Part shown: piece by piece, positions 1 to 35,821 of the stretch
How positions within the stretch are numbered: position 1 is the stretch's first letter
How the letters are laid out: every line of letters begins with the position of its first letter
DNA from: Acidobacteriota bacterium
Lineage (GTDB): Bacteria; Acidobacteriota; Thermoanaerobaculia; Gp7-AA8
Assembly (NCBI GenBank): GCA_021325515.1
Contig: JAJPHC010000046.1
Coordinates: 1 to 35,821 of the forward strand
DNA: 35,821 nt
Reading direction: 5' to 3'
The notes under the pieces: generated by a model
What the model was told of the DNA's origin: nothing
Seen by the model: only the letters and a program-made list of their open reading frames with translations
Databases searched by the model: none
Position numbers and translations under genes: made by a program

Positions 1-300
1 AGATCCGGGCTCGCGGTGAGCGGTTTCGATGTGGGCATCGTCGGACTGAATTCTCCCATCACCGCGAGCCCGCGCCACCGCGAGCCCGCGCGCCCAAGTA
101 AGATCCGTGCTCGCGGTGAGCGGTTTCGATGTGGGCATCGTCGGACTGAATTCTCCCATCACCGCGAGCCCGCGCCACCGCGAGCCCGCGAGCCCAAGTA
201 AGATCCGTGCTCGCGGTGAGCGGTTTCGATGTGGGCATCGTCGGATTGAATTCTCCCATCACCGCGAGCCCGCGCCACCGCGAGCCCTCGCGCCCAAGTA
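1..300. repeat. Three tandem 100-bp repeat units
   Basis: Three near-identical units of exactly 100 bp begin at 1, 101 and 201, each opening with AGATCC, and the same hexamer recurs at 301 where the repeat meets the downstream gene. Each unit holds an inverted repeat, CTCGCGGTGA pairing with TCACCGCGAG (10-19 and 59-68 in unit 1), plus CCGCGAGCCCGCG motifs. The units differ by only a few substitutions. The last unit supplies the TAAGAT -10 box proposed for the aldo/keto reductase. The array may continue left of the window. An open frame crosses unit 3 into the reductase, but I treat it as non-coding. Confidence 0.95.
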
Positions 301-304
301 AGAT
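299..304 (+). promoter_or_regulatory. -10 box TAAGAT, leaderless-type start
   Basis: TAAGAT ends 7 nt before the ATG at 312 and no Shine-Dalgarno lies between them. This is one of several starts in the window with this geometry. No clear -35 is visible. The same hexamer occurs at each repeat-unit junction (99-104, 199-204). Confidence 0.45.
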
Positions 305-311
305 CCCCTCC

Positions 312-1292
312 ATGAAATTCACCCGCCTCGGCAACACCGGACTCACCGTTTCCCGTCTCTGTCTCGGCTGCATGACCTATGGATCGTCCTCGTGGCGGCC
401 GTGGATCCTGGAGGAAGAACAGGCGCGGCCGTTTTTTCAGCGCGCGGTCGAAGCCGGCATCAACTTCTTCGATACGGCCGACATGTATTCGCTCGGCGTG
501 AGTGAGGAGGTGACCGGGCGTGCTCTGCGCGACTTCGCGAAGCGCGAGGAAGTCGTCATCGCGACGAAGGTCTTCTTCCCGATGACGCAGGGTCCGAACA
601 TGGGCGGGCTGTCGCGGAAGCACATCATGAGCGCGATCGATGCATCGCTGCGGCGGCTCGGGACCGACTACGTCGATCTCTATCAGATTCACCGCTTCGA
701 TCCGGCAACGCGGATCGAGGAGACGCTCGAGGCTCTGCACGATGTGGTGAAAGCGGGGAAGGCGCGGTACATCGGCGCATCGAGCATGTACGCGTGGCAG
801 TTCGCGAAGATGCTGGCGGCCTCGGACGCGCATGGCTGGACGCGCTTCGTCAGCATGCAGCCGCACTACAACCTGATCTACCGCGAGGAGGAGCGCGAGA
901 TGCTGCCGCTCTGCGTCGATCAGGGAGTGGGCGTCATTCCCTGGAGTCCGCTGGCGCGCGGATTCCTCGCCGGCAACCGGACGCGCGACAAGCAGGGGGC
1001 GACCTCGCGTTCCGTCACGGACGACTACGCGCATCAGATGTACTATGCCGCGTCGGATTTCACGATCGTCGATCGCGTGGTGGAACTGGCTGGGAAGAGG
1101 GGAGTCACGCCGGCACAGATCGCGCTGGCCTGGGTTCTCAACCGTCCCGGCGTGACCGCGCCGATCGTTGGTGCGTCGAAGTTGGAGCAACTCGAACAGT
1201 CCATCGCTGCCGTGGAGATCGTACTCGATGCCGCAGAAATGTCATTCCTCGAAGAGCCATACGTGCCGCATCGCGTGCTGGGGCATCACTGA
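312..1292 (+). CDS. Aldo/keto reductase
   Basis: A 326-residue soluble NADPH-dependent oxidoreductase of the aldo/keto reductase superfamily (TIM barrel), in the branch of YajO/YdhF-like single-domain enzymes. The family's catalytic tetrad can be placed: D54 and Y59 in FFDTADMYS, K86 in VIATKVFF and H127 in LYQIHRFD. The substrate cannot be told from sequence; aldehydes or ketones are the family norm. I chose the ATG at 312 because MKFTRLGNTGLTVS is the usual N-terminus of the family. The open frame extends upstream to 207, but that part is repeat sequence. The TGA stop overlaps the apaG start by one base, which implies co-translation. Confidence 0.95.
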   Translation: MKFTRLGNTGLTVSRLCLGCMTYGSSSWRPWILEEEQARPFFQRAVEAGINFFDTADMYSLGVSEEVTGRALRDFAKREEVVIATKVFFPMTQGPNMGGLSRKHIMSAIDASLRRLGTDYVDLYQIHRFDPATRIEETLEALHDVVKAGKARYIGASSMYAWQFAKMLAASDAHGWTRFVSMQPHYNLIYREEEREMLPLCVDQGVGVIPWSPLARGFLAGNRTRDKQGATSRSVTDDYAHQMYYAASDFTIVDRVVELAGKRGVTPAQIALAWVLNRPGVTAPIVGASKLEQLEQSIAAVEIVLDAAEMSFLEEPYVPHRVLGHH

Positions 1293-1675
1293 TGTCTGAC
1301 ACCACGACACGCGGCATCCGCATCGAAGTGGAGAGCACGTTCATCCCCGAGCGCAGCGATCCCGTTCAGGACTACTACTTCTTTTCCTACCACGTGCGGA
1401 TTTCGAATGTGGGAGGGGAAACCGCGCAGCTCATGAGCCGCGAGTGGATCATCACCGACTCCGATGCGAATGTGGAGAAAGTGGAGGGGCCGGGCGTCGT
1501 CGGTGAGCAGCCGTTGCTTCGCCCGGGGATGGTGTTCGAGTACACGAGCTTCTGTCCGCTGCGGACCTCCGTCGGCTCGATGCATGGCGCGTACTTCATG
1601 CAGACTCCGGCAGGCGATACCTTCCGTGCGGAAATTGCGCCGTTCACTCTCGCGGTTCCTGGTGTCGTCAACTGA
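1292..1675 (+). CDS. apaG: ApaG domain protein (Co2+/Mg2+ efflux protein ApaG)
   Basis: A 127-residue protein of normal ApaG length and sequence. It starts MSDTTTRGIRIEVESTF and carries the family's core YYFFSYHVRISNVG, LMSREWIITD and PGMVFEYTSFCPL. ApaG folds as a fibronectin-III-like beta sandwich. It is named for a link to cobalt and magnesium tolerance in enterobacteria, but its biochemical role is not settled. The start overlaps the reductase stop (TGATG). The next gene begins 2 nt after this stop, so the three genes are probably one operon. Confidence 0.95.
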   Translation: MSDTTTRGIRIEVESTFIPERSDPVQDYYFFSYHVRISNVGGETAQLMSREWIITDSDANVEKVEGPGVVGEQPLLRPGMVFEYTSFCPLRTSVGSMHGAYFMQTPAGDTFRAEIAPFTLAVPGVVN

Positions 1676-1677
1676 TC

Positions 1678-3306
1678 GTGTCCAACCGGTCCTTTCTCCC
1701 GCTGTTCTTCATCGGCCTCGCGCTGGTGCTGGTCGCTGCGATCGGCTTGCGCATCCGTTCTTACAATCGCGAGTCCGCAGAGAGCACGGACGGTGCGAGT
1801 GCATCCGAGAGCGCCGCTCCGCAGAACGAGACGCAGGGACATGCGAGTGGGATCGTGAGTCCGTCGTCCGAGGGGACGCAGCCTGCGGGCGTGGGGATCG
1901 TGACTCCTGTGCCGAATGCGACCGCAGCGCCCGTCACCGTGTCGTCTGCTTCGCGCGAACAGAGATTCGCGGAGGCGCTTGCCGCAGCGCAGCGGGAGGG
2001 CGGCGTGCAGCAGCAAAAGACTGCGGCACCGCGCGCGGCGTCCGCGCCGGCGCCCGCCGTATCGAAACCGATGGGTGCGCCGAAGAGCGAGCCCGGGTTG
2101 CTCTCACGCATCGGCACCGCGATCTCGAATGCGTTCGGCGGCAGCAGCAGCGCGCGGCCCGCGCAGCCGCAGGCCTCATCACCATCGCCGCAGAACAACT
2201 CGCAGAAATCAGGCGGCGATACGCCGGACCGACCGAAGGTCAAGGATCCGACTTCGGATACGAGCCCGCCTCAACTGCTCGGCGTCATCTTTCAGCCGCC
2301 GGTGATCAACGACGGTCAGGAGACGGCGGCAATCATCACCGCGACCGACGATCTTTCCGGCATCCGCAACATCGCGGGGAGCATCGCGAGTCCGAGCGGC
2401 AAGGCTCTGCAGGGATTCGCGGCGCAGCGTGAATCTCCCGAGTCGAACCGCTACGTGGCGCGCATCGCGGTGCCGAAGGGGTGCGAGCAGGGACTGTGGC
2501 GCATCAACTTCATCAGCATCACCGACAACGCGGGCAACACGACGAACGTCAACTCGAGCTGGAACGGCGGCGTCGGTTTCACGGTGAATTCCGAGAGCGG
2601 CGACAGCACGCCGCCCGTTCTGCGCAGCGCGTATCTCGAGCGCCGCAGCATCAACGGCGGCGAGAAGGACACGCTGTTCGTCCAGGCCTCGGATGACAAG
2701 TCCGGTGTCGCGATGGTGAGCGGCGTTTTCCAGAGTCCGAACAAGTCGGCGCGGATCGGCTTCGGCTGCAGGGCCACCGATCCGGAGAACTTCGTCTGCG
2801 ATGTCGTCGCGATGAAGACCGCGGACTGCGGCGACTGGCAGCTCGAGCAGATTCAGATGCAGGACAAGGCGCAGAACCAGTCGACGTTCCGCTACACCGA
2901 CAACGCGGTCGTCGCGCCGGTCAAGATGAACATCATCGCCGACAAATGCGACAGTACGCCGCCGAACATCGAATCGCTTTCGCTCGATCCGCTCATGACG
3001 ACGGCGAACGGCGTCGTGAATGTCACGGCCATGGTGACGGATGACATCTCCGGAGCAGCGAGCGTGAGCGGTACCGCGGCGGGCCCTCCGGGCGATGATG
3101 GCCAGCCGCCGAAGGTTTACTTCCCGATGAGGCAGTCACCCGACAATCCGCAGATCTGGACCGGCGAGATCAAAGTGCCGCAGGACGCTGCGAAAGGCCT
3201 CTGGTCGATCGTCTGGATGTCGGCGCTCGACAAGTCGAACAACACGCGCTACTTCACCCCGGCCGATGCCGTCCTGAAGAATGCGCCGAAGTTCACTGTG
3301 AGATAG
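1678..3306 (+). CDS. Membrane-anchored protein with three Ig-like modules
   Basis: A 542-residue protein with a GTG start 2 nt after apaG. Residues about 5-25 form a hydrophobic signal anchor. A low-complexity linker rich in Ala, Ser, Pro and Gln runs to about residue 190. Three related modules of about 110 residues follow, each opening with an SPP or STPP motif (about 198, 315 and 435) and carrying a T/SDD-SG motif (TDDLSGI, SDDKSGV, TDDISGA). This is typical of extracellular Ig-like beta-sandwich repeats. Paired cysteines in modules 1 to 3 suggest disulfides. It probably stands in the periplasm or on the surface. No enzymatic motif is visible and its link to the two upstream genes is unclear. 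Confidence 0.85.
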   Translation: MSNRSFLPLFFIGLALVLVAAIGLRIRSYNRESAESTDGASASESAAPQNETQGHASGIVSPSSEGTQPAGVGIVTPVPNATAAPVTVSSASREQRFAEALAAAQREGGVQQQKTAAPRAASAPAPAVSKPMGAPKSEPGLLSRIGTAISNAFGGSSSARPAQPQASSPSPQNNSQKSGGDTPDRPKVKDPTSDTSPPQLLGVIFQPPVINDGQETAAIITATDDLSGIRNIAGSIASPSGKALQGFAAQRESPESNRYVARIAVPKGCEQGLWRINFISITDNAGNTTNVNSSWNGGVGFTVNSESGDSTPPVLRSAYLERRSINGGEKDTLFVQASDDKSGVAMVSGVFQSPNKSARIGFGCRATDPENFVCDVVAMKTADCGDWQLEQIQMQDKAQNQSTFRYTDNAVVAPVKMNIIADKCDSTPPNIESLSLDPLMTTANGVVNVTAMVTDDISGAASVSGTAAGPPGDDGQPPKVYFPMRQSPDNPQIWTGEIKVPQDAAKGLWSIVWMSALDKSNNTRYFTPADAVLKNAPKFTVR

Positions 3307-3316
3307 GCGAGCAGGC

Positions 3317-3982
3317 TCACTGGCTCCAGGTCTTCGACAGGCGGTGCTTCGGCACTTCCGGCACTGGGCGGTCGTAGTGCGAGGTGTCGTTGAAGAGCGT
3401 GAGGCGCGCGTGTGCTGCGTCCTTGAAGTCGAGGATGTTGAGCGCTGCGGGACTCTGATCGAGGCGGTCGCGATACTTCCTCGGATCGAATCCGAGGATC
3501 GAGCTGAGCAGCAGGCGGATCGTTGCCTTGTGCGAGACGACGAGGATCGCGCTGTCCTTGTGCCGTTCGACGAGATCGAGTAGCGCAGGAAGGGCGCGAG
3601 CCGTCACCGCGAGGCCGCTCTCGCCGCCGACGGGAGAGAATGTGTACGGATCCTCTTCGTACCGCGCATATTCGATGGGGAATTGTCGTTCGACTTCCGC
3701 GCGAGTCCTTCCTTCCCAACGGCCGTGATTGATTTCGCGGAGGCCGTCGACGGGAGTGATCGGGAGCGCGTGCGACTCGCTTGCGATCTCGGCCGTCGTG
3801 ATCGTGCGCCGCATCGGCGATGCGTACACTGCCGAGAGAGATTCACCTGCGAGACGGATTCCGAGAAGCCGAGCCTGTTCGCGGCCTGCTTCGGAAAGGA
3901 GCACGTCGGTCGCGCCGGCAAAGCGGTCTTCCGCGGTGAGCTCCGTGGCGCCGTGGCGGACGAGGAACATTCGCGTCGTCAT
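3317..3982 (-). CDS. Histidine phosphatase family protein (phosphoglycerate-mutase-like)
   Basis: A 221-residue cytoplasmic phosphatase of the histidine phosphatase superfamily (GpmB/CobC/PhoE branch). The RHG motif places the phospho-accepting H10 with R9. R58 (YASPMRRT), E83 (LREINHGRWEG) and the second catalytic H151 (VVSHKATIR) complete the pocket. Substrates of this branch range from phosphoglycerate and sugar phosphates to alpha-ribazole phosphate, and sequence alone does not decide. The ATG is preceded by TAAACT with a 6-nt gap and no Shine-Dalgarno, so the message may be leaderless. It converges with the Ig-like gene, with only 10 nt between the stops. Confidence 0.93.
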   Translation of the reverse strand: MTTRMFLVRHGATELTAEDRFAGATDVLLSEAGREQARLLGIRLAGESLSAVYASPMRRTITTAEIASESHALPITPVDGLREINHGRWEGRTRAEVERQFPIEYARYEEDPYTFSPVGGESGLAVTARALPALLDLVERHKDSAILVVSHKATIRLLLSSILGFDPRKYRDRLDQSPAALNILDFKDAAHARLTLFNDTSHYDRPVPEVPKHRLSKTWSQ

Positions 3983-3988
3983 GCGACG

Positions 3989-3994
3989 AGTTTA
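3989..3994 (-). promoter_or_regulatory. -10 box TAAACT for the histidine phosphatase
   Basis: On the minus strand TAAACT lies 6 nt upstream of the phosphatase ATG, which would put the transcription start at or next to the A of ATG. It sits just beyond the proposed small-RNA terminator, consistent with a fresh transcription unit. Confidence 0.5.
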
Positions 3995-4004
3995 CCGCCT
4001 TAAG

Positions 4005-4242
4005 GTAAAAAGGAAGAGGCCCGCGGTCTCTGGTTCCGCGGACCCTTTCTCGGTTCGTTGACAGCTACCAGAGAGCATCCGAACCGACTTGTGCGCCTCG
4101 CGAATCCCTTTGCTTTCCGAGGCTGTATGCGATCCGTTGGCAGCTGCAAAGGAGCATTCGGATCACCGCTCCGGCGTTCCACGCTACCCCGAAGCATCCC
4201 GCAGTTCGTTGACATCGGCGCGGCGCATCCGAACTGAAGGTG
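4005..4242 (-). ncRNA. Candidate structured small RNA with repeated hairpins
   Basis: The 328-bp gap between ppa and the phosphatase contains no convincing ORF but holds repeated hairpins on the minus strand. Three share one plan, at 4236-4202, 4164-4131 and 4086-4051: a 6-7 bp stem (CAGTTCG/CGAACTG, GATCCG/CGGATC, CGGTTCG/CGAACCG) around a 21-22 nt loop that starts RATGC and ends TGYCAA. A fourth degenerate copy lies at about 4202-4170. A different hairpin, GCCTCG/CGAGGC, lies at 4123-4095. The stems differ in sequence yet still pair, while the loop ends are conserved, which is the mark of selected RNA structure. A promoter lies just upstream (4249-4277) and an intrinsic terminator at the end. 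I recognise no Rfam family. A CsrA-type sponge is conceivable because GGATG recurs, but this is speculation. Confidence 0.6.
4007..4044 (-). terminator. Intrinsic terminator, minus strand
   Basis: On the minus strand GGTCCGCGG pairs with CCGCGGGCC (9 bp, one U-G wobble) around a 9-nt loop, followed by the U-rich TCTTCCTTTTT. On the plus strand the wobble becomes an A-C mismatch, so the element is built for minus-strand transcripts: the candidate small RNA, or ppa read-through. Confidence 0.65.
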
Positions 4243-4248
4243 AGGAGC

Positions 4249-4277
4249 AATATGGTGCCGCGGTTGGAGTTTGCCAA
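4249..4277 (-). promoter_or_regulatory. Sigma70-like promoter for the candidate small RNA
   Basis: On the minus strand TTGGCA (4277-4272) and CATATT (4254-4249) are separated by exactly 17 bp, predicting a start near 4242, immediately before the first hairpin. It lies inside the gap after ppa and has no downstream start codon with a usable ORF. Confidence 0.5.
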
Positions 4278-4310
4278 GAGGGTGGCGAAGAAAAAAATGG
4301 GCGCTGGGAG

Positions 4311-4853
4311 TCAGCTCAATCTCAACGCATCCCGGTTCTTCGAATACAGATCGATGGCTTCCTGGATCACCCGCAGGGCGTCGTCGCGATCGAGGAAGTG
4401 CTCCACTTCGACGATCTTGTTCTCGAGCACTTTGTAATCCTGAAAGAAGCGGCTCACTTCGGTCATCCGGTGTGGCGCGAGCTCGGTGATCGAGTTGTAA
4501 TGGACGTACTCCGGATCGTTGGCGTGGACGGCGATGATCTTGTCGTCCGCCTCTCCCTGATCGCGCATCTTCATCACGCCGATGGGCTTGGCGAGCATGA
4601 CCGAGAGCGGCACGACGGGCTCCTGCCCGAGGACGAGCACGTCGAGCGGATCGTGATCTTCGCAGTAGGTTTGAGGGATGAAGCCGTAGTTTGCCGGATA
4701 CTGGACGGAGCTGAAGAGAACGCGGTCGACGCGAATGAGGCCGCTCTTCTTGTCGAGCTCGTACTTCGTCTTCGACCCCTTCGGGACTTCGATGACGACG
4801 GGAACGAGATGCGGCGCGTCAGTACCGAGAGCGACGTCGTGCCATGGATGCAT
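4311..4853 (-). CDS. ppa: Inorganic pyrophosphatase, family I
   Basis: A 180-residue cytoplasmic enzyme that hydrolyses pyrophosphate to two phosphates and so pulls biosynthetic reactions forward. The family I signature is present as [12 protein letters not shown], with metal-binding D66, D68 and D71, and the second acidic pair D98/D103 ([10 protein letters not shown]). Other conserved active-site stretches are [13 protein letters not shown] and YPANYGFIP. The length is normal. Its ATG sits 6 nt after TACACT with no Shine-Dalgarno, so it may be leaderless. Just after the stop, a weak GCTG/CAGC hairpin with a T-run (minus strand, about 4315-4290) could act as a weak terminator. Confidence 0.97.
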
Positions 4854-4859
4854 GCCGAC

Positions 4860-4865
4860 AGTGTA
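4860..4865 (-). promoter_or_regulatory. -10 box TACACT for ppa
   Basis: TACACT on the minus strand lies exactly 6 nt before the ppa ATG. It overlaps the end of a palindromic repeat, so the repeat insertion contributes part of the promoter region. No -35 resembling TTGACA is visible. Confidence 0.5.
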
Positions 4866-4946
4866 GGACAGGCGCCCTCGCCTGTCCCATCAGGCGCCCC
4901 CGCCTGTCCCGAATGACACCCGACAGGCGAGGGCGCCTGTCGTACA
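4862..4946. repeat. Palindromic repeat cluster (ACAGGCG family)
   Basis: A 25-bp sequence at 4862-4886 is repeated in inverse orientation at 4922-4946 with one mismatch. Each arm is itself a hairpin, GACAGGCG/CGCCTGTC around a 4-nt loop. A third shorter copy (CAGGCG/CGCCTG) lies between them near 4891-4907. This resembles REP/BIME-like mosaics. It occupies the divergent gap between ppa and the S1 gene. Confidence 0.9.
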
Positions 4947-4992
4947 TTCAGAGGAAGAAATCCCGGGGCTCCAGGGTTGCAGCGATGTCCTG

Positions 4993-5021
4993 TTCACTCG
5001 CGTGAGGAGATCGGATAAGAT
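4993..5021 (+). promoter_or_regulatory. Promoter for the S1-domain gene
   Basis: TTCACT (4993-4998) and TAAGAT (5016-5021) are 17 bp apart, predicting a start near 5029 and a leader of about 40 nt. AAAGGT at 5052-5057 could serve as a distant Shine-Dalgarno. Confidence 0.45.
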
Positions 5022-5069
5022 ACGCGCCCCACGATTCACGCACTTCCATCGAAAGGTAACAACAATCCC

Positions 5070-6461
5070 ATGACGCAAACGAGAGACAACGCTGAGGCAA
5101 ACAGCTTTGCCGAGGCGTTCGAGGCGAGCCTGAATTTCAAGACTCCGGAGCAGGGTGACCTGCTGAAAGGCCAGATCGTATCGATCTCCGGCGACGACGC
5201 GTTCGTCTCGTACGGTGGCCCTTCAGAGGCCGTAATGGCCGCAGCGGAGCTCGATGGGCTCGACATCGGTGACACGGTCGAAGGGACTGTGGTCAAGACT
5301 TCGCCCGAGATCCGCATCTCGCGCAAGATGATCAAAGGCAAGGCATCGCTCGATGCTCTTCGCCAGATGTACGAGAACCATCTTCCCGTCGAAGGGAAAA
5401 TCACCGGCCGGAACAAAGGCGGCTTCGACGTCAGCGTCAGCGGCCTCCGCGCCTTCTGCCCGCTTTCTCAGATTGCCCTCGGCAAGATCGAGAACCCGGA
5501 TGCCTTCCTCAACCAGACGTACGACTTCCGCGTCACCGAGATGTCGGATGACGGCCGCCGCATCGTCGTCTCGCGCGCAGCACTTCTGAAAGAAGCTGCC
5601 GCGCATCGCGCCGAAGAGACGCGCAAGGCCGTCGTGCCCGGCGCCGAGCTCACCGGCCGCGTGAAGACCATCACCCCGTTCGGCGCCTTCGTCGATCTCG
5701 GCGGTGTCGATGGACTGCTGCACGTGTCGGAGATGTCGCGCCGCCGCGTGACCGATCCGAAAGAAGTCGTGCAGGTCGGACAGGAAGTTCATGTCAAAGT
5801 CATCAAGGTCGACAACGACGGCAAGCGCATCTCGCTGTCGATGAAAGATCAGGAGCCGGATCCCTGGGGTGATGTCGCCGATCGTTATCCGGTTGGCGCG
5901 CAGTTCACAGGCCGCATCGTCCGCTCGACCGACTTCGGATACTTCATCGAAGTCGAGCCGGGTCTCGACGGTCTCGTCCATCTCTCGCAGCTTCCGTTCG
6001 GCGTGAAGCCGGGCGATGAGTCGGTGCAGATCGGCTCGACCGTCACCGGCTGGGTCCGCGAAGTGGATCCGTCGCGCAAGCGCCTCTCGCTTTCGCTCCG
6101 CGAAGTTGCGGTGAGCGATCCGTGGGAAGCCGCCGGCCAGAAGTACGGAATCGGCAAAGTCGTCGAAGGTACGGTCGATCACACCGGCGCGCCGGGCGTG
6201 TTCGTACAGCTCGAGCCGGGACTGACGGGTCTCATCCCGAACTCCGAGCTCGCCGGTGCCGAGCATCCGGAAGGCGAGCGCCTCATGGTGCGCATCATGT
6301 CGATCGACGTGACGCGCAAGCGCATTTCGCTGAGCCACGAGGCCGCGAAGGCCGCCGCGGAGCGCGAGGAGTACAGCAAGTTCATGGAAGAGCGCGGCGA
6401 AGCGGAAGGAAAGAGCGCGATGGCGCTCGCCTTCGAGCGCGCGATGAGCAAGCGGAACTAG
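5070..6461 (+). CDS. S1 RNA-binding domain protein (30S ribosomal protein S1-like)
   Basis: A 463-residue protein with five S1-type OB folds in a row: a degenerate first domain (about 28-90), then about 103-172, 190-260, 275-347 and 362-428. The third has the classic ITPFGAFVDLGGVDGLLHVSEMS signature and domains end in typical KRISLS motifs. The C-terminal tail (about 430-463) is charged and helical. This is the architecture of ribosomal protein S1 or a close paralogue, which unfolds mRNA and helps it dock on the ribosome. If leaderless messages are common here, S1 dependence would be interesting. The unit stands alone, with its own promoter and a strong terminator. I cannot tell whether it is the genome's only S1. 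Confidence 0.9.
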   Translation: MTQTRDNAEANSFAEAFEASLNFKTPEQGDLLKGQIVSISGDDAFVSYGGPSEAVMAAAELDGLDIGDTVEGTVVKTSPEIRISRKMIKGKASLDALRQMYENHLPVEGKITGRNKGGFDVSVSGLRAFCPLSQIALGKIENPDAFLNQTYDFRVTEMSDDGRRIVVSRAALLKEAAAHRAEETRKAVVPGAELTGRVKTITPFGAFVDLGGVDGLLHVSEMSRRRVTDPKEVVQVGQEVHVKVIKVDNDGKRISLSMKDQEPDPWGDVADRYPVGAQFTGRIVRSTDFGYFIEVEPGLDGLVHLSQLPFGVKPGDESVQIGSTVTGWVREVDPSRKRLSLSLREVAVSDPWEAAGQKYGIGKVVEGTVDHTGAPGVFVQLEPGLTGLIPNSELAGAEHPEGERLMVRIMSIDVTRKRISLSHEAAKAAAEREEYSKFMEERGEAEGKSAMALAFERAMSKRN

Positions 6462-6489
6462 TCACCAGGCAACACGCAACAGACAACAG

Positions 6490-6516
6490 GGCGGCCCTCA
6501 CGGGCCGCCTTTTTTG
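6490..6516 (+). terminator. Intrinsic terminator of the S1 gene
   Basis: GGCGGCCC (6490-6497) pairs perfectly with GGGCCGCC (6502-6509) around a TCAC loop and is followed by TTTTTTGTTT. It lies 28 nt after the S1 stop, and the converging pilT ends shortly beyond it. Confidence 0.95.
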
Positions 6517-6544
6517 TTTAGGGCAACTTCTTCCTGCTGCCGCC

Positions 6545-7600
6545 TCAGGCATTCGCGACGTCTTTGAACAGCTCCTTGTCGATCGCCTTGTCGTAGGCGG
6601 CGCGGCCGCTGATCTTTTTCTCTTCGTACAGGCGGCGGATCGAGCCGTCCATGTCGATCATCCCTTCCTTCACGCCGGTCTGAATCGCGCTCGTGATCTG
6701 CGGCGTCTTTCCTTCGCGGATCATGTTGCCGATCGCGGGCGACGCGAAGAGGATCTCCAGTGCGGCGACGCGCCCGCCGCCGATCTTCGGCAGCAGTTGC
6801 TGTGCCACGACCCCTCGAATCGTCTCGCCGAGGACGTTGCGGATGCCTTCCTGTTCGCCGGCGGGAAAGACGCTGATGATGCGGTCCATCGTTTTGGCCG
6901 CGTTGTTCGTATGCAGCGTGCCGAAGACGAGCGTCCCTTTTTCCGCGGCTGTCAGCGCCATCGAGATCGTTTCGAGGTCGCGCATCTCGCCGACGAGGAT
7001 CAAGTCGGGATCTTCGCGCCCGGCCGCCTTCAGCGCCTCCGCGAAGGACTTCGCATGATTGCCGATCTCGCGCTGATGGATGAGGCACTTCTTGTTCGGA
7101 TGCACGAACTCGATCGGATCTTCGATCGTGATGATGTGCAGCGCGCGCGTCTCGTTGATCAGATCGATGATCGATGCCAGCGTCGTCGATTTGCCCGAGC
7201 CGGTTGGACCGGTCACGAGCACGAGGCCGCTCTTCATCGCCGCGATGCGGCGCACCTGATCCGGCAGGCCGAGCTGTTCGATCGTCAGGATCTTCGTCGG
7301 AATGACGCGGAAGACCGCGCCTGCGCCGCGTTGCTGCCGGAAGAGGTTCACGCGAAAGCGCGACATGCCGGGAATCTCGTAGGAGAAATCGACGTCGCCG
7401 GTTTTCCTGAATTCTTCCCATAGGCGCGGAGTGGCGATCGGCTCGATCATGTCGTTGAAATCCGCTTCCGTCAGCATGCGGTAGCGGATCGTCTCGATCG
7501 AGCCCGATGCCCGCAGCATGGGCGGGCGGCCGACCGTCATGTGAAAGTCGGATGCACCACGATCGGTCATCAGCTTCAGGAAGCGATCGATCTTCTGCAT
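6545..7600 (-). CDS. pilT: Type IV pilus retraction ATPase PilT
   Basis: A 351-residue hexameric AAA-like ATPase of the PilT/VirB11 secretion superfamily, which depolymerises type IV pili for twitching motility. It has an N-terminal PAS-like domain (ASDFHMTVGRPPM, FRVNLFRQQRG), Walker A GPTGSGKST at about 131-139, the Asp box (TIEDPIEF), Walker B DLILVGEMRD at about 199-208 and the His box GTLHTNNAAKTMDR. I start it at the ATG at 7600, giving MQKIDRFLKLM. The frame is open further upstream, but that part encodes only the palindromic repeat. TACAAT lies 6 nt before this ATG, which supports the choice. Confidence 0.93.
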   Translation of the reverse strand: MQKIDRFLKLMTDRGASDFHMTVGRPPMLRASGSIETIRYRMLTEADFNDMIEPIATPRLWEEFRKTGDVDFSYEIPGMSRFRVNLFRQQRGAGAVFRVIPTKILTIEQLGLPDQVRRIAAMKSGLVLVTGPTGSGKSTTLASIIDLINETRALHIITIEDPIEFVHPNKKCLIHQREIGNHAKSFAEALKAAGREDPDLILVGEMRDLETISMALTAAEKGTLVFGTLHTNNAAKTMDRIISVFPAGEQEGIRNVLGETIRGVVAQQLLPKIGGGRVAALEILFASPAIGNMIREGKTPQITSAIQTGVKEGMIDMDGSIRRLYEEKKISGRAAYDKAIDKELFKDVANA

Positions 7601-7606
7601 CCGGAT

Positions 7607-7612
7607 ATTGTA
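7607..7612 (-). promoter_or_regulatory. -10 box TACAAT for pilT
   Basis: TACAAT on the minus strand is separated from the pilT ATG by 6 nt, the same geometry as at ppa, the phosphatase and the peroxiredoxin. No Shine-Dalgarno is present. Confidence 0.5.
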
Positions 7613-7633
7613 AGGGGCAGGCTGACGAGGGAA

Positions 7634-7662
7634 CGAAGTGCGGACGAAGCGTCCGCACTTCG
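7634..7662. repeat. Perfect palindrome of the GTGCGGACG family
   Basis: CGAAGTGCGGACG pairs with CGTCCGCACTTCG around a 3-nt AAG loop. The same core occurs at 11540-11701 and 26832-27014. No T-run follows on either strand. It lies between pilT and the next gene and could stall transcription or be a passive repeat. Confidence 0.9.
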
Positions 7663-7668
7663 CCATTG

Positions 7669-8007
7669 CTAATCGCGCAGCGCGTTCACGAGCATCCCCG
7701 TGCCGATCGCGAGTACGGCGACACCTGCCGCGACCTTTCCGGGATTCTCTTTCGCGTAGGAGACCGCCTTGTTGCTGCCATTGCGCAGATAGTCACGCGC
7801 CACGTTGAGGTACTCCTCGACGTCCGCGTTGTTCATCGAGGACTTGAGATTGCGAATCATCTCTTCGCTGATGCCGAGCTTGCCGAGGAATTCCTCGAGA
7901 CCTGTGTGCCTGGAGTTCTGGCCGCAGGTCGGACAAACATCACTCGCTCTCTCGCTTGCCGTCGTCGCTCCGAAACCGCTGCTGCTCATCGGGCTGTCCT
8001 GATCCAT
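7669..8007 (-). CDS. Small CPxCG protein with C-terminal membrane segment
   Basis: A 112-residue hypothetical protein. Residues about 24-28 form CPTCG, a single zinc-knuckle half. The middle (about 35-80) is charged and helical. The C-terminus GKVAAGVAVLAIGTGMLVNAL is a likely single transmembrane helix, preceded by KENPGKVA, which recalls the tail of DUF883/ElaB-type ribosome-associated membrane proteins; that likeness is weak. A strong AAGGAG Shine-Dalgarno lies 7 nt before the ATG. It overlaps the end of the upstream minus-strand gene by 22 bp, so the two are probably cotranscribed. Confidence 0.75.
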   Translation of the reverse strand: MDQDSPMSSSGFGATTASERASDVCPTCGQNSRHTGLEEFLGKLGISEEMIRNLKSSMNNADVEEYLNVARDYLRNGSNKAVSYAKENPGKVAAGVAVLAIGTGMLVNALRD

Positions 8008-8414
8008 TCGCTTTCTCCTTCCTGATCGTTGCGCTTTCCTTCATACGAGCGCCCGTGCGTGCCGATGCGGGGATCGCCGGACTTGTTGGTGAAGCGGTCC
8101 TCATCGTTCCAGCGATCGTCCTCCGGTCCGCGTCCGTATTCCTGATCGCGATGATGATCCGAGCCATCGGCGCGGAACGGCGCCTTGAGGCTGGTCTGGG
8201 TCGGCGTGTAATTGCCGGCGATCGTGTCGAACGGGATGTCGGTCTCGCGCCGAACGGGACGCGGCCGCGCCTGAGGCTGGGCGATGCGTACAGGCTCAGC
8301 CGCGGCTTCGCGAGCGGGCTCAGCGTGTTTCGTGTGCGCCAGCATGCGGCGCGCGGCGCGCACGGCGCGTCGCAGCGGGTTGCGGACTTCTCGTTGTTTG
8401 TCTCTCTGTTTCAT
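7986..8414 (-). CDS. Hypothetical basic, low-complexity protein
   Basis: A 142-residue protein I do not recognise. The N-terminal half is Arg-rich (MKQRDKQREVRNPLRRAVRA). The middle is Pro/Ala/Arg-rich and the C-terminal half is charged and hydrophilic with many Asp, Arg and Gly, so it is probably disordered. There is no signal peptide or membrane segment. I chose the ATG at 8414, which has AAGGA about 10 nt upstream, over one 7 codons earlier. Its 3' end overlaps the CPxCG gene by 22 bp. The frame could be spurious, but the ribosome-binding site and coupling argue for it. Confidence 0.5.
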   Translation of the reverse strand: MKQRDKQREVRNPLRRAVRAARRMLAHTKHAEPAREAAAEPVRIAQPQARPRPVRRETDIPFDTIAGNYTPTQTSLKAPFRADGSDHHRDQEYGRGPEDDRWNDEDRFTNKSGDPRIGTHGRSYEGKRNDQEGESEWIRTAR

Positions 8415-8454
8415 GAGAGAGATTCCTTGCATCAACCACGCCGATCGGAACGCG

Positions 8455-9661
8455 CTATGGCCGCCGGTATGTCACTCGCCAGAGGATGTTTGCGCCATCG
8501 TCGGCGATGAGGAGCGAACCGTCGGGCAGCACGAGCAACCCGACAGGGCGGCCCCATGCCTGGCCTCGCGGATCGGCGATCCATCCGCTGACGAAATCAT
8601 CGTAGCCGCCTGCTGCGTGGCCGTCGCGGAAGGGGATCGTGATGACCTTGTAGCCGGTGAGTGTCGCGCGATTCCACGAGCCATGCAGCGCGACGAATGC
8701 GCGGCCGCGATATTCCGGCGGGAACATGTTCCCCTTCGTAGAACACGAGTCCCAGCGGTGCGGAATGCGACTCGAGCAACACGGAGGGAATGACGCTCTT
8801 CGCGACGAGATCGCGGCGGCGTCCCCCGAGCCGCGGATCTTCATGAGCACCGATGTACGCGTACGGCCATCCATAGAAAGCGCTGTCGTGGACTTCCGTC
8901 ACATAGTCCGGCACGAGCTCGTCGCCGAGACCATCGCGCTCGTTGACCGTCGTCCAGAGCGCTCCTGTTTTCGGCTCGAGCGCGAGACCAACCGGATTGC
9001 GCAATCCGCTGGCGAACGTGCGCGCACTGCTGCCATCCGGCTTCATGACTGTGATCGCTGCGCGTCGCACGTCGCTCTCGATGTTCACATTGCCGGAGGA
9101 ACCGACCGCGACAAACAACTGAGAGCCGTCGCGGCTGAAGAGGATGTTGCGGGTGACGTGGCCGCCGGGCGGCAGCGAGACGAGACGCTCCGGCGGATTG
9201 CGTGCGATCGTCTGCCCCGGTGCATACGGGAATCGCACGATGGCCGACTCGAGGCCCACGTAGAGGTACCCGGCGTGAAGCGCGAGTCCGAACGGACGAT
9301 CGAGATCCGAGGCGAAGACGAAGCGGCGGTTGCCGCGAAGGATCGTGATGCGTCCGCCCGCCGACTCTGCGACGACGATGTCGCCGTTCGGTGAGAGCAG
9401 AAGATTGCGTGGCTCGTCGAAGCCGTCCGCGAAACGCTCGATGTGAAAACCGGGCGGCAGCAGCAGCTCCGCATGCGGCGGGCGGTTCACGATGCGCGCG
9501 GGATTGCCTGCGCTGCGCGTGGCGAACGGCTTCGGAAGCCGGTCAGGCCGGACCTCATGGTGCTGCAGTGCAGCCGGTGGAGTTGCCGCATGCGTATCGC
9601 AGCGGATCGCCACGAAAGCGAGGACGAGCATGAGCGAGTGCATCCGTGCCGCGCGCATCAT
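8455..9661 (-). pseudogene. Sorbosone-dehydrogenase-like beta-propeller protein, frameshifted
   Basis: The product resembles secreted PQQ-dependent sugar/sorbosone dehydrogenases, six-bladed propellers that oxidise sugars in the periplasm. It begins with a signal peptide (MHSLMLVLAFVAIR region), then LPPGFHIERFADGFDEPRN, VAESAGGRI, SGLRNPVGLALEP and SAFYGWPYAYIG. After SAPLGLVFYEG the frame breaks. The rest (PPEYRGRAFVALHGSWNR to the stop at 8455) continues in another frame. The break maps to CCCC at 8731-8734: removing one base restores a continuous protein of about 401 residues. It may be a real lesion or an assembly error. Candidate starts are 9661, 9658 and 9643; none has a clear Shine-Dalgarno. 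It diverges from the epimerase gene with only 12 bp between the starts. Confidence 0.75.
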
Positions 9662-9673
9662 CGTAGTACCGGC

Positions 9674-10315
9674 ATGAATATATTCGTTACCGGCGGCACC
9701 GGTTATATCGGACGCCATCTGATTCCGGAGCTTGCGGGACGCGGCCATACGGTTCGCGCGCTCGTGCGTGCCGGATCGGAGAGGAAACTGCCGCAGGGTG
9801 CGACAGCCGTTCATGGCGACGCGCTCGACGCCTCGACGTTCATCGAGGCGATCGCGCCCGGCGATACGTTCGTGCAACTCGTCGGCGTCGCACATCCATC
9901 GCCGGCCAAGGCGGCGCAGTTCCGCGCGATCGATCTCGTGTCGGTGACGCAGTCGGCAAGCGCGGCGGCGCGCGCCGGCGTGCGGCACTTCATCTACCTG
10001 AGCGTCGCGCAGCCGGCGCCGATCATGCGCGAGTACGTCGCGGTGCGCGCCGAAGGGGAGCGGGTTCTCCGCGACACCAACCTCCCTTCGACCTTCATCC
10101 GCCCCTGGTACGTCCTCGGGCCCGGCCACCGCTGGCCATACGCGATCCTTCCTTTCTATTGGCTCGCGATGCTGTCGCCGAAGAGCGGCGAGACCGCGCG
10201 GCGTCTCTATCCGGTCACGCTGGCGAATGTGGTTCGTGCGATTGCGTATGCCGTCGAGCACCCGGTCGCGGCGAGAGCGCGCATCATCGAGAATCCGGAG
10301 CTGCGCCGCTTCTGA
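9674..10315 (+). CDS. NAD(P)-binding epimerase/dehydratase-like protein (atypical SDR)
   Basis: A 213-residue Rossmann-fold protein. The N-terminus MNIFVTGGTGYIGRHL carries the TGxxGxxG dinucleotide-binding motif, and HFIYLSVA occupies the usual active-site strand. The classical YxxxK is not clear; a nearby REYVAVRAEGERVL may take its place, as in atypical short-chain dehydrogenases of the NmrA or complex I NDUFA9 type. The short length also fits an atypical SDR. The substrate is unknown. The 3' end overlaps the converging membrane-protein gene by 32 bp. No ribosome-binding site is visible before the ATG. Confidence 0.88.
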   Translation: MNIFVTGGTGYIGRHLIPELAGRGHTVRALVRAGSERKLPQGATAVHGDALDASTFIEAIAPGDTFVQLVGVAHPSPAKAAQFRAIDLVSVTQSASAAARAGVRHFIYLSVAQPAPIMREYVAVRAEGERVLRDTNLPSTFIRPWYVLGPGHRWPYAILPFYWLAMLSPKSGETARRLYPVTLANVVRAIAYAVEHPVAARARIIENPELRRF

Positions 10316-11516
10316 AGATCAGCAGGCCCGACGCGGCAGCGATTGCGTAGAGCGGCATCACCGGCACGCGGAAGCGCGCTTCGGATTCGCCTCCGGCGCT
10401 GATCACGATGAAATAGAGCAGCGTCAGCGCGACGAACCCCCCAAGCGCGCGATCGCGGCGCCAGAGCACGGCGATGCCGGCGATCGCCAGGAGGAATTCG
10501 GTGTAGACGATGCCATCCAGCGTCATGCGCAGAATCGTCGGCGGCACGCGGCTCACGACCCAGATCGCTTCCCAGTCGCTGTCGAACAGATTGATCTCGA
10601 TGCCGTGCAGCGTGATGAAGAAGGCCCCAACCGGATGCTGCAGCAGCACGCGGCGGCCGATCGCGCTGAAGTATCGGGCCTGAACCGCGTGCGGCAGGAC
10701 ATCGCGGTTCTCGACATGCTCGCTTCTGCGGATCATCGCGTCCGCCTCCTCGAGCAGTTGTTTCTGCCGGTCCGCCAGCGCGTCCTTGAATTCGTAGTCG
10801 TCCATGATCGCGAGCGCGCCGGCGCCGCGATACATCAGCATGTTCGTCCCCGCGACCGAGGCGATGGTGAAGACGGACGTGCGAATCCGGTTGCGCATCC
10901 CCCAGCCGAGCGGCAGGAGGAACGAGCTGATGACGAACGCCGCGATGAGCTGGCGGCGCGCGGAGACGAAGAGATAGAAAGCGATGATGAGGAACCAGAG
11001 GATCGCGACCGGACGAATGAGCACGAGAGCGCCGGTGGCGAGTCCGGCGATGACCGCGCCGCGCGCGCTGCGCAGGCGCTGCGCCGCGATGCAGATGGCC
11101 ATGAATACGACGGCGAATACCGTCTCGCTCAGCACCTTGTTCGCGTAGTGAAGGATCGCGGGGTCGAAGGCGAACATCGCGCCGGCCGCGATCGCCGCGC
11201 GCTCGCTGCCGGTCCAGCTTGCCGTGATGAGGTAGATGACCGCGGCGAGCAATGCGGCGAGCAGGTGCTGGACGAAGACGATCGCCGCCGCATTCGATGC
11301 GAACGGCATGAGAAAGACGCAGTAGCCCGGCGTGCGGATGGTTTCCGGAACGTGCAGCCAGTTCACGAAGCCGAGGCCGTGCGCGAGGTTCTGCGCCGGG
11401 ACGAGATACGTCGCCGAATCGGGATAGAAGTAGTCGCCGTTGCTGAGCCGCCAATAGACGAGATGTGCGGCGAGCGCGGCGGCGAAGAGAATGACGGCAG
11501 TTGCGAGGCGTTTCAC
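10284..11516 (-). CDS. GT39-like multi-spanning glycosyltransferase
   Basis: A 410-residue integral membrane protein with about ten hydrophobic helices. The first (RLATAVILFAAALAAHLVYW) is followed by a periplasmic loop with YFYPDSATYLVPAQNLAHG. This PDSxxYLxxA pattern is typical of GT39/ArnT-like transferases that use polyprenyl-phosphate sugar donors, so a role in glycosylating lipid or protein at the outer face of the inner membrane is plausible but unproven. I chose GTG at 11516 (VKRLATAV). The open frame extends another 60 codons, but that part is only repeat DNA. It converges with and overlaps the SDR gene by 32 bp. Confidence 0.8.
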   Translation of the reverse strand: MKRLATAVILFAAALAAHLVYWRLSNGDYFYPDSATYLVPAQNLAHGLGFVNWLHVPETIRTPGYCVFLMPFASNAAAIVFVQHLLAALLAAVIYLITASWTGSERAAIAAGAMFAFDPAILHYANKVLSETVFAVVFMAICIAAQRLRSARGAVIAGLATGALVLIRPVAILWFLIIAFYLFVSARRQLIAAFVISSFLLPLGWGMRNRIRTSVFTIASVAGTNMLMYRGAGALAIMDDYEFKDALADRQKQLLEEADAMIRRSEHVENRDVLPHAVQARYFSAIGRRVLLQHPVGAFFITLHGIEINLFDSDWEAIWVVSRVPPTILRMTLDGIVYTEFLLAIAGIAVLWRRDRALGGFVALTLLYFIVISAGGESEARFRVPVMPLYAIAAASGLLIFRSGAAPDSR

Positions 11517-11539
11517 GGCGAGGCGGGAGTGTATCGCCA

Positions 11540-11701
11540 GTGGAGTCGCGGACGCCTCGTCCGCGAGCTGCTGCCGTCGCGGGGATGTGCGGACGAGGCG
11601 TCCGCACTCCACGCTTAGATTGTTTGAAGTGGAGTCGCGGACGCCTCGTCCGCGAGCTGCTGCCGTCGCGGGGATGTGCGGACGAGGCGTCCGCACTCCA
11701 C
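11540..11701. repeat. Two direct copies of a 73-bp palindromic element
   Basis: Identical 73-bp elements lie at 11540-11612 and 11629-11701, separated by 16 bp. Each begins GTGGAGTCGCGGACG and ends CGTCCGCACTCCAC, so the ends form an imperfect inverted repeat of about 24 bp around a GAGCTGCTGCCGTCGCGGG centre. The core is the family seen at 7634 and 26832. The second copy ends 2 bp before the stop codon of the next minus-strand gene. Confidence 0.95.
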
Positions 11702-11703
11702 CC

Positions 11704-12882
11704 CTAATACCTTCGCAGCACCGACTCCAGTTCGTCCGGCCGCGGCGCGCGAATCCGCGCCTCTTCGTGCGTGATCGCCCCGCGGCGCACGAGCGACGCC
11801 AGCGATTCCTCGAGCGAGATCATTCCCTGCCGCTTTCCGAGCGTGATCTCGGTGACGAGGTTCTGCAGTTTCTCGTTGCGGATGTGATTGCGAACCGCAT
11901 GATTCGCGAGCAGCACTTCGACCGCGGCAGCGCGTCCGTTCCCGTCGCTTCGCGGAATCAGATGCTGGCAGACGATCGCGTTCAGGCTCAGCGCGAGCTG
12001 ATGGCGGATCTGCATCTGCTGCTGCGGCGGGAACACATCCACGATGCGATGAATCGCCTGCACAGCATCACTCGTATGCAGCGTGGCCAGGATGAGATGG
12101 CCGGTCTCCGCCGCAGTGAGAGCCGTGGAGACGGTCTCCAGATCGCGCATCTCGCCGACGAGAATGACATCGGGATCCTGCCGCAGCGCCGAGCGCAACG
12201 CGGATGCGAAGGAGGGTGCGTCACGGCCGACTTCCACCTGCTCGATGATCGAGCTCTGATTGCGGTGCTCGTACTCGATCGGATCTTCGATCGTGACGAT
12301 GTGCCGCGCCTCGGCGCGATTGATCTCGTTGACGAGCGAGGCGAGAGTGGTCGTTTTCCCCGAGCCCGTCGGGCCGCAGATCAGCACGAGTCCGCGCGAC
12401 GGCTTCACCAGCTCCGCAAGCGAGGTTGGCAGCTCGAGGTGATGCAGCGTCGGGATCGCCATCGGCAGAGCGCGAACCGCTGCGGCGATCGTTCCCCGCT
12501 GCTTGTGGACATTCACACGGAAACGCATGCCGCCCGCGCGCAGCGAGAAATCCGCTGAGCCCTCGCTGTCGATCCGATCGCGCAAACGCCCGCTCGTGTA
12601 CGGCGCGAGCAGCATCCGCACATCTTCAGCAGACAGCGCCTCGGCATCGCTCGGTACGAGGCGGCCGCCGAGGCGAAGGACCGGCGGCATGCCGGCAACG
12701 AGCAGGAGATCGCTCGCCGAGCGCTGAGTCATCTCAAGGAGAATGCCTTCGAGCGCGCTGCCCGCCGGTGCAGTGGCGGGTGGGGCAGCTTCGTTCTCGA
12801 CCGGACGCAGCGCCGGACGCTCGTTGCGGTTGAGCTCTTCCACCAGTTGATCGAGTTGGGGATCACGCAGCAGCTTCGTCAT
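11704..12882 (-). CDS. PilT/PilU-family type IV pilus ATPase
   Basis: A 392-residue paralogue of the PilT at 6545-7600. It has an extra N-terminal region of about 50 residues rich in charged and Pro/Ala residues, then the PAS-like domain (ASDLLLVAGMPPVLRLGG, FRVNVHKQRG), Walker A GPTGSGKTTT, Asp box TIEDPIEYEH, Walker B DVILVGEMRD and His box ATLHTSDAVQAIHR. The RQDPDVILVGEMRD stretch matches canonical PilT better than the first copy does. Two retraction ATPases (PilT plus PilU or PilT2) are common in twitching bacteria. The ATG at 12882 is preceded at 7 nt by TAATCA. No other pilus gene is in the window. Confidence 0.92.
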   Translation of the reverse strand: MTKLLRDPQLDQLVEELNRNERPALRPVENEAAPPATAPAGSALEGILLEMTQRSASDLLLVAGMPPVLRLGGRLVPSDAEALSAEDVRMLLAPYTSGRLRDRIDSEGSADFSLRAGGMRFRVNVHKQRGTIAAAVRALPMAIPTLHHLELPTSLAELVKPSRGLVLICGPTGSGKTTTLASLVNEINRAEARHIVTIEDPIEYEHRNQSSIIEQVEVGRDAPSFASALRSALRQDPDVILVGEMRDLETVSTALTAAETGHLILATLHTSDAVQAIHRIVDVFPPQQQMQIRHQLALSLNAIVCQHLIPRSDGNGRAAAVEVLLANHAVRNHIRNEKLQNLVTEITLGKRQGMISLEESLASLVRRGAITHEEARIRAPRPDELESVLRRY

Positions 12883-12947
12883 GGCCTGATGATTACGAAT
12901 GAAGCATGCCAAGGGTTCGGCATTCAGCGGATCTCCGCCACGATCGT

Positions 12948-13667
12948 ATGGTGAATATGCGCCTGCTTGGGCTCGTCATCGCGATTCCGGTTCTCGCCGT
13001 CATCTTTGCCTTGCTGGAGCGGCGGTATGCGGCCGTGAAACCGAAGACGATTTTCCGGCGCGAGCGTCTCATCGACTTCGGGTTCTGGTTCGTCACTCCG
13101 CTCCTCACCAATACACTGACCTCGGTCCTGATCTTCGCTGCGGTGATGCTGATGCCCGGAAGAGGCTCGACGTGGTTTACGCGGCAGCCGGCGCCGCTGC
13201 AGCTCATCGAGACGCTTGTCGCGGCCGACCTGCTCGGATATTTCGGCCATCGCCTCTTCCACCGCGCCGGCCTGCTGTGGCGCATCCACGCCGTCCATCA
13301 CAGTTCCGAGGATCTCGACTGGCTTTCCGCGACGCGGCTGCATCCGCTGAATGAGGCCGGCATGCGGCTCTTTCAGGTCGTGCCGCTCTATCTGCTCGGA
13401 TTTCGGGGAGGAGCGCTGGCATCCGTCGCGCCGCTGCTGACCGCATGGGCCGTGATCATCCATGCGAATCTCAACTGGGATCTCGGCCCGTTGCGCTATG
13501 TCATCGCGTCGCCTCTCTTTCACCGGTGGCATCACACCAGTGAAGAGGAGGGGCTCGACAGGAACTTCGCCGGTCTCTTCCCCTGGATCGATGCGATGTT
13601 CGGAACGCTTTACATGCCGCGCGGGCGCCAGCCGGAGCGGTTCGGACTTGCCGCCGTGGTGCGTTAG
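12948..13667 (+). CDS. Sterol desaturase / fatty acid hydroxylase family protein
   Basis: A 239-residue membrane protein of the fatty acid hydroxylase superfamily, di-iron enzymes that hydroxylate or desaturate lipids. The histidine clusters that bind the metals are all present: GHRLFH, HAVHHSS and HRWHH, with an extra conserved histidine in IIHANLNWDLG. Three to four hydrophobic segments precede and separate them. The lipid substrate cannot be predicted. The ATG at 12948 (MVNMRLLGLV) is preferred; 12957 is an alternative. Its TAG stop lies inside the -10 box of the next gene. Confidence 0.9.
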   Translation: MVNMRLLGLVIAIPVLAVIFALLERRYAAVKPKTIFRRERLIDFGFWFVTPLLTNTLTSVLIFAAVMLMPGRGSTWFTRQPAPLQLIETLVAADLLGYFGHRLFHRAGLLWRIHAVHHSSEDLDWLSATRLHPLNEAGMRLFQVVPLYLLGFRGGALASVAPLLTAWAVIIHANLNWDLGPLRYVIASPLFHRWHHTSEEEGLDRNFAGLFPWIDAMFGTLYMPRGRQPERFGLAAVVR

Positions 13668-13670
13668 ACT
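13665..13670 (+). promoter_or_regulatory. -10 box TAGACT for the sulfatase gene
   Basis: TAGACT overlaps the stop codon of the hydroxylase gene and lies 9 nt before the GTG at 13680, with no Shine-Dalgarno between. It fits the leaderless pattern loosely. Confidence 0.35.
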
Positions 13671-13679
13671 TCGCGCCGC

Positions 13680-15722
13680 GTGCTCAAGCGTTTCGTTCTT
13701 CTCTTCCTCCTCGTGATCACCGGCTGCACGCGACAGGAGGAGCATCCACCGGTCATCCTCATTTCGATCGACACGTTGCGCTCGGATCATGTCGGCGCCA
13801 TCACGCCGAACATCAAGGCCTTCGCGCGCGAGTCGATCGACTGCCGGAACGCGTGGTCGCACGCGCCGCTCACGCTGCCGTCGCACCTGTCGATTCTGAC
13901 CGGCCTGCTTCCGGCCGAACATGGAGTGCGCGACAACGCCGGCTATCGATTCGACGCATCACATCCGACGCTTGCTTCCCTTCTGGCCGGAACCGGATAT
14001 CACACCGAGGCAGCGGTGTCGGCGTATGTGCTGCGCGCGTCGACGGGTGTGGCGTCGGGATTCAACGAGTATGACGACAACATCGGCATGGTGAGTGGCG
14101 CGCCGATCGGCGCGTTGCAGCGTCGCGGCGAAGCGACGGAGAAGATCGCCGAAGAACTGATCGCGAAGAACCTCGGCGTGCCGCAGTTCTGCTTCCTTCA
14201 TCTTTACGAACCGCATGCTCCGTATGAGCCGACGTATGACAGCGATGTGAAGAAGGCCGACGCGATCGTCGGCACGTTCTTTCGATTCCTGAAGAAAGAA
14301 GGGCTCTACGATCGCGCGCTGATCGTGCTTCTCTCCGATCACGGCGAGGGGCTGATGGATCATGGGGAGCAGGAGCATGGTGTCTTCGTCTATCGCGAGT
14401 CGCTGCAGGTTCCGCTGATGATCAAGCTTCCGCACTCGGCGCGCCGCGGGAAGATCGACCTTCCCGTGCAGTTGATCGATGTGATGCCGACGATTCTCGA
14501 TGCGATCGGTGTCGCGGCGCCTGCCGGCTTGCGGGGAGTGTCGCTGCTGCACGACACCATTCCGGCGCGAACGATCTACTCCGAGTCGTTGTATCCGAGG
14601 ATCCATCTCGGGTGGAGCGAGTTGCGATCGGTCGTGAGCGGTTCGATGCACTTCATCGATGCGCCGCGCGAGGAGCTGTATGACGTCGCCCACGACCTGC
14701 GTGAAAGGCGCGATCTCGCTGCGAAGGATCGCCGGACGAGTGCGGCGTTGCACGAAGAGCTCGGGCATTACGACGTGCGTTTCAGCGCGCCGGAGCAGAT
14801 CGATCCGGAAGAGGCGAAGAAGCTCGCCGCGCTGGGATATGTCAGCGCGGGAACGGATGAAGGGGGCAACCTTCCGGATCCGAAGACGCGCATCGCCGAT
14901 CTGGCGAAGTTGAAGGCGATCGGTGCCGCATCCGATCCGCAGAAGAAGATCGCGATGATCGAGCCTCTGCTCGCCGCGAATCCGCGATGGAGCGATCTGC
15001 GCGATCAGCTGGGCGATGCGTACGACGAGCTTGGCGAGCATCAGAAGGCGGCCGCCGCATTCGAAGCGGGGATCAACGCCACGCCGCGCCTCGCCGCGCA
15101 GTTCGCGCGTTCCGCGGCGCAGTCGCTGCTGCTCGCCGGCGATCTCGCGGGTGCCGAAGCGCACGCGCGCCTCGCGCTGGCTGGCAACGCGCCCGGCGCG
15201 CACCTGCTCCTCGGTGAGATTGCTCTGGCGAAGCGCGATCTCAGCACGGCGTCGGTCGAAGCGCAGGAAGCGGATCGCGAGCCGTCGGATCGCGTCGAAG
15301 CGCTCTTCCTGATGGCGCGCATCGCACAGACGAGAGGCGACTATGGAGGTGCGCTGCGCCTCCTGGAAGTCGAGGAAGAGGCGCGGCGGAAGAACGCGGG
15401 CTCGCAGCCGGAGCACTATCACTTCGTGTTGGCGGATGTGCTGGCGCACCTCGGGCGGATGGATGAGGCGCGCGCGCAATTCCGCGAAGAAATCGCGGCG
15501 GAGCCGCGGAATCTGCAGGCGTATTCGGATCTGGCGCTCATCGATTTTCTTGCGGGAAATCGCGAAGGGGCGATGGCGACGCTGCAGGAAATGGTGGAGA
15601 AGAATCCGACGAAGGATGCGTATCTGTTCGCAGCAGGCGGGCTGGAGAAGTGGGGCGACAAGGAAAATGCCTCAAAGTTCCGTCAGCGGGCAGAAATGGC
15701 GGGTCGCCCAATAACCCGATGA
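13680..15722 (+). CDS. Sulfatase-like hydrolase lipoprotein with C-terminal TPR repeats
   Basis: A 680-residue protein. Residues 1-16 form a lipoprotein signal (LLVITGC, lipidated C16). The alkaline-phosphatase/sulfatase fold follows: metal ligands in SIDTLRSDH (D31, D36), a nucleophile region APLTLPSHLSILTG, and SDHGEGLMDHGE. The expected formylglycine Cys/Ser of the C/SxPxR motif is replaced by T65 in TLPSH. This is the arrangement of sulfatase relatives and phosphoethanolamine-type transferases that use Thr, so true sulfatase activity is doubtful. From about residue 430 the rest is TPR-like helices (LGDAYDELGEHQKAAAAFEAG and more). It is probably periplasmic. The start is GTG. Confidence 0.9.
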   Translation: MLKRFVLLFLLVITGCTRQEEHPPVILISIDTLRSDHVGAITPNIKAFARESIDCRNAWSHAPLTLPSHLSILTGLLPAEHGVRDNAGYRFDASHPTLASLLAGTGYHTEAAVSAYVLRASTGVASGFNEYDDNIGMVSGAPIGALQRRGEATEKIAEELIAKNLGVPQFCFLHLYEPHAPYEPTYDSDVKKADAIVGTFFRFLKKEGLYDRALIVLLSDHGEGLMDHGEQEHGVFVYRESLQVPLMIKLPHSARRGKIDLPVQLIDVMPTILDAIGVAAPAGLRGVSLLHDTIPARTIYSESLYPRIHLGWSELRSVVSGSMHFIDAPREELYDVAHDLRERRDLAAKDRRTSAALHEELGHYDVRFSAPEQIDPEEAKKLAALGYVSAGTDEGGNLPDPKTRIADLAKLKAIGAASDPQKKIAMIEPLLAANPRWSDLRDQLGDAYDELGEHQKAAAAFEAGINATPRLAAQFARSAAQSLLLAGDLAGAEAHARLALAGNAPGAHLLLGEIALAKRDLSTASVEAQEADREPSDRVEALFLMARIAQTRGDYGGALRLLEVEEEARRKNAGSQPEHYHFVLADVLAHLGRMDEARAQFREEIAAEPRNLQAYSDLALIDFLAGNREGAMATLQEMVEKNPTKDAYLFAAGGLEKWGDKENASKFRQRAEMAGRPITR

Positions 15723-15767
15723 TCTCATTTTGACCCGCGCTGGACGTTTCCAAAATGTCACACGGGT

Positions 15768-15797
15768 TTGAATTTGATCCACATCCTTCCGCATAAT
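15768..15797 (+). promoter_or_regulatory. Promoter of the M4 metalloprotease gene
   Basis: TTGAAT (15768-15773) and CATAAT (15792-15797) are 18 bp apart in a locally AT-rich gap, predicting a start near 15804 and a leader of about 105 nt. Confidence 0.55.
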
Positions 15798-15803
15798 TTT
15801 GAT

Positions 15804-15909
15804 AAGTCGTGGCTTGCCAATAGGTTACCTGCTGAGCTTCGAGTAGGCACCGCGCTTGCCCTAAGGGAGCCCGCGCCCAGTTGGGACGCTAATTCATCTA
15901 GGGGAGCAC
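15804..15909 (+). promoter_or_regulatory. Structured 5' leader of the protease mRNA
   Basis: The predicted leader has several possible stems: CCTGCT/AGTAGG around GAGCTTCG, CCCT/AGGG in GCCCTAAGGG, and GCGCCCA/TGGGACGC with one bulged A. It ends with a good GGGGAG Shine-Dalgarno before the ATG at 15910. I recognise no known riboswitch; the motifs of the GEMM (cyclic di-GMP) class are absent. It could stabilise a highly expressed message. Confidence 0.4.
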
Positions 15910-18075
15910 ATGAAAAAAGTTTTCTCGTTCGCTCTGACCCTCATCGCCACGGTTGCGATGGCGAAACCTCCTGCCACGAATCCGAATTTTTCGATCACTG
16001 GTGTAGACCACAAGGGAACCCCGACGTTCGTTACCGGAGACCTTGGCAACATCGGCTCGAAGCATAACGATGCGTCGGCCAAGGCCCTTCTGAAGGCGCA
16101 GAAGGATCTCCTCAAGATGCAGGGCACAGAAGACTTCGACACGCTGAGCGTGACGAAGGACTCGCTGGGCCAGACGCACTACAAGTTCCAGCAGACCCTG
16201 AAGGGGCTGCCGGTCGTCGGCGCCGAGTACATCGTGCACGTCGATGGCAACGGGAACGTGAAGGCGATGAACGGCCGCTTCGCAGCCGATGAGAACCTTC
16301 CGCGCAACCCGTCGATGGATGCCGTCACCGCGACCGACATCGCGGCGAAAGAGCTCGGCATCGCGAACGGCCGTTTCCTCAGCGCCGCTCGTCTGACCTA
16401 CGTCGTGAACGAGAAGAGCAACGCGTTCCTCGCATGGGCCGTTGACGTCGCGTACACGAACGAAGAAGGTCCGCAGCGCGACACGATCTATGCGAATGCG
16501 GTTGACGGTCACGCCGTCCTCAAGCAGCCGCACAACATGTACGCGAAGAGCCGCAAGGTGTACACGTGCAGCAACGGCACGACACTGCCGGGCACGCTGC
16601 TCTGGTCGGAAGGCGGCACCGCCACGTCCGACACGACGGCGCAGGCCGCGTACAACTACGCCGGCAGCGTCTACGACTACTACTTCAACGTCCACGGCCG
16701 TAACTCGTACGACAACGCCGGCGCGACGATCATCTCCTCCGTCCACTACTCGACCTCGTACAACAACGCGTTCTGGAACGGTTCGCAGATGGTGTACGGC
16801 GACGGCGACGGCACGCAGTTCATTCCGCTGTCGAAGGCGCTCGACGTCGATGCGCACGAGCTGACGCACGCCGTCACCGAGCGCACCGCCAACCTCACGT
16901 ACTCGAACGAGTCCGGCGCTCTCAACGAAGCGACCTCGGACATCCTCGGCAACTCCTGCGAGGCCTACACGAACAACGGCGGCACCCCGAATGCGAACAC
17001 CTGGAAGGTCGGCGAAGACATCTACACGCCGGGCACCGCAGGCGACGCACTTCGCTACATGAACAACCCGACCCAGGATGGCTACTCCGTCGACTGGTAT
17101 CCGTCGCGCATCACCGGCACGTCGGACAACGGCGGCGTTCATGGCAACTCCGGCATCGCCAACCTGGCCTACTACCTCATGGTCATGGGTGGCTCGCACC
17201 CGCGCAGCATGAGCTCGGTCGTCGTGACCCCGCTGTCGACCACGTCGAGCACGTCGCTCAACATGGCGCAGAAGATCTGGTATCGCGCACTGACCACGTA
17301 CTTCACTTCCTCGACGAACTTCGCAGCAGCGCGCACCGCGACGGTGCAGGCGGCCACGGATCTCTACGGCTCCGCAGCAGCCACGTCGGTCACGCAGGCG
17401 TGGGATTGCGTCGGCGCTCCGGGCGGCAGCTCGGGTGGCGGCGGCGTGACGACGCTGACCAACGGGCAGACCGTTTCGAACATCTCCGTCGGTTCCGGCG
17501 CGTGGGTGTACTACAAGATCACCGTTCCGGCCGGCCAGAGCTCGCTCAAGATCACGATGTCGGGCGGCACGGGCGACGCGGACCTCTACGTCAAGTTCGG
17601 CCAGCAGCCGTCGTCGACTGTGTACGACTACCGTCCGTATCTGACCGGCAACAACGAGTCCGTCAGCGTGACGAACCCGTCCGCCGGCGACTGGTACATC
17701 GGCCTCAATGGCTACTCGGCAGCGTCGGGCGTCTCGCTGAACGCGACCTATGCGGCATCCAGCGGTGGCTCGTGCACGAGCTACAGCGGTTCGCTCAGCG
17801 GCACGGGCGCTTCTGCGATCCAGCCGAACGGCACCTACTACTACAGCAGCGTCTCCGGCACGCACACCGGAAAACTCACCGGACCGGCGTCAGGCGCTGA
17901 TTTCGACCTCTACCTGCAGAAGTGGAACGGCTCGGCCTGGGCAAATGTCGCCTCGGGCACGAGCTCGTCTGCCAGCGAGAACGTCAGCTACAGCGGCACC
18001 TCCGGCTACTACCAGTGGAAGGTGACGTCGTACAGCGGATCGGGCAGCTACACGCTCTGCATCACGCATCCGTAA
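15910..18075 (+). CDS. Secreted M4 (thermolysin-like) metalloprotease with two PPC domains
   Basis: A 721-residue exported protease. Residues 1-19 are a signal peptide (cleavage after AMA). An FTP/PepSY propeptide (about 30-210) precedes the M4 catalytic domain (about 215-505). Zinc ligands are H316 and H320 of HELTH and E340 in NEATSD, exactly 20 residues after H320 as in thermolysin. H411 in GGVHGNSGIA matches the second catalytic histidine. Two bacterial pre-peptidase C-terminal domains follow (about 515-600 and 630-718), each with a DADLYV/DFDLYL motif; these are often cleaved off after secretion. Unlike much of the window, codon choice here is strongly biased toward C/G-ending codons. 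With its own promoter, strong Shine-Dalgarno and terminator, it looks highly expressed. Confidence 0.97.
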   Translation: MKKVFSFALTLIATVAMAKPPATNPNFSITGVDHKGTPTFVTGDLGNIGSKHNDASAKALLKAQKDLLKMQGTEDFDTLSVTKDSLGQTHYKFQQTLKGLPVVGAEYIVHVDGNGNVKAMNGRFAADENLPRNPSMDAVTATDIAAKELGIANGRFLSAARLTYVVNEKSNAFLAWAVDVAYTNEEGPQRDTIYANAVDGHAVLKQPHNMYAKSRKVYTCSNGTTLPGTLLWSEGGTATSDTTAQAAYNYAGSVYDYYFNVHGRNSYDNAGATIISSVHYSTSYNNAFWNGSQMVYGDGDGTQFIPLSKALDVDAHELTHAVTERTANLTYSNESGALNEATSDILGNSCEAYTNNGGTPNANTWKVGEDIYTPGTAGDALRYMNNPTQDGYSVDWYPSRITGTSDNGGVHGNSGIANLAYYLMVMGGSHPRSMSSVVVTPLSTTSSTSLNMAQKIWYRALTTYFTSSTNFAAARTATVQAATDLYGSAAATSVTQAWDCVGAPGGSSGGGGVTTLTNGQTVSNISVGSGAWVYYKITVPAGQSSLKITMSGGTGDADLYVKFGQQPSSTVYDYRPYLTGNNESVSVTNPSAGDWYIGLNGYSAASGVSLNATYAASSGGSCTSYSGSLSGTGASAIQPNGTYYYSSVSGTHTGKLTGPASGADFDLYLQKWNGSAWANVASGTSSSASENVSYSGTSGYYQWKVTSYSGSGSYTLCITHP

Positions 18076-18097
18076 TCCCATCACATTCCTCAACGAG

Positions 18098-18130
18098 GCC
18101 CGCCGTGCGATCATGCACGGCGGGCTTTTT
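18098..18130 (+). terminator. Intrinsic terminator of the M4 protease gene
   Basis: GCCCGCCGTGC (18098-18108) pairs perfectly with GCACGGCGGGC (18115-18125) around GATCAT and is followed by TTTTT. It ends only 7 nt before the ATG of the cytochrome gene. Confidence 0.95.
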
Positions 18131-18137
18131 CATTGTG

Positions 18138-18572
18138 ATGACACGAGCTCTCGCTGCTCTCTTCGCTCTTCTCTTCGCTGCGGCAGACAGTCCGCAGTCG
18201 ATCGTGAAATACCGCCAGGCCTCGATGAAATCGATGGGCGGTCACATGAACGCCATGTCGCTCGTCGTGAAGCATCAGATCTCGTCGCGCGCGGACCTCG
18301 AGGCGCATGCCACGGCCGTCCACGATGTGAGCAGGCGGCTGGTGGAATGGTTTCCGGCGGGCAGCGGTCCCGATCAGATTCGCACCGAGGCCAGGCCGGC
18401 GATCTGGCAGCAGCTGCCGGAATTCAAGCGCGTCGCCGCGAAGCTCGAGCGCGAGAGTGCGAAGCTCGCGGCGCTGGCGAAGCAGGGCGACGCGAAGGCA
18501 TTCGACGAACAGTTCAAGGTTGTCAGCGACACGTGCAGCGATTGCCACGATTCCTTCCGCGTCCACGACTGA
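18138..18572 (+). CDS. Cytochrome c' (class II cytochrome c)
   Basis: A 144-residue periplasmic haem protein. A short signal peptide (MTRALAALFALLFAAA) is followed by the four-helix cytochrome c' core, YRQASMKSMGGHMNAM, with the haem site CSDCHDSF near the C-terminus, as in class II cytochromes. The length is normal. These proteins bind NO or carry electrons. The ATG lies right after the protease terminator, so any promoter must overlap that hairpin, or the gene depends on read-through. The next cytochrome gene starts inside its 3' end, suggesting co-translation and joint function. Confidence 0.92.
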   Translation: MTRALAALFALLFAAADSPQSIVKYRQASMKSMGGHMNAMSLVVKHQISSRADLEAHATAVHDVSRRLVEWFPAGSGPDQIRTEARPAIWQQLPEFKRVAAKLERESAKLAALAKQGDAKAFDEQFKVVSDTCSDCHDSFRVHD

Positions 18573-20476
18573 TCCTCCGCGTTGCGGCGCTGCTGCTGCT
18601 CGCGGCGTGTCATCGCCAGCCGGCGAAGACCGCTGCGCGCCCGGCATTGCAGAAACGCGCGTCTGACGAGTCGTGGGATTCGCTGCCCTCCCGCGACGCA
18701 TTCGCCGGCTCGGAGACCTGCCGCGACTGCCATCAGAAGAACTACGAGCGCTGGACGCACGACTGGCACGCACGAGCGCTGTCGAAAGCGGAGAAGACCT
18801 TCGTCGCCGGCCGTTTCGATGATGCGCATTTCAAGGGTGAGTCGAGCGAGGCGTGGATGCTGCGCCGGGCGAACGGCTACGTGATGAGAACGCGCAACCG
18901 CGAAGGTCAACTACTTGACTACAAGGTCGACTGGCTGATCGGCGGAAAGCGGATGCAGGATACGGTCACGGTGTTCCCCGACGGCCGCTGGCAGGTGCTG
19001 CCGGTCTACTACCACGTCACCGGCAAGGGCGAATGGGTCGACTACAACGAGGCCAAGCAGGGGAGAGTCGGCCCCGATCATCCCCACTTCTGGACCAACT
19101 TCAAGCGGACGGTGAACAAGGAATGTCTGGAGTGTCATGCGACGGGCGTGGATGTTCGCTATGACGCGAATGCCCGCACGTGGACGACGTCGTTCGCCGA
19201 TGCCGGCGTCGCGTGCGAAGCCTGCCACGGGCCCGGCGCGCGGCACGCGGAGACGAAGGCGAAGAGCGACATCTTCCGTCCGTCGAAGAACGACATCTCG
19301 GTCTGCGGCCGCTGTCACGGACCGCACGAGCCGCTGTTTCCGCTCCTCGTTTCGAATCAGCAGTTTCGTCCCGGCGAGCATTACGACGACCGCTATCAGG
19401 CGCTGGTCATCACCGACGGAACGGAGCGCAGCGGCGAGTTCTTCGCCGACGGCAGGCCGTCGAGCTCGAGCTTCGAGTATCAGGCGGTGATCCAGTCGCG
19501 CTGTTATCGCATCGGCGGGGCCACCTGTCTCTCCTGCCACACCGCGCCGCATCAGGATCATGGGCCGAACGACGTGAAGCTCGATGCCGGTTGCCGCGAC
19601 TGCCACAAGGCGCTCGACGCATCACACTCCCATCATCATTCGGTGAGCTGCGAGGACTGCCACATGCCGCGCATCCTCAGCGGCGTGCTCGACCGCTTTC
19701 CGGATCACGCGATCGACATTCCGAATCCCGCGAACACCATCCGTCACGGCGTCCCGAACGCATGTACGAACTGCCATCGAGACAAGCAGCCGGCGGAGAT
19801 GCAGAAGGCGATCGAGCTCTGGTGGCCGGGTGCAGCGAATCGTCAGGCGCGTCGGCTGCTGCTCGCCGACGCCATCGACGAGAAGACGGCGGCAGCGAGT
19901 CTCGAGCCCCTCACGCGCGTCGTGCGGGGTGAGCATGAGGCGCCGTCACTTCGGGGCGCCGCCGCAGTTCTTCTGGCGCAGCGCTTTCCCGGCGACGCAG
20001 CCGCCGTCATCGTGCCGCTGCTGCACGACCGCGATCCTCTCGCGCGAGCGAAGTTCCTCGAGGCCCTCGGCTACGCGCATACGAGCGGGATCGCAGATCC
20101 AGTCGCAACGCTCGTCAACGATCCATCCGTTCAGGTGCGGCAGATGGCGGCGCTCGTCCTCGCCTCGCTCGGTGATCCTCGCGGTGTGCCCGCGCTCGAC
20201 GCGCTCGCGTCCAATCCGGCCACGCATGCGCTGGTGCGGCCCCACATCATGCTGGCGATCAACGCCGCGAACCATGGTGATCTGGCGCGCGCAAAGCGCG
20301 AGCTCGAGCTGGTAGTGAGTGAAGTCCCGTATGCCGTCGACGCGCAGGTGATGCTGGGCGATATCGCGGCGAGAAAGGGAGACTTCGCGGCCGCACGAAA
20401 GGATTTCGAAGAGGCGCTGCGCTTCAATCCCAGCCATCGCGGCGCGCTGACGCGGATCGCGGCGCTGCCGCGTTGA
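18533..20476 (+). CDS. Octaheme cytochrome c lipoprotein with HEAT and TPR repeats
   Basis: About 647 residues. Eight CxxCH haem sites begin near residues 63, 198, 228, 258, 332, 354, 373 and 411 (CRDCH, CLECH, CEACH, CGRCH, CLSCH, CRDCH, CEDCH, CTNCH), in the style of cytochrome c554/multiheme families. After the haem domain come HEAT-like helices (about 425-560, with VQVRQMAALVLASLGD) and a TPR-like tail (about 565-645). The start is uncertain, as no ATG precedes the signal. GTG at 18533 gives MQRLPRFLPRPRLILRVAALLLLAAC, written here only as a basic n-region, a hydrophobic core and the lipobox LAAC. TTG at 18542 or CTG at 18569 are alternatives. It overlaps cytochrome c' by 40 bp. Probably a periplasmic electron-transfer or redox scaffold protein. 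Confidence 0.88.
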   Translation: MQRLPRFLPRPRLILRVAALLLLAACHRQPAKTAARPALQKRASDESWDSLPSRDAFAGSETCRDCHQKNYERWTHDWHARALSKAEKTFVAGRFDDAHFKGESSEAWMLRRANGYVMRTRNREGQLLDYKVDWLIGGKRMQDTVTVFPDGRWQVLPVYYHVTGKGEWVDYNEAKQGRVGPDHPHFWTNFKRTVNKECLECHATGVDVRYDANARTWTTSFADAGVACEACHGPGARHAETKAKSDIFRPSKNDISVCGRCHGPHEPLFPLLVSNQQFRPGEHYDDRYQALVITDGTERSGEFFADGRPSSSSFEYQAVIQSRCYRIGGATCLSCHTAPHQDHGPNDVKLDAGCRDCHKALDASHSHHHSVSCEDCHMPRILSGVLDRFPDHAIDIPNPANTIRHGVPNACTNCHRDKQPAEMQKAIELWWPGAANRQARRLLLADAIDEKTAAASLEPLTRVVRGEHEAPSLRGAAAVLLAQRFPGDAAAVIVPLLHDRDPLARAKFLEALGYAHTSGIADPVATLVNDPSVQVRQMAALVLASLGDPRGVPALDALASNPATHALVRPHIMLAINAANHGDLARAKRELELVVSEVPYAVDAQVMLGDIAARKGDFAAARKDFEEALRFNPSHRGALTRIAALPR

Positions 20477-20482
20477 GGGGGA

Positions 20483-20881
20483 TCACTTACACTCGCGATT
20501 CACGCGCTCGCGGACCTTCCACGCCGCGTCGCGCAGTGCACCGATCTCCTTCGGCACATCGCTGCTGTCGTACCAGACCGCCTTCCGGTCATCGACTTCC
20601 ATCGTCCACTGCACCGCGTCGGGATGTGCGTTGCCGTAGGAATCTTTCCACGCCGATTTCTTCGCGGCGGCGATCGCGTCGCCCAGTTGCTGCAGCTCTT
20701 CCCGTGTCAGCGATGACGTGCAGCGCTCCGTCGTTGCCTTGCTCGCATCGACGGTGATTGCGCCGACACCGCGGCCGGTGAAGCCGCCGTCGGTCGTGAG
20801 CTTCAGGTGGACGTCGGGCATCGTCGCGACAGTGTTGCACGAGAGGATGGCTGCCGCCAGTACCGCGAAGAAGACGTTCAT
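20483..20881 (-). CDS. Small hypothetical lipoprotein
   Basis: A 132-residue protein I do not recognise. The N-terminus MNVFFAVLAAAILSC is a lipoprotein signal with lipobox ILSC. The mature part resembles short lipoproteins with a beta-rich half (VHLKLTTDGGFTGRGVGAITVD) and a helical half (SLTREELQQLGDAIAAAK), ending REC K. The pair of cysteines (ATTERCTS and the C-terminal one) could form a disulfide. I chose ATG 20881 because it starts the signal peptide. It converges with the octaheme gene, with 6 bp between stops. Confidence 0.75.
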   Translation of the reverse strand: MNVFFAVLAAAILSCNTVATMPDVHLKLTTDGGFTGRGVGAITVDASKATTERCTSSLTREELQQLGDAIAAAKKSAWKDSYGNAHPDAVQWTMEVDDRKAVWYDSSDVPKEIGALRDAAWKVRERVNRECK

Positions 20882-20956
20882 GTTCACTTCATTGTTGCAT
20901 GCCGGCGGTTTCGGTTCATCGCGATGCTTTGTCGAACGCTGCAAAGGAGAAAAAGC

Positions 20957-21712
20957 ATGTTCGAGACATCAGTGGTCAAAGCGCATGCCATTGCGGCCAG
21001 GCGGAGAGCCGGACTCTTCACGATGTCCATCGGTTTTCACTCGATGATTGCTGTGGCCGCCATCGCCATGAGCGTGCAAACGTCGAAGTTCCCGCTCGAG
21101 GCGCCGCGGCAGATGGCGTCGTTCAAGGAGATCTTGCCCGTGTCCGACCCGCCGCTGCCGAAGGGAAATCCGGCCGCTCCGCGCACGCCTGAGCCGCAGC
21201 CGCAGGCCGCCGTCCCGAAGCAGCAGACCGCCCCGCAGGTTCCCCAACCAGACGCTGCACCACAGACGATCCCCGATCACGCCACAGCGTTGCCGTTCGA
21301 CGGCAGCTCGACTCCGGGCAGCGGAACACCGGGCACTGGAACGAAGTTCGGCGTTCCCGACGGCAGTGATGACGGCGTCGACATCGGCCAGAGCGTGCCG
21401 CAGACGCCCGCGGTTGCGACCACGGTTTACCGCGCGGTCGGCGATGTTCGCCCCGCGCGTGTGCTCTCGCGCGTCGAGCCGCTCTATCCGCGCGCCGCGC
21501 TCACGGCGCACATCGCCGGCGTCGTTCGCGTGGAGTGCATCATCGACAGGAACGGCCACGTCAGCTCACCGCGGATCATCTCCAGCAGCTTCGGCGCTTT
21601 CGATCAGCCGGTGCTCGACGCCCTTCAGCGCTGGACGTTCACACCCGGCACGCTGCACGGCGAGCCGGTGGACACGTATTTCGAGCTGACGATCACCTTT
21701 CGACCCAGATAG
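20957..21712 (+). CDS. TonB family protein (energy transducer TonB-like)
   Basis: A 251-residue protein with TonB layout. The single membrane anchor is at about 20-41 (LFTMSIGFHSMIAVAAIAMSV). A Pro/Gln/Ala-rich periplasm-spanning region covers about 50-160. The C-terminal TonB domain (about 170-251) has YPRAALTAHIAGVVRVECII and LDALQRWTFTPGT, matching the family's YP..A...G.V.V and W.F.P motifs. TonB couples the proton gradient to outer-membrane transporters with ExbB/ExbD, but no ExbBD or receptor gene is nearby. A clear AGGAGA Shine-Dalgarno lies 7 nt before the ATG. Confidence 0.9.
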   Translation: MFETSVVKAHAIAARRRAGLFTMSIGFHSMIAVAAIAMSVQTSKFPLEAPRQMASFKEILPVSDPPLPKGNPAAPRTPEPQPQAAVPKQQTAPQVPQPDAAPQTIPDHATALPFDGSSTPGSGTPGTGTKFGVPDGSDDGVDIGQSVPQTPAVATTVYRAVGDVRPARVLSRVEPLYPRAALTAHIAGVVRVECIIDRNGHVSSPRIISSSFGAFDQPVLDALQRWTFTPGTLHGEPVDTYFELTITFRPR

Positions 21713-21722
21713 ACGGATCGCA

Positions 21723-21728
21723 TACACT
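21723..21728 (+). promoter_or_regulatory. -10 box TACACT for the YfhO-like gene
   Basis: TACACT lies 8 nt before the TTG at 21737, with no Shine-Dalgarno between. It fits the window's leaderless pattern. Confidence 0.4.
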
Positions 21729-21736
21729 GCCGCGGC

Positions 21737-23743
21737 TTGCGTCTCCGTCTCGGTCTGCTGTTCGCGGCGATTGCGCTCCTCTATGCCGGCCCGGCGCTCC
21801 TGCCGGGCCGCGCGCTTCTTCCTCTCGATCTTCCGCGCGACATGCTCGCCTGGAAGCGCGACCCCTCGATTCGCGGGCGCGTTTCGAATTCGCTGATGTC
21901 CGATCCCATCGTGCAGTTCTCCGTGTGGGATGCAGAAGTCCGCCGCATGCTGGCGAAAGGCGAGATGCCGTGGGTGAACCGCTACGCAGGCGAGGGGGGA
22001 CCGCTCTTCGCAAATCCGCAGACCGCACTCTTCTCGCCGTTCACCTGGCCGCGGCTTCTGTTCGGACTCTACGGCTGGGCGCTCGCCGCGATGCTGAAGC
22101 TCGTCACCGCCGCGGTCTGCGCACGGTGGCTCGCTCGTGAAATGGGGGCGGAGCCGCGGGCGGCCATCATCTCCGCGATCGTGTATGCCTGCAGCGGGCA
22201 GATGATCGTCTGGCTGCTCTATCCGCACACCAACGTCCTGTCCGTCTTGCCGGGTCTTCTCGCCGCATCGTTGCGATTGATCCGCCAGCCGAATGAGAAG
22301 CACGCGCTTTTCGTCATCCTGTTCGCCGCGCTCATCACCGCCGGCGGCCACCCCGAGATGCTGATGACCGGAGTCCTCGGCGTCATCGTCTTTCTCATCG
22401 CGCACTGCGAGCGCACTCACAAGTGGGGGTTGCTCGGAACGATTCCGGCGCTCACCGGAGCGATGTTCGGATTTCTTCTTCTGGCAGTCGTCAATGTTCC
22501 GTTCGCGATCCTTGCGTATCAAAGCGACACCGCCGCGATGCGCGCGCAGATGATTCATCCGTTCCGCTACTGGACCGTGATCTCGCAGATCGTTCCCGGC
22601 ATTCTCGGCAGCCCGCTGCAGAGTGAGCTCGATCTCACGGCACTGCCGCATGCGGAGCCGTTCACGATTCGCGCGGGCGCATACATCGGCGCGATCGCAT
22701 TGTTCGCCGTGATTCTCTGCTGGCGATCGCTGTCCGATCCTCTGCGCCGCGGACTGAAGATCGGAATCATCGGACTCATCCTCTCGTGGTGCATTCCGGG
22801 AGTGGAGCGGCTGTTCCACCTCGCGCCGCTTCTTTCGCAGCTCGCGCTCGAGTATTGCGCAACGCCGTTCGTTCTCTTCGCGTCGATCGCGTCAGGTCCG
22901 GCGCTCTGCGAGCTTGCGTCGCGGCCTCGAAAGAAAGCGGGTGCGCTGCTGATTCTCGGCGGCTGCCTGCTGCTCGTCGCGGGCGTGCTCCCGTCGCTGC
23001 CTCCGCTGCGCCCCCAGCTCGTTGCGGCCGCGCATCAGGTGATCGATCTCCTCCGGGCGCGCGGACACCTGCAGCAGTCTGCAGCCGTTTACGAGCAGCG
23101 CCTCACGTTCTATCTCGCAGCCGCAGGCTGGACGGCGCTGCGCCGGATCGCGCTGCCCGGGCTGTTGTGGCTGATCGCCGGCGTCGCGCTCCTCCGTGGC
23201 AAGCGAAGTGCGGTCATCGCCGCGGCGCTCGCCGAATTGGTCGCATTCGGCATCGGCTACAACCCCGCGGTCTCGCTGCAGCAGGCTGCGCCGATGCCTC
23301 CCGCGATTGCGCAGATCCGGCAGATGGATCCTCGCCACGAGTGGCTGATCGCCTCCAATTTCGAGGTGTTTCCCGCGAATCTCGGGACCAATTACGCGGT
23401 GCGCGACGTCGTCTCGCTCGACGTTCTGATGTCGAAGAGCTACACCGCGCAGCTCCGTGAGGCCGGCTACGACTCGCTGCTGCATACGATTCCGAAGCAG
23501 TTGTCGCCCGAGGCGCTGAAGGCGCTGGGGAGACTTGGGGTGCGGTTCGTGATCAATCCGGATGGGAGCGTCTCGGAGATTCCTAACGCAGCGCTGCACC
23601 CGATGCCGGTGAACGCGCGGCCGGAGGGACTCGAGCTCGGTGCGCTCGTTTCGCTGCTCGCGTTCGTCATCAGCATCGGATGGTTGCGGCTCTATCGCTC
23701 CACGTTCGATACAATTCCCAACTGGTCCGATGTTCGTTCCTAA
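21737..23743 (+). CDS. Large YfhO-like membrane protein
   Basis: A 668-residue multi-spanning protein with about 12 hydrophobic helices, starting from a TTG (MRLRLGLLFAAIALLYAG). The first periplasmic loop carries DPIVQFSVWDAEVRRMLAKGEMPWVN and PQTALFSPF, the pattern of YfhO-family proteins. These are GT-C-like membrane proteins thought to add sugars to wall polymers or lipids. The C-terminal third has a soluble region (about 520-635) before a last helix. Function in this organism is unknown. The stop overlaps the next start by 14 bp, so SulP is probably co-transcribed. Confidence 0.8.
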   Translation: MRLRLGLLFAAIALLYAGPALLPGRALLPLDLPRDMLAWKRDPSIRGRVSNSLMSDPIVQFSVWDAEVRRMLAKGEMPWVNRYAGEGGPLFANPQTALFSPFTWPRLLFGLYGWALAAMLKLVTAAVCARWLAREMGAEPRAAIISAIVYACSGQMIVWLLYPHTNVLSVLPGLLAASLRLIRQPNEKHALFVILFAALITAGGHPEMLMTGVLGVIVFLIAHCERTHKWGLLGTIPALTGAMFGFLLLAVVNVPFAILAYQSDTAAMRAQMIHPFRYWTVISQIVPGILGSPLQSELDLTALPHAEPFTIRAGAYIGAIALFAVILCWRSLSDPLRRGLKIGIIGLILSWCIPGVERLFHLAPLLSQLALEYCATPFVLFASIASGPALCELASRPRKKAGALLILGGCLLLVAGVLPSLPPLRPQLVAAAHQVIDLLRARGHLQQSAAVYEQRLTFYLAAAGWTALRRIALPGLLWLIAGVALLRGKRSAVIAAALAELVAFGIGYNPAVSLQQAAPMPPAIAQIRQMDPRHEWLIASNFEVFPANLGTNYAVRDVVSLDVLMSKSYTAQLREAGYDSLLHTIPKQLSPEALKALGRLGVRFVINPDGSVSEIPNAALHPMPVNARPEGLELGALVSLLAFVISIGWLRLYRSTFDTIPNWSDVRS

Positions 23744-25406
23744 ATCGGTTGTATGCCTCCGCGAGGGCTATTCGCGTTCGCAGTTCCTCAACGATCTGAT
23801 CGCAGGCGTGGTGGTGGGTGTCGTTGCACTGCCGCTGGCGCTGGCCTTCGCGATCGCGTCCGGCGTTCCTCCCGAGCGCGGCCTCTACACCGCAATCGTC
23901 GCCGGCTTCCTCATCTCCGCGCTGGGCGGCAGCCGTGTGCAGATCGGCGGCCCGACCGGCGCGTTCGTCGTCATCGTCTATGGGATCGTTTCGAAGTTCG
24001 GCTATGACGGCCTCGCCGTCTGCACGTTTCTCGCGGGCGCTGCGCTCGTCGTCCTCGGCCTCGCGCGCATGGGTGCGCTGATCAAATTCATCCCGTATCC
24101 GGTCGTCACCGGCTTCACTTCGGGCATCGCCGTCATCATCTTCTCCGGCCAGATCAAGGATCTCCTCGGGCTGAAGATGGGGAAGGTGCCTCCGGACTTC
24201 CTCGACAAGTGGGTCTCCTACGCGGATCACTTCGAGTCGGTGTCGCTGCCGGCGGTGCTCGTTGCACTCGGCACTCTGATCGTGCTGATCGTCTGGCCGC
24301 GCATCTCGAGGCTGGTGCCGGGGCCATTCGTCGCGATGATCGCCGCAACGATCGTCGTGAAGGTGTTTCACCTGCCGGTGGAGACGATCGGCTCCCGTTT
24401 CGGCGGAGTGCCGAACACGTTCCCCACGCCGCACCTGCCGTCGATTCCGCTCGAGCATTTCAAGGAGCTGATCTCCCCGTCGCTGACGGTGGCGTTGCTG
24501 GCCGCGATCGAATCGCTGCTCTCCGCCGTCGTTGCCGACGGCATGATCGGCAGCAGGCACAAGTCGAACATGGAGCTCGTGGCGCAGGGTGTGGCGAATC
24601 TCGCCTCACCGATTTTCGGCGGGATTCCCGCCACCGGCGCGATTGCGCGCACCGCGACGAACATCCGCACCGGCGGCCGCACTCCGATCGCAGGGATGGT
24701 GCACGCCGCGACGCTGCTGCTCATTCTGGTCTTCTTCGGGAAGTGGGCGGCGATGGTGCCGCTCGCATCGCTCGCCGCGATCCTGGTGATCGTCTCGTAT
24801 CACATGAGCGAATGGCGCTCGTTCGCCGGCCTGCTGCGCGCGCCGAAGAGCGACATCGTCGTGCTGATCCTGACGTTCGCGCTGACGGTGTTCGTCGATC
24901 TCACCGTCGCCGTGCAGGTAGGCATCGTCGTCGCGTCGCTGCTCTTCATGAAGAGGATGTCCGACCTCACCAACATCGAATCGATCACGCGCGAGCTGCG
25001 CGACGGCGGCGAGGATCCGGGTGAGATCACGCAGTCGCGCCGCGGCAAGCGGATCGTCGGCGGCCGCGAGATTCCTACCGGGGTCGAGGTGTATGAGGTC
25101 AACGGCCCGTTCTTCTTCGGCGCCGCGGACAAGTTGAAGGACGTGACCTCCGAGATCGACCGGCCGCCGCGAGTGTTCATCCTGCGCATGCGCAATGTGC
25201 CTGTGATGGATGCGACCGGTGTGCATGCGCTGGAGCAGCTCGCGAAGCGCTGTGCGCGCGAGGGGACGACGCTGATCCTGACCGAGATCGCGGGGCAGCC
25301 GCTGCGGACCATCATTCGCGCCGGCAAGCTCGAGCTGTTCGGCCGCCGCAATCTCGCGCGAGATCTCGATGTCGCGCTGGCGCGTGCAGCGGAACTGATG
25401 GCTTAG
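23730..25406 (+). CDS. SulP family anion transporter with STAS domain
   Basis: A 558-residue inner-membrane transporter of the SLC26/SulP family, which carries sulfate, bicarbonate or other anions. The membrane part (about 20-420) has the conserved opening FLNDLIAGVVVGVVALPLALAFAIASG, cited here only by its start and end, and QIGGPTGAFVVIVYGI. A cytoplasmic STAS domain (about 440-555) includes FILRMRNVPVMDATGVHALEQL, with the usual D-TG-HAL pattern. The residues that choose the anion cannot be read from sequence. The start at 23730 overlaps the end of the previous gene by 14 bp. TACAAT lies at 23710-23715, 14 nt before the ATG. Confidence 0.95.
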   Translation: MFVPKSVVCLREGYSRSQFLNDLIAGVVVGVVALPLALAFAIASGVPPERGLYTAIVAGFLISALGGSRVQIGGPTGAFVVIVYGIVSKFGYDGLAVCTFLAGAALVVLGLARMGALIKFIPYPVVTGFTSGIAVIIFSGQIKDLLGLKMGKVPPDFLDKWVSYADHFESVSLPAVLVALGTLIVLIVWPRISRLVPGPFVAMIAATIVVKVFHLPVETIGSRFGGVPNTFPTPHLPSIPLEHFKELISPSLTVALLAAIESLLSAVVADGMIGSRHKSNMELVAQGVANLASPIFGGIPATGAIARTATNIRTGGRTPIAGMVHAATLLLILVFFGKWAAMVPLASLAAILVIVSYHMSEWRSFAGLLRAPKSDIVVLILTFALTVFVDLTVAVQVGIVVASLLFMKRMSDLTNIESITRELRDGGEDPGEITQSRRGKRIVGGREIPTGVEVYEVNGPFFFGAADKLKDVTSEIDRPPRVFILRMRNVPVMDATGVHALEQLAKRCAREGTTLILTEIAGQPLRTIIRAGKLELFGRRNLARDLDVALARAAELMA

Positions 25407-25419
25407 CGTCGACGCGCGA

Positions 25420-26295
25420 TTACCCGTCTCCCGCTGTTCGCGCCTGCGTCACGAAAGTCACGCCGGCGACGCCTGCGATCGACAGCACGGCGCCGAGTGC
25501 CGCCATCAGCGTGATGCGCTCGCTGAGCAGCAGTGCCCCGAGGAGCATGGAGACGATCACTGCCAGTTGCGAAATGACGCCGACCGTCATCGCATCGACC
25601 CAGCGAAGGCTGAACGTCATCGTCAACTGCGCGCCGATTGCGAGCAGCGACATGATGGCCAGCGCGCTCCACTCGTCATGCGAAGGATTGCGCCACGTCG
25701 TCAGACCCTGCGGCAAGGTCGTGAGCAGACCGAAGAGACAGAGGCTGCCGTAGATCGACCACGAGCTCTCCGCCCGTCGCGCCGCGCGAATCGCGGTGAC
25801 CGCTGCGCCGGAGCAGATCGCGGAGAGCGCTCCCATCAACTCCCACCGGCCGAAGCCGACCAGCTCGCCCGGCCGCGCGTGCGCGTGCACCACCAGGAAG
25901 ACGCCGAACAATGCGACCGGCAGCGGGATGAGCACCTTCGGGCTCAAACGCTCGCCGATGAACAGCATCGAGAAGAAGCCGCTGTAGATCGGCGACGTGT
26001 AGTTGAGCAGCGTGGCCACGCCGACGCTGACATGCTGGATGCAGATGAAGTAGAAGAGCACCGCGAGCCCTCCGAAGAAGCCGCGGATCAGAATGAGATC
26101 GAGCCGGTGATAGGCGAGCGCGGTTCGCCGCACGCGCGGAATGAGTGCGACGGGCAGCAGTCCGACGGCGAAGCGCACCATCGCCACCTGCGGTCCCGAC
26201 AACCGCGCCGAGGCGACCTTCGCCGCGAATGCCATAGCTCCGAACATCGTCGCCGAGGCGACGAGCCACAGCAGAGCTTTCGAGTGTGCTTTCAT
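25420..26295 (-). CDS. EamA/DMT superfamily transporter
   Basis: A 291-residue inner-membrane protein with ten hydrophobic helices arranged as two EamA repeats. The first repeat contains FGAMAFAAKVASARLSGPQVAMVRF and IYSGFFSMLFIGERLSP; the second contains VISQLAVIVSMLLGALLLSERIT, with the family's terminal GE/SER-L motif in each half. DMT proteins export amino acids, nucleobases and other metabolites; the substrate is not predictable. The gene diverges from the acetyltransferase, with 8 bp between the starts. Confidence 0.93.
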   Translation of the reverse strand: MKAHSKALLWLVASATMFGAMAFAAKVASARLSGPQVAMVRFAVGLLPVALIPRVRRTALAYHRLDLILIRGFFGGLAVLFYFICIQHVSVGVATLLNYTSPIYSGFFSMLFIGERLSPKVLIPLPVALFGVFLVVHAHARPGELVGFGRWELMGALSAICSGAAVTAIRAARRAESSWSIYGSLCLFGLLTTLPQGLTTWRNPSHDEWSALAIMSLLAIGAQLTMTFSLRWVDAMTVGVISQLAVIVSMLLGALLLSERITLMAALGAVLSIAGVAGVTFVTQARTAGDG

Positions 26296-26303
26296 ATCGG
26301 GCG

Positions 26304-26765
26304 ATGAACGACGAGACCACCTACCGCGAGGCGCGCCGCGGCGATGCGGCTGCCATTATCGACTTTCAGCTCGCCATGGCGCGCGAGACCGAAGACATCG
26401 AGCTCGATCGCGAGGTGCTGACGCGCGGCGTCGAAGCTGTGTTTGCCGATGCCACGCGCGGCCGCTACTTCATCGCCGAGCGCGGCGGGCGCATCGCTGG
26501 CTCGCTGATGATCACTTATGAATGGAGCGACTGGCGCAATGGACTCGTCTGGTGGATCCAGAGCGTGTACGTGATTCCCGAGATGCGCGGGATGGGGATC
26601 TACGCCGGCCTCTATCGCCACATCCAGTCGATGGTGAAGGACGACGCCTCGATCCGCGGCATTCGCCTCTACGTCGATCGCCGCAACACCCGCGCGCAGG
26701 AGGTCTACACCCGCCTCGGCATGAACGGCGAGCACTACTCCGTCTTCGAGTGGATGAAGGGATGA
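26304..26765 (+). CDS. GNAT family N-acetyltransferase
   Basis: A 153-residue acetyl-CoA-dependent acyltransferase. It starts with the TYREARRGDAAAIIDFQ strand-helix typical of the family. The acetyl-CoA site is in motif A (VYVIPEMRGMGIYAGLYRHI, with RGMGIYAG in the phosphate loop). The C-terminal half ends in YTRLGMNGEHYSVFEWMKG, as is common in this clade. The substrate is unknown. The 3' end is notable: the 20-bp stretch at 26715-26734 (LGMNGE codons) is repeated in degraded form twice in the tandem array that follows. Confidence 0.93.
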   Translation: MNDETTYREARRGDAAAIIDFQLAMARETEDIELDREVLTRGVEAVFADATRGRYFIAERGGRIAGSLMITYEWSDWRNGLVWWIQSVYVIPEMRGMGIYAGLYRHIQSMVKDDASIRGIRLYVDRRNTRAQEVYTRLGMNGEHYSVFEWMKG

Positions 26766-27030
26766 CTCCACCGCAATCGCGCGATGCCCCTCGGCTTGCT
26801 CCAGCCCCTCGACATGAACGGCGAGCAGTAGGTGGAGTGCGGACGCCTCGTCCGCACATCGCGATTGTGCGGACGAGGCGTCCGCACTCCACTGCAATCG
26901 CGCGATGCCTCTCGGCGTGCTCCAGCCCCCTCGGCATGAATGGTGAGCAGTAGGTGGGGTGCGGACGTCTCGTCCGCACATTCGCGATTGTGCGGACGCC
27001 TCGTCCGCACTCCACTACAATCGCGCCATG
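26765..27030. repeat. Tandem array made of gene-junction copies and palindromes
   Basis: ACTCCAC followed by CAATCGCGC and ATG recurs at 26765, 26886 and 27009 (periods 121 and 123 bp). Each full unit runs: CAATCGCG, ATG, a segment like the peroxiredoxin start, a segment like the acetyltransferase 3' end (26808-26827 and 26930-26949), TAG, then a palindromic pair GTGCGGACG…CGTCCGCAC. The second unit differs from the first by point changes and one extra C. Unit 1 encodes a 15-codon frame (26784-26831, MPLGLLQPLDMNGEQ and TAG); unit 2 is shifted by the extra C. The array looks like head-to-tail duplication of the acetyltransferase-peroxiredoxin junction. Confidence 0.9.
27016..27021 (+). promoter_or_regulatory. 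-10 box TACAAT for the peroxiredoxin gene
   Basis: TACAAT lies 6 nt before the ATG at 27028, placing the transcription start on that ATG. It is the intact version of the motif that appears as CGCAAT and TGCAAT in the upstream repeat copies. Confidence 0.5.
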
Positions 27031-27522
27031 TCCCTCACCGGCGTGCTTCGCTATCTCTGGAACACGAAGACGAAGGAGCCTCGCATGTTGAAGGTTGGTG
27101 ACCCTGCGCCTGACTTCACCGCGCGCGATCACGATGGCAAGAGCGTGACGCTCAGCGGCCTCCGCGGGAAGAAAGTCGTTCTCTGGTTCTATCCGAAAGC
27201 CGACACACCCGGCTGAACGCTCGAAGGTTCCGGGTTCCGGGACCTCATCGACCAGTACCACGCGAAGAATGCCGTCGTGATGGGCGTCAGCTTCGATTCG
27301 ATCGAAGAGAATGCGAACTTCGCGAAATGCTATCGATTTCCCTTCCAGCTTCTGAGCGACACCTCGCGCGAGATCGGCATGGCGTACGGCGCATGCGAGC
27401 GGAAGGATGACCTTTACGCGCGCCGCATCGCGTACGTGATCGACGAGAACGGCAGGATCGCGCAGGCGCATCCGAAGGTGGATGCGAAGACGTATCCGCA
27501 CGAGCAACTGGGCAGTTTGTAG
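27028..27522 (+). CDS. Peroxiredoxin, probable selenoprotein (in-frame TGA at the catalytic Cys)
   Basis: An AhpC/TSA peroxiredoxin of the Bcp/PrxQ-like type, which reduces peroxides at a peroxidatic cysteine. The frame reads KVGDPAPDFTARDHDGK, VVLWFYPKADTPG, then TGA (27214-27216), then TLEGSGFRD and on to GRIAQAHPKVDAKTY and a TAG. The TGA falls exactly on the peroxidatic position (residue 63), where homologues have Cys in DTPGCT. A SECIS-like hairpin follows directly, so I read the TGA as selenocysteine (164 residues). The PrxQ resolving Cys, five residues on, is Ser, suggesting a 1-Cys mechanism. ATG 27028 follows TACAAT by 6 nt; ATG 27085, with a perfect AAGGAG 6 nt upstream, is the alternative start (Sec44). 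The other reading is a nonsense mutation. Sel genes are not in the window. Confidence 0.8.
27217..27244 (+). promoter_or_regulatory. SECIS-like hairpin directing selenocysteine insertion
   Basis: Nine nt after the TGA, GGTTCCGG (27226-27233) pairs with CCGGGACC (27237-27244), 8 bp with one U-G wobble, around a GTT loop. The loop starts 17 nt after TGA and opens with G, as expected for bacterial SECIS elements. The lower GGUU also resembles the E. coli fdhF element. The codons here (GGT TCC GGG TTC) include forms less usual for this gene, consistent with structural constraint. Confidence 0.65.
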
Positions 27523-27602
27523 ATCCCGGCGCAACCATTTGAAACCTCCTCGCGATCGCCGCGTACATCCACACCAAGCAGGAACCCAACGAGGTGTGGA
27601 AT

Positions 27603-28820
27603 ATGTCGAAGCGGAATCGCAAAGTCGCAACAGTCTCCGTCGTCGTTCTGGCAGTCGCGATCGTCATCGCGCTCGTCGCGATGAAGGCTGGCGGCAAGAA
27701 GGAAGATCCGAAGCCGCCGGTCAAGGTTGGCAAGGCCGAAGTCGCTGACGTTCAGGTGAAGGTCACCGAAGTCGGCAACGTGCAGCCCGAGGTGAAGGTC
27801 GATGTGAAGTCGGCCGTGTCGGGGAAAGTCGTGGCGATCGTGCATCGCGACGGCGATCAGGTGAAGCGTGGCGAGGTCCTCGCGCGCGTCGAGCCCGACC
27901 TGAATCAGGCGCAATCGCTGGCCGAGACGAAGAATCAGCTCAGCTCCGCGGAGATCCGCTACAACCAGGCGAAGAAGAACTACGAGCAGGATCACAAGCT
28001 CTTCCTCGATGGCCTCCTCGCCTCGAAGGGCAATCGCGACAGCGAAGCCGAGTATCTCTCCGCGAAGCAGGAGCTGGAGAAGGCGCAGGAGAAGTACAAC
28101 ATCGTGGAGAAGAGCGGCATCCCGATCGGCGCCGCCCCCGACAAGTTCCAGGGCTCGAACATCGTCGCTCCGATGGACGGCCTCGTGCTGACGAAGAACG
28201 TCGAGATCGGCGACACGATCACCTCCGGCGTCTCCTCGTTCAACGCAGGCACGGTGCTCTTCACGGTTGCCGACGTCTCCTCGATGATCGTCAAGGCCGG
28301 CGTGAATGAAGTCGACATCGGCAAGATCCATGTCGACATGCCGGTGAAGGTCACGCTGGATGCCTATCCGAAGATCGCATTCGCCGGACGCATCGCGCGC
28401 ATCGCACCGGCGGTTCGCATCGATGACAAGGTGCGCGTGTTCGACGTCGAAGTCCGCCTCGACGCCCAGGGCCGCGAGCTCCGTTCGGGGATGACCGCGA
28501 ATATCGAGGTCGCCGGCGACAAGAAGCAGCAGGTGCTGACGGTGCCCGTGGAATCGGTGTTCTCGCGCGACTCGCAGGAAGTCGTCTTCGTGAAGAAGCA
28601 TGTCGATGAAAAGACGCTTGCCGCTGCGCAGAAAGCGCCGAAGGACGACAAGGCGAAGAAGGAAGCGTGGAAGCTCTGGTTCGACAAGCGCGTCGTGACG
28701 ACAGGCCTCTCCGACAACGCGCGTGTCGAGATCCTCAGCGGCGTCAAGCCGGGTGAGGAAGTGGCTCTCGAAGATCCGACGCTGCCGCTCGACAAGAAGA
28801 AAGACGACAACGACGACTAA
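27603..28820 (+). CDS. HlyD/MacA-type periplasmic adaptor protein
   Basis: A 405-residue membrane fusion protein. One N-terminal membrane anchor (about 9-28, [19 protein letters not shown]) is followed by a lipoyl/barrel-sandwich domain split by a coiled-coil hairpin (about 95-165, rich in Glu, Lys and Gln), then beta-barrel and membrane-proximal domains ([33 protein letters not shown]). Such adaptors link an inner-membrane ABC transporter to an outer-membrane channel. The tail DKKKDDNDD is highly charged. GAGGTG lies 6 nt before the ATG at 27603. A possible promoter is TTGAAA (27539) with TACATC (27564), a 19-bp gap. First gene of the export operon. Confidence 0.93.
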
Positions 28821-28887
28821 GGGGTGTGGGGTGCTGGGGCTCTGGGTCCCACCACCCCGGCAACCCAGTACGCATCAGGAGAACATC

Positions 28888-29640
28888 ATGAGCGCGATCT
28901 TCAAATACGACTTCTCGACTCCGCAGCTCGAAGAAGTGGCGAAGCCCGAAGTGCAGCGGCCGCTGATCTCTCTCGAGAACATCGCGAAGACGTACGACTC
29001 GGGGGAGAACGCGGTGCAGGCTCTGCGCGGTGTCGACACAGGAATCGAGGCCGGGGAGTTCGTCGCGATCACCGGTCCCTCCGGCTCCGGCAAGTCGACG
29101 CTCATGCACATCCTCGGCTGCCTCGACTCGCCGACGAGCGGGCAGTACTGGCTCGACGGGGAAGATGTCGCGACGCTCAGCTCACGCGAACTGGCCCGCA
29201 TCCGCAACCGCAAGATCGGGTTCGTGTTTCAGACCTTCAACCTGCTGCCGCGCGCGACGATCCTCAAGAACTGCGAGCTGCCGCTGCTGTATGCAGGGGT
29301 GAGCCGCAGCGAGCGGGTGGAGCGGGCGATGGATGCGCTGAAGCGCGTCGGCCTCGAGACGCGTTCGAAGCACCGCCCGAGCGAGCTCTCCGGCGGCCAG
29401 CGCCAGCGCGTCGCCATTGCGCGCGCGCTCGTGAACAACCCTTCGCTGATTCTCGCCGACGAGCCGACCGGCAACCTCGACACGAAGACCGGCGCGGACA
29501 TCATCCGCATTTTCGAAGAGCTCTCGGACAACGGCCAGACGATCGTGCTCGTCACGCACGATCCGTCGATTGCCAACAAGTGCGAGCGCCGGATCCGAAT
29601 CGTCGACGGCCAGATCGCACAGGAGGAGAGCGCCGCCTAG
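28888..29640 (+). CDS. ABC transporter ATP-binding protein (MacB/LolD type)
   Basis: A 250-residue nucleotide-binding subunit. Walker [10 protein letters not shown] is at 63-71, the Q-loop in [10 protein letters not shown], signature [14 protein letters not shown], Walker [13 protein letters not shown] and the H-loop in LVTHD. This combination, with the TGNLD D-loop, is typical of the MacB/LolD/FtsE group that drives substrate extrusion by mechanotransmission. A 27-residue N-terminal extension (to about VQRPLIS) is unusual. AGGAG lies 6 nt before the ATG. The 67-bp gap from the adaptor is G-rich and can fold into an imperfect hairpin. Confidence 0.96.
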
Positions 29641-29674
29641 CGCCTCGCGCCTGACACCCGCGCCTCATCACGCC

Positions 29675-30904
29675 ATGATCATCTTCGAATCCATCATCGA
29701 CGGCATCCGCGACATCCGCGACCACTTCGGCCGCACGATGCTGCAGCTCGCCGGCATCATTCTCGGCGCGGCGTCGATCGTGGCGACCTTCTCGCTGTCG
29801 GTCGCCGGCAAGGCCGCTTCGATGGAGTTCTACCGCGTCAGCGGCGGCATCCAGAAGATGTGGGTCTGGAACAAGCCGACCGGCAAGGTGACCGCGAACG
29901 CGAAGGCGCTGGCCTCCCGGGGACTCACGTATTCGGATGCGCTGGCGATCCGGCGCAACGCGCGGGAGATCGACCTCGTCGCGCCGATGGCCGCGCAAAG
30001 CTCCGTCGTCCGTTACGGCCGTGTGGAGAAGACGCGCGAAATCTCCGGCGTCACGCCGGAATACGCGCCGCTGACCGATTTCCATGCAGGACTCGGCCGC
30101 TTCATCACGGACCAGGATGTCTCCACCGCGGCGCGCGTCGTCGTTCTCGGCAGCGAGCGCGCCCAGGAGTTCTTCGGCACCGACAATCCCATCGGCAGGA
30201 CTCTAACCATCGGCGACACCGGCTACAAAGTCGTCGGCGTGATGGAGGAGAAATTCTTCACCTTCGATTCCGGGCGCAACGTTCTGCGCTGGATGAACCG
30301 CCAGATCTACATCCCGGTGACGACGATGATCACGCGCCGCGGCGAGACGCTGGAGCACGGCAAGATCGACCGCATGCAGACCCGCATGAAGAGCACGAAG
30401 CGCTCCGACGATGCCGTGGCCGAGGTCGAGCGGATTCTGATGCGCGAGCATGGCGTGAAGGACTACGAAGTCATGTCGCGCGTGGCGAACCTCCGCCGCA
30501 ACGAACAGAACAACAAGATGTACGACATGACGTTCATGATCTGCGGGATCATCTCGCTGCTCGTCGGCGGCATCGTCGTGATGAACATCCAGCTCGCCTC
30601 GTTCAACGAGCGCGTGCGCGAGGTGGGAACGCGGAAGGCAGTCGGCGCGTCGCCGGCGCAGATCTTCTTTCAGTTCCTCAGCGAGTCGGTCCTGGTGTCG
30701 CTGCTCGGCGGATTGATCGGACTGTTCGTCGGCCGTCTGTTCACGCAGGGCATCACGACTCTGATCCATCAGCCGACCATCATCGTGATGTCGACGCTGG
30801 TCAACGCGATGATCTTCGCCGCCGGCACGGGCCTGATCTTCGGCATGTACCCCGCGATCCGCGCGTCGAGGCTGGATCCGATTGTGGCATTGAGAACGGA
30901 ATAG
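29675..30904 (+). CDS. ABC transporter permease, MacB/FtsX type (first)
   Basis: A 409-residue permease with one N-terminal helix (about 20-42), a large periplasmic MacB_PCD-like domain (about 45-275) and three C-terminal helices (FtsX domain about 285-405, with RVREVGTRKAVGASPAQIFFQFLSESV, the conserved coupling-helix region EVGTRKAVGA). It ends in SRLDPIVALRTE, the typical MacB terminus. It probably pairs with the second permease to form a heterodimer. 34 bp separate it from the ATPase gene. The cargo is unknown; macrolides, siderophores, peptides and lipoproteins are all known for this class. Confidence 0.93.
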   Translation: MIIFESIIDGIRDIRDHFGRTMLQLAGIILGAASIVATFSLSVAGKAASMEFYRVSGGIQKMWVWNKPTGKVTANAKALASRGLTYSDALAIRRNAREIDLVAPMAAQSSVVRYGRVEKTREISGVTPEYAPLTDFHAGLGRFITDQDVSTAARVVVLGSERAQEFFGTDNPIGRTLTIGDTGYKVVGVMEEKFFTFDSGRNVLRWMNRQIYIPVTTMITRRGETLEHGKIDRMQTRMKSTKRSDDAVAEVERILMREHGVKDYEVMSRVANLRRNEQNNKMYDMTFMICGIISLLVGGIVVMNIQLASFNERVREVGTRKAVGASPAQIFFQFLSESVLVSLLGGLIGLFVGRLFTQGITTLIHQPTIIVMSTLVNAMIFAAGTGLIFGMYPAIRASRLDPIVALRTE

Positions 30905-30911
30905 GGCCCGA

Positions 30912-30988
30912 GGGCTCGCGGGCACGCGGTAAAACCACCGCGAGCCCCCGAGACCGCGAGCCCGCGCAACCAGCGAGCGAAGCGAGCG
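30912..30988. repeat. Palindromic repeat between the two permeases
   Basis: GGGCTCGCGG (30912-30921) pairs with CCGCGAGCCC (30938-30947). A second CCGCGAGCCCGCG copy follows, and GCGAGCGAAGCGAGCG (30973-30988) forms a short palindrome just before the ATG. The CCGCGAGCCCGCG motif is the one in the 100-bp repeats at 1-300. No T-run follows, so it should not stop transcription, but it could modulate expression of the second permease. Confidence 0.85.
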
Positions 30989-30993
30989 ACTAC

Positions 30994-32217
30994 ATGCAGA
31001 TCACCGAATCCATCCGCACCAGTCTCGAAGAAGTGAAGGGGCATCCTCTTCGCTCCTTTTTCACGCTCATCGGCGTCATTCTCGGGACGATGGCGCTCGT
31101 CGTCGTGCTCTCCGTGCTCGACGGGATCACCGCCGGAGTGTGGCAGGGCTTCGAGGATCTCGGACTCGATGGCGTGCTCGCGATGTCGCGGCGCACTCCG
31201 GCCGACAAGGTGGAGCGCGCGAAGGCGTACCAGTCGCGCGGCCTGCGCGTCGAAGACACGAGACGATTCGAGCAGAGCGAGCTGATCTCGGCGACGTCGC
31301 CCGTCGGTGAGACTCGTGCCGTCATCACCGCCGGCACGGTGACGCGCCGCGTGGATGTCTACGGTATCGGCGGCGGATTCAAGACGATCAAAGGCCGCAA
31401 GGCAGGCGAGGGTCGCTTCATCAACGAGAGCGACGATCAGAGCGTCGCCGCCGTCTGCGTCCTCGGATTCAAGCTCAGGCAGCAGCTCTTCGGCGGCGAC
31501 GAGGCGATCGGCCAGCAGGTCAATCTTGGCGGCCGCCGCCTCACCGTCATCGGCGTCGGCACGAAGTTCAACATGGAATTCGTGAACGACGACGACATGC
31601 GGAAGGAAACCGGCGGCATCTACATCCCGTTCTCGGTGTACCGCGACATGTTCGGCCGCAATTCGATGTCGTACATGCTGGCCAAGGCCGTCGATCCCGA
31701 GAAGTCGATCGATGCCGAGGATGAGGCGAGCGCCGTGATGCAGAAGGCGCACAACGGAATTCGCGATGTGAAGATCGACAACATCGGCAAGGAGATCGCG
31801 AAGGAGCGCGGCAAGGTGGTCGTGCTGCTGCGCAACTGGCGCATCGTCTTCTTCTCCATCGCCGGCATCTCGCTGCTGATCGGCGGCGTCGGAATCTTCT
31901 CGGTGCTGAAGATCTCGATCTCCGAGCGCTTGTTCGAGATCGGCCTGCGCAAGTCGATCGGTGCGAGCGACGCGGAGATCTTCACGCAGTTCCTGATCGA
32001 GTCGGTGACCCTCTCGGTCGTGGGAGCCGCCGTGGGGCTGATGCTCGGCATCGTGATCGTCAAGGCGATCTCGGGCGCGTTCCCCGCGGGGCTTCCTGTG
32101 TCCTTTGCCGGACTCAGCGTGGCGAGTGGTTTCGCGATCTTCATCGGCCTCCTCGCCGGGCTGTACCCGTCGCTGACCGCCGCGCGGCTCGAGCCTGTCG
32201 AAGCGCTGCGAGCGTAG
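30994..32217 (+). CDS. ABC transporter permease, MacB/FtsX type (second)
   Basis: A 407-residue paralogue of the preceding permease with the same layout: N-terminal helix (about 21-45, FFTLIGVILGTMALVVVLSVLDG region), periplasmic MacB_PCD domain and a C-terminal FtsX domain (SERLFEIGLRKSIGASDAEIFTQFLIES), ending ARLEPVEALRA. Together the adaptor, ATPase and two permeases make a full tripartite export system, except for an outer-membrane TolC-like channel that must be encoded elsewhere. Its ATG has no convincing Shine-Dalgarno. Confidence 0.93.
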   Translation: MQITESIRTSLEEVKGHPLRSFFTLIGVILGTMALVVVLSVLDGITAGVWQGFEDLGLDGVLAMSRRTPADKVERAKAYQSRGLRVEDTRRFEQSELISATSPVGETRAVITAGTVTRRVDVYGIGGGFKTIKGRKAGEGRFINESDDQSVAAVCVLGFKLRQQLFGGDEAIGQQVNLGGRRLTVIGVGTKFNMEFVNDDDMRKETGGIYIPFSVYRDMFGRNSMSYMLAKAVDPEKSIDAEDEASAVMQKAHNGIRDVKIDNIGKEIAKERGKVVVLLRNWRIVFFSIAGISLLIGGVGIFSVLKISISERLFEIGLRKSIGASDAEIFTQFLIESVTLSVVGAAVGLMLGIVIVKAISGAFPAGLPVSFAGLSVASGFAIFIGLLAGLYPSLTAARLEPVEALRA

Positions 32218-32238
32218 ATCCCGACGCCCGACTTGGTT

Positions 32239-32269
32239 CCCCTCGCCCCGCGCAGGCAGGGGTGAGGGG
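32239..32269. repeat. GC-rich hairpin repeat
   Basis: CCCCTCGCCCC (32239-32249) pairs with GGGGTGAGGGG (32259-32269), 11 bp with one G-U, around a 9-nt loop. It lies between the export operon and the secreted paralogues. No T-run follows on the plus strand, so it is at best a weak terminator. Confidence 0.8.
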
Positions 32270-32279
32270 CCTCTCCCGC

Positions 32280-32285
32280 TATCAT
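32280..32285 (+). promoter_or_regulatory. -10 box TATCAT
   Basis: TATCAT lies 7 nt before the ATG at 32293 with no Shine-Dalgarno, another case of the leaderless geometry. Confidence 0.45.
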
Positions 32286-32292
32286 TGTGCGC

Positions 32293-33339
32293 ATGAAACG
32301 CACGTTTCTGATCCTCGCGGCGCTGATGGCCGCCTGTGCAGCCACTGCTGCCGACCTCACTGTCTCGCCGCGTGTCGGCACCGTCCTCGGCAACGACCTG
32401 ATCACGCTGCGCACGGCCTCGCCGCTGCCATGCGACACCTGCAGCGTGACCGTCGCCTTCGGCGACTCGCGCGGCCGCAGCGCGAAGATCGTCGACCGCA
32501 ATACGGTGACCGTCTTTTCGCCGCCGCACGCCCGTGCCGTCGTCGATGTCGTTCTAACCGCCGGCAGCACCACCTACATCGCGGGGGGAGGATTTTCCTT
32601 CTCCGGCTACGGCGGCGCGATCGCGCGCGAGAACTACCAGGCGGTGCTGATTCCGATCGTCGTCGCGCCCGACAATCCGGTCGGCGGCGCCAACGGCTCG
32701 CGCTGGCTCACGCAGCTCTGGCTGCGCAACGCCGGCTCGCGGCCCGTCGAATATTTCTACGGCTATCCCGCCTGCAGCGAGAACTGCACGGGCGATGCGC
32801 CGTTCCCGTACATGACGCCCGGCACGTCCGTCGCGTCGCCGGGCGGCATCACCGACGGGTCGCTCGCCTATCTGCAGCGCGGAGGTGCCGATTCGTTCAG
32901 CCTCTCGTTCCGCGTCCGCGATGTCTCGCGGACCAATGAAAACGCAGGCACCGACATCCCGATCGTTCGCGAAGACGACTTTCGCGCGACTCCCATCGAG
33001 CTGCTGAATGTCCCGATCGACTCGATCACGCGCACGGCGCTTCGCATCTACGACGTCGATGCGCTCGCGGTGCGCAACGCCACGGTCCGGGTCTTCGCGA
33101 TGACCGGCGGCGATCCCGTCGGGATCAAGTCCGTCACGCTGACGCCGCGCGACAATCCGCGCAGCGGCTTCGTCGGGCTCGCGAGTTACGCGCTGATCTC
33201 CGATCTGCGATCGGCGTTCAGCGACATTCCCGACGGCCGCTACCGTGTGGAAGTGATCCCGTCGGGCTTCAACGGATGGGCATTCACTGCCTCGACGAAC
33301 AACGACACGCAACTCGTGACGACGGTGACACCACAATGA
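32293..33339 (+). CDS. Secreted IPT/TIG-domain protein (first paralogue)
   Basis: A 348-residue exported protein. The signal peptide MKRTFLILAALMAACAATAA is probably cleaved near residue 20. Residues about 22-105 look like an IPT/TIG Ig-like fold (VSPRVGTVLGNDLITL, NTVTVFSPPHA). The remaining 240 residues form a beta-rich domain shared with the next gene: ENYQAVLIPIVV, LSFRVRDVSR, IPIVREDDF, ELLNVPIDSITRTALRIYDVDA and the end NNDTQLVTTVTPQ. I recognise no catalytic motif; a surface or adhesion role is a guess. Its TGA stop overlaps the next ATG (ATGA). Confidence 0.85.
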   Translation: MKRTFLILAALMAACAATAADLTVSPRVGTVLGNDLITLRTASPLPCDTCSVTVAFGDSRGRSAKIVDRNTVTVFSPPHARAVVDVVLTAGSTTYIAGGGFSFSGYGGAIARENYQAVLIPIVVAPDNPVGGANGSRWLTQLWLRNAGSRPVEYFYGYPACSENCTGDAPFPYMTPGTSVASPGGITDGSLAYLQRGGADSFSLSFRVRDVSRTNENAGTDIPIVREDDFRATPIELLNVPIDSITRTALRIYDVDALAVRNATVRVFAMTGGDPVGIKSVTLTPRDNPRSGFVGLASYALISDLRSAFSDIPDGRYRVEVIPSGFNGWAFTASTNNDTQLVTTVTPQ

Positions 33340-34421
33340 TCAGAAAGCAGACAGCAGAGGGCAAACAGCAGAAGAGCGTGGTGCAGCGGATCGTCAGGCT
33401 GGGCGTCTTCCTCTCCTGCGCCCTGCTGCCGGCCGTCTGCTGCCTGGCCGATATTTTTCCCAGGAGCGGCAGCGAGACCGGCGGCGACGTCATCACGATC
33501 AGCGGTCTCAATGCGTGCAGTCCATGCGTTGCGCCGTCGGTGCGCTTCGGCGGCGTTGCTTCGCAGAAAGTGTCCGTCGTCAGCAGCGGCACGCTGCAGG
33601 TCATCACGCCGCCGCACGTGCCGGGCGCGGTGAACATCACGATCGAGCCATCTTCGTTCGGAAGCGTCTCCGTCCCGTTCACCTACACGACGTCCGGCAC
33701 CCTTCTCAAGGACAACTTCGAGCGCGTCCTGATCCCGCTTTCTCTCGGCGCGAAGCAGTTTCCCGGGGCCTACTTCTCGCTCTGGGCGAGCGAGCTCTGG
33801 ATCTACAACAGCAATCCGTGGAACAGCGAGATTCTCTTCGGCAACCCCGATTCGAACGCGGGGTCGAGGCCGGTCATCGCCGCCGGCGAGACGCGCAACG
33901 CGAGTTACGTCGGCTCGTCGCAGCAGGCGTTCGGGCTGCTCGTCTGGGTCCAGCGGGGCTCGTCGCGCGGCATCAACTTCTCGCTGCAGATCCGCGACAT
34001 CTCGCGCGCGAAGATCCAGTCGGGAACGGAGATGCCGATCGTGCGCGAGTCGGAGTTCAAAGACACGATCGATCTGCTCAACGTCCCGATCGATCCCGGC
34101 ATCTCGCGCACTGCGCTGCGCATCTTCAACCTCGATGCGACGGGGCAGGTGCCGGTTCACATCGTGATCACGAGAGCGGGCGGGGGAGAAGTCCTCGTCG
34201 ATGACAGCAGCGTCCTGCTGCTCGTGGCCGGATTCGGCGGTACGGTGCAGACGTTCGCGCACTTCGTCTCGCTCGACGACCTCTTCCTGCGCTATCCGCA
34301 GCTCGCAGGCGCGGGGCCGGTCGAGATCTCGATCTCGACGGCGGGCAGCGAAAAGATCTGGGCCTTCGCCGCGGTGACGAACAACAACACACAATTGATC
34401 ACGACGGTGTTTCCGCATTGA
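33336..34421 (+). CDS. Secreted IPT/TIG-domain protein (second paralogue)
   Basis: A 361-residue tandem paralogue of the preceding gene. After an atypical hydrophilic start (MIRKQTAEGKQQKSVVQRIV) comes a hydrophobic segment LGVFLSCALLPAVCCLA acting as signal. The IPT/TIG domain (FPRSGSETGGDVITISG, VRFGGVASQKVS, QVITPPHVPG) and the shared C-terminal domain follow (DNFERVLIPLSL, FSLQIRDISR, MPIVRESEF, DLLNVPIDPGISRTALRIFNLDA, NNNTQLITTVFPH). The N-terminal codons CAGAAAGCAGACAGCAG look like a dispersed CAG/ACA-type repeat spliced onto the signal sequence. It overlaps the genes on both sides by 4 bp, so all three are translationally coupled. Confidence 0.85.
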   Translation: MIRKQTAEGKQQKSVVQRIVRLGVFLSCALLPAVCCLADIFPRSGSETGGDVITISGLNACSPCVAPSVRFGGVASQKVSVVSSGTLQVITPPHVPGAVNITIEPSSFGSVSVPFTYTTSGTLLKDNFERVLIPLSLGAKQFPGAYFSLWASELWIYNSNPWNSEILFGNPDSNAGSRPVIAAGETRNASYVGSSQQAFGLLVWVQRGSSRGINFSLQIRDISRAKIQSGTEMPIVRESEFKDTIDLLNVPIDPGISRTALRIFNLDATGQVPVHIVITRAGGGEVLVDDSSVLLLVAGFGGTVQTFAHFVSLDDLFLRYPQLAGAGPVEISISTAGSEKIWAFAAVTNNNTQLITTVFPH

Positions 34422-35581
34422 CGCCGTCCGATCCGCGCTTCGTCGTGCACGTCACCGCGGAGATGCTGCGGCATAGCCGCATCAACGAGACTTTGTTCTT
34501 CGGCGGGCAGATCTTCGACATCGCGGCGCTTTTTCTGATCCTGACGACCGGTTTGTCGAAGCGTCTGCGCGATGCCGCGCTTCGCATCACCCGGCGGCCG
34601 CTCGTCGCGGCGATGCTGTTCATCGCGCTGCTGATCTCGGTGATGTCGCTGCTCGACTTCCCGCTGCTGGTCTACGGCGACTTCATCGTGCCGCACGAAT
34701 TCGGTCTCACCGATCAGCGCTTCGGCCCATGGCTGATCGATGCAGTGAAGTCGTTCGCCGTGACCATCGCGATCATCTGTCCGCTCGGCGCATTCGCCTG
34801 GCGCGCGCTGGCGAGGTACAAGCGCTGGTGGCTCGTCCTCTGGGCGGCGTCGGTTCCCATTTCGCTGTTCCTCGTCTTCATCGCGCCGGTCGTCCTCGAT
34901 CCGCTCTTCAACGATTTCAAGCCGCTCCGCGATCGCGCGCTGGAGCACGATCTGCTCGCAGAGGCGCAGCGTGCAGGCATCGAGCGCGGCCGCGTTTTCG
35001 AGGTCGACAAGTCGAAGCAGACGCACACCATGAACGCGTACGTGACGGGCATCGGCGCCTCGAAGCGCATCGTGTTGTGGGATACGACGCTGGCCAAGCT
35101 CAATCACGACGAAGTGCTCGCCGTGATGGGGCACGAGATGGGCCACTACGTGCTGAACCATCTCTGGAAGGGGCTGGCGTTCAGCGCGGTCGCGACGCTG
35201 TTCGCATTCGCGCTCGCGCAGGCGCTCTATGAACGGACGGTCACGCGCTTCGGCGCGCGCGACGATCTCGCGATGATTCCCTGGATGCTCGTCATCGCCG
35301 CCGTGATCGTGTTCTTTTCGTCGCCGGTGTCGAGCGCCTTCTCGCGGCACGTCGAACATGAAGCGGACCGCTTCGGCCTCGAGCTCACGGGACTCCGCGA
35401 GCCGATGGCCACCTCATTCGTGAAATTCGCAGAGGACTCGAAAGTGAACCCCGCGCCGCCGGCGTTCATCGAGTGGTGGCATTACTCGCACCCCTCGACG
35501 AACAAGAGGATTGCATTTTGCCTCGAGGGGGATGGGACGAATGGGACCTATGGGACCTATGGGACCTATGGGAAGAAGTGA
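34418..35581 (+). CDS. M48 family metalloprotease (Ste24/CAAX-protease-like)
   Basis: A 387-residue integral membrane zinc protease. Several hydrophobic helices (about 33-160, 250-300) surround the catalytic site: HEMGH with H239 and H243, and the third ligand E313 in EHEADRFG. HTMNAYVTGIGASKRIVLWD is the usual strand before it. Bacterial Ste24 homologues take part in membrane-protein quality control. The TTG start overlaps the previous stop (TTGA). The last 15 residues (GTNGTYGTYGTYGKK) are encoded by the 10-bp repeat that begins the downstream array, so the natural C-terminus has been replaced or extended. Confidence 0.9.
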   Translation: MTPSDPRFVVHVTAEMLRHSRINETLFFGGQIFDIAALFLILTTGLSKRLRDAALRITRRPLVAAMLFIALLISVMSLLDFPLLVYGDFIVPHEFGLTDQRFGPWLIDAVKSFAVTIAIICPLGAFAWRALARYKRWWLVLWAASVPISLFLVFIAPVVLDPLFNDFKPLRDRALEHDLLAEAQRAGIERGRVFEVDKSKQTHTMNAYVTGIGASKRIVLWDTTLAKLNHDEVLAVMGHEMGHYVLNHLWKGLAFSAVATLFAFALAQALYERTVTRFGARDDLAMIPWMLVIAAVIVFFSSPVSSAFSRHVEHEADRFGLELTGLREPMATSFVKFAEDSKVNPAPPAFIEWWHYSHPSTNKRIAFCLEGDGTNGTYGTYGTYGKK

Positions 35582-35821
35582 GACCCGTTCGCTCCACCTA
35601 TAGGTCCCATCGAGAGAGTGAACTCTGCGCCAGGCTCGACGAACAAGGCTTGAGGGGATGGGACGAATGGGACCTATGGGACCTATGGGACCTATGGGAC
35701 CTATGGGAAGAAGTGAGACCCGTTCGCTCCACCTGTAGGTCCCATCTAGAAGGTGAACTCTGCGCCGGGCTCGACGAAGAAGCCTTGAGGGGATGGGACC
35801 TATGGGAGGAAGTGAGACCCG
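35524..35821. repeat. Nested tandem array at the end of the M48 gene
   Basis: A unit of about 128-135 bp starts at about 35524, 35652 and 35786, the last cut off by the window edge. Each contains a run of the 10-mer TGGGACCTAT (three copies in unit 1, four in unit 2, fewer in unit 3), then AAGTGAGACCCGTTCGCTCC, a TAGGTCCCAT that pairs with the 10-mer, and GTGAACTCTGCGCC with TCGACGAA. The last part matches the M48 gene (35444 region and 35495-35510), so each unit carries a shortened copy of the gene's 3' end, closing with TGA. Confidence 0.92.

Follow-up and report, generated by a model that had tools for sequence, protein, structure and literature searches.

A probable stand-alone RNA of repeated kissing-hairpin modules in Thermoanaerobaculia

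An unannotated locus in a Thermoanaerobaculia genome almost certainly holds a real, structured, stand-alone RNA made of kissing-hairpin modules, judging from its conservation in related genomes. The locus lies in a 35,821-nt stretch of DNA, here called the window, from an Acidobacteriota bacterium (Gp7-AA8, class Thermoanaerobaculia; contig JAJPHC010000046.1, assembly GCA_021325515.1), between the genes for inorganic pyrophosphatase (ppa) and a histidine phosphatase (Pfam). The predicted RNA covers positions 4007 to 4242 of the minus strand, is about 236 nt long and comprises three modules, with its 5′ end placed by the promoter and its 3′ end by the terminator tail. Its gene architecture, covarying loop-loop helices, strand, variable module number and paralogs are established here. 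From these features we infer a protein partner and its titration: the RNA may be a multivalent titrator of a protein bound at a conserved internal loop of each module, a reading to which we give a probability of roughly 0.4.

Results

Promoter and terminator of the window locus

An earlier note, made from the letters of the window, had proposed that an unannotated small RNA of about 235 nt lies here, complete with promoter and terminator; conservation of both elements among homologs supports that proposal. The promoter it named is present on the minus strand, where the -35 element TTGGCA (4272-4277) and the -10 element CATATT (4249-4254) are separated by a 17-nt spacer. A promoter scan returned 2 promoter-like sites versus 0.2 expected, and alignment of upstream regions marks the same elements, with homologs reading TTGACG/TTGCGC at -35 and mostly YAGATT at -10. 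The promoter is of the sigma-70 type. All loci linked to an S1-domain gene (S1-linked loci, see below) keep it a few bases ahead of the first stem with a YAGATT-like -10, and the TTG of the -35 is invariant in 14/14 of them. Transcription of the window RNA probably starts near 4242. At the other end, a GC-rich hairpin with a 9-bp stem (4044-4018) precedes the U-rich tail TCTTCCTTTTT (4017-4007), also as the earlier note had it. An automatic terminator scan gave no match at 4044-4018 because the hairpin loop is 9 nt; the intrinsic terminator is conserved among homologs, which keep the tail as well. Together, the conserved promoter, the conserved terminator and varying neighbours are evidence for an independent gene. 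A protein-coding origin was considered and rejected, as many module periods are not divisible by three and the open reading frames are not conserved.

The free energy of the window RNA is unremarkable relative to shuffled sequences (z = -1.0), and folding it on its own yields pairings between modules that homologs do not conserve. Since the single sequence folds no better than its shuffles, the case for structure rests on homologs.

Modules of paired hairpins

Three hairpins with differing stems and RATGC...TGYCAA loops had been described on the minus strand, and they are present at 4236-4202, 4166-4129 and 4087-4050. The idea of one repeated structural module holds for the repetition, however, the repeated unit comprises two hairpins, held together by a loop-loop helix, and is not a lone hairpin. 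What had been called a degenerate copy and an unrelated hairpin are, by loop complementarity, the partners of the first two motif hairpins. Each module thus consists of a motif hairpin, A, with an 8-bp stem, followed by a second hairpin, B, and loops A and B pair over 6-7 bp. A module measures about 75 nt, with periods of 71-82 nt.

In module 1, hairpin A (4202-4236, minus strand, as for all features here) has the stem CAGTTCG / CGAACTG, and its loop segment CCGCGC (4223-4218) pairs with GCGTGG (4184-4179) in the loop of hairpin B (4168-4195). This helix of 6 bp, one of them G-U, is the weakest of the window's three. Module 2 has a hairpin A at 4129-4166 with the stem GTGATCCG / CGGATCGC and a hairpin B at 4095-4123, joined over 7 bp by the loop segments CCTTTGC (4152-4146) and GCAAAGG (4113-4107). 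In module 3, hairpin A (4050-4087) has the stem TCGGTTCG / CGAACCGA, and its loop segment CTCTGGT (4073-4067) forms 7 bp with ACCAGAG (4034-4028) in hairpin B (4018-4044). That hairpin is the 9-bp terminator stem itself, so the last hairpin B doubles as the transcription terminator.

Covariation and strand

Our survey covers 74 modules in 23 loci, and the module alignments were built from sequence alone. For the 23 terminal modules, pairing extends to 96.6% of cells, and both sides have changed in 16/24 pairs; for the loop-loop helix the figures are 98.8% and 6/7 pairs, and sliding the partners by 1-3 columns as a control reduced pairing to only 29-47%. The claim that the stems covary is thereby borne out, with pairing kept through double changes in homologous loci. 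An alignment of 35 of the 51 internal modules, omitting mostly the first modules of S1-linked loci as well as near-duplicate rows, has 95.1% of the loop-loop helix paired and 5/7 pairs doubly changed. In the first modules of S1-linked loci, this helix is often shorter or carries a mismatch. For module 3, the loop pairs found across loci include CTTTGGT/ACCAAAG, CCTTTGT/ACAAAGG, CCCTTGT/ACAAGGG and TCTTAGT/ACTAAGA, in which both sides change together. The loop-loop helix is thus maintained by compensatory change as its sequence drifts, which argues that shape counts here and not sequence.

Repetition and inverted repeats could also come from chance or from a repeat acting at the DNA level, whether REP/BIME-like or as a single-stranded DNA structure, and in one relative (G009) the array reaches two contig ends, one carrying four modules and the other three. 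We consider this origin very improbable. Across the A stems and loop-loop helices there are 71 G-U pairs versus 8 A-C mismatches on the RNA strand, a bias unexpected for DNA or for the opposite strand that indicates selection as RNA on the minus strand. The promoter and terminator are conserved, and a covariance-model search found no further copies in the window's own genome.

The loops also bear on whether the RNA acts on other transcripts. Its promoter and terminator give it the stand-alone layout usual for small RNAs, and Hfq-like proteins may exist in these genomes, so loops A or B could serve as seeds for mRNAs, with the loop-loop helix as an openable lock. Changes in a loop are matched by its partner inside the RNA, however, which predicts an intramolecular partner and not a fixed mRNA target, and we think a trans-acting, base-pairing role rather unlikely.

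Loops in S1-linked loci match their own partner at 6.67 of 7 positions versus 3.90 for the loops of other modules, whereas internal modules of loci unlinked to the S1 gene share nearly one loop code (ATCGC/GCGAT), with cross-matching at 5.63 of 7 versus 6.4 for their own partner. This shared code favours self-assembly in trans, where loop A of one molecule or module would pair with loop B of another to form dimers or larger particles; GOLLD, ROOL and OLE, which form RNA-only oligomers via kissing loops, are precedents (PMC12286853). By that analogy assembly may occur, although we regard it as unlikely given the module-specific codes of the S1-linked RNAs, including the window's, and the adjacency of A and B within a module, which favours pairing in cis.

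Conserved nucleotides of loop A

Over the 74 modules, loop A is 21-23 nt long and follows the pattern RAYGCY-[7 nt]-RGMUGUYAA. Strong conservation is confined to the two flanks of this pattern, RAYGCY (5′) and RGMUGUYAA (3′), which separate stem A from the loop-loop helix. An A is invariant at three positions (74/74), and the G at the second 3′ position and the U at the fourth are each present in 73/74. In 67/74 modules the two nucleotides that follow RAY, G and C, are able to pair with the U/C and G preceding YAA, and such pairing leaves a 3x3 internal loop with RAY opposite YAA. We take this internal loop to resemble the UAA/GAN motif, as a lead only.

The repeated GGATG had raised the idea of a sponge for CsrA, after the manner of CsrB, and the repeated hairpins and a GGA in 45/74 modules (G at the first loop position, R) fit it. 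The idea fails on two counts, and, barring a CsrA analogue too divergent to be recognised, we give it next to no credence: in 29/74 modules the first position is A, so that GAA replaces GGA, and CsrA (PF02599) was found in 0/18 family genomes by a search that was positive in the E. coli, B. subtilis and T. maritima controls.

The same nucleotides are conserved from module to module, which is what a repeated binding site would show. Conserved sequence beside a helix kept for its shape, once per module, is how a repeated protein-binding site should be built, and several such sites on a stand-alone RNA make titration of its protein the simplest role. We hypothesize that the loop-loop helix, which locks hairpins A and B of each module together, would fix the conserved nucleotides in an internal-loop geometry, that this loop would bind one copy of a putative protein per module, and that the number of modules would set the capacity for titration. 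Several points count against the titrator reading. The conserved internal loop is just as compatible with packing between RNAs or with a small ligand. In the window and in several S1-linked homologs, module 1 has a weaker loop-loop helix, and two family genomes are without the RNA. In addition, the distribution of Hfq-like proteins, which gave matches in 11/18 genomes, sub-threshold except for one over the cut-off, does not follow that of the RNA. One protein of about 150 aa in the window's genome (G000:C41:64402-64557), common to many relatives, matches the Hfq domain at 26.2 bits, under the cut-off of 27, and is a possible divergent Hfq.

Distribution and copy number

A blastn search over 40 relatives found the region in 10/17 of the family's other genomes, with 73-76% identity in the longer matches. 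The earlier note had suggested a covariance-model search of related genomes, which was positive in 15/17 of these, i.e. in 16/18 family genomes. The two without the RNA are G003 and G012, and the RNA is therefore not essential throughout the family. A sister family of the same order also had one positive genome, and the covariance models matched nothing in the rest of 149 class genomes. A phylum sample of 396 genomes gave one further match, in another class (G179, L047), which was taken as chance since it is without the motif. Run over 84,980 species, the motif pattern hit only Acidobacteriota metagenome-assembled genomes, several of them named Thermoanaerobaculia, and one Bacteroidales contig, about the chance level; it matched nothing in the viral contigs scanned. 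As far as searched, the RNA family is limited to two families of one Thermoanaerobaculia order, and its carriers are uncultured soil bacteria.

The number of modules per RNA ranges from 2 to 6, with three in 17 loci, two in 2, four in 2, and five and six in one locus each. Second loci that are unlinked to the S1 gene occur in six genomes (G005, G006, G007, G009, G011 and G016).

Gene neighbourhood

In most loci a short S1-domain gene lies divergently upstream of the RNA. In the window this gene (5070-6461) encodes a short S1 paralog of 463 aa whose best model, PRK13806, scores below its cut-off, and the relatives checked carry a second S1-like gene besides the short paralog. Between ppa and the S1-domain gene the window also has a REP-like repeat (4865-4945) in which ACAGGCG(CCC/AGGG)CGCCTGTC occurs in both direct and inverted orientation. 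In another genome (G008, L121, about 1030-1400), tandem GATCCCATCGATGATGGGATGAATCCC-like palindromic units lie upstream of the S1-domain gene, the RNA's usual place, with no RNA copy there.

Given that the B hairpin of the last module is the terminator hairpin, the RNA could be a tandem aptamer or riboswitch that controls the downstream histidine phosphatase through a terminator whose loop belongs to the last aptamer. Most S1-linked loci do have the phosphatase downstream in the same orientation; in L005, L007 and L030, however, it is not downstream, and no downstream gene is constant. Around the S1-unlinked loci the neighbours differ, and the downstream genes are unrelated or none is co-directional. 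One genome (G016) retains the phosphatase-S1 locus with the RNA absent there. Control of the phosphatase is therefore an improbable role, and we keep to titration of a protein as the preferred reading.

Promoters of the S1-unlinked loci have TGTGGAAAA upstream and mostly also AATGTAACA. The reverse of TGTGGAAAA, TTTTCCACA, fits a DnaA-box-like consensus, and replication- or DnaA-linked control of these copies is possible. In the promoters of L013 (2300-2400) and of the same region in L032, L034, L036, L037, L110 and L046, all S1-unlinked copies, the common sequence upstream of the -35 is TGTGGAAAAC, DnaA-box-like in reverse, and most also have AATGTAACA there.

Discussion

We lean, at slightly better than even odds, towards a new bacterial RNA class: kissing-hairpin modules arranged as beads on a string, each with one identical conserved site, in which duplication and loss of modules change the valency over evolution and the last module serves as its own terminator. 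Such an RNA would be a programmable-valency protein titrator or an RNA assembly scaffold. The family adds an unusual and well-supported architecture, tandem modules each closed by a covarying loop-loop helix with the terminator as the final half-module, and a multi-copy structured RNA gene in a lineage without CsrA. Modules of this size are small enough for structure determination and synthetic work, and the variable module number provides natural variants to test whether valency matters. A modular scaffold that works by valency or assembly would, if true, be categorically new.

The earlier note matched the RNA to no known family, and this agrees with Rfam 15, whose covariance models matched no family in the window at gathering score. 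Lenient E-values added only sub-gathering chance matches (Thr_leader, BjrC68, HgcF, DUF3800-II and microRNA families), which fall mostly on terminator-like or flanking repeat hairpins. The literature searched for the architecture or the taxon held no description of the module RNA. Like 6S RNA, it is stand-alone, structured and of similar length, however, identity with 6S RNA was rejected because the genome's RF00013 match lies on another contig (G000:C40, 77.8 bits). A link to Ro and Y RNAs was also rejected; the window's genome has no TROVE, which occurs in only 2/18 genomes, one of them without the RNA.

With CsrB/RsmZ it shares a stand-alone gene, repeated modules, a variable copy number and a terminator, but the Thermoanaerobaculia genomes studied here are without CsrA and GGA is not conserved. 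CsrB-type hairpins are not known to occur in pairs locked by covarying loop-loop helices. Conserved kissing loops in a bacterial noncoding RNA recall OLE, ROOL and GOLLD, which are large single-copy architectures with intermolecular contacts, whereas the module RNA is small and repetitive and its loops are matched within the module. Two neighbouring hairpins with a loop-loop interaction are also found in the guanidine-II riboswitch (PMC9094411), from which the modules differ in having a 6-7 bp helix of freely covarying sequence and in not being tied to one downstream gene.

A close parallel in layout is the STAXI motif, an RNA with a pseudoknotted unit repeated 2-3 or more times, frequently with UUCG tetraloops and located near genes of DNA-handling proteins (Weinberg et al. 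2010, PMC2864571). Both have repeated pseudoknotted units (here 2-6, each with a loop-loop pseudoknot), which is resemblance and not membership: the STAXI model was not among the matches listed at E<=10 in window positions 3900-4400 or at E<=5 in the six-module locus. Unlike STAXI, the unit here consists of two hairpins whose loops pair, within a gene that has its own promoter and terminator, in Thermoanaerobaculia. The sequence family is absent from Rfam 15 and from the literature searched, while repeated pseudoknotted units, as in STAXI, and titrating repeat RNAs, as in CsrB, were already known.

Follow-up and report, generated by a model that had tools for sequence, protein, structure and literature searches.

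The window, a stretch of 35,821 nucleotides that makes up the entire contig C20 of a 5.38-Mb, 63-contig genome, ends in a 135-bp tandem array that lies directly behind an M48 metallopeptidase gene and runs off the right border. About one third of the array unit is a spacer derived from the gene, and about two thirds is a dispersed hairpin unrelated to M48. The best reading, with a probability of roughly 0.7, is that a dispersed REP-like hairpin came to lie at the M48 stop codon and was then amplified there in tandem, giving the array; the M48 3' end would have been copied because the hairpin sits right behind the gene, and the array needs no function under this reading. The hairpin is a palindrome of high copy number, nearly restricted to this lineage and located near gene 3' ends. 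At several loci, it makes up the tandem unit together with roughly the last 50-90 bp of the adjacent gene.

The array behind the M48 gene

The features of the right end of the window are as follows.

34,418-35,581, plus strand: M48 (STE24/CAAX-type) metallopeptidase gene, 387 codons from the predicted start (open reading frame; Pfam Peptidase_M48 2.5e-35, Peptidase_M48_N 3.4e-21)
35,437-35,458, plus strand: source block 1 in the M48 gene, CTCGAAAGTGAACCCCGCGCCG versus CTAGAAGGTGAACTCTGCGCCG of spacer B, 18/22 (alignment)
35,494-35,506, plus strand: source block 2 in the M48 gene, CTCGACGAACAAG, 13/13 in spacer A and 12/13 in spacer B (alignment)
35,520-35,528, plus strand: source block 3 in the M48 gene, GCCTCGAGG versus GCCTTGAGG of spacer B, 8/9 (alignment)
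35,528-35,581, plus strand: hairpin-encoded M48 C-terminus (GDGTNGTYGTYGTYGKK and the stop), where relatives have a Y[KR]PW... tail (relatives' sequences)
35,528-35,610, no strand: hairpin element copy 1, with a 9-mer arm, a loop and the right arm CCTATAGGTCCCAT (borders by eye)
35,611-35,654, plus strand: spacer A, read as the M48 3' end in shortened form, VNSAPGSTNKA-stop (alignment, chance tests)
35,655-35,745, no strand: hairpin element copy 2, left arm grown to ~5 nonamers (borders by eye)
35,746-35,789, plus strand: spacer B, read as a second shortened version of the M48 3' end, VNSAPGSTKKP-stop (alignment, chance tests)
35,790-35,821, no strand: hairpin element copy 3, truncated where the contig stops (its right arm goes on in contig C19)

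By their titles, the named proteins nearest to this M48 protein belong to Acidobacteria or Thermoanaerobaculia. The comparison of M48 ends covered 14 loci, 12 of them from same-family relatives; 9 of these 12 have the motif Y[KR]PW there. Comparison with these sequences indicates that the usual C-terminus has been replaced by the hairpin element which, in frame with M48, would have supplied the new C-terminus and the stop codon.

An initial annotation of this DNA described a unit that contains the 3' end of the M48 gene in shrunken form. This observation is confirmed: the letters that it quoted are present, and the three blocks listed above are collinear between gene and spacers. The homology to M48 reaches further left than was described, and some details have to be corrected: the spacers lack about 35 bp and 14 bp of the gene instead of about 30 bp, and the motif multiplied inside the unit has a period of 9 rather than 10 bp. 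At up to three mismatches, the spacer occurs nowhere else in this genome and is absent from 24 relatives (19 and five further ones, G016 included). Units without a neighbouring M48 gene, named by the same annotation as a finding that would count against it, do exist for the hairpin part and not for the spacer.

The resemblance between spacers and gene was scored with a gap model favouring collinear blocks, using fetched DNA of the same genome. Random 153-bp windows score at least as high as M48 in 13 of 40,000 cases for spacer A and 11 of 40,000 for spacer B, as do none of 105 other gene ends and none of 5,000 shuffles of triplets cut in another frame than that of M48; when codons are shuffled in frame, the counts are 1/5,000 for spacer A and 0/5,000 for spacer B. 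These values, and the conservation of the M48 reading frame in the spacers, argue against the spacer being unrelated DNA caught between hairpins and resembling M48 by chance. This reading is improbable, although several matches favour it: an unrelated site near 5.6 kb of the window, on the minus strand, beats M48 for spacer B (38.6 versus 29.9), one site in L199 ties with M48 for spacer A, at least three unrelated sites outscore M48 for each spacer under a plainer gap model, and M48 exceeds the best other gene end by a single point (26 versus 25) in the cognate test presented below. Since better unrelated matches exist, the M48-spacer similarity taken alone is moderate evidence, and the derivation from M48 is carried by adjacency and by the parallel loci, the same phenomenon being unmistakable at L028, L037, L182 and L189.

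The spacer might also be the former, lost C-terminal tail of M48 (ending GSTKKP-stop) joined to the VNxAP stretch, and thus be older than the present gene end. Indeed, spacer B finishes with K-K-P-stop, an ending of the form [KRH]P-stop occurs in several relatives, and the M48 protein of the relative G016 ends in KGSKS-stop. However, CTCGACGAACAAG of spacer A is identical at 13/13 positions to the present gene at another place, and such an origin is unlikely. An origin in the far convergent gene (antisense reading GFFVEPGAEFTF) was rejected: this gene, on contig C19, encodes a cNMP-binding protein, and its end ranks 40th of 108.

Contig C19 starts with the last 74 bases of the window, an exact overlap, so that the rightward extension suggested in the initial annotation could be followed: the array continues into C19 and stops at about base 120, ahead of the convergent cNMP-binding gene (C19:131-562, minus strand). 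The assembly contains two gene-tail copies. In G016, M48 and a convergent cNMP gene (110/144 identical to the C19 gene) have their stops 20 bases apart with no hairpin between them. This arrangement supports the C20-C19 join and provides an approximate empty site for the array.

A dispersed hairpin family close to gene 3' ends

Each hairpin has a short loop between arms that consist of repeats of the nonamer ATGGGACCT and of its reverse complement. A 15-mer pattern for the hairpin matches 508 genome sites, versus 1 for the control. With up to two mismatches, a 21-mer returns 360 sites in this genome, 36 in G016, 3 in G009 and 0 in the other 37 of the 40 genomes searched, and 6 of 396 genomes of the phylum, this one included, have any hairpin 21-mer site. 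The hairpins of G016 (L213-L225) are of the same nonamer type, with other loops and more variable nonamers. No shared element placement between G016 and this genome emerged from tblastn of the G016 element neighbours, in which one protein had two matches, at ~41% identity.

Among the matches listed, the family forms at least 69 clusters in 67 stretches, one of these clusters being the part of the M48 array on C19. As gene calling relied on a simple codon score, individual gene borders may be inexact. In the same set of listed matches, neighbours facing the hairpin with their 3' end (within 300 bp) lie at a median of 16 bp from the hairpin core, 70 of 80 being within 35 bp, while those facing it with their 5' end (within 300 bp) lie at a median of 97 bp, with 8 of 43 within 35 bp. 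Likewise, the 49 listed clusters with both neighbours within 200 bp divide into 21 convergent, 24 co-directional and 4 divergent ones. Stops beside the element fall inside TAGGAC in 12 of 76 cases; the excess of TAG stops there (26/76, versus 20/84 in the larger control) is not significant (p 0.16).

Long stable hairpins at gene ends (21 co-directional single elements have predicted folding energies of -50 to -97 kcal/mol) would suit a functional 3' element under selection, be it a terminator, an mRNA stabiliser or a regulatory RNA. Against this, the sense strand is the more stable one in just 9 of these 21 elements (p 0.30), which amounts to no sense bias, and Rfam reports no match in 35,000-35,821; we consider selection for such a function quite unlikely.

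Gene-tail copies at other loci and the proposed mechanism

The initial annotation also called for a search for the same process beside other genes. The cognate test covered 22 clusters of at least 100 bp (M48 included), of which 21 had a neighbour in the end set and 17 had a facing 3' end. Among about 108 ends, the top-ranked one is that of the cluster's own neighbour in 7 of the 21 tested clusters, in four of them by a wide margin; about 0.3 firsts are expected at random (35 own ends tested). The scores of the own versus the best other end are 109 versus 26 for L028, 102 versus 24.5 for L189, 79.5 versus 24 for L182 and 75 versus 24.5 for L037; L025 (28 versus 19) and L040 (20 versus 18) follow at a lower level. 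Judged by these alignments, gene-tail copies can be regarded as beyond doubt at L028, L189, L182 and L037, the case for probable copies at L025, L040 and M48 being weaker. No neighbour ranks first in the remaining 14 of the 21 clusters, 4 of which have no facing 3' end. An exact-seed search, in which the M48 side was left out, identified genuine copies at 4 of 79 3' sides and at none of 33 5' sides, a fifth match being the hairpin motif and not a gene copy.

At L028, a 60-bp copy of the gene end with one mismatch runs on into the hairpin. The array of L182 (bases 1270-1860) contains three diverged 3'-end copies with a common 6-bp deletion, which makes it a good site for studying array growth, and L037 contains two gene-end copies, the aligned one devoid of 27 bp. 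The internal deletions in the copies at M48, L037 and L182 point to shortening in that manner at these loci and not at L028.

Long palindromes stall replication and provoke rearrangement. In the proposed amplification, replication or repair would stall at the hairpin, the nascent strand would re-anneal at a short upstream match inside the gene, and the gene tail and hairpin would then be copied again; the non-coding copies would later decay through substitutions and small deletions, hence their shrunken look. The joints, placed by eye, connect the right arm or loop of the hairpin with gene sequence from ~50-110 bp upstream of the core. At L182, GTCCCATCGTC is present in both the gene and the hairpin arm, whereas few bases are shared at the joints elsewhere (C.TAGG in L028, about two to three in M48, by eye). 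As a long shared joint sequence is seen only in L182, we infer, rather than read directly, that hairpin-induced slippage or template switching explains the joints. Movement of the hairpin and gene tail as a unit by a transposase or a reverse transcriptase (RAYT-type single-strand transposition or mRNA 3'-end copying) is very unlikely: the genome has seven Y1_Tnp matches and the copies do span the coding 3' end through the hairpin, yet the M48 spacer, the only one used in the search for trans copies, is found at its own locus only, and the ATGGGACCT hairpin lies within about 1.5 kb of 0 of the 7 Y1_Tnp loci.

The GNAT array, known repeat systems and implications

A second array, behind a GNAT gene (window 26,766-27,030), combines a GCGGAC palindrome with a 24-bp copy of the 3' end of the GNAT gene (22/24 identical). 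Among 164 ends compared with the array unit, that of the GNAT gene scores highest (38 versus 29). The palindrome of this array, GCGGACGAGGCGTCCGC, is found at 245 genome sites versus 1 for the control, and it forms alternating arrays elsewhere in the genome; among 20 other GCGGAC arrays, L240 is the one that ranks its neighbour first, weakly (29.5 versus 27). The GNAT array is a cousin of the M48 array built on a different hairpin family. The initial annotation had suggested for the two arrays a shared mechanism of growth from gene 3' ends. The gene tails in the GNAT array and in 7 of the 21 ATGGGACCT clusters uphold this idea in part; growth from gene 3' ends as such is not supported, the constant part being a dispersed palindrome present in at least 68 other clusters and the palindromes of the two arrays being different. 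Because of this difference and of the rarity of gene ends in GCGGAC arrays, the common factor is that hairpin arrays duplicate with their flank. Gene ends would thus be caught in arrays where the hairpin sits very close to them.

On contig C54, the GCGGAC palindrome flanks a Y1-transposase gene on both sides (L228, G000:C54:66400-69700, Y1 domain 1516-1758), as REPs flank RAYT genes, and on contig C30 it lies on one side of a second one. The RAYT-like Y1-transposase of L228 is a likely mobiliser of the GCGGAC family.

The ATGGGACCT family is a high-copy palindrome mostly between genes and downstream of coding regions, with tandem clusters that include flank. In the available portion of Bertels and Rainey (2011, PMC3116915), REPIN clusters are tandem repeats including flanking sequences, and the present family resembles the REPINs described there as a hairpin-forming repeat that is mostly single and in places tandem with flanking sequence. 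Unlike these, its arms are made of 9-bp direct repeats, no RAYT adjoins it at the seven Y1_Tnp loci, and what accompanies it as flank is the 3' coding end of the neighbouring gene. According to the accessible text of Di Nocera (2013, PMC3733652), GTAG/CGTC REPs lie within 20 bp of gene 3' ends, form clusters reiterated with flanking DNA, and can supply a TAG stop and lie at ORF ends; CGTC REPs too are apparently without a dedicated transposase. The ATGGGACCT family is like them, as far as that text goes, in its location near 3' ends and its mostly convergent or unidirectional neighbours, and differs from them in its longer arms and near confinement to this lineage in the genomes searched. L022, the one element folded, forms an end-to-end fold with no unpaired GTAG or CGTC tag. 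The family is of the REP/REPIN kind, not found beside a RAYT gene and with unusually legible gene-tail copies. No occurrence of three repeat strings of these arrays was found in the literature searched.

Two other types of repeat were compared. Rickettsia palindromic elements are palindromic repeats read in frame as part of a protein. Unlike in these, it is the C-terminus that is affected here, and gene ends are duplicated in tandem. A CRISPR array was rejected: its near-identical repeats should be separated by spacers that are similar in size and differ in sequence, whereas the two spacers here are near-identical to each other and resemble the adjoining gene.

REP-type clusters are described, in the parts of the literature available, as repeats plus flanking DNA of variable length. 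This single genome has arrays of different age, whose copies range from 60 bp with a single mismatch to heavily decayed sequence; they indicate that this flank can be the coding end of the neighbouring gene, which makes joints and decay readable. It is a tentative suggestion, with the balance tilted against it, that in the lineage this young hairpin family repeatedly gives rise to duplicated coding ends and new C-termini: hairpins would insert at stop codons, duplicate the adjoining coding tail and, read in frame, substitute for the protein end, M48 having lost the tail retained by most relatives; if general, hairpin arrays would be a route for bacterial proteins to change their C-termini. Hairpins can leave decayed gene fragments next to a gene as by-products, such fragments then not being signs of selection, and caution is advisable with protein C-termini and contig breaks at hairpin-array sites. 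Contigs C12 and C34, and likewise C55 and C61, also end inside these hairpin arrays and can be paired by exact overlaps of 85 bp and 107 bp, respectively, so that the arrays evidently break this assembly. Lastly, positions 1-306, at the left end of the window, contain a 100-bp tandem repeat in 3.1 copies; with the array at the right end, both ends of contig C20 thus lie in repeats.
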